Origin: Porphyromonas sp. oral taxon 275
Lineage (GTDB): Bacteria > Bacteroidota > Bacteroidia > Bacteroidales > Porphyromonadaceae
DNA: 64,000 nucleotides
Assembly: GCF_018127745.1 (NCBI RefSeq)
Contig: NZ_CP072333.1
Span: 1,488,001 to 1,552,000, forward strand
Direction of reading: 5' to 3'
Positions 1 through 64,000 of the stretch are shown here, in pieces. Below the pieces are notes generated by a model. The model had not been told where the DNA came from. It ran no database searches and worked only from the letters and a program-made list of their open reading frames with translations. Within the stretch, counting starts at the first letter, position 1. Each line of letters starts with the position of its first letter. The position numbers and the translations under genes are program-made.

Positions 1-1
1 C

Positions 2-826
2 AACTACCGCGGCTGGCGCAGCTTCCTACGCGCCTGGCTGCGTGAGGGCAAATCCCTGAGGCAGGCCCTACGCCTCGTGCTCTCGCCCGACGCAGAGGAC
101 GACTACTACACCTACCCTAAGTTCCTCGAGTGGGACAAGGCACTACGGGACCAGCTGGATAAGGGGCAGGTGGACCTCTACTTCTTCATCCGCATGCCCT
201 CACGGCACACGCTGGACAAGCCCTGCTATAGGCCCAGGTCGCCCTACATACGCCGCATCCTCCTCGAGGGGAAGCGCCACGGCGTACGCCTCGGGCTGCA
301 GTCTAGCTTCGCCGCAGGCAAGCATGCCGAGCGCATCCGCGAGGAGCGCAGGCTCTTCGAGCACTACTTCAAGCAGCGTCCCCAGGGCGTGCGGCACAAT
401 AGGCTGATGTCCTGCGAGCCCGAGGACCTCTTGCAGGCCTACTTCTCAGGCTTCCGCAATGACTTCACCATGGGCTACCCCGATGTCGCGGGCTTCCGCC
501 TCGGCACCTGCCGCCCCGTACGCTTCATCAATCCCAATACACGCCTGCTGACGGATCTAGTGATGCATCCATTGATCCTGCGCGACCTCACGCTCAGCGA
601 CGCGCGCTATATGGCGCTCGACCAGGCTGCCGCCACGGAGCTCGCCGAGCAGCTGGTGCGCACCACGGCGCGCTACAACGGCTCCCTCACGCTACTCTGG
701 CACAACGACCTCCTCTCCCAGCGCACGCACCCCTGGCACTCGGTACTCTACCGCGCCATACTGCGCCTGGTGGCCGAGCTCCATCGTGCCCAGCAGGCTC
801 CCGAGCTTGCCTCCATTGACTACTGA
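2..826 (+). CDS. Polysaccharide deacetylase-like (DUF7033-type) protein, 5' end outside the window
   Basis: The frame is open from base 2, so the gene starts before the window; the GTG at 77 is only an internal codon. About 274 C-terminal residues are visible. Features typical of deacetylase-like carbohydrate esterase folds joined to DUF7033 are a RHNR motif, a GYPDVAGFRLGTC segment (the GFR(A/L)GTC motif) and LLWHN near the end. The role would be hydrolysis of N- or O-acetyl groups on a surface polysaccharide, but the N-terminal catalytic aspartates cannot be seen. The next gene begins 8 bp downstream, suggesting cotranscription. Family assignment is by motif memory; substrate is unknown. 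Confidence 0.6.
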   Translation, partial: NYRGWRSFLRAWLREGKSLRQALRLVLSPDAEDDYYTYPKFLEWDKALRDQLDKGQVDLYFFIRMPSRHTLDKPCYRPRSPYIRRILLEGKRHGVRLGLQSSFAAGKHAERIREERRLFEHYFKQRPQGVRHNRLMSCEPEDLLQAYFSGFRNDFTMGYPDVAGFRLGTCRPVRFINPNTRLLTDLVMHPLILRDLTLSDARYMALDQAAATELAEQLVRTTARYNGSLTLLWHNDLLSQRTHPWHSVLYRAILRLVAELHRAQQAPELASIDY

Positions 827-833
827 CCCATCC

Positions 834-1910
834 ATGCCCGCCAGTCCCTTCACTAGACTTCACCTAGCCCAAGCCCCCCATCACCCCTGTCCGCTCATCG
901 CTGGGCCCTGCAGCGCCGAGACCGAGGCACAGACCCTCGAGACGGCCCGAGCGCTCGCCGTCCAAGGGGTGCACTACTACCGCGCTAGCCTCTGGAAGCC
1001 CCGCACACGCCCAGGCTCCTTCGAGGGCGTCGGTCAGCTAGGCCTCCCCTGGCTAAGGCGTGTGGAGACAGAGCTAGGGATGCAGGCACTGACGGAGGTC
1101 GCCACGGCCGAGCATGTTGAGGAGGCCTACGCCGTAGGGCTACGTGCCTTCTGGATCGGCGCCAGGACGACGGCGAGCCCCTTCGCCATCGCCGAGCTGG
1201 CGGAGGCCCTTAGCGGTCGGGACGTGCTGCTGCTGGTCAAGAATCCCCCGCAGCCCGACCTCGAGCTCTGGGAAGGCGCCCTCCTACGGCTGCAGGCTGC
1301 AGGCATCACGCAGCTGGGGGCGATCCACCGAGGCTTCAGCACCTACGCCCGCGGCAGCTACCGCAACGCTCCGCTCTGGCAGCTGCCCATCGAGCTACAG
1401 CGCCGCCACCCCGAGCTAACCATCCTCGTAGACCCCAGCCACATCGCTGGCAACCGACAGCTGGTACCGCTGGTGGCGCGTATGGGGCTGGAGATGAACT
1501 TCTCGGGCCTCATCATCGAGACCCACTGCACGCCCGAGGCCGCCTGGAGCGACGCCGCCCAACAGCTGAGTCCGCTTCAGCTGCAGCAGCTCCTCCAGCA
1601 GCTCGACCTCGGCCCGGCGAGTCCCAGCGCCGTCCCTTCCCTCGACCTCGACCCGCTACGTGCCGAGATCGACCGCCTCGACGGCCAGCTCCTCTCCCTC
1701 CTCTCCGAGCGCATGCAGATAGCCGAGCGCATCGGCGCCCTCAAGCGTGCCGCACACCTGCCCATCGTCCAGCCCGATCGCTACCGTCAGCTCCTGGAGG
1801 CGCGTCTGCAGGAGGGGCGTGCCCGCGGCCTTGATGAAGGCTTCGTCCGCGAGCTCTTCAGCTCCATCCACGAGGCCGCCGTACACGTACAGCAGGCAGC
1901 ACAGCACTAA
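834..1910 (+). CDS. Bifunctional 3-deoxy-7-phosphoheptulonate synthase / chorismate mutase type II
   Basis: This fusion catalyses the first step of the shikimate pathway (PEP plus erythrose-4-phosphate to DAHP) and the chorismate-to-prephenate rearrangement. The N-terminal ~260 residues form a KDOPS-type class I DAHP synthase barrel, with the PLIAGPCSAE motif near residue 20, YYRASLWKPRTRPGSF and ILVDPSHIAGNR. Residues from about 270 form an AroQ-type helical chorismate mutase (LRAEIDRLDGQLLSLLSERM, then the IGALK segment). The same fusion is known in other Bacteroidota. The ATG at 834 was chosen because earlier in-frame starts overlap the preceding gene and add residues unlike the family. 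folK follows 4 bp downstream. Confidence 0.9.
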   Translation: MPASPFTRLHLAQAPHHPCPLIAGPCSAETEAQTLETARALAVQGVHYYRASLWKPRTRPGSFEGVGQLGLPWLRRVETELGMQALTEVATAEHVEEAYAVGLRAFWIGARTTASPFAIAELAEALSGRDVLLLVKNPPQPDLELWEGALLRLQAAGITQLGAIHRGFSTYARGSYRNAPLWQLPIELQRRHPELTILVDPSHIAGNRQLVPLVARMGLEMNFSGLIIETHCTPEAAWSDAAQQLSPLQLQQLLQQLDLGPASPSAVPSLDLDPLRAEIDRLDGQLLSLLSERMQIAERIGALKRAAHLPIVQPDRYRQLLEARLQEGRARGLDEGFVRELFSSIHEAAVHVQQAAQH

Positions 1911-1914
1911 GGCC

Positions 1915-2313
1915 ATGCGACGCCACCGCTTCGTCCTCACCCTCGGGAGCAACGACCGCCCCAGCGAGCAGATCGCCTGGACCCTGGAGCAGCTGGCGGG
2001 CCTGCCGCTAGAGCTTCGGAGCTCTACCCCACGCAGCTCCAGCCCTGTGGACTTCCCCCTCTCCTCCGCCCCCTTTACCGATGTCGTCCTCCTGGGCTAT
2101 ACCGCACTGGAGCTCGACGAACTGCAGCGCCTGCTCAAGGCCCTAGAGCAGCGAGCAGGCCGCACGCCCGAGCAGCGCCGCCTGCACCCCGAGCGCATCC
2201 CCATAGACATCGACCTCATCACCTGGGACGGGACCATCCTCAAGCCGAAGGACTGCACCCGCCCCTACCTACAGCAAGGGCTAGCCGAGCTCGGCATCCC
2301 GCTCCTCGACTAG
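1915..2313 (+). CDS. folK: 2-amino-4-hydroxy-6-hydroxymethyldihydropteridine diphosphokinase (HPPK)
   Basis: The 132-residue protein begins HRFVLTLGSN, the usual first strand of HPPK, and contains the R-x-x-I-D-I-D-L signature (RIPIDIDLITWDG) near residue 100, where the paired aspartates bind magnesium. HPPK transfers pyrophosphate from ATP to hydroxymethyl-dihydropterin in folate synthesis. The ATG at 1915 gives the right N-terminus and lies 4 bp after the DAHP synthase stop, so the two are probably cotranscribed. It is a little shorter than typical 150-160-residue HPPKs, with a compact loop after the signature. A longer in-frame extension upstream overlaps the DAHP synthase gene and was rejected. 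Confidence 0.82.
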   Translation: MRRHRFVLTLGSNDRPSEQIAWTLEQLAGLPLELRSSTPRSSSPVDFPLSSAPFTDVVLLGYTALELDELQRLLKALEQRAGRTPEQRRLHPERIPIDIDLITWDGTILKPKDCTRPYLQQGLAELGIPLLD

Positions 2314-2350
2314 CCCCTCTACTTCTCCCCCTCTATCCTCCCCACTCCCT

Positions 2351-3928
2351 ATGAGCTATACCCCCCTTATGAGCGACACGATCTGCGCCGTAGCCACCGC
2401 CCCTGGCGTCGGCGGCGTCGCCCTCATCCGCGTCTCGGGCAGCGAAGCCCGCGGCATCGTCGATCAGATCTTCCACTGCCGCCAGCTCGCCACTCTGGAG
2501 CGGGCGAAGGATCGCTGTGCCTACTTCGGCCGGATCGTCCATGAGGGGAAGTTCCTCGACGAGGTGCTGGTCACCTGCTTCTACGCCCCGCACAGCTACA
2601 CGGGTGAGGACGTGGTGGAGATCGCTTGCCACGGCTCCCTCTACATACAGCAGGCGCTCCTCGAGGCGCTGACCGACCAAGGCTGCCGCATGGCCGAGCC
2701 AGGCGAATACACCCGCCGCGCCTACCTCAACGGCAAGATGGACCTCAGCCGCGCCGAGGCCGTGGCCGACCTCATCGCCTCGGAGAGTGCCGCGCAGCAC
2801 CGCATGGCCCTCACGCAGATGCGCGGCGGCTACAGCCGTGAGTTCGCCCAGCTCCGCGAGCGCCTCATCCAGCTGACGGCCTTGATGGAGCTCGAGCTGG
2901 ACTTCAGCGAGGAGGATGTCACCTTCGCCGATCGCAGCGAGCTCTTGAGCCTGAGCCAGGAGCTGGAGACGAAGATCCAGAGCCTCGTCGAGAGCTTCCG
3001 CCTCGGCAATGCCATCAAGAAGGGTATTCCCGTGGCGCTGGCTGGCGCAACCAACGTGGGCAAGAGCACCCTCCTCAACGCCCTCCTCGGCGAGGAGCGT
3101 GCCATCGTCAGCGACATCCACGGCACGACGCGCGACACCGTGGAGGAGGTGATGAACGTCGATGGCCTGCTCTTCCGCTTCATCGACACCGCAGGGCTGC
3201 GCCACACGGCCGACCAGATCGAAGCCCTCGGCATAGAGCGCAGCTACGCCCGGATTGACGAGGCCAGCCTCATCCTCCTCGTCCTCGACGCCTCCCGCCT
3301 GCTCCAAGCCCTCCCCCCTGCCGTCTCCCAGCACTTATCCTCCGCCCACCCCGCCTCCCCAGGCGACAGAGCGGACCAGCTCAAGCCCACCGCCGAAACC
3401 AGCAATAAGGGCTGCCACAGCGAACTGCAGCAGCCCCACGCCCCCGAGCCTCAAGAGCCAGCGGACCAGCTTGCCGAGGTGCAGCAGCTACGCCAGCGCC
3501 TCGACCCCGCACGGCTCATCGTCCTACTGAATAAGGTAGACCTCCTCGACCCAGCCGAACTAGAGCAGCTCCTTGACCAACTGCCGCAGCTCCTCGAGCT
3601 CAGCGCCGATATCCCCATCCTCCCGCTAGCAGCGCGCATGGGCAGCGGGCTCCCCGAGCTCCGCAAGGCGCTGGTCACGCGCCTCGCCCTCCCCGAGCTA
3701 AGTCCCTCTTCGCTCGTGGTAAGCAACGCCCGTCACCATGCCCTGCTCAAGCAAGCCGCCGCCCAACTTGCGCTCGTTCGTCAAGGCCTCGCCGAAGGCC
3801 TCCCGACCGACCTCCTAGCCCCCGATCTTCACCTCGCGATCAGCGCCCTCGGCGAAGTCACTGGCGGCGAGATCACCAGCGACGCCGTCCTCCACCACAT
3901 CTTCGCCCACTTCTGCATCGGCAAGTAA
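2351..3928 (+). CDS. mnmE: tRNA uridine-5-carboxymethylaminomethyl(34) synthesis GTPase MnmE
   Basis: MnmE, with MnmG, modifies wobble uridine 34 of tRNAs. Visible in order: the N-terminal folate-binding domain (DTICAVATAPGVGGVALIRVSG), helical domain, G domain with Walker A (AGATNVGKST), the G2 region GTTRD, DTAG and NKVD, and the C-terminal FCIGK motif holding the catalytic cysteine. Starts at 2351 and 2369 are both possible. At 525 residues it is longer than the usual 450-470 because of a Pro/Gln/Ala-rich insertion of roughly 70 residues between DTAG and NKVD (about 3300-3510). The last six codons are also prophage attL; the insertion left the protein intact but separated the gene from its terminator. 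Confidence 0.97.
   Translation: MSYTPLMSDTICAVATAPGVGGVALIRVSGSEARGIVDQIFHCRQLATLERAKDRCAYFGRIVHEGKFLDEVLVTCFYAPHSYTGEDVVEIACHGSLYIQQALLEALTDQGCRMAEPGEYTRRAYLNGKMDLSRAEAVADLIASESAAQHRMALTQMRGGYSREFAQLRERLIQLTALMELELDFSEEDVTFADRSELLSLSQELETKIQSLVESFRLGNAIKKGIPVALAGATNVGKSTLLNALLGEERAIVSDIHGTTRDTVEEVMNVDGLLFRFIDTAGLRHTADQIEALGIERSYARIDEASLILLVLDASRLLQALPPAVSQHLSSAHPASPGDRADQLKPTAETSNKGCHSELQQPHAPEPQEPADQLAEVQQLRQRLDPARLIVLLNKVDLLDPAELEQLLDQLPQLLELSADIPILPLAARMGSGLPELRKALVTRLALPELSPSSLVVSNARHHALLKQAAAQLALVRQGLAEGLPTDLLAPDLHLAISALGEVTGGEITSDAVLHHIFAHFCIGK
3911..3928 (+). other. attL: prophage left attachment site in the mnmE terminus
   Basis: The sequence TTCTGCATCGGCAAGTAA encodes F-C-I-G-K-stop of mnmE and recurs with two differences at 44033-44050 (TTCTGCATCGGTAAGTAG). 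The first 11 bases are identical, so crossover probably lies there. The integrase starts 185 bp away, the usual placement. That the two repeats are att sites is inferred from identity, context and known use of this gene end by SGI1. Confidence 0.88.
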
Positions 3929-3982
3929 TGGCAATTTCAGCCAATCAATCGGCAGCAGATAGATAGCATAAGGAGGCAACAA

Positions 3983-4015
3983 CACCCCTTTTGGACAAAG
4001 GGTTTACAAGGGGTG
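3983..4015 (+). terminator. Possible replacement terminator for mnmE or integrase arm site
   Basis: CACCCCTT at 3983-3990 pairs with AAGGGGTG at 4008-4015 across a 17-base loop and is followed by AAATCTATTTTT. After integration this could end mnmE transcripts in place of the displaced host terminator. Alternatively the inverted repeat is an integrase arm-binding site. The stem is short, so confidence is low. Confidence 0.35.
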
Positions 4016-4112
4016 AAATCTATTTTTGACTTGCTCCTTATTGCGCTACGCTTGTCGTTTATTTGTTGTAGTTTTGTTGCGCGCAGACGTGAACAACAAA
4101 AAGAGCAACAAA

Positions 4113-5258
4113 ATGGCAACGAAAGACCCGGTACGCCTTCGACAGCGAACAACACGGACGGGGCGAACAACGCTCTACCTCGACATCTACGTGGATGGAG
4201 TACGTAGCTATGAATACCTAAGACTCTACCTTGAGCCCGAGAACAGCAGGGCGGACAAGGAGAAGAACCGTCAAACCCTTCAGCTTGCCGAAGCCATACG
4301 CGCAAAGCGACTTGTGGAAGTGCGCAATGGGCAGTTTGGCTTCAAGTCCTCTTCCCCCAAGGTGCGCTTCTTCGACTACTACCAACGCCTCGTGGAGGAG
4401 CGTCTAGGCGAAGAGACCAAGGGAAACTGGGGCAACTGGCGATCCGCCCTCCAGCACCTCAGAGCGTATGAGAAGCGTGAGGCGATCACGCTTTCTGAGA
4501 TCACTCCTGATTGGGTGCTAGGTTTCCGTGAGTTCCTCAAGCGCGACGCCCGAGCCTTCACCGCCCAGTACACACGACAGGTCAGCAACCGCCCTCTATC
4601 GACCAATAGCCAGGTGTCGTACTTCAACAAGCTCCGCGCGTGCCTCCGACAAGCTCACGAGGAGGGGCTGATTGCCACGAACCCAGCCAAGGCAGTAGAC
4701 AGCATCAAGGAGCAGGAGGGCACACGTATGTACCTCACGATCGAGGAGGTGCAACGCTTGGCACAGACAGACTGCACCTACCCGAGCATCAAGCGTGCAT
4801 TCCTCTTCTCGTGCCTCACGGGTTTAAGGCGCAGTGACGTGGAGCGTCTCACGTGGGGGGACGTTCACCGACAGGGGGACTTCACACGCATCATCTTCCG
4901 ACAGAAAAAGACACGAGGTCAGGAGTATCTAGACATCACGCCCGAAGCGGTGGAGCTCATGGGCGAGCGCGGGGAGCCAGCCGAGCACGTCTTCTCAGAC
5001 CTGCACACAGCAGGATGCACCAACCAAGCCATCCGCCTCTGGGTGCTGAAGGCTGGCATACAGAAGGATATTACCTTCCACTGTGCACGGCATACCTTCG
5101 CTACAATGATGCTCGACCTTGGGACGGACATCTACACCGTGAGCAAGCTCCTCGGTCACCGCTTCCTCTCGACGACGCAGGTCTATGCTAAGGTGATGGA
5201 CAAGAATAAGCAGGAGGCGGTCGCCTCTATTCCCTCCATCCTCCGCCCCAAGGAATAG
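4113..5258 (+). CDS. int: Tyrosine-type site-specific integrase of the prophage
   Basis: A 381-residue tyrosine recombinase that would integrate and excise the element at the mnmE 3' end. The N-terminal arm-binding and SAM-like core-binding regions occupy about residues 1-200. The catalytic domain shows Arg239 (TGLRRSD), His323-x-x-Arg326 (HCARH), His349 (LLGHR) and the nucleophile Tyr358 (STTQVYAKVMD), so all key residues are present. The ATG at 4113 was chosen because the longer frame from a TTG at 4026 adds a cysteine-rich stretch unlike Bacteroidota integrases and runs through likely att-arm DNA. It lies beside attL and converges on the small regulator gene at 5331 across a bidirectional terminator. 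Confidence 0.95.
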   Translation: MATKDPVRLRQRTTRTGRTTLYLDIYVDGVRSYEYLRLYLEPENSRADKEKNRQTLQLAEAIRAKRLVEVRNGQFGFKSSSPKVRFFDYYQRLVEERLGEETKGNWGNWRSALQHLRAYEKREAITLSEITPDWVLGFREFLKRDARAFTAQYTRQVSNRPLSTNSQVSYFNKLRACLRQAHEEGLIATNPAKAVDSIKEQEGTRMYLTIEEVQRLAQTDCTYPSIKRAFLFSCLTGLRRSDVERLTWGDVHRQGDFTRIIFRQKKTRGQEYLDITPEAVELMGERGEPAEHVFSDLHTAGCTNQAIRLWVLKAGIQKDITFHCARHTFATMMLDLGTDIYTVSKLLGHRFLSTTQVYAKVMDKNKQEAVASIPSILRPKE

Positions 5259-5273
5259 CAACCTTTCTAAAAC

Positions 5274-5317
5274 GCAACGACGCCCGAACCTACACAGATA
5301 GGCTCGGGCGTCGTTGC
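5274..5317. terminator. Bidirectional rho-independent terminator
   Basis: A perfect 14-bp inverted repeat (GCAACGACGCCCGA at 5274 and its complement ending at 5317) is followed by TTTATC on the plus strand and preceded by CTAAAA, giving T-rich tails on both strands. It lies between the convergent integrase and XRE regulator genes. Confidence 0.88.
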
Positions 5318-5330
5318 TTTATCTTGGTAT

Positions 5331-5723
5331 TTACTTGGTGACGGCCTGCCAGCGCTGGCGGTCTTCGTCGGAGAAGGTAGGCACCTGTATAGTAGATAGA
5401 GCCTGCGCGTAACTAGCTACTTCCGCCTCTGACATCTTCGGCAAGTAGCCAGCAAGCTCCAGAATGGCGTCAGCCTTGGCTCTCACCTCACGCTGGAGGG
5501 TGGACACACGCTCCTCCTTGAGCATTGACCCTTGACCAAGGAGAAGCCATTGGGGGCTTATCTCAGGGAATGCCTCTAAGATGGAGACGAGGGGCTTAAC
5601 CCCGATAGCCTCGCCCCTGAGAAGCTTGGTTAGGTACTGGGACTTCCAGCCCATCTTCTCCGCGAAGGCCTTCCGTCGTCCGCCCGTGGCATAGGCGACG
5701 ACGAGGGCGATACGATGCTGCAT
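5331..5723 (-). CDS. Small XRE/CI-type helix-turn-helix phage regulator without a peptidase domain
   Basis: A 130-residue protein. Residues 1-70 form a CI-like helix-turn-helix (RRKAFAEKMGWKSQYLTKLLRGE, then PLVSILEAFPEISPQWLLLGQG), a phrase common in Bacteroidota phage repressors. The tail is helical, with no LexA-type Ser-Lys dyad. It is the last gene of the leftward lysogeny block after the S24 repressor and P63C gene. It could be a second repressor or a modulator of integrase and excision; the operator is unknown. Confidence 0.65.
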   Translation of the reverse strand: MQHRIALVVAYATGGRRKAFAEKMGWKSQYLTKLLRGEAIGVKPLVSILEAFPEISPQWLLLGQGSMLKEERVSTLQREVRAKADAILELAGYLPKMSEAEVASYAQALSTIQVPTFSDEDRQRWQAVTK

Positions 5724-5793
5724 AAATACTATGGCTTATATCATTTTCGCGAGGTCACGAAAATGGTCGATGAGTTACTTGGTGGATCAATAG

Positions 5794-6765
5794 TCACTCC
5801 CCGAGAAAGTCACTCTCCGAGAATAAGCATAATTGATACTCGTCTTTATCTTCATCAGGAGTCTTCGCCTCTTCGGGCTGGGTGGAAGAAGCAGACAAGG
5901 ATAGCTTCTTCATATCAGCCTGCGACTGGATGGACTTATTGAACTTATTGATAAAGTCATCCCAGTTATCGGATACCTCCATGATAGCTATTACGCGCTG
6001 TATCTGACCAGCAAGATGAACGTTACCAATATCCTCCGTAAGGTGCTGGTGGTATCGCTGCGTAGAATTGCCTCGCTCTGACCTAGGGGTTACACGCTTC
6101 AGCTCGTCTAATACACCTTCGGGGAGTTGCTCGTAGATAAGTTTATTAGTCCATGTCCCAACAATCCCTGGCCTCTTCTTTATACTCTCCAGTGTATAGC
6201 TCCACCCGTAGAGACGGAATAGATGCTGATAGAAGGTATCAGGGAATCGCTTTTGCCAAGGCAAAAGAGCTTCTGAAACGTAGGCTTTGAGGAGCTTCTG
6301 GAGCTCGTCACGCTCTCTACTGTATTGATACCCAGTAGCCTCGTCGACAAGAGCCGCGATCCCTACGTCAGCAAGGGCGAAGAGCAGAGCCTCCGACATT
6401 ATAGCCAAACGCTCCTGCGATGCCTGAAGAACACCCGAACGCTTGGCGTCTATGTAGACCTTGCAGAGTCCACGAAGCACACGTGCGTCATACCCTGTGC
6501 GCGTACCTCCAGATAGGGCTTTATACTCTATAACTTTGGTCCACCCCTTAGTCTCTTCACTGACAAAGGGTTGTAGGTTATTTGCGTTGATAAAGCTGGG
6601 CATCTGGTCCGCTCTGCCATTTGCTTTACCTCTTCGTGGGCGATCAAAGGCTTGGAAGACAGCGGTAGCAGTCAGAACGCGCGTCCCGTCGCTTAGCACA
6701 GCGCAAGGAAGCTCTTTATCTCCTATTCTCAATACACCTTCATGTGTGGCTCGTAGTTTCGTCAT
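5794..6765 (-). CDS. P63C-domain phage protein
   Basis: A 323-residue protein resembling P63C-domain proteins of phages and Bacteroidota prophages. The N-terminal half carries the RVLTATAVFQAFDRPRRG segment, like the KilA-N/Bro-type DNA-binding regions of antirepressors. The second half has the P63C-like stretch around LPWQKRFPDTFYQHLFRLYGW and YHQHLTEDIGNVHLAGQI, a conserved H-x-H/E-D-x-G motif. The C-terminus is acidic and charged. It lies 17 bp downstream of the S24 repressor on the same strand, so they are likely cotranscribed. Its molecular role is not established; regulation of the lysis-lysogeny decision is an inference from position. Confidence 0.75.
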   Translation of the reverse strand: MTKLRATHEGVLRIGDKELPCAVLSDGTRVLTATAVFQAFDRPRRGKANGRADQMPSFINANNLQPFVSEETKGWTKVIEYKALSGGTRTGYDARVLRGLCKVYIDAKRSGVLQASQERLAIMSEALLFALADVGIAALVDEATGYQYSRERDELQKLLKAYVSEALLPWQKRFPDTFYQHLFRLYGWSYTLESIKKRPGIVGTWTNKLIYEQLPEGVLDELKRVTPRSERGNSTQRYHQHLTEDIGNVHLAGQIQRVIAIMEVSDNWDDFINKFNKSIQSQADMKKLSLSASSTQPEEAKTPDEDKDEYQLCLFSESDFLGE

Positions 6766-6782
6766 TGTTCCTAGGATTTAGG

Positions 6783-7601
6783 TTACTCGTAGTGGCGGAT
6801 GCCACCGAGGACCTCGAATACTGCGGCTATCTGGTCCTTCGGGATATCCTGCTTGTCATAGGCAGGGTTGATGGGCTCTAGCTGGTAGGCCTCTGAGCTT
6901 GGTCCCTTACGCAGGCGCTTGATCGTGCGCTGCCCCTGCTTGGTGACTATAGCGTAGACCTTACCTAGGAGCAGGTAGTCCCACCAGCCCTCCACGGGGC
7001 GAAGCGCAAGCAGGTCCCCTCCATTGAACTCGGGAGCCATGCTGTCGCCGCGCAGATTTACGTAGAAGACGCCCTTACGATTGTAGGGCTTGAAGTCAAT
7101 GAAGTACTCTGGGCGCGCGTCTTCGGGATGGTCCACGAACTCTCCGTAGCCGCCCAAGAAATCTACATCGTAGTAGGGCTGTCCCTCACCTGGGGTTTCC
7201 TTGACCTTCGCCCAGTTCCCGTCTTCATCCTCCTCACTCCCGCGCTCGCCAGTGCGCTGCCCAACCGCTGAAAGAGCTGTCGCGTCTTTCTTCCCCTCAA
7301 GCTCCTCTAGGTAGGCCTCCGCCGACTTAGGCTGTCGGGCGGGCACAGGCGTCGGCTGGCCGCTGAGGAGCAGCTGGTCCACCCAAGGGTGAGACACCTC
7401 GGGGAGCTTAGTATGTATGTGTAATGCATATTGTTTTGCTAGGGCATCCCCTAGAGGCTTGACTCCATTGAGGTAGTTCGATAGATTTCCCCTGCTTTGC
7501 TCCCCTATCAGTGAGGCAAAGTGTGTCTGATTATGAGCCTTTCCCAACTTTTTTAGATCCTCGAATAGGGATCTAAGTCCCTGCCTATTAGCATTGTCCA
7601 T
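6783..7601 (-). CDS. LexA/CI-like prophage repressor with S24 autocleavage domain
   Basis: A 272-residue repressor. Residues 1-75 form a helix-turn-helix domain (FASLIGEQSRGNLSNYLNGVKPLG). A linker rich in Glu and Gly follows, then an S24 peptidase domain with Ser187 in LRGDSMAPEF and Lys228 in QRTIKRLRKG, the spacing expected for the Ser-Lys dyad. It should keep early genes off in the lysogen and cleave itself when RecA is activated. The start at 7601 was chosen because the upstream in-frame extension is a hydrophobic stretch lying in the control region. It is divergent from the gene at 7750. Confidence 0.9.
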   Translation of the reverse strand: MDNANRQGLRSLFEDLKKLGKAHNQTHFASLIGEQSRGNLSNYLNGVKPLGDALAKQYALHIHTKLPEVSHPWVDQLLLSGQPTPVPARQPKSAEAYLEELEGKKDATALSAVGQRTGERGSEEDEDGNWAKVKETPGEGQPYYDVDFLGGYGEFVDHPEDARPEYFIDFKPYNRKGVFYVNLRGDSMAPEFNGGDLLALRPVEGWWDYLLLGKVYAIVTKQGQRTIKRLRKGPSSEAYQLEPINPAYDKQDIPKDQIAAVFEVLGGIRHYE

Positions 7602-7642
7602 ACGCGAAATCCCTTTAGCTTCCAGAAAACAATACAAAATGA

Positions 7643-7675
7643 TTTGCATAAGTAAAACAAAATGCATTACCTTTG
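7643..7675 (+). promoter_or_regulatory. Early rightward phage promoter in the repressor/early divergent region
   Basis: TTTG at 7643-7646 and TACCTTTG at 7668-7675 fit the Bacteroidota -33 TTTG and -7 TAnnTTTG boxes with a 21-bp gap. The complement CAAAGGTA recurs at 7724-7731, forming a widely spaced inverted pair within the 7602-7749 interval that also holds the repressor's own promoter. These are probable operator and promoter sites for the genetic switch; function is inferred. Confidence 0.65.
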
Positions 7676-7749
7676 CAATGAGACAACCGAGGTAACCACG
7701 CGAAATACAATCTCGGCGACGAACAAAGGTAACAAAAGAAGTACGAAGT

Positions 7750-7986
7750 ATGACTAGTATTCAATCACTGAGCCCCTACCAGCGGGAGAAGTACGAGCGA
7801 GACGCCGCTCTTATGAGCGACTACTACAAGATGAGCAAGCAGTACACGACACTGCGCAGTGTGCTCGACATCCTCAAGCCGAAGTATGGCCTCCACAGCG
7901 ACAACGCCTTCTACCGAATCCGCACACGCTGGGAGCTGAAGCACGGCAAGCCTCAAGACAAAAAGAGTAAGGCCAAGGGCAAGTAG
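7750..7986 (+). CDS. Small early phage protein of unknown function
   Basis: A 78-residue basic protein, first gene rightward from the switch. It has a central sequence reading as a helix-turn-helix-like segment (TLRSVLDILKPKYGLHSDNAFYRIRTRW) and a Lys-rich C-terminus, which may point to DNA binding. Similar short proteins occur at this place in Bacteroidota prophages, but no named family is recognised. Confidence 0.6.
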   Translation: MTSIQSLSPYQREKYERDAALMSDYYKMSKQYTTLRSVLDILKPKYGLHSDNAFYRIRTRWELKHGKPQDKKSKAKGK

Positions 7987-8020
7987 TCCTCCACTATTCA
8001 CAGGTATATACGATACAGCT

Positions 8021-8275
8021 ATGTACGTCACGACATCCACCCTCCTAGCGCTCCTCTTGAGACGCTTCCTGCGAGGCCTCCCAGCCCTCACGGCCTCGCT
8101 GTCTATGGGGCTTGGCATGCTCCTCTTGATGGGAGATGAAGCCCCTAGCGAGACGCCTCTAACGATGTGGCAGTGGCTCGCCATCAAAGGCCTAGGTCTC
8201 GCACTGCTGCTGGCTGGAGCCCTCGCCGCTTGGCGACTTGGCCTGCTCATCGACCAGCCAAACAGCAAGCGCTAA
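8021..8275 (+). CDS. Small two-helix membrane protein
   Basis: An 84-residue protein with two hydrophobic segments, about residues 20-38 (GLPALTASLSMGLGMLLLMG) and 50-76, separated by a short polar loop. This is typical of small prophage inner-membrane proteins such as superinfection-exclusion or host-takeover factors. No family is recognised. It sits between two early phage genes on the same strand. Confidence 0.5.
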   Translation: MYVTTSTLLALLLRRFLRGLPALTASLSMGLGMLLLMGDEAPSETPLTMWQWLAIKGLGLALLLAGALAAWRLGLLIDQPNSKR

Positions 8276-8301
8276 CCACCTCACCCTACGCCAACGAAGC
8301 T

Positions 8302-8613
8302 ATGGACCAGGCAGTAACAAACACGACTATCATGGAGCGCCTCGACCGCATCGAAGCCCTCACGCTCCTCTCCGCCAAGAGCATCTATGACGCCCCTGAA
8401 GCCGCACTCTTCACTGGCTACTCCCTGAATCGGATTCATCGTCTCACCTGCGAGAAGCGAATTCCCCACTACAAGAGGGGCAACAAGCTCTACTTCCACC
8501 GCGAGGAGCTGGAGCGCTGGATGCTCGACCGCAAAGTCAAGACCACCGACGAAATCGAAAGCGAAGCTGAGACCTACGCCGTCCTTGGCCGCAAATCGCG
8601 AAACCGAGTCTGA
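8302..8613 (+). CDS. Excisionase/MerR-like helix-turn-helix DNA-binding protein
   Basis: A 103-residue protein with a winged-helix HTH_17-type domain: SIYDAPEAALFTGYSLNRIHRLTCEKRIPHYKRGNKLYFHREELERWM, ending in the characteristic YF-x-x-x-E-L-x-x-W pattern. Such proteins act as excisionases or mobile-element regulators in Bacteroidota. The ATG at 8302 gives the family start; upstream in-frame codons overlap the preceding gene. It may direct integrase toward excision, though it is far from int, so a transcription role is equally possible. Confidence 0.75.
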   Translation: MDQAVTNTTIMERLDRIEALTLLSAKSIYDAPEAALFTGYSLNRIHRLTCEKRIPHYKRGNKLYFHREELERWMLDRKVKTTDEIESEAETYAVLGRKSRNRV

Positions 8614-8634
8614 CCCTAATAATCCCCGAAAAAA

Positions 8635-8961
8635 ATGAGACAAGAAATCGATACCCAGTCAGCCGTCAGCACGAACGACAGGGCGCTCGCGATCAAACTC
8701 CTTAAGCAGTCCAAGCACGCCCTGCTCTTGGTCGCTGATGTAGACACCGAGCAGGTGAATCTAGTCAGCATCGCACCCGAGGGGCACGACCTGCGCACCT
8801 TCGTTGGCCTGATCAATGTGCTTAAGCGTGTCACGCCACAAGTACTACAGCGCCTCATTGATAACGCGCCCCGTGAGGATATGGAAGTAGCCATGGCCAT
8901 CCTACAAGACGATAGTGACCAAGTCGAGCAGCCCTTCATCCATAGTCACCTCGCCAATTAA
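8635..8961 (+). CDS. Hypothetical early phage protein
   Basis: A 108-residue soluble acidic protein. A central segment (ALLLVADVDTEQVNLVSIAPEG) suggests a beta hairpin, followed by a helical C-terminus. No family is recognised. It lies 18 bp upstream of the SbcC-like ATPase on the same strand, so it belongs to the recombination/replication operon. Confidence 0.55.
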   Translation: MRQEIDTQSAVSTNDRALAIKLLKQSKHALLLVADVDTEQVNLVSIAPEGHDLRTFVGLINVLKRVTPQVLQRLIDNAPREDMEVAMAILQDDSDQVEQPFIHSHLAN

Positions 8962-8979
8962 CCCCATCACACGAGAACA

Positions 8980-10977
8980 ATGAAACGTATCACCCTACGC
9001 TCACTCTACCTCCTTGGCTGGCGAGGCGAGAAAGAGCGCCTCACGAACTTCTCCGCCCACGAGACCACCATCTCTGGCGCTAACGGCTTAGGCAAGTCCC
9101 GCCACTTCGACGCCTTCCTTTGGTGCCTCTTCGGCAAAGACCGAGAGGGACGTAAGGACGAGGACATTAAGAGCCGTGATGCTAACGGCAAGACCACCGA
9201 CAAAGCTCCCTGCGAGGTATCCGCAGTCCTAGAAGTGGACGGCAGGGAGGTGAAGCTACGCCGAGCCTTCGTCGAGGACTGGATCAAGCCACGAGGACAG
9301 GCTGAAGAGGTCTTCCGCGGACACCACACCGACTGCTGGTGGGATGATGTGCCAGTTAATGTCACCGAGTATAGCAAGCGTGTTGCTTCGCTTATCGATG
9401 AGACGACCTTCAAGCTGTTAACCAATCCCGCTTACTTCGCTTCCCTCGCATGGAAGGATCAGCGAGGCATCCTCTTTGACCTAGCGAGCACCCCCTCTAT
9501 CGAGGAGATCGCTCAAGGATCTCCCGAGTGGAAGGCTCTCCTTGATCGTCTCTCTGGCAAGAGCCTATCCGACTTCCGCAAGGAGCTATCCGCACGCAAA
9601 AAGCGATTAAAGGAAGAGCTTGCTACCATCCAGCCAAAAATTGACCAACTCACCGTCTTAATGCCTGCAACGGCAGATACCGCTCTACTAGAGCAGGAGC
9701 TAAAAGACATTGAGGCTCGCGAGGCTGAAATAGACAAGGCGCTATCCTCTCATGCAGAGCTAGAGCGACAGCGTGGAGACGAGCAGGCTAAACTTGAAAA
9801 AGAAATAGCAGATCTCCGCCGTGGCCAGCGCCAGATTATCGAAGAGGAGAGGACTCGTGTCGATGAGCTGAACTACAAGGCCAACGCTGAGCGCAGAGAC
9901 CTTAGCAGACGGATCAAAGAGCTAGAGGATGAAACTAAGAGTCTTGCCGATAAGAGACAGTCTCTGGCGAAAAAACATAAGACCTACGAGGATGAAGCCG
10001 AGAAGCTAGACCGACAGATTGACGCTCTTCGGGAGAAATGGGTAGTGGAGAAGAGTACTACCTATAACGGCGATACGACCTGTCCTCACTGTGGGCAACC
10101 TCTACCTGAGGAGCAGGTCAATGAGGCTCTAGGGATCTGGGAGAGTGCCAAAGAAGATCGACTAAAGGGTATTGGACTTGAAGCCTCCCGACTCAAGGAA
10201 AAGAAGGAGCGAACAGCGCAATCCATCCAGGAGCTGATGAAAGCCATAAGCGAGACCACCCAGCGAACCATCCAGCTAAAGGATGATGAAAAGAAGCTAC
10301 GATACCAGCTCTCCAACCTCCCAGCACCAGAGGATACTAAGCCAATAGATCCCAAGTATATCCCTGCCTACCAAGAGAAGGAGGCTAGGATAGCTTTCCT
10401 CTCCGCCGCAATCGAAGCGAACAGCGCACAGATAACCACTGACAGTACGAAGGCTTACCAAGCCGAACGAAAGAAGCTCAGTGATAGACGGGTGGAGATA
10501 GCACTAGCCCTTGAGGAGCAACGTAAGCGTGCGGAATACATCCAGCGCAAACAAGATCTAAGCGAGAGGGGTGTAGAGCTTAGCCAACAAATAGCGGACA
10601 CTGAGAGGGAGGAGTTTCAGGCTACGAGCCTAAGTCTCCGCCAAGTAGAGGTTAGCGAGGAGGCTATCAACCAGCTCTTCCGAGGCGTCACATTCCAACT
10701 GTTTGCCTACACCAACGACGATAGAGATCGTACCTCCCCTATAGAGGTGTGTGTGCCTCTTGTCGATGGAGTCCCTATCCAAGTAGCTAACACAGCTAGC
10801 CGTGTTAATGCTGGGCTAGAGATTATCCGTACGCTCTCAGATAAGCGACAGATCACCGCACCCGTATTCATTGACGAGCGGGAGAGTGTGCAGCACATCC
10901 CCGAAGATCTACCTATGCAAATCATCAACCTCCGTGTCTCCGACGACACAGAGCTAATAGTCACCCATAATAACTAG
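8980..10977 (+). CDS. Rad50/SbcC-like phage ATPase with zinc-hook motif
   Basis: A 665-residue SMC/Rad50-type protein. The N-terminal lobe has Walker A (GANGLGKS, residues 33-40). A long coiled coil of about residues 190-550 is interrupted by CPHC (Cys368/Cys371), as in Rad50 zinc hooks. The C-terminal lobe has a signature-like region (ASRVNAGLEIIRTL) and Walker B (APVFIDERESV), then VTHNN, the H-loop. No Mre11/SbcD nuclease is adjacent; the next genes are RecT and a metallo-beta-lactamase-fold protein 8-11 bp or less away. It probably powers end processing for phage recombination. Nuclease partnership is inferred from the operon. Confidence 0.8.
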   Translation: MKRITLRSLYLLGWRGEKERLTNFSAHETTISGANGLGKSRHFDAFLWCLFGKDREGRKDEDIKSRDANGKTTDKAPCEVSAVLEVDGREVKLRRAFVEDWIKPRGQAEEVFRGHHTDCWWDDVPVNVTEYSKRVASLIDETTFKLLTNPAYFASLAWKDQRGILFDLASTPSIEEIAQGSPEWKALLDRLSGKSLSDFRKELSARKKRLKEELATIQPKIDQLTVLMPATADTALLEQELKDIEAREAEIDKALSSHAELERQRGDEQAKLEKEIADLRRGQRQIIEEERTRVDELNYKANAERRDLSRRIKELEDETKSLADKRQSLAKKHKTYEDEAEKLDRQIDALREKWVVEKSTTYNGDTTCPHCGQPLPEEQVNEALGIWESAKEDRLKGIGLEASRLKEKKERTAQSIQELMKAISETTQRTIQLKDDEKKLRYQLSNLPAPEDTKPIDPKYIPAYQEKEARIAFLSAAIEANSAQITTDSTKAYQAERKKLSDRRVEIALALEEQRKRAEYIQRKQDLSERGVELSQQIADTEREEFQATSLSLRQVEVSEEAINQLFRGVTFQLFAYTNDDRDRTSPIEVCVPLVDGVPIQVANTASRVNAGLEIIRTLSDKRQITAPVFIDERESVQHIPEDLPMQIINLRVSDDTELIVTHNN

Positions 10978-10985
10978 GAACAACA

Positions 10986-11909
10986 ATGACACCAACCATC
11001 CCATCCGCTGCCGCACCCGCGGTAGCCCAGCCCCAAGCGAACACACTCAAGAGCTTCAACAGAACCATCGCTGACCAACGCACCCAGGACTACCTCCAGC
11101 AGGTGCTCTCGGAGAAGAAGTCCTCCTTCGTAAATAATATCACGGCGCTGGTAGCCAACAGCACGGGGCTGCAAGCCTGCGACCCGCTTTCCATCATCTA
11201 CGCAGGGATTAAGGCGACCGCACTCGACCTGCCGCTCGATCCTAACCTCGGCTTCGCCTACGTCATCCCCTACAATCGAAAGAATGCCCCAGCACAGGCG
11301 CAGTTCCAGCTAGGCTACAAGGGCTTCGTGCAGCTCGCTATCCGAAGTGGGCAGTTCCAAGCGATCAACGTCACCGAGGTACGCGAGGGCGAGCTCCAGG
11401 ACTTCGACCTCCTCACGGGGGAGACTCGCTTTGTCGCCAAGCCTAACCGAGAGGCGCTCCCCGTTGTAGGTTACGTCGCTTACTTCCGACTGACCAACGG
11501 ATTCGCCAAGAGTCTGTACATGACCCGAGATGAAGTCGAGGCCCACGCCCTCCGATACTCTGAGACCTACAAGAGTACGAAGGCTTGGGTAAAGGCCGCC
11601 AGCAAGTGGACAACCGACTTTGACGCTATGGCGAAGAAGACCGTCCTCAAGCTGCTGCTCAGCAAGTACGCCCCCCTATCGGTCGAGATGCAGAATGCTG
11701 TCAAGAGCGACCAAGCCGTCATCGATGAGCGAGGCGAAGCGCACTACGTAGACCACGAAGAGTTCTCTGTGGAAGACGTCGCAAACTCCGTAGCGGACGA
11801 AGTAGAAGACGTGACGGCCACGGAGGAGATAGACTTCGAAACAGGCGAGATCAAGAGCGCGCCAGCTGAACCAGTCGAAGCCGCACCAGCGCCACAAGCA
11901 CCCTTCTAA
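10986..11909 (+). CDS. recT: RecT-family single-strand annealing protein
   Basis: A 307-residue RecT protein that anneals complementary single strands during phage recombination. Family features include DPLSIIYAGIKATALDLPLDPNLGFAYVIPY, FQLGYKGFVQLAIRSGQF and WTTDFDAMAKKTVLKLLLSKY. The C-terminal ~60 residues are acidic and disordered, ending in A-P-F. It follows the SbcC-like ATPase and is one base from the metallo-beta-lactamase-fold gene, so the three probably form an ATPase/nuclease/annealing unit. Several other proteins of this element also end in P-F. Confidence 0.93.
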   Translation: MTPTIPSAAAPAVAQPQANTLKSFNRTIADQRTQDYLQQVLSEKKSSFVNNITALVANSTGLQACDPLSIIYAGIKATALDLPLDPNLGFAYVIPYNRKNAPAQAQFQLGYKGFVQLAIRSGQFQAINVTEVREGELQDFDLLTGETRFVAKPNREALPVVGYVAYFRLTNGFAKSLYMTRDEVEAHALRYSETYKSTKAWVKAASKWTTDFDAMAKKTVLKLLLSKYAPLSVEMQNAVKSDQAVIDERGEAHYVDHEEFSVEDVANSVADEVEDVTATEEIDFETGEIKSAPAEPVEAAPAPQAPF

Positions 11910-11910
11910 G

Positions 11911-12654
11911 ATGACTCTTCTAGTCCTTGGCTCCAGCAGCGCGGGCAATGCCTACCTCCTGACCGCCAACAATGGCGAGCGTCTACTCCTCGAGTGCGGC
12001 GTTAAGCGCACCGAGCTGCTGCGCGCCATGGACTTCGACCTCGCAAGCCTCTCGGGCTGTCTCCTCTCCCACGAGCACGGAGACCACGCCCGAGAGGTGC
12101 GCTGGGTCACCAGTCGCAGGATCCCCCTCTATTGCTCCCACGGCACGGCGGAAGCCCTCGGCATACAGGATGACCCAATGCTCCACCCATTGACCAGCAA
12201 GCAGACGGTACAGGTCGGCAGCTTCTCCGTCCTACCCTTCTCTGTCCAGCACGACGCCCGCGAGCCGCTCGGGTATCTCGTCGAGCACCACGAGATGGGA
12301 CGACTAGCCTTCATCACCGACAGCTACCTCTTGAGCTTCCGCCTCCCGAAGGTCACCCACTGGATGATCGAGTGCAACTACTCTCAGGAGCTCATAGAGG
12401 AGCGCCTCGTCTCGGGGGCGCTGCACCCAGCACAGTACAAGCGCACGCTGCGTAGCCATATGAGCCTCGACGCCTGCCAAACAACCCTCCTCCGTCACGA
12501 CCTCCGCTCCGCTCGGCAGGTCGTCCTCCTACACCTCTCCGAAGGCAACGCTGACGAAAGCCTCTGCCTCCGCACCATCCACGACGCCACAGGCCTACCA
12601 ACCGCCGTGGCCTCACCGCGCCTCCAAATCAATCTCGATAAAGTCCCCTTCTAG
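11911..12654 (+). CDS. Metallo-beta-lactamase-fold hydrolase (YycJ-like), possible phage exonuclease
   Basis: A 247-residue MBL-fold protein. The metal-binding HxHxDH motif is LSHEHGDHA (His54, His56, Asp58, His59), preceded by LLLECG. Later ligands probably include FITDSY and the HLSEGNAD motif near residue 210, which resembles VicX/YycJ family nucleases. Its position directly after recT suggests it replaces the usual lambda-exo or YqaJ nuclease partner. It ends in V-P-F. The fold is clear; exonuclease activity is inferred from known YycJ-type activity and context. Confidence 0.8.
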   Translation: MTLLVLGSSSAGNAYLLTANNGERLLLECGVKRTELLRAMDFDLASLSGCLLSHEHGDHAREVRWVTSRRIPLYCSHGTAEALGIQDDPMLHPLTSKQTVQVGSFSVLPFSVQHDAREPLGYLVEHHEMGRLAFITDSYLLSFRLPKVTHWMIECNYSQELIEERLVSGALHPAQYKRTLRSHMSLDACQTTLLRHDLRSARQVVLLHLSEGNADESLCLRTIHDATGLPTAVASPRLQINLDKVPF

Positions 12655-12656
12655 CT

Positions 12657-13703
12657 ATGGCAAGTGGAAAAAAGACCAACGCCGACTTCTTCAAGCACGA
12701 CTCCGACATGCGCAATAACATCAAGGTGCGTGCGCTACGTCGTCGCTTCTCTCACCTAGGCTATGCTGTCTGGTGCTACTTCCTAGAGGTTCTGACCGAC
12801 GCTGACGGCTTTCAGATTGAGTACAACACCCTCACAAAGGAGCTTATCGCGGGCGACTTTGACGTAACCATCGAAGAACTTGACGACATCGTCGCCTACT
12901 GCCAGAAGCTCGGTCTTTTGAAGGTCTCCGACATGCGCCTTTATAGCCCCTCGCTCATCGCTCGATTTGAAGCGATCATCGAAAGCAGGGAGAGGAAATC
13001 GGAAATCGCAAGAAAAAAGATTAACGCACGATGGCAACGCAACAGAAATACTACAGTATCAAACAAAGAAGAAAAAGAATACAGCGGTAATACTACAGTA
13101 CAAAAAAGCGTAGCAGGAAAATACAAAGAAGTAGAAGGAGAAGTAGAAGGAGAAGTAGAAGGAGAAGTAGAAGGAGAAGTAGAAGGAGAAGTAGAAGGAG
13201 AAGTAGAAGGAGAAAAAAAGAGAGACAAGCTCTCCAAAAAGTCGGAGGCGGTCGTTTCGCTTTGGAACTCGACCCTAGGCGACCTCCTCCCGAAGGTGGC
13301 GGTACTCTCCGAGGGAAGACGCCAGCAGATCTCGGCACGTCTCGCGGAGCTCTCCTCCGATTCAGACGAGGCACTTCAGCAGGTGCAGGCGCTCTTCGAC
13401 AAGGTGCGCGCTTCGCGCTTCCTCCTCGGCGACAACGACCGCAACTGGACTATCACCATCGACTGGCTCTTCCACTCCTCCGAGAACATCGCCAAAGTCC
13501 TCGAGGGTAACTACGACGACAAGCGAGGCATCCGCTCCCAGGCCACCCACCCAGGCATTACTCTCGGAGCGGATGAGCGCATCGAGACCGACGGACGACG
13601 CACCTACGGCACAGGCGTAGCTACCGTGCCCCCTGACGCCCCTCCGAGACCCTCCGCACGGCACCAATGGGACGCTAATGCTCTACGTTGGATGTTCATC
13701 TAG
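12657..13703 (+). CDS. Phage replication-initiator-like protein (DUF4373 / Lin1244-Lin1753-like)
   Basis: A 348-residue protein beginning with the DUF4373-like domain (ADFFKHDSDMRNNIKVRALRRRFSHLGYAVWCYFLEVLTDADGF), a winged-helix type region found in phage replication proteins. An RxxxSEIARKKINARW stretch follows, then a charged linker with seven EVEG repeats (DNA repeat at 13128-13211). The C-terminal domain (VVSLWNSTLGDLLPKV to WTITIDWLFHSSENIAKVLEGNY) is like the ends of DnaA/DnaD-type phage initiators. It precedes the primase-helicase gene, so it may load it at the phage origin. Function is inferred from neighbours. Confidence 0.78.
   Translation: MASGKKTNADFFKHDSDMRNNIKVRALRRRFSHLGYAVWCYFLEVLTDADGFQIEYNTLTKELIAGDFDVTIEELDDIVAYCQKLGLLKVSDMRLYSPSLIARFEAIIESRERKSEIARKKINARWQRNRNTTVSNKEEKEYSGNTTVQKSVAGKYKEVEGEVEGEVEGEVEGEVEGEVEGEVEGEKKRDKLSKKSEAVVSLWNSTLGDLLPKVAVLSEGRRQQISARLAELSSDSDEALQQVQALFDKVRASRFLLGDNDRNWTITIDWLFHSSENIAKVLEGNYDDKRGIRSQATHPGITLGADERIETDGRRTYGTGVATVPPDAPPRPSARHQWDANALRWMFI
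13128..13211 (+). repeat. Seven perfect tandem copies of a 12-bp unit in a coding linker
   Basis: The unit GAAGTAGAAGGA repeats seven times and encodes EVEG repeats. Because the unit is a multiple of three, copy-number changes would alter linker length without shifting the frame. The strand is very purine-rich in this stretch. Confidence 0.97.
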
Positions 13704-13810
13704 CTAGCAGGATACCCAAAATTAGCCCCTAGCAGCCTCTTCAGCGGCCTCAAATAGCAAAACAATACACTTGTCCCACCCCGATATTTTTAAGCCGCTA
13801 GAGAGCGATT

Positions 13811-15697
13811 ATGAGCAAGAGCTATTCCGACTTCGACATCCAGATACCCTACGGCAAGACCTCAGGTAAGGCCAAGACTATCTGCCCGCAGTGCCACGAC
13901 AAGCGACGCGACAAGCGTGACAAGAGCCTATCGGTAAACCTCGACGAGGGTATATGGCACTGTCACTACTGCGGCTGGTCCGGGACAATCAAGACCAAAG
14001 ACCCCGAGCCTTGGCACAACCATGCCCCCATCCGTAAGCAGGCCAAGGTCTACCGACTCCCCGAAACTCCGAAGCGCCCAGAGGTACAGAAGCACGCCCT
14101 CTCCGACAAGGCGCTCGCTTGGTTCGCATCCCGGGGCATCTCCCCTCAGACGCTCACCGACCTGCGTATTACCGAGGGGTTGGAGTTCATGCCCCAAAAG
14201 GGCGCTCCAGCCAACACCGTGCAGTTCAATTACTACCGCGGTGAGACGCTGGTCAACGTCAAGTATCGAACAGGGGATAAGTGCTTCAAGCTTGTGTCCG
14301 GTGCGGAACTCCTCCCCTACAACATCAACGCCATCGGAGGAACGAAGGAGTGCATCATCACGGAGGGGGAGATGGACGCTCTCTCCTTCTGGGAGTGCGG
14401 ACGTCACGACGTGGTCAGCGTCCCCAACGGAGCAAACGCTAATCTCGACTACCTCGATGACTACCTCGAGCAGTACTTCGACGACAAGGAGGTCATCTAC
14501 ATAGCCGTCGACACCGACACTAAGGGTGTCGTACTACGTGATGAGCTCATACGTCGATTCGGTCCAGAGCGCTGCCGAGTCATCGAGTACGGAGCAGACT
14601 GCAAGGATGCCAACGAGCATCTCCAGCGATATGGCAAAGACTCCCTCCTCAAGTGCCTCTACGATGCTCCTGAGATGAAAATCGAAGGCGTCTTCACCGT
14701 GAGCGACTTTGAAGGATCGCTCGACGCGCTCTTCGAAAACGGATGGCAACGAGGCGTCACCATAGGACACCCCAACTTCGACGCCCTCTGCTCCTTCGAG
14801 ACGAAGCGCCTCTGCATCGTCACAGGTATTCCAGGCAGCGGCAAGTCTGAGTTCATTGACGAGATAGCCGAGCGCCTCAACGTCCGCTACGGATGGCGCT
14901 TCGCTTACTTCTCACCCGAAAATGCCCCGCTGGCCTACCACGCCTCGAAGCTCATCGAGAAGTTCACCGGCAAGCGCTTCTCCCAGCAGACCCTCTCACA
15001 CCTCGAGTACAAGCGAGTCAAGGAGCATCTCGAGCGGGACTTCTTCTTCATCTCCCCATCCGACAGCTTCAAGGTCGACAACATTCTCGCCAAGGCTAAA
15101 TCCCTCGTCCGACGCAAAGGCATCAAGGCTCTAGTCATCGACCCGTACAACAGACTCGAAAGCGACCAGTCCTCCCGACAGTCCGAGACCCTCTACATCT
15201 CCGAGCTCCTCGACAAGCTGACCAACTTCGCCCAGCGAAACGACCTACTCATCATCCTGATGGCGCACCCTACCAAGCAGCCAAAAAATAAGGACGGAGT
15301 AGTCGAAGCCCCAACGCTCTACGACATCAGCGGCTCGGCAAACTTCTTCAACAAGGCAGACTTCGGCATTGTCGTACATCGTAACAGGCAGCTCGGCAAC
15401 GTCGAGGTGCACGTCCAAAAGGTCAAGTTCCGACACCTCGGGGAATGCGGTACGGCCACATTCCTCTACAACATCAACAACGGACGTTACACTCCCTTCT
15501 CCGCTGGCGAAGCCCCCCAGTGGGACAATGCCTCTCACCTTGACCAAGCGAAAGCCCTACGCATCCAAGAAGCTAAGGACGCCACACAGATAGTCTTCCC
15601 TTCACCCAACATCCAAGAAGCCCAAATCACCCCCAATGACCCGCTCTCCTACGCCCACACGGAAGCGGTGACGGACGCCCCTCCGCTTCCTTTCTAG
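13811..15697 (+). CDS. Phage bifunctional primase-helicase (T7 gp4-like)
   Basis: A 628-residue replication protein. The N-terminal zinc ribbon is ICPQCH...WHCHYCGWSG. A TOPRIM domain follows (IITEGEMDALSFWECG, then VIYIAVDTDTKG and CKDANEHL). A DnaB-type helicase domain has Walker A (GIPGSGKS, from residue 339), Walker B (ALVIDPYNRLES) and LIILMAHPTK. It would prime and unwind phage DNA. It ends in P-L-P-F. A gap of 107 bp separates it from the preceding initiator gene, holding no obvious gene. All expected domains and key residues are present, so it appears functional. Confidence 0.93.
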   Translation: MSKSYSDFDIQIPYGKTSGKAKTICPQCHDKRRDKRDKSLSVNLDEGIWHCHYCGWSGTIKTKDPEPWHNHAPIRKQAKVYRLPETPKRPEVQKHALSDKALAWFASRGISPQTLTDLRITEGLEFMPQKGAPANTVQFNYYRGETLVNVKYRTGDKCFKLVSGAELLPYNINAIGGTKECIITEGEMDALSFWECGRHDVVSVPNGANANLDYLDDYLEQYFDDKEVIYIAVDTDTKGVVLRDELIRRFGPERCRVIEYGADCKDANEHLQRYGKDSLLKCLYDAPEMKIEGVFTVSDFEGSLDALFENGWQRGVTIGHPNFDALCSFETKRLCIVTGIPGSGKSEFIDEIAERLNVRYGWRFAYFSPENAPLAYHASKLIEKFTGKRFSQQTLSHLEYKRVKEHLERDFFFISPSDSFKVDNILAKAKSLVRRKGIKALVIDPYNRLESDQSSRQSETLYISELLDKLTNFAQRNDLLIILMAHPTKQPKNKDGVVEAPTLYDISGSANFFNKADFGIVVHRNRQLGNVEVHVQKVKFRHLGECGTATFLYNINNGRYTPFSAGEAPQWDNASHLDQAKALRIQEAKDATQIVFPSPNIQEAQITPNDPLSYAHTEAVTDAPPLPF

Positions 15698-15766
15698 TCA
15701 ATCGCATAGAGATTTAACAGCAACAAGATCAAGCACTCACACCCTTCTAACGCAACTAGTCCACTT

Positions 15767-16153
15767 ATGACCAACTACGCCCTCCGCATCGACCTGCTTA
15801 AGCTCCGCGGTGCCTTTGTCCGCAACCTCCAAGGTGCCACCTCGACCAAGCGCTGCATCATCATCCCAGTAGATGATGATCCCGCCCTCTTCCTTGGCGA
15901 GAAGGGCTGCTACCTATCCGCAACGGCTATAGAGCTTAAAGAGCCAAAATACAGCGACACGCACTGCATCAAGGCGGATATCCCCAAGGAGGAGCGGGAG
16001 AAACTCAGCGAAGCCGAGCTCCGCGCCCTCCCCATCCTCGGCGGTCTACACGCCATCGTCCGCCAGCCACAGACTATGTCCGTCACCGAAACCCTCGACG
16101 CCTCTGCCTTCGCGCCCTCTCCCGAAGGCGTAGCCTCCGACCTACCCTTCTAG
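15767..16153 (+). CDS. Conserved Bacteroidota phage protein with SSB-like C-terminal tail
   Basis: A 128-residue protein whose core (LRIDLLKLRGAFVRNLQGATSTKRCIIIPVDDDPALFLGEKGCYLSATAIELK) resembles proteins often encoded beside phage primase-helicases in Bacteroidota. It ends VASDLPF, close to the D-D-I-P-F partner-binding tip of bacterial SSB. A single-strand-binding or replication accessory role is plausible, but no OB-fold signature is evident by eye. It follows the primase-helicase by 69 bp on the same strand. Confidence 0.6.
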   Translation: MTNYALRIDLLKLRGAFVRNLQGATSTKRCIIIPVDDDPALFLGEKGCYLSATAIELKEPKYSDTHCIKADIPKEEREKLSEAELRALPILGGLHAIVRQPQTMSVTETLDASAFAPSPEGVASDLPF

Positions 16154-16252
16154 CCCGAGGCGAACTGGGAGGACGGTATGCCCTTCGGTCCATGACGCCC
16201 TCAGAAGCACGCTCACCCCACCCATATTCAACCCCATCTACCTTTCGCAACA

Positions 16253-16624
16253 ATGAACGCTACAGACACCCAAGTCGGAGGTACACACTACCTCCAAATG
16301 CCCTATCAGCCCATCCACCTTATCGCAGAGCTCCAGATGAATTTCTTCCAGGGCAGCATCCTCAAGTACCTATGCCGGTATAGACACAAGGGAGGCAATG
16401 AAGACCTGAAGAAGGCGATCCACTACTGCCAGCTCGCCCGAGAGTTACGACCCGCAGATGAGTGCACCTACGGCACGAGGGAGACGGGGCGCATCTTCCG
16501 CGACTTCTGCCGAGAGAATGGAGTTCCACCTGCCTTCTGTTTTGTACTCGACGCTGTCCTTTGGTCAGACTGGGATACCGCCGAGGAAATCCTCAACGAC
16601 ATCATTCTTCACTACGAAGAATAG
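16253..16624 (+). CDS. DUF3310-family phage protein
   Basis: A 123-residue protein with the DUF3310 pattern: VGGTHYLQMPYQPIHLIAELQMNFFQGSILKYLCRYRHKGGNEDLKKAIHYCQ. These small phage proteins are sometimes annotated as nucleotide kinases by association, but their biochemistry is unclear. The family domain ends near residue 65; the remaining half is helical and acidic. It is 4 bp upstream of the nuclease-like gene. The 99 bp before it contain no visible gene. Confidence 0.8.
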   Translation: MNATDTQVGGTHYLQMPYQPIHLIAELQMNFFQGSILKYLCRYRHKGGNEDLKKAIHYCQLARELRPADECTYGTRETGRIFRDFCRENGVPPAFCFVLDAVLWSDWDTAEEILNDIILHYEE

Positions 16625-16627
16625 CCC

Positions 16628-16996
16628 ATGCCTCGCCAAAGTAAAACCAAGACGAAATCCAAGGCAAAGGCTACTACCACAGCCTCCGACTTCTTCACTG
16701 CACTCTGCCGAAGCGATCTCAAGGCAGAGTGCGTGAAGGAGTTCCGATTTCACCCCGTCCGCAAGTGGCGATTCGACTACGCCCTACCAGACCATCGCCT
16801 CGCTATCGAAGTTGAGGGTGGCGTCTGGTCGGGCGGTCGCCATATCCGCCCAAGGGGCTTCCTTGGGGACATGGAGAAGTACAACGCTGCCTCCGCCCTC
16901 GGATGGCGTGTGCTCCGTGTCACACCTGATACGCTGCACTCCTCCGCTACTCTTGAGCTCATACGTCAAGCCATTGCTACGGCGGGTAAAGAATGA
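16628..16996 (+). CDS. PD-(D/E)XK-like phage endonuclease (DUF559/Vsr-type fold)
   Basis: A 122-residue basic protein. The core reads KEFRFHPVRKWRFDYALPDHRLAIEVEGGVWSGGRHIRPRGFLGDMEKYNAASALGWRVLRVTPD: an RxFD-YALP aspartate, an A-I-E-V-E-G strand giving the E-x-E pair, and a downstream glycine-tryptophan-x-V strand, as in Vsr/DUF559-like nucleases. Similar proteins act in phage recombination or resolution. The N-terminus is Lys/Thr-rich. It is the last gene before the tail block. Confidence 0.72.
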   Translation: MPRQSKTKTKSKAKATTTASDFFTALCRSDLKAECVKEFRFHPVRKWRFDYALPDHRLAIEVEGGVWSGGRHIRPRGFLGDMEKYNAASALGWRVLRVTPDTLHSSATLELIRQAIATAGKE

Positions 16997-17022
16997 GCCA
17001 CAATAAAACCAATCAGTTTCAT

Positions 17023-17030
17023 TAACTTTG
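17023..17030 (+). promoter_or_regulatory. Candidate -7 box for the tail chaperone/tape-measure operon
   Basis: TAACTTTG matches TAnnTTTG and lies 24 bp before the ATG at 17055. No good TTTG -33 box is seen at the right distance. A 12-mer, AAAACCAATCAG, just upstream at 17005 recurs at 30261 before the scaffold gene, which also has a TATATTTG box at 30248-30255. These may be related late-gene control sites. Confidence 0.4.
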
Positions 17031-17054
17031 AAGAATAATAAGCACCCCAATCCT

Positions 17055-17582
17055 ATGACTGACCCCATCGAGGCACGTGTCGCCTCCACCATTCTACAGA
17101 CCCCACGAGAGCTAGTCATCGGGGGGCGCACTATCCTAGCGGCGCCTCCGACAACGGCTACGCTCATCCTCGCTTCCGAAGCTATCGCTACGCTTCCCCA
17201 GGTAACGCTAGACAGCGAGCGCGTCGCCGAGGAGACCCTCCGTATCGCCAGAGACTGCCGCGCCCTGGGCGAAATCCTCGCCATCCTCATGCTCGGAGCA
17301 AAGGGTATCACAGAGACGAGGACGACGACCAAAAAGAAACTATTCGGATTGGTTTCATCGACCTCAACAGAGACTATCGACCTCAAGGGAGAACTTGCCC
17401 AGCATCTCCTCCTTCACCTGTCCCCTGCAGATATGTACCGCCTCTTTACGGAGCTGATTAGCGACTTCCAGCTGGCTGATTTTTTCGGCATTACCACTTT
17501 CCTCATCGGGGTGAACCTTCTCCGACCGACGAGGGAGGTGGAGACCGAAACGACAGTATTTGGGCGGTCGTCGGAGGCATAG
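17055..17582 (+). CDS. Probable tail assembly chaperone (short, zero-frame form)
   Basis: A 175-residue protein immediately upstream of the tape measure, the position of lambda gpG-like chaperones. It is mostly helical and contains a conserved-looking C-terminal stretch (HLSPADMYRLFTELISDFQLADFFGITTFLIGVNLL). The ATG at 17055 was preferred over a TTG at 17028, which overlaps a promoter-like box. A U_UUU_UUC slippery heptamer lies at 17480-17486 and the -1 frame is open from there to 17776 without a normal start codon, so a longer frameshifted form is expected. The assignment rests on position and frameshift architecture. Confidence 0.68.
   Translation: MTDPIEARVASTILQTPRELVIGGRTILAAPPTTATLILASEAIATLPQVTLDSERVAEETLRIARDCRALGEILAILMLGAKGITETRTTTKKKLFGLVSSTSTETIDLKGELAQHLLLHLSPADMYRLFTELISDFQLADFFGITTFLIGVNLLRPTREVETETTVFGRSSEA
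17480..17486 (+). promoter_or_regulatory. Candidate -1 programmed ribosomal frameshift site (T TTT TTC)
   Basis: In the chaperone frame the bases read GAT TTT TTC with the preceding T, a classical X XXY YYZ heptamer. The -1 frame has a TGA at 17477 and is open from 17480 onward, so slippage here enters a long open frame. Other slip points further downstream cannot be excluded, because the zero-frame residues after this site also look protein-like. Confidence 0.55.
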
Positions 17583-17776
17583 CCAAGGCCTACCACTTCG
17601 CTATCGATTACGTCCTCTACGACCTCTCCTGGGCGAACCTCATCCTCCTTGGCGCCGTCATACCCAGCTACAGCCCCCCGAAGGATAAGGACAAGAAGAC
17701 CGACGAAGAGGTCATTCGCGCCGATGACCCCAAGAACAGAGAGCACCTCCACCGCCTGCTCTCCCAATCCGACTAA
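17480..17776 (+). CDS. -1 frame extension of the tail chaperone (GT-like)
   Basis: The frame has no ATG, GTG or TTG yet encodes a coherent sequence from about 17552: DSIWAVVGGIAKAYHFAIDYV, then LYDLSWANLILLGAVIPSY and a charged tail ending LHRLLSQSD. Tail proteins with a similar (S/D)YVLY-(D/N)LSWANL pattern are familiar from Bacteroidota phages just before the tape measure. It is most simply made by -1 frameshifting from the upstream chaperone, as in lambda G/GT. The tape measure starts 22 bp later. An ATT start at 17558 is a less likely alternative. Confidence 0.62.
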   Translation, partial: FFRHYHFPHRGEPSPTDEGGGDRNDSIWAVVGGIAKAYHFAIDYVLYDLSWANLILLGAVIPSYSPPKDKDKKTDEEVIRADDPKNREHLHRLLSQSD

Positions 17777-17797
17777 TCTCCTCAACCCCTTCCAACG

Positions 17798-20700
17798 ATG
17801 AACCAAGACAACGGACGTAGCTACTTCGGCATAGCCCTCGACAACTCGCAGCTCAAGCAGGACGCCGAGGAGGCAAAGCGTGTCCTCTCCAGTATCGAGA
17901 CCTCCGCGTACGCCTCGGGTAAGGAGATAGATGCTGCCTTCCACTCCGGTGCTGACGGGGCAAAAGCACTCGAAGGGTCCCTCTCCACCCTTGGGGCGAC
18001 CCTCGCAGCCACCTTCGGGACAGGGGCTCTGCTCTCCTTCGCCCGAAGTGTCATCCAAGTCAGGGCTGATATGCAGGGCTTGGGAGCCTCTTTGACCTCT
18101 CTCCTGGGCTCAGGGCAGAAGGCTCAGGAAATGCTCTCCGAGCTGACGCGCTTTGGCGCAGAAACCCCGATGGACTTGTCCGACCTGGCGCGTGCCAGTC
18201 AGACGATGCTCTCATTCGGCATCGAGGGAGAAAAGATTGTCCCCCTCATCAAGCGTCTCGGTGATATATCGGGTGGCTCGGGGGACAAGCTTCAGTCGCT
18301 TGCCTTAGCCTTCTCTCAGATATCCAGCACGGGGCGTCTGATGGGGCAAGACCTCAACCAGATGATCAACGCGGGCTTTAACCCGCTATCGGAGATCGCC
18401 CGAACAACCGGCCGTTCGATGGCAGAGCTCAAGAAGGACATGGAGGCAGGGGCTATCAGCATTGATCAGGTCGAAGGGGCGCTACGCTCCGCCACCAGTG
18501 CCGGCGGTCTCTTCTACGGCAATCTTGAAGGACAGTCGAAGACCCTCCGAGGTCAGCTCGGTGCACTCTCCGACGCCTACGAGCAAATGCTCAACGAAAT
18601 CGGGGAGCAGACCGAGGGGGCTATAGGGGCAGGTATTAGACTTGCCACAACCGCCGTAGAGAACTGGCAAACGCTCACCAAGGTCATCTTTGCCGCCGCT
18701 GGTGCAGTAGGCACGTACAAGGCAGTGCTTCTCGCCACTGTTGCCCTCGACAAGGCGCGTGCTGCCTCTGCTTGGGTTATCGAAGCTCGCCAGCTCGAAG
18801 CGCTCATTGGTGTGCAAGGTGTGGCGATGGTGCAGAAGCAAGGGTTGACCATCGGGACACAAGCCTACACCCTTGCCCTGCGTCAGCAGTTCGTCGCGCA
18901 GCAGGCTGCTATCGGCGTCACCGTCAGCGAAGCCCAGCTTACCGCTATCTCCACCGCCAGCAAGGCGACAGCGACAGCGGCCACGGGAGCTCTCTCCGCG
19001 GCCAAGACCACCCTCACCGCTGTCACCACGCGTCTCAACGCCGTTCTGATGGCAAACCCCTACGCCCTCGCAGCTGCCGCCGTGGCACTCCTGTCCTACG
19101 GCATCTACGAGCTGGCTACCTATGAGACCGAAGCGGAATCCTCTGCACGCAAGCTCAAGGAAGCCCACGCTAATGCGACCAAGGAATACGAAGGGGAGAA
19201 GCTGGTCCTTCGTGACCTCTATGCCTCCCTCAAGGAAGCCAAGGAAGCCAGCGACGACAGCACGAAAAGTCAAGAGGCACACAACGAAGCCCTTGCCACC
19301 TACGCCCAGAAGAAGGAAGAGTTTCTCAAGAAAGCCCCCCAGGCTGTCAGCGCCCTCGTTAAGGAGCGCCTCGAGGTGAACGACCTTTCAGGTGCCTACA
19401 AGCTCCTCACCGACGAGGTGCGCAAGTCCATTATGGCACGCCACCGAGAGCAAGCCATCAAGGAGCTGGGGGACTCGATGTTTGAGCGCAATAAGGAGAC
19501 ACTCCAAGAGCTACGTAGCCAGCTAGCCAAGGCGTATGGACAAGACAAGGGGGATAGCCTATTTGTGAAGTTGCGTAGCGCTATTGAGGGAGGGCAGAAG
19601 GTAAATCCCGCATTCGCAGAAAAGACGATGGAGCTCCTTAAGCCAAAGATGGATCCCTTCCACTTTAGGCATGTGCTTAATACTCTTGTGAAGCGCAACG
19701 AAGAGCTGGAGAAGGGTATCCGAGATGCCAACGTCCTCTTTGGTGACGCCCCAGGCGAGACGAAGAAGGCACAGGGCAAGCCGCTCGCCAACTTCAACGA
19801 GGAGCTAGCTGACTCCAATGCTAAGCTGAAGCGCCTCCTTGACCAGCGGCAGAGGCTCCTAGACAAAGACGCCTCCGCTACGATGGGTAAGAGCTTCAAG
19901 GAGGCGCTGGACTCCGTGAACAAGGATATCAAGGAGACAGAAGAGACCATTGCCATCCTCACGGGCAAGAGCAAGAAGGGCGGAAGAAGTGGTGCAGGAG
20001 CTAAGTCCACCCCCAACCACGAGCTGGCAGAGCGCAAGCAGCGAGCCATCGACCTGAAGCTCCTCGAAGAGAAGACTCAGCAGGACGAGCAGAGCCGTCT
20101 CCTCCGTCAGCAGGAGGAGCGCGTAGCAACGATGGAGGAAGGCTGGAAGAAGGAGGAAGCCCTTATGCTCCTCAATGCTGAGAAGCGCAAAGCCGCTTAC
20201 CGACGGCTGGAGCAAGACCTCATCGAAGCTCAGCGTACTGAAGCTCGGAAGCAGTGGGAGCAGTCAAACCCCAAAGCCAAGGATAAGGGAGAAGTATTCG
20301 ACCCTACGACCATAGGAACGGCGGAGCTCGGGGAGCGGGCTCGGGCCATGCTGGCCGAGCAAGCGCGCATCCACCGAGAGCAGGAGCGACAGGAGCAGGA
20401 GGCGCACTGGAAGAAGCTCCTCGAGGGTGCGGAGAGCTACGAGCAGCGACGTCTACGCCTGGACGAGGATTTCGCTCGACGACGCGAGGCGCTCTACCAG
20501 CACGATACTCAGGGCAAGCGCACCAGCTACCACGAGGGCGTCACCGCTGACAATGAGGTGGAGCTGAACCGCAAGCACGACGAAGCCCTGAGCGCACTTG
20601 ATCTAGAGATCGCCCAGAGATCGGAGAGCTTCAAGGCGTGGATGGAGAGTATCGCCTCCCTCAGCCTTGACCAGCTCAGTAAGACACTGGAGACGGCGAA

Positions 20701-22249
20701 GGCTGAGCTGGAGAAGCTGCAATCCGTCCCTGGCGTCTCCTCCACTGATATCGCCACCGCCAAGGCTCGTGTGGACCAGCTGCAGAAGTCCCTAGCGAAA
20801 GTCACCGCTAAGGATAAGCTTGCCCCAGAGAAGCGCTCCATTAAGGAGTGGAAAGACCTTGCCGACACCATCGACAAGGGCGCTAAGAGCTTCGACGAGC
20901 TGGGAAGTGCTATCGGTGGAACAGTTGGAAAGCTCCTTCGAGGCGTCGGCTCGATAGCCACTGCCACCTTCAGCGCCATTAACTCCGTCGTCCAGCTTAC
21001 GCAAGCCAGCACTGGAGCTATGGCAGCTACCGCTTCAGGAGCAAGCGCTGCTATGAAGACCGTAGAGAAGGCATCCCTCATCCTTTCTATCGTCACCACA
21101 GCCCTCTCCGTAGCGCAGAAGATAGCCTCACTCTTCAACAACGACGAGGAGAAGGACAAGCAGATACAGTCCCTTCAGCGACGCATCGACTCCCTCCAGT
21201 GGGAGATTGACCACGCCTCCACCATTCAGCTGGAGAGGTCGATCAGTGCCTTCCAGACCTTGAACGAAGCTATCGAAGCCTCACGTCATCAGGTCGGGGC
21301 GTATCGTGGTAGCCTCTTCGATGCTGGTAGGATTGCCGACCACATCGCCCAACAAAACAGCGTAGCTGCTCAGCGCATCGCATCCGTCTACGAGAAGGTC
21401 GCCTACTCCGCGAATAAGGTCGTCGGGGCGGAGAAATACCAGAGCGACCGATCTCAAATTAAAGCTATGGCCCAGCAGCAAATAGCGCTGAGTCAGCAGA
21501 TGGACGCAGAGCGGAGCAAGAAGAAAAGTGACGGGGGGAAAATAGAGGAGTATAAGCGGAAGATCCAAGAGCTTGGCGAGAAGCAGGCGGAGGTCATCAA
21601 CAAGCTCACCGAAGACGTGCTTGGCGGTGACTTTACCAAGCTAGCAAGCGAGCTGGGTGACGCCATCGCCTCCGCCTTCGACCGAGGGAGCGACGCTGCC
21701 GAAGCCTTTAACGCCAAGGCCAGCGACATCATCCGGGACATGGTCAAGAAGCAGCTCACCGAGGAATTGCTGATGAAACCGATGCTTGGGGTTTTCGATA
21801 AGTACAAGGCGAAGTTCACGGCGGCAGAGTTCGACCCGAAAAAGATTATCGGGATGACCAGCGAACTGAGCCGTGACCTCAAGGGTATAGGCGATAAGGT
21901 AGTGCCAGCCTACACCGCAGCAATGCAGGAGGTGCAGCGGCAGCTCCGTGACACCCTCGGGGCTGGCGAGAGCAACCGCCAAGCCTCGAAGAAGGGCATC
22001 GCCACAGCTTCGCAAGACTCCATTGACGAGCTGAACGGCCGTCTCACCGCCATCCAAGGGCACACCTTCTCCATCAACGAGCAGGCTAGACAGCTCAGCG
22101 CCACCACGGGCCTCATCCTTCAGAGCGTCGTCCGCATAGAAGGCGAAACCAACGGATTTGGTAGTCGCCTTGAGCGCATGGAGAAGCACCTAGGACGGGT
22201 GTCCTCAACCCTAGACGACATCTCCCTATCGGGAATCCGCATCAAGTAA
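17798..22249 (+). CDS. Tail tape measure protein
   Basis: A 1483-residue protein that would set tail length and scaffold tail assembly. Residues about 70-260 form the conserved tape-measure domain (MQGLGASLTSLLGSGQKAQEMLSEL, ETPMDLSDLARASQTMLSFG, GRLMGQDLNQMINAGFNPLSEIA). Hydrophobic stretches occur near residues 295-315, 410-437 and 1035-1100, as expected for segments that enter the host membrane. Long helical, coiled-coil regions rich in Glu, Lys and Gln lie between. It follows the chaperones normally, but the whole block sits before the portal instead of after the tail tube gene, which is unusual. Confidence 0.93.
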   Translation: MNQDNGRSYFGIALDNSQLKQDAEEAKRVLSSIETSAYASGKEIDAAFHSGADGAKALEGSLSTLGATLAATFGTGALLSFARSVIQVRADMQGLGASLTSLLGSGQKAQEMLSELTRFGAETPMDLSDLARASQTMLSFGIEGEKIVPLIKRLGDISGGSGDKLQSLALAFSQISSTGRLMGQDLNQMINAGFNPLSEIARTTGRSMAELKKDMEAGAISIDQVEGALRSATSAGGLFYGNLEGQSKTLRGQLGALSDAYEQMLNEIGEQTEGAIGAGIRLATTAVENWQTLTKVIFAAAGAVGTYKAVLLATVALDKARAASAWVIEARQLEALIGVQGVAMVQKQGLTIGTQAYTLALRQQFVAQQAAIGVTVSEAQLTAISTASKATATAATGALSAAKTTLTAVTTRLNAVLMANPYALAAAAVALLSYGIYELATYETEAESSARKLKEAHANATKEYEGEKLVLRDLYASLKEAKEASDDSTKSQEAHNEALATYAQKKEEFLKKAPQAVSALVKERLEVNDLSGAYKLLTDEVRKSIMARHREQAIKELGDSMFERNKETLQELRSQLAKAYGQDKGDSLFVKLRSAIEGGQKVNPAFAEKTMELLKPKMDPFHFRHVLNTLVKRNEELEKGIRDANVLFGDAPGETKKAQGKPLANFNEELADSNAKLKRLLDQRQRLLDKDASATMGKSFKEALDSVNKDIKETEETIAILTGKSKKGGRSGAGAKSTPNHELAERKQRAIDLKLLEEKTQQDEQSRLLRQQEERVATMEEGWKKEEALMLLNAEKRKAAYRRLEQDLIEAQRTEARKQWEQSNPKAKDKGEVFDPTTIGTAELGERARAMLAEQARIHREQERQEQEAHWKKLLEGAESYEQRRLRLDEDFARRREALYQHDTQGKRTSYHEGVTADNEVELNRKHDEALSALDLEIAQRSESFKAWMESIASLSLDQLSKTLETAKAELEKLQSVPGVSSTDIATAKARVDQLQKSLAKVTAKDKLAPEKRSIKEWKDLADTIDKGAKSFDELGSAIGGTVGKLLRGVGSIATATFSAINSVVQLTQASTGAMAATASGASAAMKTVEKASLILSIVTTALSVAQKIASLFNNDEEKDKQIQSLQRRIDSLQWEIDHASTIQLERSISAFQTLNEAIEASRHQVGAYRGSLFDAGRIADHIAQQNSVAAQRIASVYEKVAYSANKVVGAEKYQSDRSQIKAMAQQQIALSQQMDAERSKKKSDGGKIEEYKRKIQELGEKQAEVINKLTEDVLGGDFTKLASELGDAIASAFDRGSDAAEAFNAKASDIIRDMVKKQLTEELLMKPMLGVFDKYKAKFTAAEFDPKKIIGMTSELSRDLKGIGDKVVPAYTAAMQEVQRQLRDTLGAGESNRQASKKGIATASQDSIDELNGRLTAIQGHTFSINEQARQLSATTGLILQSVVRIEGETNGFGSRLERMEKHLGRVSSTLDDISLSGIRIK

Positions 22250-22269
22250 CAGAACCCACCATAAATAGA

Positions 22270-23190
22270 ATGACTACTGCAACGAAAGCCATACAAGACC
22301 TATACCAACACTGGCTCTCCGCAAAGCAATCTGCCGAACAAAAGGCACGCAAAGAAGGCGACCTCGGCCTAGCAGAGCGCCTCGCCTCCTGCGAGGTCTT
22401 CACAGGTCGGGAGGTCTCCATTGTTGAGATCCTGGATAAGCTCCTTAGCATCCAAGGCCGCGAATTCCTCCTCCTCTCGGGCTTCCCCACACTGGAAGTC
22501 TTCCGCCAATACAAGCACCTCATCCCCGACGGCTATCCTGTCCTCGTGGATGTTGGCGAGGTGGAGCTAAGCGACGCTCCGAGCATCCTTGGCGTGGACG
22601 TGGCTGGGATGGGTCGCGACAGCTCGGTCTACTGCCTCCGTCGCGGTGCTTGGGTAGATACGCTCCAGTGCCACAACTCGGGCGGCAGCGCAGATCACAT
22701 GGCGACGGCTGGCGAGGTCAGCAGTCGACGACGGAAAGACCCGCGCCTCTTCGTATCCATAGATACCATTGGTGAAGGGGCAGGCGTCTACAGCCGACTC
22801 GTAGAGCTAGAGGGGTCGACACCCTACCTCATCAGTTGTAAGGCGAGCGCCTCTGCCAAGCTACGAGATAAGGAGCTAAGCGACCTAACGGGGCAATACC
22901 GCTTCGCCAACCTGCGCGCCTACCTGCTTTGGGCAGTGCGCGACTGGCTTAATCCGAAGCATGACACTGGGGCGATGCTACCGCCCGACAGCCAGCTTGC
23001 CGAGGAGATGACCGAAGTGCGCTGGTCGTTCCGCTCCGACGGTAAGATACTCATCGAGCCAAAGGAAGAGGTCAAGAAGCGCCTCGGACGAAGCCCCGAC
23101 CGATTCGACGCCCTAGCCTTCACCTTCTATCCCCTGCAGCACCTACGGCGAAGTGTAGACATCGACCGCCTTGCCTCCATCGTCATCTAA
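22270..23190 (+). CDS. Terminase large-subunit nuclease half on an unrelated N-terminus (ATPase missing)
   Basis: A 306-residue protein. From residue 108 it matches the RNase H-like nuclease domain of phage large terminases: GVDVAGMGRDSSVYCL (Asp110), VSIDTIGEGAGVYSRL (the second aspartate) and LGRSPDRFDALAFTFY (third acidic site). The first ~105 residues contain no Walker A or B motif; they include EFLLLSGFPTLEVFRQYKHLIPDGYPVLVDVGEVELSD, which is not part of a terminase ATPase. A full large terminase is usually 450-600 residues. The gene seems to be a fusion formed by deletion or rearrangement, joining the start of a gene after the tape measure to the end of terminase. Packaging would need an ATPase from elsewhere. 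Confidence 0.78.
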   Translation: MTTATKAIQDLYQHWLSAKQSAEQKARKEGDLGLAERLASCEVFTGREVSIVEILDKLLSIQGREFLLLSGFPTLEVFRQYKHLIPDGYPVLVDVGEVELSDAPSILGVDVAGMGRDSSVYCLRRGAWVDTLQCHNSGGSADHMATAGEVSSRRRKDPRLFVSIDTIGEGAGVYSRLVELEGSTPYLISCKASASAKLRDKELSDLTGQYRFANLRAYLLWAVRDWLNPKHDTGAMLPPDSQLAEEMTEVRWSFRSDGKILIEPKEEVKKRLGRSPDRFDALAFTFYPLQHLRRSVDIDRLASIVI

Positions 23191-23219
23191 GCCCCTAACC
23201 CCCAAACCACCCCTTAACT

Positions 23220-24623
23220 ATGGACATCAACGACATCCTCTCCGACAACAGCATCTCCTTGTCTGACAAGATAGCCCTCCTCAAACAGAAGGGTATCGAA
23301 ATCCCCACATGGGCAGGACGTAAAGGTCTCGAGGGCGAGTTCAACCCGAAGTACCACCCCGTGATGGACAAGAGCGCCTATCCCGACGTCGTCGGCAAGG
23401 ACGGCATCGAGCGAGTCACGCGTGTAGCCCTCGACCTGCAGCGCCTTGCCGTCAAGCGTATGACCGAACTCTGCTGTGGCATCCCCGTTCGTCGGGTATA
23501 CAGCCCCACAGACGACAAGCAGCGCGAGGTGGCTAAGTACCTCGAAGCCATCTTCACCCGTAACCGAATTGACTCGCTCAACATCGAGCGCCTCAACATG
23601 CTCTTCGCTGGCTGCGAGGTACTGACACTCTGGTACGCTACCGAAGCTCCCACGAGTGTCTACGGCTTCCCAAGCCAGCTGAAGTTCCGCTCACGCAATT
23701 TCTCCCCAATGCTGGGCGACTCGCTGTATCCCCTCTTTGATGAGTACGGAGACCTCATTGCTCTCTCTGTAGCCTACACCCGCAAGGTGGGCAAGACCAA
23801 GGTCTCCTTCTTTGACGTCTACACCGACCGCCTACACGTCAAGTACAGCGACTCGGGGAAAGGGGGCTGGCAGGAAGGCGAGCGTGAGGAGACCACCATC
23901 GGTAAGATACCCGCGGTCTATATGTACCGACCGACACCCATCTGGGAGAGCACCAGCGAGACGGTCTACGAGATAGAATGGGCGCTCAGTCGTGACGGCA
24001 ACTACCTGCGCAAGAACTCAAAGCCCCTCTTCGTGGTGATGACCGACGAGGTGATCAGCTACGGCGACGAGAAGAGTGGTGATAAGGAGTTCCGCTCCGT
24101 ACTCCAGTTCCCATCTAACGCCAAGGCAGAGTACGTCACCTGGGCACAGGCGGTCGAGAACCTTAAGTACTTCGTCGATAGCCTGCGCTCGCTCTTCTTC
24201 ACCCAGCTTCAGCTCCCCGACTGGTCCTATGAGAAGATGAGCCAGCAGGCGCTATCGGGTGAGAGCCGTAAGCAGCTCTTTATCGACGCCCAGATGAAGG
24301 TCTTGGATGAGTCGGGGCGCCTCCTTGAGTTCTTCGACCGAGAGGTGAACGTCGTAAAAGCCTTCCTCAAGACCACGCTAACCGCTCCGGGCTACGCCGA
24401 AGCTATCGACGCCCTCTCCGTGGAGACGAAGATAACGCCCTTCGCTATCGCCGACATGCAGGAGCGAGTGAACGTACTCATCACCGCAAACGGTGGTGCG
24501 CCGATCATGTCGCAGCGTGAAGCTATCGAGGAGCTGGGCTATTCTGACGACGTGGAGAAGACTATACGAGAGATCAGCGAGCAGAACCAGCCCTCGGTCT
24601 ACAGCCCACTAGAAGAGCAGTAG
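23220..24623 (+). CDS. Phage portal protein (SPP1 gp6-like)
   Basis: A 467-residue protein with portal features: an N-terminal RVALDLQRLAVKRMTELCCGIPVRR region, LYPLFDEYGDLIALSVAY, a VYTDRLHVKY strand, and a C-terminal helical crown (ITPFAIADMQERVNVLITANGGAPIMSQREAIEELGYSDDVEKT). The portal is the dodecameric DNA channel at the capsid vertex. It lies between the terminase remnant and the minor head gene, its normal neighbours. No damage is visible. Confidence 0.88.
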   Translation: MDINDILSDNSISLSDKIALLKQKGIEIPTWAGRKGLEGEFNPKYHPVMDKSAYPDVVGKDGIERVTRVALDLQRLAVKRMTELCCGIPVRRVYSPTDDKQREVAKYLEAIFTRNRIDSLNIERLNMLFAGCEVLTLWYATEAPTSVYGFPSQLKFRSRNFSPMLGDSLYPLFDEYGDLIALSVAYTRKVGKTKVSFFDVYTDRLHVKYSDSGKGGWQEGEREETTIGKIPAVYMYRPTPIWESTSETVYEIEWALSRDGNYLRKNSKPLFVVMTDEVISYGDEKSGDKEFRSVLQFPSNAKAEYVTWAQAVENLKYFVDSLRSLFFTQLQLPDWSYEKMSQQALSGESRKQLFIDAQMKVLDESGRLLEFFDREVNVVKAFLKTTLTAPGYAEAIDALSVETKITPFAIADMQERVNVLITANGGAPIMSQREAIEELGYSDDVEKTIREISEQNQPSVYSPLEEQ

Positions 24624-24626
24624 CGT

Positions 24627-24845
24627 ATGGCACGCAAGAAACAGAGAGCCGTGAAGCTCTCCGAGGCAGGACTCCGCTGTCGTGACTGTGCCCGGAGCTT
24701 CGACTGGCAGAGCCCCTCCTTCGTCGATGGGCGCATGATCCTCTGCCGTTGCCCCTTCAACAAGCACGCAGGGTTGTATCTCGACTTCCTCTCCAACCCA
24801 GCCTGCGATTACTTCGCACCACGTACCAATGCCCACACCAAGTAG
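24627..24845 (+). CDS. Small cysteine-rich phage protein between portal and minor head genes
   Basis: A 72-residue protein with Cys pairs (CRDCARSF and LCRCPFNKH) and a final ACDYF, suggesting a zinc-binding or knuckle fold. It begins 4 bp after the portal stop and overlaps the minor head start by 17 bases, so translation is likely coupled. No family is named; similar small proteins occur at this place in related phages. Confidence 0.62.
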   Translation: MARKKQRAVKLSEAGLRCRDCARSFDWQSPSFVDGRMILCRCPFNKHAGLYLDFLSNPACDYFAPRTNAHTK

Positions 24846-26835
24846 AAAGGACGCCAAGAAGCCCAAACGTCCCGAGATCTACTACGAAGCCCTGCACCGC
24901 CTCCAGCTGGAGCGTTACGCACGCCTCATTGACGAAGCGTTCGATGCTGCGGTCCGTGAGGCGGTAGCTATCGTCGTCACCCTGCCAAAGGTCACGACAA
25001 GTGAGGAGAAGCCCTTCACCTTCGCCGACCTACCAGCCTCGAAGCGACGAGTCTCTCAAATGATGGATAGCCTCAAGCAAGGCATCGAGGGGATTATTAA
25101 GGGCGGTATCGTGGCGGAGTGGAAGCTTGCGAACAACAAGAACGACGACCTCGTGGCTCAGGTCTTCGGGGACAAAGCAAAGCGTCTCCCCGAAAACCTA
25201 AAGAAGCGCTATCTCTCGAACAATGACGACGCACGCGCCGCCTTCCTGCAGCGCAAGGTAGCAGGATTAAACCTCAGCGAGAAGGTTTGGAGGTACGCCG
25301 AGCAGTTCAAGGCAGAGATAGAAATGGGGCTGGACGTAGGTATCCGTAGCGGTCTCGACGCTGGAGAGCTTGCTCGAAGCCTGCAGGGGTTTCTCCGTGA
25401 GCCGACGCAGCTCTTCCGTCGTGTCCGTGACCAGCACGGCGCCCTCCAGCTCTCCAAGCGTGCCGCCGCCTATCACCCAGGGCAGGGCGTCTACCGCTCT
25501 AGCTATAAGAACGCCCGACGTCTTGCCGTCACCGAGACCAACATAGCCTACCGCACCGCTGACTACCTCCGCATCCAGCAGCTGGACTTCGTCGTTGGCA
25601 TAGAGATTCACCTATCAGGCAATCATACCCACAACGGAAAGCCCTTCCTCTGCATGTGTGACTCCCTCGTGGGGAAGTACCCGAAGGACTTCCGATTTGT
25701 CGGATGGCATCCGCACTGCCGCTGCTACGTCACGACGATCCTTAAGACGCCAGAGGAGATAGCTCAGGATATCCAGCGCATCCTTAACGGAGAGCCGATC
25801 GATAGCCACAGCGTCAACGAGGTGACGGACACGCCCGACGGCTTCAAGGCGTGGCTCAAACAGAACGAGGAGAACACTGCCCGAGCCTCGCACCTGCCCT
25901 ACTTCATCAAGGATAACCCCCGGTGGACGGGCATAGCCCTCAAGGGGAAGCTATCAGCGCCAACCGCCGAAGAGCGACGTGCCAAGACGCTCGAACGAGC
26001 CAGGGCACGCCATGAGGCACGACGCAGCTTTGACCGTAGGCTAATACAGCATCAATGGGAGGAGCGTCAGATTGTGCGGCGCTATGCCGATGAGCTTCCT
26101 AGGTCTCTAGATGAGAAGACTCGCCTAGCTATCGCGCGCAATAGCCGTGAAATAGAAAGAGCCCTCGGTGTCACCAAGGGCAGACCTATGAGTATTGATG
26201 AAGCAGACAGGCAGAGCGCCAACCCGAGATATACCCCCAAGTATATACGAGACGAGAATGGCAGATATAAAGATAGATGGGGGCGCAAGCTGAGCTTGAA
26301 CCCTGAATACAATGAGCGTAAGGCTAAGCCCTACTCTATCAACTGCGCGACCTGTACGCCAGCGTACTTGCTCAGGACAAGAGGGCTCCCTGTTGTCGCA
26401 AAGGGTAATACTCGCGGCTCTCTTGTGGAGGCTGTGATGAAAGGGGGCTGGATGAGGCTCTTTACGAATACCGATGGCTCACCGATCGAAATTCAGTCTA
26501 CGCAAAAATGGGCAGAGGGCAAGAACTACAAGGCTATGAGCCCCAAGAGGTACAAGGAGTTCTTCGAAGAGTCTTGCAAAGAGCCAGGCATATACTACCT
26601 CGGAATATCGTGGAGAAGAAGAGGCGCGCATGCCACAATACTCCAGCGCACAGTGGACGGTAGACTGCTATACGTCGAACCTCAAGCAGACAATAGCGAT
26701 AAAGACAGAACGTCTCTACTATCCCTACTTCAAGGCGGAACGACAAGGCTCAGTCCCTACGATGGTGTCTTTCGGATAGATGATAAGCTGTTTAACCTCG
26801 AATACATCTCAATCTTCGCAAAGGAGACCGATTAA
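24829..26835 (+). CDS. Mu F-like minor head protein fused to a C-terminal papain-like toxin domain
   Basis: A 668-residue fusion. Residues 1 to ~305 match SPP1 gp7/Mu F head morphogenesis proteins (YKNARRLAVTETNIAYRTADY, then HLSGNHTHNG and GWHPHCRCYVT). A charged helical linker of about 370-455 follows. The C-terminal ~200 residues resemble papain-fold toxins (Tox-PL type): NPRYTPKYI, INCATCTPAYLLRTRG with Cys506/Cys509, RRRGAHATIL with His601, and LYVEPQ near 615-619, which could supply a Cys-His-Glu/Asn/Gln set. Such domains in polymorphic toxins are deamidases or proteases. The toxin would be packed in the virion and could act on the new host. Catalytic residue assignment is inferred. Confidence 0.85.
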   Translation: MPTPSRKDAKKPKRPEIYYEALHRLQLERYARLIDEAFDAAVREAVAIVVTLPKVTTSEEKPFTFADLPASKRRVSQMMDSLKQGIEGIIKGGIVAEWKLANNKNDDLVAQVFGDKAKRLPENLKKRYLSNNDDARAAFLQRKVAGLNLSEKVWRYAEQFKAEIEMGLDVGIRSGLDAGELARSLQGFLREPTQLFRRVRDQHGALQLSKRAAAYHPGQGVYRSSYKNARRLAVTETNIAYRTADYLRIQQLDFVVGIEIHLSGNHTHNGKPFLCMCDSLVGKYPKDFRFVGWHPHCRCYVTTILKTPEEIAQDIQRILNGEPIDSHSVNEVTDTPDGFKAWLKQNEENTARASHLPYFIKDNPRWTGIALKGKLSAPTAEERRAKTLERARARHEARRSFDRRLIQHQWEERQIVRRYADELPRSLDEKTRLAIARNSREIERALGVTKGRPMSIDEADRQSANPRYTPKYIRDENGRYKDRWGRKLSLNPEYNERKAKPYSINCATCTPAYLLRTRGLPVVAKGNTRGSLVEAVMKGGWMRLFTNTDGSPIEIQSTQKWAEGKNYKAMSPKRYKEFFEESCKEPGIYYLGISWRRRGAHATILQRTVDGRLLYVEPQADNSDKDRTSLLSLLQGGTTRLSPYDGVFRIDDKLFNLEYISIFAKETD

Positions 26836-27042
26836 GCGCATCCCTTCGCTCGTCGGCAGCTCTGTTACGGAGGCGCCATCAAAGGCGTATACTTCAGGGA
26901 AACCAGTTGGTCCGTCTTCAATGGAGGCTACATAGATTTCTTCGCCCTTGTGTGTGCCGATGTACTCAACTGCACCCCCTTCGCAGGATAGGATAAAGGA
27001 GGCAGCCTCCTTCACCGCCTCGGGTATGCTCCGCTTGCTCAT
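26809..27042 (-). CDS. Small convergent protein, candidate immunity protein for the virion toxin
   Basis: A 77-residue acidic protein. It has EYIGTHKGEEIYVASIEDG and PEVYAFDGASVTELPTSEGMRLIGLL, suggesting a small beta-rich fold. It overlaps the end of the toxin-fused minor head gene by 27 bases on the opposite strand and has its own -7 box at 27111-27118 and a hairpin leader. Position and size fit an immunity gene that protects the lysogen, expressed separately from late genes. This role is an inference; no known immunity family is recognised, and it could be an unrelated cargo gene. Confidence 0.55.
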   Translation of the reverse strand: MSKRSIPEAVKEAASFILSCEGGAVEYIGTHKGEEIYVASIEDGPTGFPEVYAFDGASVTELPTSEGMRLIGLLCED

Positions 27043-27062
27043 ATTTTTAATAGTGATAGCGT

Positions 27063-27118
27063 AGGGCGAGCGTCTAAGTATCGACGCTCGCCCTCGCTTG
27101 GTTTGCTTTGCAAAGGTA
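27063..27118 (-). promoter_or_regulatory. -7 box and 12-bp leader hairpin upstream of the 27042 gene
   Basis: CAAAGGTA at 27111-27118 reads TACCTTTG on the minus strand, a TAnnTTTG box. A perfect 12-bp inverted repeat (AGGGCGAGCGTC at 27063, GACGCTCGCCCT ending at 27094) lies just downstream, so a minus transcript would begin with a strong hairpin before the start codon. It could stabilise the mRNA, attenuate it, or end read-through from the toxin-antitoxin operon. Confidence 0.5.
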
Positions 27119-27191
27119 GTAATTGCGCTGGTTACAGATGGTCTCCACTCCGAGAGCTTTGATTATCTTACGCAAAAGGCAGCCGCCTATA

Positions 27192-28301
27192 TCAGGCTTG
27201 GGACGGGAGTATCGTCTGTGCATTAAGATCTTTATACTTCGAGTTGCACAGTTTCCACGAAATCCGCTTCTCTCTCACGAGACGCCCCAGCACAACGCAA
27301 GGATGGACTTTGTGCCTTCGGGCAAGCTGAGATATTCCAGCCTTGGTCAGAGCGCACTGTGCTATTTCCGATGCTGGAATTAGATGATCGGAGGCGAAGG
27401 CATTGGCTTCTAGCTCTTCTTTGCTTTCGCCTTCACATTCACTAGCATCATCAACAAAGATGCGCGCCTGCTGGCTTCGTCCTCGATGAAGCAGGATATG
27501 CCCCAGCTCGTGGAAGAAGTTGAAGACGAACATATCGTGCCTCTTCCCCTTCCCCGACAGTACAATAGTAGGAGTGCCACCCACCCACATTGCAACACCA
27601 CTTATGGAAGCCTTTGGGAGCTGCGGGAGTATGATCAACGCAATCCCCAGCTCAGAAGCTAGTTCCTCTAGCCTTCCTTGGCTTTGATTCGCGTCCATAA
27701 GCACCTCCTTAAGTCGAGGAATTGACTGCTGCACCTGCTCTCTATCAAATTGCCCGATCAAGGTACGTTGCTTGGCGAGTATCTGCCCTTGTCGCAGCCA
27801 TACAGCGGTTGCATAGGGGTCGTGACTGGCTCCCTTGGTCAGCCTGAACTGGGGTAGTAGATCTCCGTAAATCATCCCAAAGGATGAGCTATGAGAGATC
27901 CCAAGGAAGGCTAGAAGCTGGCGAACCTTTTCCCCCTTTCCAAGGGAGCTTAGATCTGGTATCCAGCCGCGTTTTACCATCTCCTTATAAGGGAAGCGGG
28001 CACCCCAGGTATCCCATTGCGCTTCATGGGCATCACCGATAGTCTGTGAGGCCAAGCAGCCATTATACTTTGCCTGAAGGTTGTTCCACATACGGCTAGG
28101 CACACTCGTTACGCAGGAAAGAGCCTCCGCCATCTCCGGGGTGATAGCACTCTTCCCCGTGAGGATATTGCTAATAGTCTTCTCTGGCTTTCCACCAAGT
28201 CGGAGAGCAAGCTCTTTGCTTGTCATGTTGTTCTCCTCCAGCCACTCTCTAAGGTACTCCCCTGGATGAAATGCTATTGGATTTTTGTATGTCGTTGCCA
28301 T
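27192..28301 (-). CDS. higA: HigA-type antitoxin fused to an ImmA/IrrE-like metallopeptidase domain
   Basis: A 369-residue protein. Residues 10-75 form a HigA/VapI-like helix-turn-helix (HPGEYLREWLEENNMTSKELALRLGGKPEKTISNILTGKSAITPEMAEAL). The C-terminal half is an ImmA/IrrE domain with His264-Glu265-x-x-His268 (FFHELGHILLHRG) and a downstream EELEANAFASDHLIP helix with the likely third zinc ligand. It follows the HigB-like gene by 12 bp. It should neutralise the toxin and repress the operon; the peptidase may cleave a regulator, which is inferred. The stretch is AT-richer than the phage genes around it, suggesting acquired cargo. Confidence 0.88.
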   Translation of the reverse strand: MATTYKNPIAFHPGEYLREWLEENNMTSKELALRLGGKPEKTISNILTGKSAITPEMAEALSCVTSVPSRMWNNLQAKYNGCLASQTIGDAHEAQWDTWGARFPYKEMVKRGWIPDLSSLGKGEKVRQLLAFLGISHSSSFGMIYGDLLPQFRLTKGASHDPYATAVWLRQGQILAKQRTLIGQFDREQVQQSIPRLKEVLMDANQSQGRLEELASELGIALIILPQLPKASISGVAMWVGGTPTIVLSGKGKRHDMFVFNFFHELGHILLHRGRSQQARIFVDDASECEGESKEELEANAFASDHLIPASEIAQCALTKAGISQLARRHKVHPCVVLGRLVREKRISWKLCNSKYKDLNAQTILPSQA

Positions 28302-28313
28302 TGTCTTATTCGC

Positions 28314-28622
28314 TTATGGATGGTAGTCTACTGTTTCTATGATGATAACGCAGATTACTTGATTGGTGGGGAGGTCTCCCTCGGGTTTAAAGATAAGACG
28401 CAGACCTCCGTCTAAAGAGCAAGCCCATGTACCTGCTCTGTCTCCTGATAGCTGATGAAACTTTCCTGGCATATTTATAACATCGGATAAAGTCTCAGCT
28501 GCTTCAAGTGCGGCTATTCGCTTAAAAAGCTTGTCAGCATTGTTTTTGCCTAATTTCTTCAAGGCTTTTTCATAAGAGCTACACAGCTTTTCTATACGAC
28601 TATTGTCAAATTTAATCTCCAT
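28314..28622 (-). CDS. higB: RelE/ParE-superfamily toxin (HigB-like)
   Basis: A 102-residue protein with the HigB-like pattern: FDNSRIEKLCSSYEKALKKLGKNNADKLFKRIAALEAAETLSDV, then PGKFHQLSGDRAGTWACSLDGGLRLIFKP and a hydrophobic end strand (VICVIIIETVDYH). Such toxins are ribosome-dependent mRNA endonucleases. The ATG at 28622 was chosen because the longer frame adds residues overlapping the promoter. The toxin precedes the antitoxin, as in higBA loci. Confidence 0.85.
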   Translation of the reverse strand: MEIKFDNSRIEKLCSSYEKALKKLGKNNADKLFKRIAALEAAETLSDVINMPGKFHQLSGDRAGTWACSLDGGLRLIFKPEGDLPTNQVICVIIIETVDYHP

Positions 28623-28643
28623 TATAAGCGGTGGATTACACTG

Positions 28644-28676
28644 CAAAGGTAGTAATTAAATTAACACGATGTGTTA
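28644..28676 (-). promoter_or_regulatory. higBA promoter box and palindromic operator
   Basis: CAAAGGTA at 28644-28651 reads TACCTTTG on the minus strand, 21 bp before the higB start. A perfect inverted repeat, TAACAC-GAT-GTGTTA, sits at 28662-28676, at the place of the upstream promoter element. This is a likely HigA operator for autoregulation. Confidence 0.65.
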
Positions 28677-28713
28677 TTTCTACTATGATGAAGAAGCCTA
28701 CACACCCCAATAA

Positions 28714-28755
28714 ATTTAGGTGCGCACCCGAACTTCTCTGGATGCGCACCTAAAT
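28714..28755 (-). terminator. Hairpin terminator at the end of the leftward 28782-29988 gene cluster
   Basis: ATTTAGGTGCGC at 28714-28725 pairs perfectly with GCGCACCTAAAT at 28744-28755, with an 18-base loop that can extend the stem. On the minus strand it is followed by TTATTGG. It lies 27 bp past the last gene of the cluster. Confidence 0.65.
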
Positions 28756-28781
28756 GATTGCTCGCAAACCAAGCTAGAGGA

Positions 28782-29024
28782 CTACGCCTTCCGTCGGCTC
28801 TTCTTTCGTCGTATCGGCTCGCGGGTCACGCGGCACTTCCTACCCTCGTAGGGGATGCCTTGACGGACGCCCACCTTATAGAGCTGGGAGACCTTGCAGC
28901 CTATCTGGTAGGGGGTGAAGAGGTCGTATATCGCCGCTAGGGAGTGAAAGAAGAACTCCGCCGTCTGGTAGCCCTCAGGAGGGATGCGGAAGACGAGCTT
29001 GTATATACAGCGAGATTCGCTCAT
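28782..29024 (-). CDS. Small basic phage protein of unknown function
   Basis: An 80-residue protein, MSESRCIYKLVFRI then AAIYDLFTPYQIGCKVSQLYKVGVRQG, with a very basic tail (IRRKKSRRKA). The pattern resembles small DNA-binding-like proteins of Bacteroidota phages. The start at 29024 lies 4 bp after the DUF4494-like gene; the longer frame upstream overlaps that gene and is arginine/serine-rich shadow sequence. No family is named. Confidence 0.6.
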   Translation of the reverse strand: MSESRCIYKLVFRIPPEGYQTAEFFFHSLAAIYDLFTPYQIGCKVSQLYKVGVRQGIPYEGRKCRVTREPIRRKKSRRKA

Positions 29025-29028
29025 AGAT

Positions 29029-29508
29029 CTACGCCTCAGCTTGTGAGGGGCTCGCGTGCTGGAGGAAGTCAAGGACGGGCGTCTCGACGATGGAGAGCAG
29101 GCGATACGCACCTGTATAATCCTCCAGCAGCTCGTACGCTTCGCTGAAGCTGGAGGCGCTGATGAGGTAGGTCTCCTTCTTCGTCTTGCCTTCCTCCTCG
29201 TACCCAAGGACTGCGCTGTAGTAGCGGACATCGGTATCGGGAGTGATGGGGGCATGAAGGAAGTCTGCCGCCTTCTTCTGACTTATGGCAGTGACCTCGA
29301 TGCGCCCTGGAATATTCTCCACACGGCTCTCCGCTCCGTCGGCGCTCTCCACGAGCTTAGTTCCCACGGATGAGCGAGGGGTGAGTTCCTTGACAAGGAG
29401 GGCTTCAGCGTCGGTTAGGCTGAAGGCTTCGACTAGGTAGTACTCGGTGACTTTGCCCGAGGAGGTCTCTCGGCTATCTAGCGAGACCTTGGCTTGGTAG
29501 ATATTCAT
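29029..29508 (-). CDS. DUF4494-like phage protein
   Basis: A 159-residue protein whose beginning (MNIYQAKVSLDSRETSSGKVTEYYLVEAFSLTDAEALLVKEL) fits DUF4494, common in Bacteroidota phages and mobile elements. Two similar halves may exist: TEYYLVEAFSLTDAEALL and KETYLISASSFSEAYELL look like repeated strands. Function is unknown. It is the middle gene of a three-gene leftward cluster. Confidence 0.75.
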   Translation of the reverse strand: MNIYQAKVSLDSRETSSGKVTEYYLVEAFSLTDAEALLVKELTPRSSVGTKLVESADGAESRVENIPGRIEVTAISQKKAADFLHAPITPDTDVRYYSAVLGYEEEGKTKKETYLISASSFSEAYELLEDYTGAYRLLSIVETPVLDFLQHASPSQAEA

Positions 29509-29514
29509 ACTTAC

Positions 29515-29988
29515 TTATAGAGGATTAGAGATTTCGTAGATGAAGTAGCTCTGTCTCTCCCAATTGATGGAGGCGCTGAGTGTTCCGTTTGGCTCGTCAG
29601 CCTTTCGGAGGCTATATACTTCAGGAGGGCGAGAGAGGACGACGTAGGTCTTATCGTCCCCTTCGCAGTAGTCTGAAGAGTGCACTATCTGGAAGGGCTC
29701 GACACCTAGCGCCTCGGCTTCCGCTACTCTCTTTTTCAGCGATAGTTTACGGGCTATCTGCTTTTGTGCTCCACGGAATGGCGTCTTAGGACTCACGTGG
29801 AGCTTCTGCGCGATGAGCATCTGACGGAGGTAGTGGCGAAAATGCGGGGGACACCCGAGTTGATGCCATACAGGAGTACGCTTCTCCTCGTAAAGATGCT
29901 CGACCTCATCTATCTCGCTGAGTAGGATCCATATCTCGCCGCCTGCGAGCCGCTTAATCCCTTCGGGGTTAATCTGTCGTAGGTTCAT
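29515..29988 (-). CDS. Hypothetical phage protein, first gene of a leftward cluster
   Basis: A 157-residue protein. A central basic helical part (FRHYLRQMLIAQKLHVSPKTPFRGAQKQIARKLSLKKRVAEAEALGVEP) is followed by a strand-rich end. No family is recognised. It is transcribed away from the scaffold gene, 6 bp upstream of the DUF4494-like gene, so the three form one small operon that interrupts the late region. Confidence 0.58.
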   Translation of the reverse strand: MNLRQINPEGIKRLAGGEIWILLSEIDEVEHLYEEKRTPVWHQLGCPPHFRHYLRQMLIAQKLHVSPKTPFRGAQKQIARKLSLKKRVAEAEALGVEPFQIVHSSDYCEGDDKTYVVLSRPPEVYSLRKADEPNGTLSASINWERQSYFIYEISNPL

Positions 29989-30283
29989 CGCTAGAGGGAG
30001 CTTAGGGTGGTGAGGTAGTGGGAGCCTTCCGACAGATTATTGATCGTTGACCTTTGCTGGCTTGGTTCCAAGCCTAGATTTACTGCTTTCATATCGCTTG
30101 ATTATAAACTTATGGGTTTCCTTTTCGACGCAAAGATAAGTATAATATAATTACAATACCACACCTTGACACCCAATATAACTCACATATATCAAAATAG
30201 AAAGCCCAAACAAGCCCAACGCGCGGCGCTAACAGAAGAATAATCAGTATATTTGATGAGAAAACCAATCAGATTACAAGATT
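29989..30283. promoter_or_regulatory. AT-rich divergent control region
   Basis: This 295-bp stretch separates the leftward cluster from the scaffold gene. CAAAGATA at 30131-30138 reads TATCTTTG on the minus strand, a -7 box for the leftward genes. TATATTTG at 30248-30255 is a -7 box for the rightward head genes, 28 bp before the ATG. No gene is seen in it. Confidence 0.5.
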
Positions 30284-30973
30284 ATGAAAGAACGTATTCT
30301 CGAAGCGCTGCGTGCAAAGTTCCCTGGGCGCAACGCCAACATCCTCGGTAGGATCGCCGACAAGCTCGCTGGAACTACCGCCACGGAAGAGCAAGTGACA
30401 ACCGCTGTCGAGGGGGTCACTGCCCAGCTGTTAGAGGTAATCGAGAGCTATGGCGATAGCCGAGCCACCGAAGCCACGACAACTGCGGTGGCAAACTACG
30501 AGACCAAGCACGGACTCAAGGATGGAAAGCCAGCTACAGAGTCGACGCCTAACCACACCCCGGGGGGAGGTCAAGGCTCTCAGACCGCACCGAAGGAACA
30601 GACGGACGAAGTTCCCGCCTGGGCGAAGGCACTCACCGAGCGCCTCGACAAGATGGAAGGACAGCGGACGTCCACGGAGCGGAGAAGCCAGCTTGCGGAG
30701 ATTTACACTAAGCTCCCCGAGCCACTGCGCAAGCCCTACGAACGCATTAACCTCGACACCCTGAGTGCCGAGGACTTCGCCACGCTGAAGGGTGAAATCA
30801 CCAGCGAAGTAGACGCCTTAGCGCAGACACTGTCGAGTAAGGGTGCTGTCTTTGGGACACCTAGCTCTCGCAATGGCGCTGGATCAGCCCCAGCGAAGGA
30901 GCTTAGCCAAGCCCAGCAGGAAGCCATCGCGCGACGTGAGGGCATCCCCAGCACCGACAGCCAGCCCTTCTAA
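30284..30973 (+). CDS. Probable capsid scaffold protein
   Basis: A 229-residue hydrophilic protein located just before the decoration and capsid genes. Its N-terminus is helical (RILEALRAKFPGRNANILGRIADKLAG), followed by a Gly/Ser/Pro-rich linker and a predicted coiled coil (WAKALTERLDKMEGQRTSTERRSQLAEIY). Composition and position fit a scaffold. No serine protease motif is seen. It ends in Q-P-F. Confidence 0.7.
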   Translation: MKERILEALRAKFPGRNANILGRIADKLAGTTATEEQVTTAVEGVTAQLLEVIESYGDSRATEATTTAVANYETKHGLKDGKPATESTPNHTPGGGQGSQTAPKEQTDEVPAWAKALTERLDKMEGQRTSTERRSQLAEIYTKLPEPLRKPYERINLDTLSAEDFATLKGEITSEVDALAQTLSSKGAVFGTPSSRNGAGSAPAKELSQAQQEAIARREGIPSTDSQPF

Positions 30974-31000
30974 TCACCAACCTATCAACCAAAAGCAACT

Positions 31001-31567
31001 ATGGGAATGACTGTACAGAGACGCAGAGATGACCGAACCCCTCGCGTCCTCATTCACAAGGTAGCCGATATCCGAGGGGGCGTCTCCGTAGACGTCTCCG
31101 AGCTGTCGGGCGACTACCTCCCTGAGGGTACGCCCCTCAGCGCCCCCATCGGGGGTATCTGCCACGTAGTCAAGGTAGCACGTGTCTTCGCGGAGGTTCA
31201 GGCCTCAGAAACCGCCGTCAAGGTCGCCAAGGGACATCAGTTCAAGGTCGGCGACTTCATCCTCGCAGATGAGGGCAAGGTAGCTACCGCTATCACGAAG
31301 ATTGACACCTCAGACAAGGGCTTCGACCTCCTCACGCTTAAGGCGGCTCTCGGGTCGCTCCCCATCGGATCGGCTATTGCTGAAGCGAAGGAGGAGAGCG
31401 CGAAGACCTCCACCCTCAAGTATAAGCCCATCGCCATCTCGGGTACTGGTGTCAAAATCGACCCGAAGAGCAACCTCACGACCGACGCCTGGCTTATCGC
31501 TGTCACCTCGGGGAGTGTCCTCCCCTCGTGCGTAGCGAAGTACCTCCCCACCATCATCAACTACTAA
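31001..31567 (+). CDS. Probable head decoration/fibre protein
   Basis: A 188-residue beta-rich protein placed between scaffold and major capsid. The motifs ELSGDYLPEGTPLSAPIGGICHVVKVARVF and KVGDFILADEGKVATAITKID resemble capsid decoration proteins of Bacteroidota phages. It would coat or stabilise the head. The assignment rests on position and strand-rich pattern. Confidence 0.65.
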   Translation: MGMTVQRRRDDRTPRVLIHKVADIRGGVSVDVSELSGDYLPEGTPLSAPIGGICHVVKVARVFAEVQASETAVKVAKGHQFKVGDFILADEGKVATAITKIDTSDKGFDLLTLKAALGSLPIGSAIAEAKEESAKTSTLKYKPIAISGTGVKIDPKSNLTTDAWLIAVTSGSVLPSCVAKYLPTIINY

Positions 31568-31579
31568 CACCTCCGCAAT

Positions 31580-32671
31580 ATGATTACAGGAACACTCATC
31601 GAGGGGCTCGACTCCCAGATGGTGCAGGCACGAGTCAATACTGCCGATGCTAAGCCCTTCCTCTTCGGGACTTACTTCCCCGTCCGTCGAGTCAATGGCT
31701 TCAACTGGCGTATGCTTCAGAACCAGATGGCGAAGAAGAACGTCGCCGCCGACCTGCACACCGACAATGGTTCTATCGTGCGCAAGTCTCGCCCCAACTT
31801 TGAGATTGCACGAGGCGACATCCCTCTGATTGCCATCAGTCGAGAGATGACGCGCTCCGAGATCAAGGAATACCAGATGGCGCTGGCCATGGCTGGGGAC
31901 GCTGACGCTACTGCCCTGGTCCAGTACTGGGGCGAAGACGTGGACTTCTGCTTCAACGGCGTGCAGTCACAGCTCGACTACATCGCCTGGGCGCTCCTCT
32001 CCAATGCTGGACGCCTCGCCTTCACGACGCAGAACAACGCCACCTTCGCTAACCAGTTCGACCTTGACTACGACGTCTACGACTTCCAGAAGCAGAAGAC
32101 CTCGGCCGATTGGGGCAACGCCTCCTCGGCCGACATCATCGGCGACCTAGCTAAGCTGGTGAAGACCGCCAAGACCGAACACGGACTCAATCCCAAGTTC
32201 ATCTTCATGAATATGGAGGAGTTGTATAAGGTGTGCTCCTCGGAGCAAATCATCAAGGCTTGCTCCTCCTACATCGCCAACGCTGTAGGTGCTGCACAGA
32301 CGCCTGACCTTGCAGCAGTGAACCAGATGCTCGCTAAGCAGGCGTGGCTCAATGGCCTTCAAATCCGCGTCATCGACCAGACGATTACGCGTGAGTCCCT
32401 CTCGGGGGACTTCTCCTCGGGCAACCCCTTCGCCAGCTCGCGCATTGTCCTCTCCGAGACCGAACGCCTCGGCACGACGCAGTACGGCATCCTTCAGGAA
32501 AGTGCTCAGGAGGGCGTCATCCGTGTAGAGCGAGCACACACCGTCATCAAGAAGTACAGCACTGTAGAGCCCCTTTCGGAGGTGACTATCGGGCAGGCAG
32601 ACGCTATCCCTGTCCTCGATACCGCCTACCGTAACCTCTACGTCCGCACCGACGGTCAGGCTTGGGGGTAA
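31580..32671 (+). CDS. Major capsid protein
   Basis: A 363-residue protein in the capsid position. Recognisable sections include AKPFLFGTYFPVRRVNGFNWRMLQNQ, IPLIAISREMTRSEIKEYQMALAMAG and LNPKFIFMNMEELYKVCSSEQIIKACSSYI, consistent with an HK97-fold capsid without a cleaved N-terminal delta domain. The scaffold is encoded separately upstream. No damage is visible. Confidence 0.87.
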   Translation: MITGTLIEGLDSQMVQARVNTADAKPFLFGTYFPVRRVNGFNWRMLQNQMAKKNVAADLHTDNGSIVRKSRPNFEIARGDIPLIAISREMTRSEIKEYQMALAMAGDADATALVQYWGEDVDFCFNGVQSQLDYIAWALLSNAGRLAFTTQNNATFANQFDLDYDVYDFQKQKTSADWGNASSADIIGDLAKLVKTAKTEHGLNPKFIFMNMEELYKVCSSEQIIKACSSYIANAVGAAQTPDLAAVNQMLAKQAWLNGLQIRVIDQTITRESLSGDFSSGNPFASSRIVLSETERLGTTQYGILQESAQEGVIRVERAHTVIKKYSTVEPLSEVTIGQADAIPVLDTAYRNLYVRTDGQAWG

Positions 32672-32693
32672 CCGTATAACACGCTCTACGATT

Positions 32694-33026
32694 ATGGTAT
32701 CGACCCTTGACCTCCTACGTGGCATCTCTGCTTACCCCATACCTGAGCGTACCCTCCTTGAAGTGGCGCGTCGTCGAGGACTTCACCTCCTTGACGATGC
32801 CTCTTCGGAGGTCGTACGATCAAGAGGCTACCAGCTGACGCGCGCAGACCTCCTCGTCTGGCTCTCCCTTTCCCCCAACGTGATGCAGGGCGGACAGATG
32901 TATTCCTTCTCGGAGGAGCAGAGGAAGGCGCTTCGACAGCAGGCTTCAGCCATCTATCGGGACTATGGGGAGGAGAACGCAACGACCTCCAAGCCGACCT
33001 TCGGCTATAAGGGAACGAATCTATGA
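32694..33026 (+). CDS. Probable head-tail connector protein
   Basis: A 110-residue mostly helical protein (VSTLDLLRGISAYPIPERTLLEVARRRGLHLLD, then ADLLVWLSLSPNVMQGGQMYSFSEEQRKALRQQASAIYRDYG), the size and helical pattern of gp6/gp15-type adaptors. It follows the capsid gene and overlaps the next gene by 4 bases. Function is from position. Confidence 0.62.
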   Translation: MVSTLDLLRGISAYPIPERTLLEVARRRGLHLLDDASSEVVRSRGYQLTRADLLVWLSLSPNVMQGGQMYSFSEEQRKALRQQASAIYRDYGEENATTSKPTFGYKGTNL

Positions 33027-33355
33027 TCATCCAGAACGGAACGATACAGGTAAAGCTCAAGACCAGCGCCTCGCCGGCTATAGACCCTGAAACGGGCTAT
33101 CCTAGGAAGGCGGTCGAGGTATGCTGGTCTGAGCCTATCCCCTGCCAGTTCGTGGCGCGTGACTATAGCAACCTTACCCGAGTGCAGGGCGAGGCGGTAC
33201 GTCTTGCCAAGTACGACATCTTCATTGAAGAGTGCCCCTGCTTCTCAGCGGATCAAGTCCGCCTCGAAGACCTCATCAGAGGTGTCATCGGGGAGTTCTC
33301 GGTCATCGAGGCTGAGCCTCTGCCTGCCGTCGGGCAAATACGCTTACGCGTCTAG
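33023..33355 (+). CDS. Probable head closure / stopper protein
   Basis: A 110-residue beta-rich protein. It includes IIQNGTIQVKLKT and PVPCQFVARDYSNL-like strands, with a C-terminal VIGEFSVIEAEPLPAVGQIRLRV, reminiscent of SPP1 gp16-type stoppers. It overlaps the connector gene by 4 bases and is followed 2 bp later by the gp10-like gene, so the block is translationally coupled. Confidence 0.58.
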   Translation: MIIQNGTIQVKLKTSASPAIDPETGYPRKAVEVCWSEPIPCQFVARDYSNLTRVQGEAVRLAKYDIFIEECPCFSADQVRLEDLIRGVIGEFSVIEAEPLPAVGQIRLRV

Positions 33356-33357
33356 CT

Positions 33358-33843
33358 ATGCCAGTAAAGAAGCTCACCCCAAAGGACGACACTCAGCGGT
33401 ACGTCGATGGACAGATGGAGCGACTCCTTCAGGCGGTTGTCTACAACCTCCAGCACATAGGGGAGCAGTGCGTGAACCACGCCCGAAGCCTTCCCTCTCC
33501 ACCTGCGGAGCTACGTGGCACACCACACGCGCCACACTACATCGATGACTCAGGCAACCTCCGCGCATCTATCGGTTACGTCGTAGCCGTAGATGGGAAG
33601 GTCGTCCAAACGGATGGCTTCAAAGGGGCGCAGAATGGTGCGAGCGAAGGAGCGACTTACGCCTCTGACCTCGTCCGTCGGGAGTTCCCTCACGGCATCG
33701 TCCTTATCCTTGTGGCTGGCATGCGCTACGCTGCCTACCTCTCAGCTCGGGGCTACGACGTCATCGACTCAGCAGAGCTTCTCGCTGACCGCCTCGTCCC
33801 TCAACTTCTCTCTCAACTCGGCTTCAAGCTTTCTCATCAATAG
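33358..33843 (+). CDS. Probable tail completion protein (HK97 gp10-like)
   Basis: A 161-residue protein with a pattern seen in neck/tail completion proteins: VVYNLQHIGEQCVNHARSLPS, DSGNLRASIGYVVAVDG and HGIVLILVAGMRYAAYLSARGYDVIDSAELLADRLV. It occupies the usual place between the stopper and tail terminator genes. Confidence 0.7.
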   Translation: MPVKKLTPKDDTQRYVDGQMERLLQAVVYNLQHIGEQCVNHARSLPSPPAELRGTPHAPHYIDDSGNLRASIGYVVAVDGKVVQTDGFKGAQNGASEGATYASDLVRREFPHGIVLILVAGMRYAAYLSARGYDVIDSAELLADRLVPQLLSQLGFKLSHQ

Positions 33844-33858
33844 CCCCTCCTTCAGACA

Positions 33859-34284
33859 ATGGCACGCACCAGTAAGCAAGTCCAGGGCGACATCTACCGC
33901 CTCCTTCGTCAGAGCGTCCTCGCTTCGGCACTCTCTGGAGGGGTCTATCATGCTGGACAGCGCCCACGCGACAGCCGCATGGAGGACGCCATCATCATCT
34001 TCACGGCTGGCGTACCTGGGCAAATAGATGAGGGTATTGTGACGCTCAACATCTATTGTCCCGACATCGATCCCGCGGAGAGTGGCGTCTGGGTCGAGGA
34101 CATGGAGCGCACAGCAGAGCTGGAGGAGTTAGCTGGAGGGTGGGTGCAACGCCACCTCTCTGCCTCAAGCACCAGCTACCGCTTTCGCCTGATGCAGACC
34201 ATATACACCGAAGCCGAGCCTTCGATACAGCAGCACTTCGTCGTCGTCAAGCTCGCTTACCGCTACTTCGACGGCGAGGAATAA
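33859..34284 (+). CDS. Probable tail terminator protein
   Basis: A 141-residue protein (QGDIYRLLRQSVLASALSGGVYHAGQRP, DAIIIFTAGVPGQIDEGIVTLNIYCPDID, IQQHFVVVKLAYRYF) that fits the size, beta-strand pattern and place of tail terminators, which cap the tail tube before joining the head. No named family is certain. Confidence 0.65.
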   Translation: MARTSKQVQGDIYRLLRQSVLASALSGGVYHAGQRPRDSRMEDAIIIFTAGVPGQIDEGIVTLNIYCPDIDPAESGVWVEDMERTAELEELAGGWVQRHLSASSTSYRFRLMQTIYTEAEPSIQQHFVVVKLAYRYFDGEE

Positions 34285-34309
34285 TCCAACCTACTAACCC
34301 CTATTAACT

Positions 34310-35005
34310 ATGGCAATTCTTTCTTGGGGCAAGCCCCGAATCCAAAAGTGTACTTCCCTCACTGGTGTACCCGACGGCAACTGGGTAGACCTCGACATCC
34401 CCAGGGAAAACACAACCAAGCTCACTCCCCAGGCTGGGCAGGAGACCACCGCCAACGAAGAAGGTGGCGAAACTATCGACATCAGAGCCGGCAAGACAAC
34501 CTACACCCTAGAGTTCGACCTGTTCGTCAAGAAGGGCGTTGCTCGCGCCTTTGAGGACAACGACGGACTTGTGCCGGGTGAGTATTCTATACGACTTATC
34601 CCAGAGGACGAGAGCGCAGAGGGCTTCGTCATCGATCGAGCGACTGTCCGTATCGAGGAAAGTTTCGCCGCTGTCGACGGCAAGATCCTCCACGTCGTCG
34701 TCAAGGCACTAAAGCCTCGTGGAGGCAAGACGATCAAGCCCTATACCCACAACGGGCTTACCGTCACCGCCTCTGAGCTCTACTTCCCCTCCACCGCTGA
34801 CACCACGGGCAAGGAGGTCACTGTCACCTCGACGGCAGTCCCTACAGCTACCGCTAGCGAGCGCTGGCTGACGGCAGAGGTCTCCGCCAAGAAGGTCAAG
34901 GTTAAGGTCGAAGCCAACACCACAGGCAAGATCCGTGAAGCTACCGTGACTATCTCAGCCGATGGCAAGAGCGCCCTAGTGAGGGTCACCCAGATACCTG
35001 CCTAA
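34310..35005 (+). CDS. Major tail tube protein with C-terminal BACON-like domain
   Basis: A 231-residue protein. Residues 1 to ~145 form the tail tube fold (GKPRIQKCTSLTGVP, TIDIRAGKTTYTLEFDLFVKKGV, FVIDRATVRIEESFAAVDGKILHVVVKALKP). The last ~80 residues match the BACON pattern: ASELYFPSTADTTGKEVTVTS, RWLTAEV, VKVKVEANTTGKIREATVTIS and ALVRVTQIP. BACON domains are common in Bacteroidota proteins and in crAss-like phage tails, and are thought to bind carbohydrate or mucin. It would decorate the outside of the tail. No chaperone or tape-measure gene follows, which is unusual. Confidence 0.85.
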   Translation: MAILSWGKPRIQKCTSLTGVPDGNWVDLDIPRENTTKLTPQAGQETTANEEGGETIDIRAGKTTYTLEFDLFVKKGVARAFEDNDGLVPGEYSIRLIPEDESAEGFVIDRATVRIEESFAAVDGKILHVVVKALKPRGGKTIKPYTHNGLTVTASELYFPSTADTTGKEVTVTSTAVPTATASERWLTAEVSAKKVKVKVEANTTGKIREATVTISADGKSALVRVTQIPA

Positions 35006-35011
35006 CCCTCC

Positions 35012-35052
35012 GCTAGCGCTAGTTGTGGCCCAACCTCACAGCTAGCGCTAGC
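35012..35052. repeat. Two copies of the palindrome CTAGCGCTAG, possible rearrangement scar
   Basis: The 10-bp palindrome occurs at 35013-35022 and 35042-35051, and together they form an inverted repeat with a 19-base spacer. It fills the gap between the tail tube gene and the tail tip gene, exactly where the chaperone/tape-measure block would normally lie. It could also act as a terminator. Confidence 0.6.
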
Positions 35053-35071
35053 TCCCTTCTAACGCCCCACT

Positions 35072-38000
35072 ATGAAGATTTACGACAGCCAAGACCAGCT
35101 ACTCCTCGATGTCGAGGTAGACGACTCCAGCGTCCGCTACCGAGCCATCAAGGGCGAGCATAGCCTCACCCTCAAGTACTCCCTCGCCGAGCACATCGAG
35201 CTACCTCGTGGAGCTTGGTGTGAGTACGAGGGTGAACGCTATGAGCTGCTCGGCCCTGAGGCGGTAAAGATGCAGCACACTCGGCACTACGACTACACCC
35301 TAACGCTCGAAGCTCAGCAATCACGACTAAAGCTGTGGAAGCTACGCAACCTCATTGACGGACGACTGAAGTTCCCCCTCACAGCAACTCCGCGAGAGCA
35401 CCTCCAGCTATTGGTGAATGTCCTGAATGAGCGCTCGGGCGGTGGCTGGACGATAGGCGACTGCATCACCGAGCCCGAGCGGCTCATCAGCTACGACCAC
35501 AACAGCTGCTGGGAGGCGCTCGCCAAGCTCGCCGAGGAATTCAAGACCGAGTGGGAGATCACAGGGAAGCGTATCTCGCTTCGCAAGGTCGAGCACAACA
35601 AAAAACAGCCCCTCCGCCTAGGTTATGGGAAAGGTAGGGGGCTGAGGTCAGGGCTGGGACGCAAGGCTGGCGAGGCACTACCGACAGAAATCCTTTGGGT
35701 GCAGGGTGGGGATCGAAATATAGACCGCTCACGCTACGGCTCAGCCACGCTCCATCTACCCACGAGTGTGACGATAGCCTACGATGGCGAACACTTCGAG
35801 GACGAGCGAGGCTTCGACCGTTTACGTGCCAAGCGCTACAAGACAGACGAGCGAGGGCTGAGCATTCGACGCGCCGATAAGCCGCTCACAACAGCCACCG
35901 AGGCCAGCATCAATGCTCCCGACATCTACCCGAGCCGCGTGGGCAGCGTCACGTCTGTCCGAGAGGTGAACGCTACGCAGCATTTCTGGGACTTCTGCGA
36001 CTCAACCATCCCCGAGTCGCTGGACTACGAGCGCTGTCTCATCGCAGGGCAGACCATGACGGTCATCTTCCAGTCGGGACAACTGGCGGGACGCGAGTTC
36101 GAGGTCAAGTATCGACACCAAGGCGCAGCCCACAGCGGCAGGGCAGCTCGCTGCTTCGAGCTAATCCCCCAGGAGCTGGACGGGGTGACGATGCCATCCG
36201 CGACCTTTGCCCCGAGGGTTGGAGATAAGTATGCGGTCTTTCACGTTATGCTCCCCTCGGCCTATATCAACGATAGGGCGACACGCTCGGGAGCAGAATG
36301 GGAGCTGCTCCGCCGCTGCGTACGACAGCTCTGGGAGCACGAGGAACAGAAGTACAGTTACACCGCCGAGCTGGATGGGCTGTGGGCGAAGAAGGACTGG
36401 CTAAACATCGGGGGGCGGCTCATCCTCGGGGGCTATGTCGAGCTGCACGATGAACGGCTCGCGCCCGAAGGTGTATTGCTGCGCATCGTCGGGATCAAGG
36501 ACTCAGTCAATGATCCCCACAGCCCAATCGTCGAGCTCTCGAACGAACTCGTCAGCGCAGGGCTCTCGGGCAGTATCCTCAAGCTCAAGGACGACGAAGC
36601 GCTCGTCGAGGAGTACCACCGATCGGCGCTGCAGTTCACCCGCCGCAGGTTCCGTGACGCAGCCGCCACGGCTGAGGCGCTCCAGTCTGCCCTGCTGGAT
36701 AAGTTCACCAAGAGCATTTCTCCCATCACTCTGAAGACGATGCAGCTGCTTGTGGGCGATGAGTCACTGCAGTGGCGCTTCGTCCGCACCCCACGCTCCA
36801 ATGAGACCTTCACCCCGCGCATTGCATGGGAGTCAGAGCGCCTCGTCTTCACCATCGAGGGAGCGACAATACAGCATCAGACTCTTGGCATTACGAGCCT
36901 CTCGAGCACACATCGCCCAGAGGAGTATCGGTACTGGACGATGCCGTCCTTCCAATCTCCTGCACTCACCGAGCGTCAAGAGCGCTACTACGTCTACGCA
37001 CGAGTGGAGCGTGAGGGGAAGGTTGGCAGCTACCGCCTAGAGCGCGAGGCACGAGCGCTGGAGAGCGAATCGGGCTACTACTGGCTGCTCGTTGGGCTGC
37101 TGGAGGCCGCCGCTGCCGATGGCTCGCGCTCCTTCGCTCGACTTTATGGCTTTACCGAGATCCTGCCTGGGCAGATGCGCACAGAACGAATCGCCTCGCC
37201 CGATGGGGATTTTTTGATAGACCTAGTAGGCAAGCAGATCATCACACCCTCTCTGCGCTTCAGCAGCTCGGGTAAGAGCGTCGAGCAGATCATCGAGGAT
37301 AAGGCGACCGATGCCAATCGGCACGCAGATGAGACAGTCAAGAGAGCACGTGAGGCGACGCGCCAAGAGATAGAGGAGCTCAAGCGTCACCAGCGCTACA
37401 GCCACACCTTTGACCTCTCGACACTTGACTCCTCGAAGTACTACGCCTGCATTGTGTGGCTCTCGGGGACGCCCTACAAGAATCCCAACAGCGCCCGAAT
37501 CAGAGTCTACTGCGGGCTAGGAGCAGCAAAGGCTGCACCTTCCTACGCGACGAACGCAACGGGCTTTGGCTTGCAGCTGGAGTGGACGGTAAACGGCGAG
37601 GGCTTTGGCGGTCGCGAAGCCGAGCGCGTGATCACGGGCTACCAGACGAGGTTCGTCCAGCAAGGAGAGGAGGTCTGCAGTACTCCGAGACAGCGCACTG
37701 AGATTAGCGCAGAGTACGTCTACCTACGTGGCGGCTACGTCTATATGATGGACGTGTGGGCAGAGCAAGAGCCACGCGGCTTCTTCCTTGCCGAGGCAGT
37801 CTGGGCGGCTGACGGCTATGCGGAGAGGACGATTGCTAGCCCAGTGACGAGCGTCACGCCACCCAAGGCTATATACAGAGAGCTGCGCGACAGCATCGAC
37901 GAGGGCGACAAGGCTGCACTCAAGGGGGCCAAGAACTACTACGACAAGGAGCGGGAGAAGATAGACGCAAAGATAGACGCCAAGACGCGCGAGCTAGCTG

Positions 38001-40582
38001 GTCGAATCACCTCGAGCGACGCCAAGCTACTGGAGGCCCAGCAGGCGATGCAAGGGCGATACGCCTCGTTACTGGAGGCCCAGCAGGCGATGCAGGCGGA
38101 GCTACAGCGTCAGATTGATAAGCAGGTGGAGAGCCACTACGGCGAGCAACCGCCCTCGGGGCGCTACGGCTGGACGGCTGCCGAGGATGCCAAGCACGAG
38201 GGCGACACCTACACCTGCCGCGCCCCTGAGGGCGTCACCATCACGCCCGAGAACGCCGCACAGTACCCAAATGTCGGGAAGAGCTGGCGCTTCAGCCGTG
38301 GCGGCTGGGTGGAGCTGGCGGATACTGACCTAACTCGCGCCTTAGCTCTGGCGGGGCAGGCGAAAGCAGCCGCCGATGGTAAGGTGACGCACTTCCGCGG
38401 GGACACTATCCCAACGGGTTATCGAGAGGGTGACCTGTGGACGCTGACGTCGGCGTGGAACGGATTCCGCAAGGGCTCTATACTCACCGCCGTCAAGGAT
38501 GAGGTAGTGGGTCAGTACAACCCGAACCACTGGCGCGAGGAGCTGAGGTACACCGACGACAGCGCAGTGCGTGATCTGCAGCTAGGCGGTCGCAACTACG
38601 CGAAAGGCACAGCTGGCGTCAAGGAGGGCAGCGGTTATATGGTCTCTGAGTTCCGCGTTGGTGCTCCGTGGGCGGCTGGGGTGGACTACACCATTAGCTT
38701 TATTCTTGGCTCGGAGCATAACGATATGCTTGTCTACCTCTATGTGGACGGATGGAGTGCATCGGACTGCGCTGTACGTGCCGAGGGCACACCCACTCAG
38801 GGCGCTGACAGCCTCTACTACGCGCGCTACAGCGCGACCTTTCGGACGACTGAGGAGCGCATAGCCCTGAGCGTTAAGCGTATCGCGGGAGGCAACGGAG
38901 GCTTCCGCCTCTATAAGACGAGGAGGGCTGGGGCTAGCGACCAAGGCCGCTACGTCTTGTCTCGAGTTATGCTGGAGCGAGGCAACAAGCCCTCCGACTG
39001 GTCGCCTGCTCCTGAGGACACCGACGAGGCCATTAGCAAGGAAGGCCAGGAGGGTCGCAAGTACACCGAGGGCAAGACAAAGGAGGCGAAGGACTACGCG
39101 GATACGAAGACCAAGGAGGCGAAGGATGAGGCGGCAAAGAAGGCGAAGGAGCAGGACGGCAAGCTAAAGACGCTTGAGGAGGCACGCGCTGAGCAGGCGA
39201 AGGCGCTGCAGCAGCTGGGAGTGCGCCTTGAGGGGCAAGGCGAGGAGCTCAAGGCGGCACAGCGCGGGCTAGAAAGTTATCGCTACCTCACCGAGGTGCT
39301 GGGCAAGGGTGACACGCTCATATCGGGCGGTCTGGTGCTCTCGAACATCATTGCCGCGCGAGACTCAACGGGCGGCATACGCTCTTGGGTATCGGGGCTC
39401 ATCAAAGACAAGCACGGACGCAATTACCCTGCCTTCGCCGCTGGTGTCACGGGTTACGGTACAGCCTCGGAGCGCCGCATCGTGGAGATTAACCACGACG
39501 GGAGTGGCCATTTCGGGCTCATGTATATCGACGACAACGGGCGTGTCCTCCGCTTTCGCCCTGAGGGGAGTAAGGCGGGGGAGGTGCTGCGCATCGGTGG
39601 CGAGCAGCCCTCTCTGGAGCAGCTGCTGGCGCAGCGCCCCTTCAGCGCTGCCCTTCGCCACTCAGGAGGATTCGACAGGCGCAATCTCGCCGAGACGCTT
39701 GGGGCGGAACTCTGGCGCAGCTCGGAAAAATTCTACGCACCTATGGGAGCACATCTGAGCTATCGCATGAGCGTGAGGGGGCTTCGCTGCTTCATTACAG
39801 GAGGTGACCCTGCAGTGTACCCAGACATGCGACCTGAGGAATGGGATACAGATGTAGTGCTGACCTTCTCCTTATGGCGCTCTGGTGACTCCTTTGACCC
39901 TGTTGCGGAGGTTACCCGCGATGTTGGGGCAAACGCCTCCATGGGGGAGAGAGAGCAGTCGGTGGAGGATGTACACCTTGAGCTCGACCTCCCCACCACG
40001 GATACGTACTATACCAAGGTGACTGCCACGCGCAAGAAGCTCTACCACGTCACCGCCTCAAGCAAAGAGCAGGTGGACAAAGTCCCCTCGGGGCTAGAGG
40101 TAGTACTGGAGCTTACGGTGCAGGAGTGTACGGGGACGGTGCGCAAAGCCTCGGATGTAGACCAGGAAACGGTCATCTCCACGCGTGGCATCTCGGTGGT
40201 GGAGAGTGCGCAGCGCCTCTTCCTCGTAAATAGCTCTTCGGACAGCTCTAGCCCTGTGCTGGCTGTGCGTGGTCGTACGGACGTGCCCGGTATCCTCGCC
40301 GCTGCGGAGATCAAGGTGCATCCACGATTAGAGATCGCCAACCGATGGGGCATGCACGCCACGCGCCTCAAGGTGGAACGCATCGGTGGCGGGAGATACC
40401 GCGTGACGCACCTGCTGAACCGCCTAGACTACATCGTGCAGCTCACGCCCTACGCCAACGGCTACGGAGGCATGGCGGTGGAGAACAAGCGCGCCTCCTC
40501 CTTCGAGGTGGTGACCTATGACCGCACGAGCGGGACGGACGGCACTCCCTTCGCCCTAACTATCATCGGCGACAACGCCTAG
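35072..40582 (+). CDS. Large tail tip / baseplate-hub and fibre protein
   Basis: An 1836-residue protein. The N-terminal ~480 residues resemble tail-associated Tal/hub proteins (LLDVEVDDSSVRYRAIKGEHSLTLKY, CWEALAKLAEEFKTEWEITGKRISLRKVEH). Further on are coiled-coil segments (about 730-770, 935-1015, 1320-1390), a ~156-residue module (777-932) also found in the fibre gene at 41615, a Trp-rich EGDLWTLTSAW module, and a lectin-like module ending NKPSDWSPAPED. The C-terminus may bind the receptor. It is large compared with usual siphovirus tip proteins and looks like a fusion of hub and fibre. Domain roles are inferred. Confidence 0.82.
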   Translation: MKIYDSQDQLLLDVEVDDSSVRYRAIKGEHSLTLKYSLAEHIELPRGAWCEYEGERYELLGPEAVKMQHTRHYDYTLTLEAQQSRLKLWKLRNLIDGRLKFPLTATPREHLQLLVNVLNERSGGGWTIGDCITEPERLISYDHNSCWEALAKLAEEFKTEWEITGKRISLRKVEHNKKQPLRLGYGKGRGLRSGLGRKAGEALPTEILWVQGGDRNIDRSRYGSATLHLPTSVTIAYDGEHFEDERGFDRLRAKRYKTDERGLSIRRADKPLTTATEASINAPDIYPSRVGSVTSVREVNATQHFWDFCDSTIPESLDYERCLIAGQTMTVIFQSGQLAGREFEVKYRHQGAAHSGRAARCFELIPQELDGVTMPSATFAPRVGDKYAVFHVMLPSAYINDRATRSGAEWELLRRCVRQLWEHEEQKYSYTAELDGLWAKKDWLNIGGRLILGGYVELHDERLAPEGVLLRIVGIKDSVNDPHSPIVELSNELVSAGLSGSILKLKDDEALVEEYHRSALQFTRRRFRDAAATAEALQSALLDKFTKSISPITLKTMQLLVGDESLQWRFVRTPRSNETFTPRIAWESERLVFTIEGATIQHQTLGITSLSSTHRPEEYRYWTMPSFQSPALTERQERYYVYARVEREGKVGSYRLEREARALESESGYYWLLVGLLEAAAADGSRSFARLYGFTEILPGQMRTERIASPDGDFLIDLVGKQIITPSLRFSSSGKSVEQIIEDKATDANRHADETVKRAREATRQEIEELKRHQRYSHTFDLSTLDSSKYYACIVWLSGTPYKNPNSARIRVYCGLGAAKAAPSYATNATGFGLQLEWTVNGEGFGGREAERVITGYQTRFVQQGEEVCSTPRQRTEISAEYVYLRGGYVYMMDVWAEQEPRGFFLAEAVWAADGYAERTIASPVTSVTPPKAIYRELRDSIDEGDKAALKGAKNYYDKEREKIDAKIDAKTRELAGRITSSDAKLLEAQQAMQGRYASLLEAQQAMQAELQRQIDKQVESHYGEQPPSGRYGWTAAEDAKHEGDTYTCRAPEGVTITPENAAQYPNVGKSWRFSRGGWVELADTDLTRALALAGQAKAAADGKVTHFRGDTIPTGYREGDLWTLTSAWNGFRKGSILTAVKDEVVGQYNPNHWREELRYTDDSAVRDLQLGGRNYAKGTAGVKEGSGYMVSEFRVGAPWAAGVDYTISFILGSEHNDMLVYLYVDGWSASDCAVRAEGTPTQGADSLYYARYSATFRTTEERIALSVKRIAGGNGGFRLYKTRRAGASDQGRYVLSRVMLERGNKPSDWSPAPEDTDEAISKEGQEGRKYTEGKTKEAKDYADTKTKEAKDEAAKKAKEQDGKLKTLEEARAEQAKALQQLGVRLEGQGEELKAAQRGLESYRYLTEVLGKGDTLISGGLVLSNIIAARDSTGGIRSWVSGLIKDKHGRNYPAFAAGVTGYGTASERRIVEINHDGSGHFGLMYIDDNGRVLRFRPEGSKAGEVLRIGGEQPSLEQLLAQRPFSAALRHSGGFDRRNLAETLGAELWRSSEKFYAPMGAHLSYRMSVRGLRCFITGGDPAVYPDMRPEEWDTDVVLTFSLWRSGDSFDPVAEVTRDVGANASMGEREQSVEDVHLELDLPTTDTYYTKVTATRKKLYHVTASSKEQVDKVPSGLEVVLELTVQECTGTVRKASDVDQETVISTRGISVVESAQRLFLVNSSSDSSSPVLAVRGRTDVPGILAAAEIKVHPRLEIANRWGMHATRLKVERIGGGRYRVTHLLNRLDYIVQLTPYANGYGGMAVENKRASSFEVVTYDRTSGTDGTPFALTIIGDNA

Positions 40583-40689
40583 TAGGCTATGCTTAGATTA
40601 CGCCCTCCCCCTCGCCTTTGCCTAGTCCCTCCGATGGCTAGGCGCGATAATAACCAACAGACCAACCATTAACCAAGACCAAGACAAAT

Positions 40690-41199
40690 ATGCTTTATCA
40701 CTTTATGCACCGCCTGCCCATGGAGGGCTTAGTGGCGGACTCCCTACTCTTCGCCCTGCTGCACGCTATGGTGCTGGTGGCGATCTTCATCGACCTAGCC
40801 GCAGGCTGGCACAAGGCCAAGCGCCTCGGACAGGCGCGCACTTCCAAGGCGCTACGTCGCACCGTCAGCAAGATAAATAGCTATTACAGCTGTCTCCTCC
40901 TCCTATCCATGGTGGACGTGGCGCTCTACCTGATAGACGTCTGGGAGCGCTTCGGCGTGCCTGAGCTACCGTACTTCGCGGCTTTGGGCACGGTCTTCAT
41001 CCTCATCATTGAGTTACGCAGTGTCTACGAGAATAGGAGCTTTAACGATCCCCAAGCCCCCGACGAAGACGAGGCGATCCTGAGCGATAAGGTCAAGGCG
41101 CTAGGCATGACGCTGCGCGACGTGGCAGCCTTTGCTAAGGAGCACAGAGAGCTGCTGGATGAAGTGCTCAAGGGAAAGGAGGCAAGCGATGGAAAGTAA
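40690..41199 (+). CDS. Phage holin-family membrane protein
   Basis: A 169-residue protein with three hydrophobic segments (about residues 14-38, 62-82 and 92-112: LLFALLHAMVLVAIFIDLAAGW, CLLLLSMVDVALYLIDVW, YFAALGTVFILIIELRSVYENR), resembling Bacteroidota phage holins. The C-terminal tail is charged. It overlaps the endolysin start by 11 bases, a classical holin-lysin arrangement. Confidence 0.82.
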   Translation: MLYHFMHRLPMEGLVADSLLFALLHAMVLVAIFIDLAAGWHKAKRLGQARTSKALRRTVSKINSYYSCLLLLSMVDVALYLIDVWERFGVPELPYFAALGTVFILIIELRSVYENRSFNDPQAPDEDEAILSDKVKALGMTLRDVAAFAKEHRELLDEVLKGKEASDGK

Positions 41200-41602
41200 G
41201 CACAAGTACTTTAGCCTAGCCGAACTGCTCAGGAGCGAGACGGCGGAGAAGCGCGGCATCCCCAATGTCCCCAGCGCCGACGTCGTGGCGGAGCTGCACC
41301 GACTGATGGACTACCTAGACAGTGTGCGCGAGAATTACGGCGCTCCGATACGCGTCTCCAGCGGCTACCGCAGCCCTGCCCTCAACGCAGCGGTCGGAGG
41401 CAAGCCCACGAGCCAGCACCTCAAGGGACAGGCGGCCGACCTAGTCACCGACGACCTAAAAAAACTGGGCAATGTCATCCGTCGCTTCGGAGGCTTCGAC
41501 CAGCTCATCTACGAGCATGTGGGCGGGGCTCGGTGGATCCACGTGTCCATAGCCCCAGAGGGTAGGCCACCTCGGGGTGAAGTCCTATATATAACGAAGT
41601 AA
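41189..41602 (+). CDS. Peptidase M15 endolysin
   Basis: A 137-residue M15-family (DD/LD-carboxypeptidase-type) lysin. The motif YGAPIRVSSGYRSPALNAAVGGKPTSQHLKGQAADLV contains the metal-binding His and Asp of SxHxxGxAxD, and WIHVS near residue 120 gives the last His. It would cleave peptidoglycan cross-links at lysis. The ATG at 41189 was chosen since it gives the family start (KYFSLAELLRSETA) and overlaps the holin end by 11 bases. Confidence 0.9.
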   Translation: MESKHKYFSLAELLRSETAEKRGIPNVPSADVVAELHRLMDYLDSVRENYGAPIRVSSGYRSPALNAAVGGKPTSQHLKGQAADLVTDDLKKLGNVIRRFGGFDQLIYEHVGGARWIHVSIAPEGRPPRGEVLYITK

Positions 41603-41614
41603 CAGTATCTGACT

Positions 41615-43336
41615 ATGCATTGCATCAAGCAGAACGCAGATCAGCTCTACCGCGTGCGACGTGGCAACGACCAGCCGTTTACGCTGGTCGTCCGCCGCTC
41701 GCCCGAGGGCTACGAACTCGGGGAGGGTAAGGGTGAACAGCTCAGCCCCGAGGAGCTCCGCGAGCTGAGTGTCACCATCTACGAACCCAACTTTGGAGAG
41801 GGCTTCACGCCCGACATCCGCACCTTTGGCGATGCTCTAGGATTCGAGCTCAGCCGCGAGCACACCGAACGCTACGGGCTGGGCATCTACGAGGTGGAGG
41901 TATCGTTTACCATCGACGGTGAGGACGGAAGGACGCTGCGCGCGCCCCTCTGCCTTGTCGTCAAGGGGGGCGCACACTTCACGGCGCAGAACCATCAGTT
42001 AGTCCTCGATCTTGCCCCCATAGCCAAGGGCGAGCGAGGATATCGAGGCCAAAGCGCCTACGAGGCGTACCTTGATAATACGGACGACTACCCTAAGCTC
42101 ACGGAGGCTGAGTGGATCGCCTCGCTCAAGAGCGCGGCAGATAAACTGCTCGAGGCAAAAGGCTACACGGACAGTAAAGTCGGGGAGCTATCAACCGCGG
42201 CCTCCAGCGCCCGAGAGAGCCTCAGAGAGTCGCTGGCTGAGTCAATAGCTAGTGGTATCAATACTGCGGTGTCGACAGCTAATGGATATGCGGACACCAA
42301 ATTTGGCATAGCCAAGGGATACGCGGACACTGTGCTAACCCTGGCTAAGGGGTATTCGGATGGTCAGCTGGGTATAGCTAGGGGGCACTCTGATACTAAC
42401 CTCGGGCTGGCTAAGGGGTACGCCGACAATGGCGACGCAGCGACACTTAAGGGCGCAAAAAACTACACTGACCTCCACGTCAAGAAAGCACGTGAGGAGG
42501 CACACCAGGAGAGCGAGCTCGTGCGCGAGCTGGCCTATGGTAAGTCCAGGCGCTTTCTCGCCGCCCTCCCGCCAGCCGAGTACAAGGAGGGCGATGAGTG
42601 GGTGCTGACTGCGGACTGGACAACCCACAAGCACGGCACTGCGCTAATCGCGGTCAAGGACTCGCGGGCGGGCATCTACTCGCCCGAGGATTGGGCGGAG
42701 CTGTACAAGTACTCGCAGATGATTGAGGAGGTCAAGCGTTGGAACGTGCATACTCACACGTTTGACCTGACGCAGCTGGACGCGACCAAGTACTACGCGG
42801 CGGTCATCCATATGACTGGTACTAAGAGCATCCCTCATAAGCAGCCCGCGCACTTTGACATCGCGCTGTATGCTGGGCTTGACCCGAGTGTGCCTAAGCC
42901 GCCTTATGCGACACATCCGCAAGGCTTTAACCTCGATCTGCGCTGGAGCGTCAATGCCTCGGGCTACGGAGGGCGCAGCGAGGACAGGATGGTCAGCGGC
43001 TACAGCAAGGTCTGGGTAGCTCAGGGAGAGGAGGTCGTGAGCGCGCCAAAGCAGCTAATCGCATTGAGCGCGGAGTTTGTGTACCTACGCGGCGGCGGAC
43101 GCTACCTCGTGGAGGTTAAGTCGGACGTCGCCCCTGCCTTTGCCCTCGCGACCGAACGCTGGACGATCAAAGGCTATGAGACACACGGCATCCCCTCGCC
43201 TGTCGATAGCGTCACGCCGCCGAAGACGTCACTAGTCGAGGCGGAGGAGCGAGCAAATAATAAGGTGAGTGCGCTTGAGGCTCGGCTAGCGGCTATTGCC
43301 GAGGAGGTGAGGGTGCTCAAGGCTAAACAGTCATAA
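41615..43336 (+). CDS. Tail fibre protein with hendecad repeats and shared receptor-type module
   Basis: A 573-residue fibre-like protein located after the lysin. The N-terminal ~130 residues are beta-rich. GYRGQSAYEAYLDNTDDYPKLTEAEWIASL is a phage-fibre connector motif. Then come 11-residue repeats (GYADTKFGIAK type, DNA 42284-42430) predicted to make a trimeric coiled coil. A Trp-rich EGDEWVLTADW module and a ~156-residue module (381-536) follow, both also present in the 1836-residue tail protein in a different order. The C-terminus is a short coiled coil. It may be a second receptor-binding fibre. Confidence 0.78.
   Translation: MHCIKQNADQLYRVRRGNDQPFTLVVRRSPEGYELGEGKGEQLSPEELRELSVTIYEPNFGEGFTPDIRTFGDALGFELSREHTERYGLGIYEVEVSFTIDGEDGRTLRAPLCLVVKGGAHFTAQNHQLVLDLAPIAKGERGYRGQSAYEAYLDNTDDYPKLTEAEWIASLKSAADKLLEAKGYTDSKVGELSTAASSARESLRESLAESIASGINTAVSTANGYADTKFGIAKGYADTVLTLAKGYSDGQLGIARGHSDTNLGLAKGYADNGDAATLKGAKNYTDLHVKKAREEAHQESELVRELAYGKSRRFLAALPPAEYKEGDEWVLTADWTTHKHGTALIAVKDSRAGIYSPEDWAELYKYSQMIEEVKRWNVHTHTFDLTQLDATKYYAAVIHMTGTKSIPHKQPAHFDIALYAGLDPSVPKPPYATHPQGFNLDLRWSVNASGYGGRSEDRMVSGYSKVWVAQGEEVVSAPKQLIALSAEFVYLRGGGRYLVEVKSDVAPAFALATERWTIKGYETHGIPSPVDSVTPPKTSLVEAEERANNKVSALEARLAAIAEEVRVLKAKQS
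42284..42430 (+). repeat. 33-bp (11-residue) tandem repeats in the tail fibre gene
   Basis: Four and a half imperfect units encode GYADTKFGIAK, GYADTVLTLAK, GYSDGQLGIAR, GHSDTNLGLAK and GYADN. Eleven-residue periodicity suits a hendecad coiled coil in a trimeric fibre shaft. Confidence 0.9.
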
Positions 43337-43338
43337 CA

Positions 43339-43776
43339 ATGAGAGATATTAAAGGACAATCATTATGGGCTGCGCTGGCCGTAGCCGCGCTCGCCCTGCT
43401 GCTCCTGCTCGCTGGCTGCGGTAGGCGCATCGTCACCGTGCCCGTCGAGCGGGTGCGCATTGAGTGGCGCGACAGCATACGGCGCGACAGCATTATTGTC
43501 CGCGAGCGCGACAGCGTTGTAGTCGACAGATACGTCAAGGGTGACACCGTACACGTGGATAGGGTGATCACCCGCTGGCGCGACCGAGAGAGCCACAGCG
43601 ACGCCTCGGGCGTGAGGGTGCGCGTCGACAGTATCCCCGTCGTACACGAGACCATTAAGGAGGTGCCCAGGCACTGGGTCAAGGACGTACGTGCAGCCGC
43701 CCTGTGGTGCTGCCTGCCGCTGGCGTTGCTCGGCCTACTACTCCTTCTGAGGCGCTGGCGGAGTCCTACTATTTAA
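43339..43776 (+). CDS. Spanin-like phage lipoprotein
   Basis: A 145-residue protein with an N-terminal hydrophobic segment ending in a lipobox (LLLLLAGC), a long charged helical/strand region of repeated RD-S-I/V patterns (WRDSIRRDSIIVRERDSVVVDRYVKGD), and a second hydrophobic segment near the C-terminus (CCLPLALLGLLLLLRRW). This layout is typical of the last lysis gene of Bacteroidota phages and would suit a unimolecular spanin joining both membranes. The function is inferred from layout and place. Confidence 0.68.
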   Translation: MRDIKGQSLWAALAVAALALLLLLAGCGRRIVTVPVERVRIEWRDSIRRDSIIVRERDSVVVDRYVKGDTVHVDRVITRWRDRESHSDASGVRVRVDSIPVVHETIKEVPRHWVKDVRAAALWCCLPLALLGLLLLLRRWRSPTI

Positions 43777-43804
43777 TCACCAGCTCGAGCCTCTTTTAAT
43801 TAGA

Positions 43805-43856
43805 GCCCGCCCAATGACCTACGTATTAGATAGATACGTGTGCTCCTTGGGCGAGC
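43805..43856 (+). terminator. Structured terminator-like element after the late genes
   Basis: GCCCGCCCAA at 43805-43814 pairs with TTGGGCGAGC at 43847-43856 (one G-T pair), and an inner ACGTAT/ATACGT stem folds within. CTATTTAAT follows. It probably ends late transcripts. The rest of 43857-44032 is AT-rich phage DNA with no gene, likely holding integrase arm sites. Confidence 0.55.
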
Positions 43857-44032
43857 CTATTTAATATGATGAGGATGGGCGATTTAATACGCCCCTCCCT
43901 ACCTAAGACGATAGCAGGCACTGCTACGGTTGAGTCGTTTTTGATGTTGTTCTGATGGTTATTTGTTGCTCAGCACTTAATGAATGATACATAAAGTTCT
44001 ATAATAGTGCTGGTTTACATATTAAAACTACA

Positions 44033-44050
44033 TTCTGCATCGGTAAGTAG
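44033..44050 (+). other. attR: prophage right attachment site
   Basis: TTCTGCATCGGTAAGTAG matches attL at 16 of 18 positions and likewise reads F-C-I-G-K-stop. Host sequence resumes just after it with a strong terminator 24 bp downstream, which fits the original end of mnmE. Confidence 0.87.
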
Positions 44051-44073
44051 GAGCTTATTAACAAGTATCTTAC

Positions 44074-44112
44074 AAAAGGGGAAGGCGCTCTCCACGAGCG
44101 CCTTCCCCTTTT
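44074..44112 (+). terminator. Terminator, probably the displaced native mnmE terminator
   Basis: A perfect 17-bp stem (AAAAGGGGAAGGCGCTC and its complement) with a TCCAC loop ends in CTTTTACTT. It lies 24 bp from attR. In a chromosome without the prophage it would sit directly after mnmE. Confidence 0.88.
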
Positions 44113-44765
44113 ACTTGGAGCCTCCTTGCTTAGCTGTATCAATGCTCCCCGTCCTAAGGGAAGGAGTCGTTTACGTTGCCTTTCTGCTGCTCTTCTAGAG
44201 ACGCCCCCACTTCGGTGAGCTTAGCAAGTCCAAGCCCAGCAAGCTGTACGGCGACGAAGCCAAATCAAGGTGCGAGCCCTTGTGCAGAAATGCCATCCCA
44301 ACGCTAAGAGACATCAGTGAAGCCGCCCGAGGGATATCAGTCAGCCCTCCCGATGGATATCAGTCAGCCCGCTGAGGGACGTCAGTCAAGCGACTGAGCG
44401 ATATCGGTCAGCTCCGTGAGGGATATCCCTCGCGGAGCTGGGGCAAAGCAGTCAGCTCGCGGCGAGGCTGTACACTCTTTGCTGAGTGCCCATACACTCT
44501 TTGCTGCACTGCCATTCGCTCTTCGCTCGGGAGCTTGGGAGGGCCTCGCAGCGTATACAGAAGCTTGTGCTCAAGATTATAGGCTAAGGCCGCTACCTTG
44601 CCTAGCACTGCGGCGTCCTTAGGCGGGGAGCAATAGCTAGCCGAGTGAAGTTTGTATAGATTGTACGTCTACCTTCTCTACAATCAGACCAAGAGATTAT
44701 AAGAAGGGAATTATCATTAAATTCGTATTGTCTATTTCGATTATATAAGGTCCCGAGAGCTAATT
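44113..44765. other. Intergenic stretch with repeats and no supported gene
   Basis: Contains the ~22-bp-period array (44325-44440) and a short direct repeat, TACACTCTTTGCTG, at 44471 and 44493. The last 120 bp are AT-rich and should hold the promoter of the 44766 gene; no clear TAnnTTTG box is seen. Short open frames here read as repeat sequence. Confidence 0.6.
44325..44440. repeat. ~22-bp-period array of GAGGGATATCAGTCAG-type units (copy 1)
   Basis: Five units such as CCGAGGGATATCAGTCAGCC, CCGATGGATATCAGTCAGCC and CTGAGGGACGTCAGTCAAGC follow head to tail. The last unit forms a near-perfect 32-bp palindrome at 44409-44440. The same units recur at 52905-52998 and 59832-59929. They are not CRISPR: no unique spacers separate them. 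Confidence 0.85.
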
Positions 44766-47700
44766 ATGAATCTAATTACAAGAGATCATCTCGATCGCTG
44801 GGCTGACACCCCTGATGCCAAGTCTACCTTCCCATATCTCATCTCTAGATTGGTGAGAGCCTCTACTCCCGCCAACACAAAAGTTAATATCCCATGGGGG
44901 AGTGCTAGCTATATTGGGGGCTGGGATGGTGTTGTACAGTGTAGCATTGAGACTAGACATATTCCCCTAGGCACCTCCCTTTGGGAGTTCGGCACCTCCA
45001 ATAATTGCGTAAAGAAGGCGAATGACGACTATGAAAAGCGAAAAAGCGAACCTCTAGGCTTCGACCCAAAGGAGGTAACCTTCGTATTCGTTACCCCAAG
45101 GACCTGGATCAAAAAAGGGGACTGGATAGAAAAGAAGCGGAGAGAAGGTCATTGGAAGGATGTACTCGTCTATGATGGAGTAGACCTAGAACAATGGCTT
45201 GATGAGGCCCCTGCCGTATCCAGGCACTTTGGGACAGAGGTGGGAGTCTATCCAGAAGATGGAATGATTACAGCGGAAGAGTTCTGGAGCGAATGGTCCA
45301 TTTCAAGGAAGCTTACCTTACAGCCTAGTTGTGTGATTTCTGGGAGAGGAGCTGAGAAAGAAAAGCTCCTTACAGCTTTAGATGAAGAAGCGGTTCTGAT
45401 CGGAGTAAGAGCCTCAACGAAGAGAGAAGCGATTGCTTTCATTGCCGCAGCAGCGTGTACCGCTACAACTGGCCGATCACTTTCGCGCACCTTGATCATC
45501 AACACAGAGGACAACTTCCGTAGTATCCTCACAAATGCACATCCTCTGATTCTCATTGCTCAATTTGACAATCCAGATCCACTTTATAGAGCAACAGAAA
45601 ATGGACATCATGTCTTAGTGCCATTAGGGGCGGATGATGAATTCAATATGGAGAGTATCATCCTCCCTGCTGTAGATCGAAATGAATTGATTCAGTCATT
45701 AATTGCAAGTGGCCTTACAAGCGATGAGGCATATATGTACACGAGGGAGTCTGGACTTGACCTTACATCTCTCCGTAGGCTTTTGGCCTTCCCTGCTTAT
45801 GGAGCTGAATGGATGAGCACACAGAATGTTCGAGAGATCATTCCCGCACTCCTCGTAGGTAGATGGAATGAAGGTTATCCAGGAGACACTGAACTCCTAG
45901 AGCGCTTGTCAGGGAAAGACTACAAGGACTATCAAGAGATATTATATCCATGGCTTCATTTACCCAACGCTCCACTCAAGCAAATTGGACGAAAATGGAG
46001 ATTGACCTCTCCTTTGGACTTATGGTCTAGCCTGTCTTCTAGACTTACGAAGAAAGACCTTGAGGTATTTCAAGAGTGTTTTCAGCTGGCCTATGAATCC
46101 GAAAATTCCCATATCGATGCTGAGGCAGACAAGGGTCTCCTCTCGACCTCGAGCTCTCAAGAGAGAAGATACTCCTATTGGATCAGAGAAGGCCTCGCTC
46201 AATCACTCATCTTAATATCCGGGATAGGGAAGGACAAGTCTCATCGTATAGGGGATGCCCAGAGATGGGTCGATACCATCATAGAGAAGCTACTCTACAA
46301 TGCGGACGAGAGTGTTTGGCTTTCTGTCCACAAGGAGCTTCCTCTCCTTGCAGAGGCCTCCCCGAGGAGCTTTCTTAACGCAGTGAGAGACTCTTTATCT
46401 TCTACTAATCCAGCGATCATGCGACTCTTCAAAGAAGAGGAGGGATTTTGGTCGAAAAGGAGCCATCACCCAGATCTTCTACGGGCTCTCGAAGGACTGG
46501 CTTGGCTGCCCGAATATCTGCAGGAATCTAGTTCGATTCTTCTAACGCTAGCTAAACTTGATCCCGGAGGTTCTTTAGCTAATAGACCAATGAATAGCCT
46601 CGTAAATATCTTCCATCCTTGGATGTATCAGACACTCGGCTCATGTAGCGAAAAGATTAACACCTTAAAGAGCCTCGTAGATCAGGATCTAGAGGTCTCT
46701 TGGGATCTCCTAGTAAAGCTATTCCCGCACTCAGAGGTCGTAAGCAACCTAACTTATAGGATGCGTTGGAGGATGTTCAAGGAAAGTACAGCGCCTTGGT
46801 ATGATCCTCAAGAAATAGCAACTATGTTTTCGGAGCTGACCGATATGCTAGTAAGCCGATATGCTATCGATGACAAACGACTCTCCGAACTAGTTGCAGC
46901 GGCAGCACGGAAAGAAATAGGCTCGCGGAATCGAGAGCGTATTCTACGTCGATGTTTCGAAGTAGCAGGTGGCATTAGCCAGAAGGAACACCAGGCTTGG
47001 AATAGACTCCGTGACATTCTAAGTAGACACAGACTGTACGTCGATACCGATTGGGCCCTGACGGAGGAAGAGCTAGCTCCCTTTCAGGAGCTATACAGCC
47101 AACTGCAACCCGAAGACGTGATAGAGAGGTCGATTTGGCTATTCAATGATGAGTTTCCCGCCATAGTAGTTCCTCCCTCTAGGACTATAGATCCTCTCAA
47201 ACAGCACCAAGAGAGAGTAGTGCAAATCAAGCTCGCGAGAGAAGAAGCTGCAAGAGAGCTCATCAATCAAATGGGACTAGCCAAGACGATCGCGTTAAGG
47301 AAAGTGGTAAAGCAACCGCGAACTCTTGGAGAAACCTTGGCCGCCGTGCTCACAAGCTCTCATGATATCCAGCGTATATACGAATGTCTAGAAGATGATG
47401 ACTCGCTCATTGAATTTACTCATGGGTTTATCTATGAGCGCCCAGAACATAGAGATCTGCAACTATTGCAGATATTGGTCCAGGACCTCCAAAAGGTAGG
47501 ACTCAGTACCAGAGCTATAGCAAACGCTCTTGTGGGAGGGCCTCAAAATAAAGAACTCTGGGACTACATAGACACACTGTGTGAGGAGGTACAACAAGAG
47601 TTCTGGCGAAGGATTCGACCTTTATGTGTTCCGATTCTTGATGGGGATCTTGTCTCGTTTATAGGAAAGCTACTACAACACCGCAGATTCTACTCAGCAA

Positions 47701-48545
47701 TAGATATTGCTTGGCTTGGTCGAGACCAGCTCCCTAGTAAGATAATCGTTGATTTACTACGACAAGCTGCGACGAAGGAAGCCTCAGAACCTGGGCATAT
47801 TGATCAGGATGCAATAGGAATGCTCTTCCGAGCACTCAATAAACGTCAAGACGTCGAGCCTAGCACAATGCTAGAGTTAGAAATCCTCTATCTTGAGCAG
47901 CTCATGTATAAGGGGGCTGGAATAGGCGCACCGCACATAGAGGCAGAACTTGCCCACAACCCAGAAAGCTTTGTTCAACTTCTGGAGTGGCTGTATCTCC
48001 CTAAAGATCCAAGTCTACAAGAGAAAGAGTCTGAAGGTTTATCTGAGGAGCAGAGACAGAACGCAGCTCATAGAGCCTATTTAGTATTGAGTACTTGGAC
48101 TAAAATACCGGGAATGCGAGAAGACAAGTCTATTGACGCAGAGGCACTATGGGCTTGGGTGGAAGAAGTTAGAAGCTTGGCAAAACATAGGAATAGGATA
48201 GAGGTCGCTGATGCCGAAATCGGTCGTATCCTGGCTCGATACCCGATGGACTCTATCGATAGGGCAGAAGAAGCGATCTTCCACACTATAGAGCGCATCA
48301 ATACGGAAGATATAAAGAGAGGATACTTAATAGAGCTATTCAATCAACAAGGTGCAACTATCAGGGGGGTATTCGATGGGGGCGCCATTGAACGGCAACG
48401 AGCAGAATCCTTCGGGAGCCTAGCCCAAAAGACCCGCCGTGCCTATCCAAACGTATCAAAGATATACCAGGATCTAGAGAACAGGTATCTACGTGAAGCT
48501 CATAGGAAAGATGAAGAAGCCGAGGTCGCAAAGCTAGACGGCTAA
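44766..48545 (+). CDS. Large 1259-residue protein of unknown function, candidate defence NTPase
   Basis: Residues 1 to ~190 form a module with SYIGGWDGVV (about 48-57), SLWEFGTS, KANDDYEKR, FVFVTPRTW and VDLEQWLDEAPAV, which resembles predicted restriction-nuclease-like N-termini. Residues ~190-370 look like a degenerate P-loop region: SGRGAEKEKLL, then IGVRASTKREAIAFIAAA where a Walker A might have been, and ILIAQFDNPDPLY. The remaining ~890 residues are helical, repeat-like and without membrane segments. The layout recalls STAND-type immune NTPases but lacks a clear GxGKT. It stands alone, 716 bp past attR, and is AT-richer than its neighbours, suggesting transfer. No experimental family is recognised. 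Confidence 0.75.
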   Translation: MNLITRDHLDRWADTPDAKSTFPYLISRLVRASTPANTKVNIPWGSASYIGGWDGVVQCSIETRHIPLGTSLWEFGTSNNCVKKANDDYEKRKSEPLGFDPKEVTFVFVTPRTWIKKGDWIEKKRREGHWKDVLVYDGVDLEQWLDEAPAVSRHFGTEVGVYPEDGMITAEEFWSEWSISRKLTLQPSCVISGRGAEKEKLLTALDEEAVLIGVRASTKREAIAFIAAAACTATTGRSLSRTLIINTEDNFRSILTNAHPLILIAQFDNPDPLYRATENGHHVLVPLGADDEFNMESIILPAVDRNELIQSLIASGLTSDEAYMYTRESGLDLTSLRRLLAFPAYGAEWMSTQNVREIIPALLVGRWNEGYPGDTELLERLSGKDYKDYQEILYPWLHLPNAPLKQIGRKWRLTSPLDLWSSLSSRLTKKDLEVFQECFQLAYESENSHIDAEADKGLLSTSSSQERRYSYWIREGLAQSLILISGIGKDKSHRIGDAQRWVDTIIEKLLYNADESVWLSVHKELPLLAEASPRSFLNAVRDSLSSTNPAIMRLFKEEEGFWSKRSHHPDLLRALEGLAWLPEYLQESSSILLTLAKLDPGGSLANRPMNSLVNIFHPWMYQTLGSCSEKINTLKSLVDQDLEVSWDLLVKLFPHSEVVSNLTYRMRWRMFKESTAPWYDPQEIATMFSELTDMLVSRYAIDDKRLSELVAAAARKEIGSRNRERILRRCFEVAGGISQKEHQAWNRLRDILSRHRLYVDTDWALTEEELAPFQELYSQLQPEDVIERSIWLFNDEFPAIVVPPSRTIDPLKQHQERVVQIKLAREEAARELINQMGLAKTIALRKVVKQPRTLGETLAAVLTSSHDIQRIYECLEDDDSLIEFTHGFIYERPEHRDLQLLQILVQDLQKVGLSTRAIANALVGGPQNKELWDYIDTLCEEVQQEFWRRIRPLCVPILDGDLVSFIGKLLQHRRFYSAIDIAWLGRDQLPSKIIVDLLRQAATKEASEPGHIDQDAIGMLFRALNKRQDVEPSTMLELEILYLEQLMYKGAGIGAPHIEAELAHNPESFVQLLEWLYLPKDPSLQEKESEGLSEEQRQNAAHRAYLVLSTWTKIPGMREDKSIDAEALWAWVEEVRSLAKHRNRIEVADAEIGRILARYPMDSIDRAEEAIFHTIERINTEDIKRGYLIELFNQQGATIRGVFDGGAIERQRAESFGSLAQKTRRAYPNVSKIYQDLENRYLREAHRKDEEAEVAKLDG

Positions 48546-48721
48546 ACACACACCCGAAGCATTGCACTTAGCACACTAGGCCTATTTATTCCGCGCTCTG
48601 ACAGATATGAGTTCACCGAACGGAGTAGTATGATTAAGATGCTGCCACTAGAGGCGGCTCTTCCTCTGTAAAGCTGCCTGCGACCCGCAGTTGAGTAATA
48701 ACATAGGTATCGAAGAGAAAG

Positions 48722-48761
48722 GCCGAGCGCCTCGTCCCCAGGTGGGGGCGAGGCGCTCGGC
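48722..48761. terminator. Strong bidirectional terminator
   Basis: GCCGAGCGCCTCG pairs perfectly with CGAGGCGCTCGGC, with an extra CCCC/GGGG pairing inside. GTTTT follows on the plus strand and CTTTC on the minus strand. It separates the convergent 44766 gene and TonB receptor gene. The 48546-48721 stretch before it holds no gene. Confidence 0.88.
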
Positions 48762-48800
48762 GTTTTGGGGGAGGCTCCCGCTGGGGGAGCGAGGGGAGGG

Positions 48801-51800
48801 CTAGAAGATGTACTTCAGACCGACCTGAGCACGCCAGCGAGAGTTGATGTCGCTGTAGCTCCAGGGCTGCTTGGTAGCGTGGTTGAACTCGTAGCTCCCG
48901 TCACGCAGCACGGTGATCGGCGTGATGCTGCTGTAGTTCACGTAGGGCTCCATACCCCAGCCGCGGTTCAGCAGGTTCGTCAGGTTGATGACGTCGGCGT
49001 TGAGCTGCAGCGTGTGACGGCGGCCGCCTACGTTGACGAAGAAGTCCTGAGCGAAGTGCAGGTCCACCTTGTGGATGAAGGGCGCGACGAAGGCATTACG
49101 AGGTGCGATGCGACCTACGTACTGAGCGATGTCGGGATTCTCCTTGAGGAAGGTAGCGTAGTCCATCGCGGAGCGCGAGCTGGAGGCCATCGTCGAGGGG
49201 AGGTAGGCTAGGTCGTTGCTCGTACCATCGCCGTTGATGTCGCCATTGTAGAGGATGGAGTAGCGAGGACCCGACTGGCCGTTGTAGATGAGGCCGATCG
49301 TGGTAGCGAAGTGCTTGGCGTACTCGACGCGGTAGTTGAGCTGGGCGATCAGGCGGTGGCGAAGGTCGAAGCTGGAGTAGCTGACTTCGTCGGCGTTGAT
49401 ATCGTTCGAGTAGTTGAACTTCCAGTTCGACTCAGCCTGGCTGGAGAGCCCGTCATTGCCGACGACAGCCGCACCGTAGGTATAGGCTACCGAGGCATCG
49501 AGGCCGTGACCGAAGTCCTTGCTCAGCGTGGCGGTGAAGTTATAGGTGTAGCCCTTATTCGAGTTCTCTATCATGATGACGGAGGAATAGAGCTTGTCGT
49601 CGCGACGCGTATAGGTGGGACGCACCTGGCCAGGAGCGTGGGTGATCGCCTTGCCTGGGCTGAGGGCAAGGTTGCGGTAGCGGATGTTGTTCAGGTTCTT
49701 GGTGAACATCCCCTCGATGGAGGCCTTGACGCCCCAGGGAAGGTTAGCCTCGAAGGCCAGGTTGGTACGCCATACCTGAGGGTAGGTGAAGTTCTTGGCC
49801 ACGAGGTCTACCTCAGTGGAGCCAGGGACGAAGTTAGCGTTGCTCTGGGCGCTACGTGGGTCAGCGCTGAAGCGGACGGAGCCGAGCGTCTTGTTGTTGC
49901 CCTCGTAGAGCGAGGTGCGCTCGACCTCGATGCCCGAGTTGGAGAAGCTATTGGAGATCCATACGAAGGGCACGCGACCGGTGAAGACACCCGTACCCCC
50001 GCGGATCGTGTAGCGGCGGTCCTCATCTACCGAGTAGCGGAAGCCGAAGCGGGGAGAGAAGAGGGGCTTGATGCCGGGGAGGTAGTGGTTGGTCACTTCG
50101 TACTCGCGAGCGATGTCGCCGCTATTGAACTTCTTGTTCTCCGTAGGACGGTCGAGGAAGAAGGGAGCATCGACACGCAGACCGTAGGTCAGACGCAGCT
50201 GGTCGTTGACCTTCCAGTCGTCCTGCGCGTAGAGGCTGACCTGGCCAGCGTGGAACTGAGGCGACCAGAGGGGAGTACCCGTCACTGCGGTGTTGACGCG
50301 GGAGAGGTTGTAGGTCGAGGGACCCACTTCACCAGCCGTGCCGATGGTCATGAAGTCCACGAGCCCAGGCTGTACGATGGGCTTACCTCCAGCAGGGTTG
50401 GGGACCTCACGGTTGCGGTACTCGTAGGTGCCGTAGAGGTTATTGATGAAGAGGTTGCGCATACGGAAGAACTCGTTATGCGTACCGAAGGTGAAGGTGT
50501 GGTTCCCAGCGTTCAGCGTAAGGTTGTCCGTCAGGGAGAAGATGTCCTGATCCAGCTCATTGGCCCCTGAGAAGGGATCGGTACCCGCGAAGATGCGGCG
50601 GCCACCACCGAGGTTGATCGTCACCGAGGGGAAGGGCTTCCCGGGGAAGCTGCGCTTGTCGCGGATACCGCTGTAGCTAGCACGCAGCTCGTTGGAGACG
50701 GTGCTGGAGAGGCGGGAGTTGAGCTCAGCGACGAAGGTGTTGGTGACGCTACGCTTGGTGTAACCGTAGTTACTGAACTTGAGTTGCGTGGCGCTATTGC
50801 TGAAGACGTAGGGCTTGTCATCGATGTGGCTGTAGCGCAGGGTAAGGTGGTGGGCCTGGTTGATGTTCCAGTCCAGACGCAGCAGCCCCTTGTAGGTCTC
50901 CTCGGGGATGTCCTGTGCCTTGTAGCCACCAGCGTCGTAGCCGAGCTCCTGGAGCTTCTTGGCTACCTGCTCAGCCTCCTCGACGGTGATGCGGGAGAGG
51001 CCATCGCCAGGGATGAAGGTAGCGGGTGTGACCTTCTTGACATACTCAGCGTTGGCGAAGAAGAAGAGCTTGTCCTTAATGATGGGCCCGCCGAGGGTGA
51101 AGCCGACGGTGTTCTCATACTGCTTGGACAGCTTGGTGCGCTTAGCGACATCCTTACCTGCCGTCGATCCGTAGAAGTCCTGATTATGGTAGAAGTCATA
51201 GACCGAGCCGTGCAGGGTGTTGGTCCCAGACTTGGTGATGGCGTTCATGCCGCCACCCGTGAAGCCCGACTGACGGACGTCGAAGGGAGCGATGACGACC
51301 TGCAGGGCATCGATGGCCTCGATGGAGATAGCGTTCTTGCCGCTCTGCCCGAGCCCGAAGACGTCGTTGTTGACGGCACCGTCGATCTGGAAGCTATTGA
51401 AGCGGCTGTTGGCGCCAGCGAAGGAGCCGTTACCGTTGGACTGCGGCGTGAGCTTGGCGATGTCCATGATGCTGCGCGATACGGTAGGCACGCGCTCGAT
51501 GTTGCGGCGGGAGAAGCTCGTCCCAGCGCCCGTCTTCTGGAGGTTGAAGGCACTGCCCTTCTTCCCCGTGACGACGACCTCGGTGATCTGCGTCGCGCCG
51601 TCCTTCAGCTTGACATTGATGGTCTCGGTCTCGCCGAGCGCCAGGCTGATGTTGTTGAGGGTAAGGGCATCGTAGCCGATGTAGGAGATGGTGATGCTGT
51701 AGGGGCCTCCAGGGCGCATCCCGACGATGCTGTAGTTCCCCTTGGCGTTGGTCACGGCGCCATAGGTCGTCCCCGAGGGGAGGTGCTTGGCGACGACGCT

Positions 51801-51938
51801 TGCGCCGATGAGGTGTTCCTTAGAGGCCTGATCTATGACCGTACCCGTGAGGGCCGAGGTCGTCACCTGCGCCCAGAGGCTGGACGAGGCAAGGCAGATC
51901 ATCGCCAGGGCGAAGAGACGAAGTAGAGACTTCTTCAT
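48801..51938 (-). CDS. Oar-like TonB-dependent outer-membrane receptor
   Basis: A 1045-residue protein with a signal peptide (LLRLFALAMICLASSSLWAQ). A CarboxypepD-regulatory-like domain follows (LTGTVIDQASKEHLIGASVVAKH, TNAKGNYSIVGMRPGGPY), then a plug (TEVVVTGKKGSAFNLQKTGAG, SRSIMDIAKLTPQ, FQIDGAVNND) and a beta-barrel with an Oar-type arrangement, ending VGLKYIF with a terminal aromatic. It probably imports a large ligand or acts in surface processes. It is monocistronic, between a terminator and the rpsP terminator. Ligand unknown. Confidence 0.92.
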   Translation of the reverse strand: MKKSLLRLFALAMICLASSSLWAQVTTSALTGTVIDQASKEHLIGASVVAKHLPSGTTYGAVTNAKGNYSIVGMRPGGPYSITISYIGYDALTLNNISLALGETETINVKLKDGATQITEVVVTGKKGSAFNLQKTGAGTSFSRRNIERVPTVSRSIMDIAKLTPQSNGNGSFAGANSRFNSFQIDGAVNNDVFGLGQSGKNAISIEAIDALQVVIAPFDVRQSGFTGGGMNAITKSGTNTLHGSVYDFYHNQDFYGSTAGKDVAKRTKLSKQYENTVGFTLGGPIIKDKLFFFANAEYVKKVTPATFIPGDGLSRITVEEAEQVAKKLQELGYDAGGYKAQDIPEETYKGLLRLDWNINQAHHLTLRYSHIDDKPYVFSNSATQLKFSNYGYTKRSVTNTFVAELNSRLSSTVSNELRASYSGIRDKRSFPGKPFPSVTINLGGGRRIFAGTDPFSGANELDQDIFSLTDNLTLNAGNHTFTFGTHNEFFRMRNLFINNLYGTYEYRNREVPNPAGGKPIVQPGLVDFMTIGTAGEVGPSTYNLSRVNTAVTGTPLWSPQFHAGQVSLYAQDDWKVNDQLRLTYGLRVDAPFFLDRPTENKKFNSGDIAREYEVTNHYLPGIKPLFSPRFGFRYSVDEDRRYTIRGGTGVFTGRVPFVWISNSFSNSGIEVERTSLYEGNNKTLGSVRFSADPRSAQSNANFVPGSTEVDLVAKNFTYPQVWRTNLAFEANLPWGVKASIEGMFTKNLNNIRYRNLALSPGKAITHAPGQVRPTYTRRDDKLYSSVIMIENSNKGYTYNFTATLSKDFGHGLDASVAYTYGAAVVGNDGLSSQAESNWKFNYSNDINADEVSYSSFDLRHRLIAQLNYRVEYAKHFATTIGLIYNGQSGPRYSILYNGDINGDGTSNDLAYLPSTMASSSRSAMDYATFLKENPDIAQYVGRIAPRNAFVAPFIHKVDLHFAQDFFVNVGGRRHTLQLNADVINLTNLLNRGWGMEPYVNYSSITPITVLRDGSYEFNHATKQPWSYSDINSRWRAQVGLKYIF

Positions 51939-52086
51939 ACGCTTGCTTTTGTGAAGTGGTGAGAGGTAAATTAGATGGTAGTAGCTGCGCGCTCGCAGCC
52001 TCGTGGTACTGTGGACGATGCGTCCTAGTCACTAGGAGTCATCGCCTGAGCCCCCGCCCTAGGACTAGAGGGGGGATAAGTAAAAT

Positions 52087-52136
52087 ACGGATACCCACAC
52101 TCGTCTCCTAGTGGGGGCGAAGGTGTGGGTATCCGT
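52087..52136 (-). terminator. Terminator of rpsP
   Basis: ACGGATACCCACAC at 52087-52100 pairs with GTGTGGGTATCCGT at 52123-52136. On the minus strand it is followed by ATTTTACTT. It lies 43 bp past the rpsP stop codon. Confidence 0.85.
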
Positions 52137-52178
52137 CATATTAGATCGAGTACATCTCCGTGGAGCGTGAGGTCTCGA

Positions 52179-52724
52179 TTATTCTGCGCTTGCTTCTTCC
52201 TGTGCGGGTGCTTCTTCCTGTGCGGGTTCAGCCTCTGCCTCGGCAGCAGCCTTAGCCTCAGCCTCAGCCTGCTTCTTAGCAGCTACAGCAGCAGCCTTAG
52301 CCTTGTTGGCAGCCTGCTCTGCCTCGAGGGCAGCCTTAGCAGCGTTCTCCTTGTTCTTAGCCAGGCTAGCCTTGACATCGCTCAGCTGGCCGTCCTTCTT
52401 AGCCTTCCAAGCCTCGAACTTAGCCTCTGCTGCTGCTTCGTCGAAGGCACCCTTCTGTACGCCGCCCTGGAGGTGCTTCTTCAGCAGGACGCCTTCGTGG
52501 GAAAGGATGCTACGAGCGGTGTCGGTGGGCTGTGCCCCCGTGTTGAGCCAATACAAAGCGCGCTCGAAGTTCAAATCTACTGTGGCAGGATTGGTGTTGG
52601 GGTTGTAGGTACCAATCTTCTCAATAAACTTGCCATCTCGTGGCGCTCTACTGTCTGCGACGACGATCTTGTAGAAGGCGTAAGCCTTACGACCGTGGCG
52701 CTGCAATCTAATCTTAGTTGCCAT
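52179..52724 (-). CDS. rpsP: 30S ribosomal protein S16 with long alanine-rich C-terminal extension
   Basis: Residues 1 to ~85 are a normal S16 ([54 protein letters not shown]). A further ~95 residues are Ala/Glu/Lys-rich and helical, ending with two copies of [16 protein letters not shown] sequence. The total of 181 residues is twice the usual length; extended S16 is known in Porphyromonas and related Bacteroidota. S16 stabilises the 30S body; the extension's role is unknown. It is monocistronic with its own terminator. Confidence 0.96.
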
Positions 52725-52772
52725 TTAGTTGAATCTAGGTTAGTAACTCTTGCTTACTTGCATTAGTCGCCG

Positions 52773-52780
52773 CAAAGATA
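52773..52780 (-). promoter_or_regulatory. -7 box of rpsP
   Basis: CAAAGATA reads TATCTTTG on the minus strand, a TAnnTTTG box 49 bp before the rpsP start. The -33 box is not clear. Confidence 0.55.
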
Positions 52781-52904
52781 CTCCAAATACTGGAGATAGC
52801 AATACTCCCGTAGGGATGTGCCGAAGGTAGGGAAGTCCAAGCCCCCTTACGGTGGGGGACTGGGGAGGGACAAGGGGCGGCGCAGCGCGTGCCTAAGGGG
52901 AGCC

Positions 52905-52998
52905 GTCCTGAGGGATATCAGTCAGGAGGCTGAGGGACGTCCATAAAGCGTGTGAGGGATACCGGTCAGCGCGGCTGACTGGTATCCCTCACAGAGCG
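52905..52998. repeat. ~22-bp-period array (copy 2) ending in a 20-bp hairpin
   Basis: Units include CCTGAGGGATATCAGTCAGG and GCTGAGGGACGTCC, then a 20-bp stem at 52951-52970 paired with 52974-52993 (19/20) around a GCG loop. It lies just past the DUF4876-like gene's stop on the minus strand, so it may also end that operon. The 52781-52904 stretch holds no gene. Confidence 0.82.
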
Positions 52999-53036
52999 GG
53001 GTGCTAGGTCGAGGCTAGCGCCCCCGAGGCTAAGGA

Positions 53037-54158
53037 CTAGCGGATGACCTTGCCCTGGCTGTCCTTATTGGAGCGCGAGGCGACCTTGATCTCGAAGTCC
53101 GAGGTCGTATTGTCGTCGTCGACGAACTTACGCCCGTCCCAGCGACGCGACAGCGCTAGACCCGAGATACGGGGGTACTCGTTCTTCGGCGTATTGCGCG
53201 AGGCGACCTCCGTGACGGCGTTGTAGCCGCGGTCCAGCTTGGTGGGACGCATCTGGTAGAGGCGTTTGGGGCAGATGGTGATGCAGTCGATGACGTGGCT
53301 GAAGGGCACCTCGATGACGTAGAAGTCGGCGAAGCTGCTGCTAGTAACGGTGATGTAGTGCAGGTAGCCGCGGTGTCCCTTGCTGTCCTTGTGGTTCTTG
53401 GCAAAGTCCTCCTTCGTCCACGGCAGACGGATCAGCGCCAGCCCGCTACGCTCGGAGACGTCGTGGAAGTTGTAGGCGGGGGCGAGCTTGCCGTAGCTAT
53501 CCGTGTAGGTGTAGATGGCCTCGAGGTCGGGCACCTTGGGGTTGTTCTTGCCCTTGGCATCATTGGAGAGGAAGGCGGCATTGGTCCACTCGTAGTCGGC
53601 CTTACTTAGGTCGAGGAAGGCCTCGTAGCCGTGGTACTCCTTGATATCGAAGGGCTCATCGGGCTCGTCCTTGGAGGCTTCCTCGAGCTCGCGGACATAG
53701 TTCGCCTTGTGGTCGATGGCGTACTTGGCGATGACGACCTCCTGCTTAGGCTGGATGGGATGATCCTTGCCCGTGCCAGGGAAGCACATCATGCTCCCGA
53801 CGCCGTAGTACTGGTTGACGAAGTTGTCCTTGGGGGCGAACTGCAGGCTCGTCGAGGGGTCGATGGCATTGGAGCAGAGGGCCAGCCCGTCGAGGTACTT
53901 GACCTCGTCGGTGGGGTTGTAGATGACGATGTACTGATCGTCGTCGTACATCTGCTTGGGAGAGAGGTAGCCGTACTTCTTGGAGTCGCGCTGCCAGTAG
54001 TGCCCGATGTAGAAGACCTCCTTGATGATGAGGTGGTCGACACGGCTGCGGGCGTTGGATTGCTTCTTGGGCATCCCGTTGCGGGTACAGCTGCTGAGCC
54101 CTGACACGAGGGCGATCAGCAGGTAGAGGCCGTAGCGGGATAGGCTATGCTTGGTCAT
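53037..54158 (-). CDS. DUF4876-like surface lipoprotein
   Basis: A 373-residue protein with a lipoprotein signal (LLIALVSGLSSC). Features recalled from DUF4876 are LIIKEVFYIGHYW, YDDDQYIVIYNPTDEVKYLDGLALCSN, GSMMCFPGTGKDHPIQPKQEVVIAKYAIDH and the final ISGLALSRRWDGRKFVDDDNTTSDFE. It is the last gene of a leftward operon led by a TonB receptor. DUF4876 proteins in Bacteroidota commonly accompany such receptors; the ligand is not known. Confidence 0.85.
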   Translation of the reverse strand: MTKHSLSRYGLYLLIALVSGLSSCTRNGMPKKQSNARSRVDHLIIKEVFYIGHYWQRDSKKYGYLSPKQMYDDDQYIVIYNPTDEVKYLDGLALCSNAIDPSTSLQFAPKDNFVNQYYGVGSMMCFPGTGKDHPIQPKQEVVIAKYAIDHKANYVRELEEASKDEPDEPFDIKEYHGYEAFLDLSKADYEWTNAAFLSNDAKGKNNPKVPDLEAIYTYTDSYGKLAPAYNFHDVSERSGLALIRLPWTKEDFAKNHKDSKGHRGYLHYITVTSSSFADFYVIEVPFSHVIDCITICPKRLYQMRPTKLDRGYNAVTEVASRNTPKNEYPRISGLALSRRWDGRKFVDDDNTTSDFEIKVASRSNKDSQGKVIR

Positions 54159-54182
54159 ATATATACGGTGTTAGGGAGCTGT

Positions 54183-55592
54183 CTAGAGGAACCAGTTGCC
54201 GAGGCCTGAGCCACCGCCCACGCCATGGGTCTGCACATTCTGCGCCGCCTCGAGGGCCTCCTCCGAGCGCAGGCCGATCTCCTGCCCGAGGAAGTAGTAG
54301 AAGGGGTCGTTGGGGTCGATCGTCGTCGGGTCGGTGTCGAAGCTGCTGCAGAAGACCTTGATCGGGATATTGAAGCGCAGCACATCCTTCCACTGCGAGT
54401 CTGCGCCGTACTCCTTAGCCTCGTCCGGGTTGTGTGCGTCGGCGCAGATGAACTTGCTGAGGAACTGGTAGGTCGAGTGGCGGCTGAGGTAGGTGTCGCG
54501 TGGGATGAGCGCCTTCTTACCCTTGGGACACTTCATCACACGCACGGAGAGGTAGAAGCGCGGCAGGAGATAGGTGGGGCGCGTGTAGCGTCCGCCCTGC
54601 CCCGTCGTGGGGTCTACGCGGCGCGTGATCTCCAGCGGCCAGTCGCGGTGGGCGCGGTCGCTCTCGTCGGCCTCGATGTCGAAGTTGAAGTGTCCCTTCA
54701 GCCCGACGCGGTCCTGGTCGTAGGGGCCTACCGCCCAGTTGGCATCGTCCTTGGTCAGCGGCGGTAGGAGGCGCTGGTTGAAGAGCTCGCGCACGCCGTC
54801 GCCCATGGCGTCATGCACCCAGGTATCGCGGTAGGTGTACTGGAAGATGCTGGGGGTCAGCTTCGCCCGATCCTGCCAGGTGGACTTACCCGCGAAGGTG
54901 GGTGAGGGGATAGGCTTAGGGTCGATCGTGCCGCCCTTGACCCACTCGCCGAACTGGTCACGGCCAGGGCGCCAGGTGCCACGCACGTCCATCACCTCGT
55001 AGGGCTGCCCCTTGTCGTCGACCTCACTGACGGTGAAGAAGATCTGGTATTGGTCGGACTGCTCGAGGATACGGTCGTTCATCAGGCGCCCCTCCTTATC
55101 GAAGAAGTAGAGGACGATCCCCCAGCGCTTGAGCTTCCCACCTATGATGCGGATGTAGTCGGGGCCTTGCTTGCCCTCGTTCTGCTCAAGGTAGGTGACG
55201 GTGCTATTGCGCTGGATATCGACCCGAGGCCAAGGCCCCATGCCGTTGTGGATGATGGCGAACTCCTCCTGACGCCAAGGGGCGTTGTGGTAGACGAAGT
55301 TGCCGTGCACCATCCCTTCGCTGCCGTGGGAGTGGCCTTCCTTGAACATGACCAGGCAGGTCGCCCAGTCCTTGAAGGCGCCCTCAGGGTCGGGATTCTG
55401 CAGCGGCTCGCTGACCTTGACCTTCAGCAGGCTATCGACGTAGCGGTCGGCGCCGCTGTGCGGGACGGCCTTAGCATTGAGGGGGCTGTCCTCGTAGTCC
55501 ACATGGACGTTGCCGAAGACGAAGCTATCGCAGGACGTGAGGAGGCTACAGAGCCCCAGCAACGCCAGCGCGGATAGAAGTATTCTATTCAT
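54183..55592 (-). CDS. Lipoprotein of the TonB operon (paralogue 2)
   Basis: A 469-residue lipoprotein (LALLGLCSLLTSC lipobox). It shares with the preceding gene product the pattern KLTPSIFQYTYRDT (KLTPELFTYEYRDT there) and DRVGLKGHFNFD (DRLGFKGVMQF there), so the two are distant paralogues. No named family is recognised. It lies 24 bp before the DUF4876-like gene and 36 bp after the upstream lipoprotein, in one operon. A surface ligand-binding role beside the receptor is inferred. Confidence 0.75.
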   Translation of the reverse strand: MNRILLSALALLGLCSLLTSCDSFVFGNVHVDYEDSPLNAKAVPHSGADRYVDSLLKVKVSEPLQNPDPEGAFKDWATCLVMFKEGHSHGSEGMVHGNFVYHNAPWRQEEFAIIHNGMGPWPRVDIQRNSTVTYLEQNEGKQGPDYIRIIGGKLKRWGIVLYFFDKEGRLMNDRILEQSDQYQIFFTVSEVDDKGQPYEVMDVRGTWRPGRDQFGEWVKGGTIDPKPIPSPTFAGKSTWQDRAKLTPSIFQYTYRDTWVHDAMGDGVRELFNQRLLPPLTKDDANWAVGPYDQDRVGLKGHFNFDIEADESDRAHRDWPLEITRRVDPTTGQGGRYTRPTYLLPRFYLSVRVMKCPKGKKALIPRDTYLSRHSTYQFLSKFICADAHNPDEAKEYGADSQWKDVLRFNIPIKVFCSSFDTDPTTIDPNDPFYYFLGQEIGLRSEEALEAAQNVQTHGVGGGSGLGNWFL

Positions 55593-55628
55593 CTGATCTT
55601 CTCGGTATAGTGGGTGGAGGGGGTGTGA

Positions 55629-57071
55629 CTACATGAGTACCACATTGTGCCGGTACTGCTGGAGGTAGCTCGCGGGCGAGGAGAGGAGCTGCCAGAGCTT
55701 CGTCTTGTCGACCTGAGGGTAGTAGCGCTTGACCGACTCGTAGCACTTCTCGGCTCCGTCCTTGGCGTCGGCGATCACGCGGATAGGCAGGGGGTAGTCG
55801 ATGTCGAAGCTATCCCAGCCCGGCTGCAGCTGGTTGAAGTCCCAGAGGTAGCCCTCGTTGGAGTTAGCCACGTTGCCGTACTTGGCGGGCTTCTCCGTCT
55901 CGCCGACGATGCGGGACACCTTATTCTGGATATGGCAGATACGTACCTGGAGCTGGAAGGCTAGGTTAGCCTTGCGGAACTGCATGACGCCCTTGAAGCC
56001 GAGGCGGTCGCGGGGAGTCCCCACGTCGAGGCTACGGCTCTGGCGCAGGAAGCCCACCGTCTCGCCATAGCGCTGGCGTGGGGCGTCCGTGTCTGGGTCT
56101 ACGAAGTCATCGCTGTAGCTGTCGGTAAAGGTCTTACCCAGCTCCTCCTCTACGGGGTCCGTGTCGCGGTACTCATAGGTGAAGAGCTCGGGGGTGAGCT
56201 TCCCCAGCGTCTGTAGGTCGATGCCCTTATAGAGGCGGTAGCTCTTGCCGTCCTTGGCCGTGTAGGGCTCGGCATACTCGGGCTTGCCCGAGACCTCGAT
56301 AGAGCGCCAGGCGAGCTCCTGGCTGTAGGGGACGAGGTTGCCACCTAGGGTGTAGTTCTCTGGGGCAAAGATGTTGCTGGTGGAGAACTTAGAGGCGAGC
56401 TCGGCCTTACCCCCCTTGTCGCGGAAGGTATAGCGGTCGTAGTACAGGGGCTGATCCCCGAGCGTGCGGGGGTAGGCTAGGTAGGTGGCCTTGCGCGTCT
56501 CGGTCTTGCCGCCCGAGGTGAAGGCTTGGTTCAGCGAGCTATTACCTATGCCGAAGAAGTGCTGATGCACCAGCAGCGTGGCGTTATCCTCGTCTGGGAT
56601 GGGATAGCCCTCCTTGCTGCGCTTGAAGGGATAGCCTGAGAACTGGTGGTTGATCAGCATCCCATTCTGGTCGTAGTACTTGAGCTCGAGGCCGTAGTAG
56701 AGGTTATCGGAGACGACGACGTCGAAGTGGTCACGCTCCGAGACGATGGTCATCTGTCCCTCATCGTCCTTGGCGATGTCGATCTCCTGCATCAGCGGGA
56801 TGTTGTGCCCGTCGCCTACCACGTGGTAGCTGGCGTAGGTCTGGACCTGCTCGCTGCCGTCGGGGCCGACGCCGATCGTGGCGCCCTTGACCGCTACGCG
56901 CAGGATGGCATGGATGGCATAGATCTGCTCGTGGCCCTTGACATCACGCTCGATGGAGGAGGCGGGTGCCTGGATGAGGCCCTTGAAGAACTCATCCACG
57001 CGGTCCTCCGAGCAGCTCGTCAGCAGCAGTGCCCCGAGGGCGAGGAGCGATCCGTAGAGTGTCTTATTCAT
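55629..57071 (-). CDS. Lipoprotein of the TonB operon (paralogue 1)
   Basis: A 480-residue lipoprotein (LLALGALLLTSC lipobox). Distinct segments are YHVVGDGHNIPLMQEIDI, LVHQHFFGIGNSSLNQAF and KLTPELFTYEYRDT. Its His-containing LVHQHFFG and the order TonB receptor-lipoprotein recall metal or haem uptake pairs, but no HmuY-type signature is seen. It starts 2 bp after the receptor's stop codon, so they are translationally linked. Substrate is unknown. Confidence 0.75.
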   Translation of the reverse strand: MNKTLYGSLLALGALLLTSCSEDRVDEFFKGLIQAPASSIERDVKGHEQIYAIHAILRVAVKGATIGVGPDGSEQVQTYASYHVVGDGHNIPLMQEIDIAKDDEGQMTIVSERDHFDVVVSDNLYYGLELKYYDQNGMLINHQFSGYPFKRSKEGYPIPDEDNATLLVHQHFFGIGNSSLNQAFTSGGKTETRKATYLAYPRTLGDQPLYYDRYTFRDKGGKAELASKFSTSNIFAPENYTLGGNLVPYSQELAWRSIEVSGKPEYAEPYTAKDGKSYRLYKGIDLQTLGKLTPELFTYEYRDTDPVEEELGKTFTDSYSDDFVDPDTDAPRQRYGETVGFLRQSRSLDVGTPRDRLGFKGVMQFRKANLAFQLQVRICHIQNKVSRIVGETEKPAKYGNVANSNEGYLWDFNQLQPGWDSFDIDYPLPIRVIADAKDGAEKCYESVKRYYPQVDKTKLWQLLSSPASYLQQYRHNVVLM

Positions 57072-57073
57072 AT

Positions 57074-59491
57074 CTAGAACTTGATGAGGGTACGTAGGGA
57101 GAGGTTGATACCACGCTCATGGGCGTAGTAGCGGAAGCGGTCGGTGTACTCCTTGTACAGCGCGTTGAGGATGTTGTCCCCGACGAGCATAAACTTGACC
57201 TCACGGCGCTCAGGCAGTCGGATGCCGAACTCCAGGGTCCCGTTGAGCAAGAAGTAAGGGTCGGGCGAATCGGAGACGAGGTCCTTGTCGGGGTCGAAGC
57301 GCGTCTGCTTCGTCACGTAGAGCCCCGAGAGCGAGAGCGAGCCGTGGTACTTACCCTTCTGCCCGAAGCTGCGCTCGTAGGTTCCCGAGAGCCCATAGCG
57401 GTCGGAGGGCATGAAGGGCAGCCAGCCGCCACGCGTCCTATTGCGCGCTAGGATCCACTCGCCCTTGCCCACGAAGGTCAGCCCCTGCATCGCCTGCACC
57501 GTAGCCTCGATGTCGGCCCCGTAGAGACGCACGTCATCCTGATCGTAGACGAACTTGGGGTACTTCCCGCTCGGATGATTGTGATAGCGCTCCTTCCCCT
57601 GCCCTATATGGTCGTAGATATAGCTGTCGATGTGCTGGTAGAAGGCGCTCGGCTCGATGGAGAGCAAAGGCGTGCGGTAGCGTCCGCCGAGGACGAGCTT
57701 GTAGCCGCGCTCGCTCTCGAGACTCTTATTACCCACGACCCAGTACGAGCCCTCCTGCAGCCCGATGGCGTAGAGCTCGTTGATATCCGGTGGGCGCCAC
57801 GACCAGCCGATATTGGCGCGCACGTCCCAGTGGTCATTGATGGTATAGTGCGAGGCGAGGCTACTGGTGAAGTTGCTATAGAGCTTGAAGTCGTCGTAGT
57901 AGGTATAGTTACTAAGGCTCGTATAGCCATTGACGCTCATGACGCGGAAGTCGTAGCGCATCCCGAGGGCACACTGCAGGGCGCCGAACTGTGCCTTATG
58001 CAGCACGTGCCCACCCATGGTGAGGGCGGCGAAGTTCGGTACGAAAGCGGGCTGCTTCGTCCCTGGGTAGTTGAAGTTGGTCTGGTAGGTGCCTGCCGTC
58101 CCTACGTCGGTGGTCATGCCCCAGCGGTGCCAGCGTGCGTGCCAGCCTAGGTCGACCTTGAAGGTCTTGAGGATCAGGTCCTGCATCGGCACCCAGCTCC
58201 ACTCAGTCTTCTTGCGGTTCTCGAACTCCTGACGGAGGTTCTCCTGGAAGGAGGCCGTGACGTCCACCTTGTGGTCATCGTTGATCGTCCACTTCAGCTC
58301 GCCCTTGAGGGTGAAGTGCTGCGACTGCTGGAAGGGCGGCTTGATGGTGTAGGAGAAGGGGAAGAAGCTCGAGGGGTCGGGACGCCCGTACTCGAAGCGC
58401 TTGGTCAGCTGATCTAGGTCCGAGACCTTACTGGCGTAGTAGATCCCGCTGCGCTGATAGTAGAGGCTGGAGAGGAGCGTCGCCGTCACGCGGCTGCCGT
58501 GGTAGCCGAGCTGACCGGAGAGGCTGATATTGTTGTAGCCCGTATTGTTCAGGACATACTCTGCGGTGCTGTAGTCTCCGCCGCGCGTGTACATTCCATG
58601 CAGACGGAGTCCCCAGCGGCGGTAGCCCGTCTCGAGGGTCGTCGATCCGCTGAAGCCGCGGGCGTTGGTATCGTAGCCCACATTAGCCTTGCCGCTGAAG
58701 TGCAGGCGGTCCTGCCCATGTGGGAGCGGTGCGTCATTGAGCAGGACGACGCCCCCCATAGCCCCGAAGCCATAGCGCACACACTCGGCACCCTTGACGA
58801 CCTCGACCATGCTGGAGCTGGTATAGTCGATCTCAGGGGCGTGGTCAGCGCCCCAGCTCTGGCTCTCGAGGCGCACGCCATTATTCATCAGGAGGATACG
58901 GCTGCTGTGCATGCCCTGGATCACGGGCTTGGCGACCGTGCTCCCCGTGCTGATGGAGCTGACGCCTGGGATAGTCTCGAGCATCTTCGCCAGTGAGGTG
59001 GCGCCCCCCTTCTCCAGCTGCTCGCTACTGATGCGTGCCGTCTGCTGGAGCTGGGTGGTATGGCGCTGGCGAGCCGTCACAGTGACCTTGTCGATCTCGC
59101 GCACATCTTCCTTGAGGAAGAGGGTGATGGGCTTGCCCTCGATGGGCGTCAGGCTGCGCACCAGCTTCTTGTAGCCGACGGAGCTGACCTCTACACGGAG
59201 CGTCGTGGGGAGGCTGCGGAAGCGCAGCGTGCACTGCCCCTGCGCGTCGGTAGAGTTGGGACTAAGCGCCCCCGAGCAGCGCACGATGGCGCCGATGATG
59301 GGCTCTCGAGTACGCTCGCTGCGTATGATGAAGGAGAGCTGGTGCTGCTCCGCCTTTGTCTCGAGGTAGCTCGCTGTCCCGGGGTCGGCTGCCAGAGGTA
59401 GTGGGCAGATCAGGGGCAGGGCTAGGAGCAAGCCACTGAGCCCGTAGATACGAGTCCAGGGGATGCATTTAGGTACTTGTCTAGCTTGCAT
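57074..59491 (-). CDS. TonB-dependent receptor, first gene of a lipoprotein operon
   Basis: An 805-residue receptor. After a signal region (YGLSGLLLALPLICPLPLAA) is a carboxypeptidase-regulatory-like domain (SFIIRSERTREPIIGAIVRCSG), then a plug (REIDKVTVTARQ, ATSLAKMLETIPGVSSISTGSTVAKPVIQGMHSSRILLMNNGVRLESQSWGADHAPEID) and a barrel that ends NILNALYKEYTDRFRYYAHERGINLSLRTLIKF. The plug and ending resemble ZnuD/CopR-type metal receptors. Three lipoprotein genes follow on the same strand with short gaps. Metal or haem transport is a reasonable guess, not proved by motifs. Confidence 0.9.
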   Translation of the reverse strand: MQARQVPKCIPWTRIYGLSGLLLALPLICPLPLAADPGTASYLETKAEQHQLSFIIRSERTREPIIGAIVRCSGALSPNSTDAQGQCTLRFRSLPTTLRVEVSSVGYKKLVRSLTPIEGKPITLFLKEDVREIDKVTVTARQRHTTQLQQTARISSEQLEKGGATSLAKMLETIPGVSSISTGSTVAKPVIQGMHSSRILLMNNGVRLESQSWGADHAPEIDYTSSSMVEVVKGAECVRYGFGAMGGVVLLNDAPLPHGQDRLHFSGKANVGYDTNARGFSGSTTLETGYRRWGLRLHGMYTRGGDYSTAEYVLNNTGYNNISLSGQLGYHGSRVTATLLSSLYYQRSGIYYASKVSDLDQLTKRFEYGRPDPSSFFPFSYTIKPPFQQSQHFTLKGELKWTINDDHKVDVTASFQENLRQEFENRKKTEWSWVPMQDLILKTFKVDLGWHARWHRWGMTTDVGTAGTYQTNFNYPGTKQPAFVPNFAALTMGGHVLHKAQFGALQCALGMRYDFRVMSVNGYTSLSNYTYYDDFKLYSNFTSSLASHYTINDHWDVRANIGWSWRPPDINELYAIGLQEGSYWVVGNKSLESERGYKLVLGGRYRTPLLSIEPSAFYQHIDSYIYDHIGQGKERYHNHPSGKYPKFVYDQDDVRLYGADIEATVQAMQGLTFVGKGEWILARNRTRGGWLPFMPSDRYGLSGTYERSFGQKGKYHGSLSLSGLYVTKQTRFDPDKDLVSDSPDPYFLLNGTLEFGIRLPERREVKFMLVGDNILNALYKEYTDRFRYYAHERGINLSLRTLIKF

Positions 59492-59561
59492 AGATATTCA
59501 TTTCATGATGTTGCGACGATCGATCCTGGTGGCTAGGGGCCAGGCGGTCTTGGTACGGGGG

Positions 59562-59569
59562 CAAAGGTA
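59562..59569 (-). promoter_or_regulatory. -7 box of the TonB/lipoprotein operon
   Basis: CAAAGGTA reads TACCTTTG on the minus strand, 71 bp before the receptor start. A -33-like ATTG is found about 20 bp further upstream. Confidence 0.55.
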
Positions 59570-59831
59570 TCTCAAGGCTTTGAGCCTTTCAATACCCAGT
59601 AGTGGGTAATTTTGCCCCACTTTCCCTAGGGCTATACCGAGTAATGCCGATCTTCTGCGGCATTTTACCCAAGGCAGCTCAGTCAGCCCCTCCGCGAGCT
59701 GCTTCCCTTAGCTCCCGTCTAGCCCGCGGAGTCCGCTCTCGCAGCTGTTCCTCTAGGCGAAGCACACGCAGGGGCGCAGCGGCTGTCCGTAGCCTACAGC
59801 CCGCCGCTTCGCCGCCCCTCGGGTAGGCTGC

Positions 59832-59929
59832 GCAGACTGATATCCATCAGCGCGCTGACAGCCGTCCCTCAGCTCGCCGACTGACGACCCTCACGGCCGT
59901 GACTGATACCCCTCAGCTCCCCCGCCCCT
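59832..59929. repeat. ~22-bp-period array (copy 3, opposite orientation)
   Basis: Units such as GACTGATATCCATCAGCG, GCTGACAGCCGTCCCTCAGC and GTGACTGATACCCCTCAGCT are the reverse-complement form of the units at 44325 and 52905. The 59570-59831 stretch before it has no supported gene. Confidence 0.78.
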
Positions 59930-59958
59930 AGCCTCCAAGCCCCCGACAGCCCAAGCTT

Positions 59959-60523
59959 CAAGCGGTATGACGCTACACTATGGACGTTTTGAGGGTCGCC
60001 CCTGTAGGGCTTTATTCCTATTGATCTAGCCTACCCAGGGTTCCGTCACGCTTACAACGTTCCCTCACCCTGGGCTCTGATTGGGTCGCCCTGCAGGGGC
60101 TTCTCCAAGCCGCCTGAGCAAGCCTTGAGGATAGCCAGCTCCTCTTTCTACTTATCCCTTAGCCGATCTCTAAGAGTCCCTAGCCTATAGCAGATTTGCG
60201 TTAGGATTGCCCTTCTCCTTCTGGACAAGCCCCCGACAGACCAAGTTCCCCGCAGCCTATCCCTACCCATCCAGCTAAGGGCAAGCAGCTGCGCAAGCCC
60301 CTGCGGGGCGACCCGTCCAAAGCCCAGGGTGAAGGAACGCTGTAAGCGTGACAGAACCCTGGGTAAAGCATTCCCTTATTCAGCGAGCCCTACAGGGGCG
60401 ACCCTCAAAACAAGGAAGACCAAGCGCAAAGCGGTATGACGCTACACCGCGGACGCTTTGAGGGTCGCCCCGTTGGGACATCTCCAAGCGGTTTGAGCAA
60501 GCCTTGGGCAGCCGCGCTAGCTC
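59959..60523. repeat. Composite intergenic repeat: two direct repeats around an inverted pair
   Basis: A ~42-bp direct repeat starting AAGCGGTATGACGCTACAC lies at 59960-60001 and 60429-60470. A second direct pair, CTCCAAGC...GAGCAAGCCTTG, follows each. Between them TACCCAGGGTTCCGTCACGC at 60032-60051 starts a ~44-bp segment whose complement lies at 60321-60365. No transposase is present. Similar CCCAGGGT...ACCCTGGG repeats are familiar from Bacteroidales intergenic regions; they behave like non-autonomous or REP-type elements. No gene is seen in 59930-60578. Confidence 0.8.
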
Positions 60524-60578
60524 CCGACAGCAGCCTCCCGCTTCGTCCCCACTAGGGGCGGAGTGGGATATAAGAAAA

Positions 60579-60615
60579 GCCTCGGGGGCTGACCGCACTG
60601 GTCAGCCCCCGAGGC
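60579..60615 (-). terminator. Terminator of the pseudouridine synthase gene
   Basis: GCCTCGGGGGCTGACC pairs perfectly with GGTCAGCCCCCGAGGC around a GCACT loop. On the minus strand it is followed by TTTTCTTAT. It is 42 bp past the stop codon. Confidence 0.92.
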
Positions 60616-60657
60616 TCGTAGTCTTAGGGCTAGGTGGAGACGAGACAGGCGAGGCGG

Positions 60658-61350
60658 CTACTCGCCCGAGAGGGCGTGCCACAGTGGCTCGTCGGGCACA
60701 GGGGCCGTCAGATCTAGCGCTATCCCGCTGACGGGATGGACGAAGGTCGTGCGGCGCGAGAGCAGGCTGATGCTGCCGTCAGGATTACTGCGCGCAGCCC
60801 CGTACTTGAGGTCGCCTCGTATAGGGCAGCCGATGGCCGCCAGCTGGCAGCGGATCTGATGGTGGCGGCCCGTATGCAGCTCGACCTCCACGAGGTGATA
60901 GCGATCGCCCGAGGCGAGGAGACGGTAGCTCAGGCGTGCCAGCTTCGCCCCTGGGCGGTCGGGGCGCTGCGCTACGTAGCTCTTGTTCTGCTGCTCATTA
61001 CGCACGAGGTAGTGCTCCAGCGTGTCGGACTCCTTCGGCGGGCGGGCGGTGACGATCGCCCAGTAGCGCTTCTGCACCTCGCCACGGCGGAAGAGCTCGT
61101 TCATACGGCTCAGTCCCTTGCTCGTCTTGGCAAAGACCACGAGGCCTCCGACGGGTCGGTCAAGGCGATGGACGACGCCGAGGAAGACATTGCCGGGCTT
61201 CTGATACTTCTCCTTGAGGTAGCCCTTGAGGGCTTCGCTCAGCGGTTCGTCGCCCGTCTTATCTCCCTGGACGATCTCGCCCGGGCGCTTGCTCACCACC
61301 AGCAGGTGGTTATCTTCGTAGATCAGGATAGGGGTGTATGGATGAGCCAT
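60658..61350 (-). CDS. RluA-family RNA pseudouridine synthase
   Basis: A 230-residue enzyme that isomerises uridine in rRNA or tRNA. The catalytic motif is VVHRLDRPVGGLVVFAKTSKG, with the aspartate of HRLDRP. Further family motifs are LVEVELHTGRHHQIRCQLAAIGCPIRGDLKYG and LHA-like FVHPVSG. No N-terminal S4 domain is present, as in the shorter RluA/TruC type. The ATG at 61350 was chosen because it gives HPYTPILIYEDNHLLVVSKRPG, the family start; the longer frame runs into the upstream gene. Target site unknown. Confidence 0.92.
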   Translation of the reverse strand: MAHPYTPILIYEDNHLLVVSKRPGEIVQGDKTGDEPLSEALKGYLKEKYQKPGNVFLGVVHRLDRPVGGLVVFAKTSKGLSRMNELFRRGEVQKRYWAIVTARPPKESDTLEHYLVRNEQQNKSYVAQRPDRPGAKLARLSYRLLASGDRYHLVEVELHTGRHHQIRCQLAAIGCPIRGDLKYGAARSNPDGSISLLSRRTTFVHPVSGIALDLTAPVPDEPLWHALSGE

Positions 61351-61360
61351 AGGAGTAGGG

Positions 61361-62158
61361 TCATTTATGGAGACTACGTAGGGCGCGCTTGGTGATGTAC
61401 CTTGTCTCGGGGCAGTCATGCTCCTCGAGCCAAGCCGCGCATAGGGTCTCGACGAACTGTGGCTGGGCCTTGGAGGCATCGTTGAGCCAGTTCCCCACAC
61501 TATTCTGTACATAGCGCGAGGGGTCTCTACGCAGGGGCGTCAGGATAGGCAAGCCCAGCTCGGGCTGCTCCTTGAGCCGTGTGCTGTGTGCGCACCATAC
61601 CCCACAGGGGCGGGTAGCCTCCGAGGCAAAGCGGCGAATATACTCGCTCTCATCCGTCTTCGCCCAATCTGCTAGCGCGGGGATAGCCTCATCCAGCTCG
61701 TCTATGATCTGCTGGCGAAGGGCAAACCAAGCGACCTCCCGCACGCCGAAGTGTTCGTCTCGAGCGAAGGGGTATATATAGCGTAGGGCCTCCTGCAGGC
61801 TCGTATGGGGCTGGGCATAGGCCGCCCAGCAGCGGAGCATGTCGGAGGGGTGTGTGGCCAGCTGATGGAGCAGGGTCTCGTCTCCCTGCTGGCGGGTGAG
61901 CTGGCCGAGGCTACGACCTATCACGCTACAGGTACTGTGGGTGGAGGGCTTCCTCTGGGCACGGATCTGAGCTAGGAGCTCGGGGAGATAGTCGCTACGC
62001 CCGAGGAGGTAGAGCTGGTGCTCCAGTAGGGCTACTTGGTCTACGGCTAACCACTCGGTGAGGTTGGCCGTCTCGGTCTCGCCTCGATTGATCTGCTCGA
62101 GTAGGTCTGTAGGGATCTGAGCGACCGAGCGTGCGCCTACACGTTTGGCTTGGGTCAT
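61361..62158 (-). CDS. HEAT-repeat DNA alkylation repair-like protein (AlkC/AlkD superfamily)
   Basis: A 265-residue helical protein. The repeats include HFGVREVAWFALRQQIIDELDEAIPALADWAKTDESEYIRRFASEATRPCGVWC and LTPLRRDPSRYVQNSVGNWLNDASKAQPQFVETLCAAW, a pattern typical of AlkC/AlkD-like glycosylases (the D-x-S/x-YV-x-x-SV-x-N-x-LND segment). It may remove alkylated purines or only bind DNA. The start at 62158 was chosen over a longer frame overlapping the channel gene. It is 10 bp from the pseudouridine synthase gene. Confidence 0.82.
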   Translation of the reverse strand: MTQAKRVGARSVAQIPTDLLEQINRGETETANLTEWLAVDQVALLEHQLYLLGRSDYLPELLAQIRAQRKPSTHSTCSVIGRSLGQLTRQQGDETLLHQLATHPSDMLRCWAAYAQPHTSLQEALRYIYPFARDEHFGVREVAWFALRQQIIDELDEAIPALADWAKTDESEYIRRFASEATRPCGVWCAHSTRLKEQPELGLPILTPLRRDPSRYVQNSVGNWLNDASKAQPQFVETLCAAWLEEHDCPETRYITKRALRSLHK

Positions 62159-62177
62159 GTATGGGGGACTACTGGGC

Positions 62178-63974
62178 TTAGTCGCCGATGAAGGTCGCGT
62201 TGAGCACCTCGCGGTAGCTGTTGAAGATGGCACTCTTGGAGATGAAGCCTAGGTAGCGACCCTCATCATCGACGACGGGCATCTTCCACGCCTTAGTCTC
62301 GTCGAAGAGGCGCATCACCTTGGTCATCGGCGTCGAGGCATAGACCTTGACCTCGGGTGTGACCATGAAGCGGCGAACGCGGTAGCGCTCGTAGAGCTCG
62401 GGGCGGAACATGATGTTGCGCACATTGTCCAGCTCCACGATCCCCACCAGCATACCCTGGCTATCGACGACGGGGAAGGAATTGCGATGGCTGACGCTGA
62501 TGACGCGCACCATCTCCCCTAGAGTCATGTCGGGACTGACGCGCTCGAAGTCCTGCTCCAGCACGTGCTCGACATTCATCAGCGTCAGCACGGCCGTATC
62601 CTTCTGATGCGTCAGGAGCTTACCCTGCTCCGCCAGGCGCAGCGAGTAGATACTGTGCGGCATGAAGATACGTATCGTGGCGAAGGAGGTCAGCGAGACC
62701 AGCATCAGCGGCAGGAAGAGGTTGTAGCCGCCCGAGAGCTCGGCGATGAGGAAGACCCCCGTCAAGGGGGCATGCATCACCCCAGCCATCAGGCCCGCCA
62801 TCCCGAGCAGGATATAGTTCTTCGGCGAGATAAAGACCTGCAGCGAGGAGAAGTAATTGACCAGGTAGGAGAAAATAAAGCCCGTGAAGCCGCCAGCAAA
62901 GAGCGTGGGGGCGAAGAGCCCGCCGCAGCCGCCGCCTGAGTTCGTCGCCACCGAGGCGAAGACCTTGAAGAGCAGCGTCAAGAGGAAGAAGGCAAAGACG
63001 ACCCAATAGGAGCCCGCGAAGCCCTCGAAGAGGCTCCCCTCGAGCAGCTCGATATACTGCCCGTCCAGCAGCGTATTGATCGCATCATAGCCCTCACCAT
63101 AGAGCGGAGGGAAGAGGAAGATCAAGAGAGAGAGGATGGCCGCGGAGATGAAGTAGCGACGGCGACGGCTCTCCACCCGCTTGAAGGCACCCTCGATGCG
63201 GAACATCGTCTTGGAGAAATAGAGCGAGATCAGCCCGCAGAGGATCCCCAGCAGGATCATCAGCGGGATGCGCTCTATATGGTAGGGATCTGTGGGGATG
63301 AACTGGAAGAGGATCTCCTTACCCGTGAGGATATAGGCCACAGCGGCCGCAGAGACGGAGCTCACCAGCAGCGGCAGCACTGAGGCCATCGTCAGGTCCA
63401 GCAGCAGCACCTCGATGACGAAGACCAGCCCCGTGATGGGTGCCTTGAAGATGCCTCCCAGCGCGCCAGCCACACCGCAGCCGATGAGCAGCATCAGGTT
63501 GCGCTGCTCGAGGCGGAAGAGGCGGCCGAAGTTCGACCCAATAGCTGCGCCCGTCAGCACGATGGGCGACTCCGCCCCGACCGAGCCCCCGAAGCCGATG
63601 GTGATGGCACTGGCTATGAGTGAGGACCAGGTATTGTGGGGCTTCAGCCGACTCTTGCGCTGCGAGATGGCACTGAGCACCTTCGTCACACCGTGACTGA
63701 TGTCATCGCGCACCACGTAGCGTACGAAGAGCAGCGACAGCAGGATCCCCAGCGCGGGCAGGATCAAGTAGAGGTAGCTGTGCTCGTCTATACCGAGGAG
63801 CAGGAAGCGCTCTATATGATGGATGATGAACTTGAGGAAGGCCGCCAGCAGCGCCATCGTGACACCGATGGAGAGACTAAGCAGGAGGATGAAGTAGCGC
63901 TCGCTGATATGCTGCTCCCGCCAGACGATGAGGCGCTCCAGCAGCGTGCGGCCTGTGGCTAGTCCGAGCTTCAT
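62178..63974 (-). CDS. CLC-family chloride channel/transporter with C-terminal CBS domain pair
   Basis: A 598-residue membrane protein. The CLC core has about ten hydrophobic segments, and GFGGSVGAESPIVLTGAAIGSNFGRLF near residues 130-155 corresponds to the conserved anion-path motif with the gating glutamate in GAESP. A later GGGCGGLFAPTLFAGG segment matches the third CLC signature. The C-terminal ~120 residues hold two CBS domains (DFERVSPDMTLGEMVRVISVSHRNSFPVVDSQGMLVGIVEL and VKVYASTPMTKVMRLFDETKAWKMPVVDDEGRYLGFISKS). It probably exchanges chloride for protons, gated by nucleotides. The 20-bp gap to the next gene suggests an operon. Confidence 0.93.
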   Translation of the reverse strand: MKLGLATGRTLLERLIVWREQHISERYFILLLSLSIGVTMALLAAFLKFIIHHIERFLLLGIDEHSYLYLILPALGILLSLLFVRYVVRDDISHGVTKVLSAISQRKSRLKPHNTWSSLIASAITIGFGGSVGAESPIVLTGAAIGSNFGRLFRLEQRNLMLLIGCGVAGALGGIFKAPITGLVFVIEVLLLDLTMASVLPLLVSSVSAAAVAYILTGKEILFQFIPTDPYHIERIPLMILLGILCGLISLYFSKTMFRIEGAFKRVESRRRRYFISAAILSLLIFLFPPLYGEGYDAINTLLDGQYIELLEGSLFEGFAGSYWVVFAFFLLTLLFKVFASVATNSGGGCGGLFAPTLFAGGFTGFIFSYLVNYFSSLQVFISPKNYILLGMAGLMAGVMHAPLTGVFLIAELSGGYNLFLPLMLVSLTSFATIRIFMPHSIYSLRLAEQGKLLTHQKDTAVLTLMNVEHVLEQDFERVSPDMTLGEMVRVISVSHRNSFPVVDSQGMLVGIVELDNVRNIMFRPELYERYRVRRFMVTPEVKVYASTPMTKVMRLFDETKAWKMPVVDDEGRYLGFISKSAIFNSYREVLNATFIGD

Positions 63975-64000
63975 AGGGCGATAGCAAGCAGGCTAGGGAC

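Follow-up and report, generated by a model that had tools for sequence, protein, structure and literature searches.

The locus downstream of mnmE

The window, the whole stretch of 64,000 nucleotides of contig NZ_CP072333.1 that was analysed, contains an integrated, prophage-like element (~3.9-44.05 kb) inserted at the 3' end of mnmE (Table 1). Two copies of a 17-base core, TTCTGCATCGG(C/T)AAGTA, lie at 3911 and 44033 with one mismatch between them. The gene studied here, P0001, starts 0.7 kb past the putative attR, beside which the preliminary description had placed it. It is a single, uninterrupted, ATG-started ORF of 1259 codons at exactly the position where a lone ORF of that length had been noted. 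It is not a chance ORF, as the P0002 cluster (21 member sequences, 6 contigs) is 98% identical to it over the full length and there are many full-length relatives at ~50% identity, a few of them named uncultured Porphyromonas.

Table 1. Features of the locus, with positions in the window.
Feature	Position	Strand	Basis
mnmE/trmE, target gene of the element and anchor of the insertion site	2351..3928	+	Pfam MnmE/TrmE over 2351-3925
Putative attL core	3911-3927	end of mnmE	repeat of attR core
Tyrosine integrase of the element	4026..5258	+	gene scan
Holin-family gene of the element	40690-41199		
Putative attR core of the neighbouring element	44033..44049	+	repeat of attL core
P0001, whole gene (1259-aa nuclease/pseudo-STAND/solenoid in one protein)	44766..48545	+	ORF, homologues, structure models
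Predicted PD-(D/E)XK-like nuclease domain, residues 1-160	44766..45245	+	model element order, conservation, LmuA match
Invariant D54	44925-44927	+	alignment of 100 sequences
Invariant E74	44985-44987	+	alignment of 100 sequences
Invariant K84	45015-45017	+	alignment of 100 sequences
AAA+/STAND-like domain, residues 164-343	45255..45794	+	structural matches
Site of the missing P-loop (IGVRASTKREA at residues 212-222)	45399..45431	+	alignment of 100 sequences
HEAT-like helical solenoid, putative sensor, residues 357-1254	45834..48527	+	models; gapS6a-adjacent homologue

The ORF has a GC content of 0.47 and a GC3 of 0.45, compared to a GC3 of 0.86 for mnmE and 0.84 for the right-hand TonB receptor gene, in line with an earlier remark that it is AT-richer than the host genes. 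The base composition is foreign and the gene was horizontally acquired. Loci downstream of mnmE were opened in four of the 25 other same-genus genomes with an MnmE match. Another tyrosine integrase was present 1-2 kb downstream of mnmE in two (L063, L068), a 1317-aa NACHT protein and a TIR protein were encoded 5-10 kb downstream in the third (L061), and the fourth (L062) had neither an integrase nor a recognisable defence gene. These integrases and the NACHT and TIR genes show that the mnmE locus is, across four sister genomes, a variable insertion site able to hold defence-type genes. The prophage hotspot proposed earlier stands to that extent; mnmE/trmE is a general integration hotspot. A clean empty site was not found, with mnmE and the right-hand receptor gene non-adjacent in all of the relatives' loci opened.

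Profile searches with P0001 against Pfam, PADLOC (which includes at least an Avs3a model) and NCBIfam matched no family at E ≤ 10. One match among PDB sequences (E 1.4) was judged meaningless. No paper was recognised as describing this protein in the portions covered of the literature searched (including PMC12259885 and PMC12774648), and the portion covered of PMC12724215 concerns a different, ParA-like protein.

Domain architecture and structural matches

The model of the N-terminal domain has the element order H18-33, E39-41, E55-59, E69-75, H81-94, E105-109, in which the helix-strand-strand-strand-helix-strand core of PD-(D/E)XK nucleases is present by element order alone. D54, which starts strand 55-59, and E74, within strand 69-75, form an acidic pair on successive strands, and both residues, together with K84, do not vary among the 100 sequences of the alignment, which includes the query. 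The motifs GGWDGVV, SLWEFGTS and FVFVTPRTW, from which a nuclease-like N-terminal module had been proposed, are all present and the first two are strongly conserved; the model and the invariant residues bear the proposal out. A structural match over residues 14-236 was to the Lamassu LmuA nuclease (PDB 9hr5), bound to DNA according to the title of the entry. Residues 1-160 are thus a predicted PD-(D/E)XK-like nuclease effector. The lysine two residues after E74 is absent (G76 in 92 of 100 sequences, S in 7, T in 1), and the invariant K84 in the next helix may stand in for the missing lysine of the ExK motif. The replacement by G76 counts against the nuclease sensor favoured below, catalysis from the K84 helix being assumed. 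An effector of the same anatomy that attacks RNA or another nucleic acid instead of DNA, with sensing and outcome alike, would suit the non-canonical chemistry implied by G76 and K84, and some anti-phage nucleases likewise attack RNA. The DNA-bound LmuA argues against it, as do Avs1-4, which are described in the portion covered of PMC12931631 as recognising phage packaging proteins and then cutting phage and host genomes, and we regard an RNA-directed effector as improbable.

The AlphaFold model of residues 1-653 was confident (pLDDT 92). The best Foldseek match in the PDB was Avs4 bound to the phage portal (8dgf; chains at E 1.5e-7 and 5.1e-7), the sole entry at E ≤ 0.001, followed by Apaf-1, clamp-loader and CED-4 chains from E 3.5e-3. 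No match was obtained in the viral structure library at E ≤ 0.001. Whole-chain TM-scores to Avs4 were low (0.22 and 0.18, rmsd about 20 Å), so what supports the Avs4 match is the Foldseek E-value together with local similarity. Structural matching gave an AAA+ fold over residues 164-343, and the NACHT/STAND-like fold looked for in the middle of the protein was thereby found as an AAA+/STAND-like one. The Walker A motif (GxxxxGK[ST]) was absent at residues 212-222 from every one of the 100 sequences aligned, P0001 among them, its place being taken by the family motif A-[DSE]-[ST]-x-x-E-A, and the loss of an intact Walker A, first suspected from P0001 only, extends across the whole alignment. 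According to the portion covered of PMC12931631, immunity by Avs5 requires its Walker A lysine; the loss removes this switch and counts against an Avs-like reading.

The structural matches included RFC/Orc-type AAA+ folds, as a chromosomal DNA-repair or clamp-loader-like housekeeping protein would be expected to give. However, a homologue of P0001 was found in none of the 24 same-genus genomes searched and in 13 of 394 other genomes of the phylum (14 of 395 with its own genome), and the foreign GC3, the missing Walker A and the nuclease-like head likewise argue against a housekeeping protein, which we consider very improbable.

Residues ~344-1259 were modelled as almost wholly helical, in agreement with the roughly 890 residues of helical sequence described earlier. 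Matches of this tail to karyopherin, CRM1 and PP2A were taken as common solenoid geometry, HEAT solenoids structurally resembling many unrelated proteins. A homologue of the tail was found in E. coli (L059), where a 106-aa gene identified by NCBIfam as antiphage GapS6a (NF047935) is followed by a gene for a 930-aa protein, with phage tail genes nearby. The 930-aa protein matches residues 357-1254 of P0001 (BLASTP E 4e-51, 23% identity) and is 36% identical to another family member (L032). NCBI labels it hypothetical, so we describe it merely as adjoining gapS6a. The Buttiauxella copy of the 106-aa gene is 83% identical and carries Pfam HetE-N. When the Buttiauxella copy of the tail protein served as query, 14 of the 5,426 E. 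coli genomes gave some match; in 7 of them a tail-only protein matched the query over its whole length, and gapS6a was annotated beside it in six of these seven. Two further proteins, one from L017 and the other from E. coli EC96, are both 1180 aa long, share 71% identity and carry the tail behind a different N-terminal domain that had no credible library match; residues 311-1245 of P0001 match the EC96 protein at E 3e-74. The solenoid tail is a shared, swappable module across N-terminal contexts. A Pfam scan of the genes at 41615-43336, 43339-43776 and 48801-51938 detected no gapS6a/HetE-N, and a whole-genome search for HetE-N gave no match, nor did control genomes. That P0001 belongs to no described family is true of the full-length protein within the libraries searched, whereas its tail is common to the gapS6a-adjacent protein.

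Family distribution and gene neighbourhoods

At least 1,093 of the 7,994 candidates scored were homologues of P0001 at E 1e-3, from several phyla, and the family is widespread and unnamed in the libraries searched. Named sources of relatives include Chloroflexota, Planctomycetota, Myxococcota, Gemmatimonadaceae and Candidatus Binatia, with plasmid relatives in Pseudomonadota, Actinomycetota and Bacteroidota. A profile scan of genome contigs returned 0 loci with the first alignment and 23 with the closer one. No relative was confirmed among the viral contigs searched, and 50,697 phage records gave one partial match.

By the position of the GxDG motif, 22 of 111 distant relatives have an N-terminal extension, compared to none of the 213 nearer sequences having the motif (query included). 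Pfam identified N-terminal XRE-type HTH, LexA DNA-binding and ArsR-type HTH domains on distant relatives, and matches among 15 scanned relatives were mostly HTH families. One protein (P0240) has an N-terminal LexA domain with an S24 peptidase, and one relative (P0220) has an NB-ARC domain with an intact Walker A ahead of the family's own core. PADLOC matches of the 15 relatives were Control_protein (6e-13), mad1 (6e-10), PD-Lambda-4_A, capH, RmrA and MTase_II. Filing P0001 under these models was rejected, the matches probably reflecting the HTH heads.

The family, whole or in part, was matched in 22 plasmid records, of which 11 are predicted conjugative; in 17, a single place covers 80% or more of the query. 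The HTH heads of some relatives, HigA/VapI-like ones among them, resemble those of addiction modules. Both observations are compatible with a toxin-antitoxin-like system that serves the maintenance of plasmids or mobile elements or competition between them, with phage not the main target, in which the HTH part would repress and the nuclease would kill cells or attack rival plasmids. Against this, the five nearest ORFs at 26 loci include no recurrent partner gene, P0001 itself is chromosomal and without an HTH head, and a toxin would not usually have a sensor of 900 residues, and we think a maintenance or competition function unlikely.

Defence-named genes, by product name, were found within 10-12 kb of the family member at 5 of the 12 annotated loci among 15 plasmid loci opened. 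These comprised Shedu (L003), type I restriction-modification (L027), AbiE with reverse transcriptases (L028), an abortive infection gene with SIR2 (L029) and a restriction endonuclease (L030). For chromosomal hits, a set of 130 neighbouring proteins from 26 of 28 loci (L046 and L048 were left out, no family gene being called) was compared to 130 of the 138 proteins of 19 control stretches. Eight control proteins were left out, namely all five from L088 and three that were long, and the control figure may be too low for that reason. At 1e-15, 79 PADLOC models were matched near family loci compared to 38 in these controls, which is no clear excess. Both sets contain genuine defence genes, the matches listed including cyclases, Avs3a and bSEFIR near family loci, and pAgo and DISARM in the controls. 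Three of ten hand-chosen neighbours matched PADLOC (a type IIG enzyme, a viperin-like protein and an oligonucleotide cyclase). Across the 26 loci, 2 of 130 nearby proteins had a homologue in another locus; with no recurring neighbour, the gene behaves as a self-sufficient cassette. The defence association of the neighbourhoods is no more than suggestive. The expectation of homologues in defence islands has the defence-named neighbours on plasmids on its side but no clear excess over the 130 controls.

The lack of clear PADLOC enrichment among neighbours and of a PADLOC model matching P0001 counts against a nuclease sensor, as does the mnmE locus of L062. Patchy presence, foreign composition, the swappable tail, the want of a conserved neighbour and the NACHT and TIR genes of L061 count for a stand-alone defence protein, as do the tail homologue beside a GapS6a-family gene and the fusions to LexA, LexA with S24, XRE and NB-ARC.

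A predicted nuclease sensor and its known relatives

With the nuclease residues kept and the nucleotide loop absent throughout the alignment, P0001 is most economically read as an Avs-like sensor with a nucleotide-independent STAND scaffold. P0001 would then be a single-protein system directed against phage or mobile elements, acting as an ATP-independent, Avs-like nuclease sensor, and we favour this as the likely identity. A role in phage defence is probable. The single-gene defence system proposed in the preliminary description gains from the anatomy and the variable site, its defence role being likely by inference. The tail (~357-1254) would bind an infection-specific ligand, probably a phage protein, and binding would alter contacts of the P-loop-less domain at 164-343, which may serve as scaffold and assembly platform. 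The N-terminal nuclease (1-160; D54, E74, K84) would thereby be activated, cut DNA and stop the infection, probably by abortive infection. The extra N-terminal DNA-binding domain of some distant members probably represses their own gene until infection or DNA damage.

More tentatively, members of the family could be widespread NLR-like bacterial immune sensors that work without ATP switching, the pseudo-STAND domain forming a direct link between a HEAT sensor and a nuclease. Such a sensor would be traded among different N-terminal domains and GAPS6, and repressor fusions, once LexA with S24, would join sensing, SOS state and self-expression; we hold this as a possibility only. The family would add to bacterial immunity a large group, in several phyla, missed by the annotation libraries searched. 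If active, it would be a test of whether nucleotide binding is dispensable for signalling by a STAND-type receptor, as it is not for Avs5, and would make the solenoid common to the GAPS6 neighbour protein an exchangeable sensor.

One comparison is to GAPS6, a system reportedly described by Mahata et al. in 2024; the 930-aa protein encoded directly after gapS6a is a homologue of the P0001 solenoid. In contrast, P0001 has nuclease-like and pseudo-STAND domains fused in front of the solenoid, and no HetE-N/GapS6a gene is present among the adjacent genes scanned. The Lamassu LmuA nuclease is also among the closest known systems. Bacterial NACHT/NB-ARC immune proteins share with P0001 the three-part layout of effector, NTPase-like domain and repeats, whereas the family's own NTPase-like domain is without Walker A.

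The structural kinship of P0001 with Avs-type immunity proteins is well supported. It is not an Avs by membership, as the Walker A motif of Avs4 and the STAND NTPases is absent throughout its alignment. Searches of PADLOC models and PDB sequences revealed no homology to it, its tail is HEAT-like whereas that of Avs4 is TPR-like, and some distant relatives bear HTH or LexA heads. The STAND-like sensor-effector layout suggested at the outset is nevertheless recovered in the nuclease-like head, AAA/STAND-like middle and helical tail. Avs4 (AVAST type 4, STAND superfamily), the best structural match, likewise combines an N-terminal nuclease, a central STAND/AAA fold and a long helical C-terminal part in one chain.

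Repeat array beside the putative attR

Between the putative attR and the gene for the 1259-aa protein (P0001) lies a degenerate 22-bp tandem array. Its core, GGGATATCAGTCAGCC, occurred across the whole genome in 127 forward and 112 reverse copies (≤2 mismatches), compared to 0 forward and 1 reverse for the reversed control pattern in the same count, and the core is therefore a dispersed repeat found throughout the genome.

Coordinates of the features described in this part
Feature	Location	Strand or source
Degenerate 22-bp tandem array	44313-44427	
1180-aa protein, tail and different N-terminal domain	L017:794-4336	minus
1180-aa protein, tail and different N-terminal domain	L060:6546-10088	
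NACHT protein (1317 aa), 170-aa protein, TIR-domain protein	L061:389-5544	sister species G004
HTH, ImmA/IrrE protease and YhcG-type PD-(D/E)XK nuclease genes	L002:9932-11989	Adhaeribacter plasmid
MnmE	2351-3928	
Copy of MnmE end	G000:C1:313695-313793	

MnmE and neighboring genes in a sister species

MnmE in the window has 525 aa, with approximately 50 additional residues near 320-372 compared to genus relatives, and most of the relatives' matches break in two at this insertion. A copy of the MnmE end (33 residues, 73% identity) is possibly a further attachment-site trace. In the sister species, the NACHT, 170-aa and TIR genes lie 5-10 kb downstream of mnmE and possibly form a single NLR-like defence operon; the 170-aa protein had no Pfam match.

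The helical tail behind other N-terminal domains

The two 1180-aa proteins share 71% identity and carry the tail behind an N-terminal domain (NPFSTGGGG...) that differs from the P0001 head. PADLOC gave no match for the L017 protein and NCBIfam no credible match for either. These proteins are a candidate second single-gene variant, one of the pair being that of E. coli EC96. A distant relative (P0240; 1479 aa) has a LexA-like head, consisting of a DNA-binding domain and Peptidase S24, joined to nuclease and solenoid. On the Adhaeribacter plasmid, the three tabulated genes immediately precede the relative encoded there.
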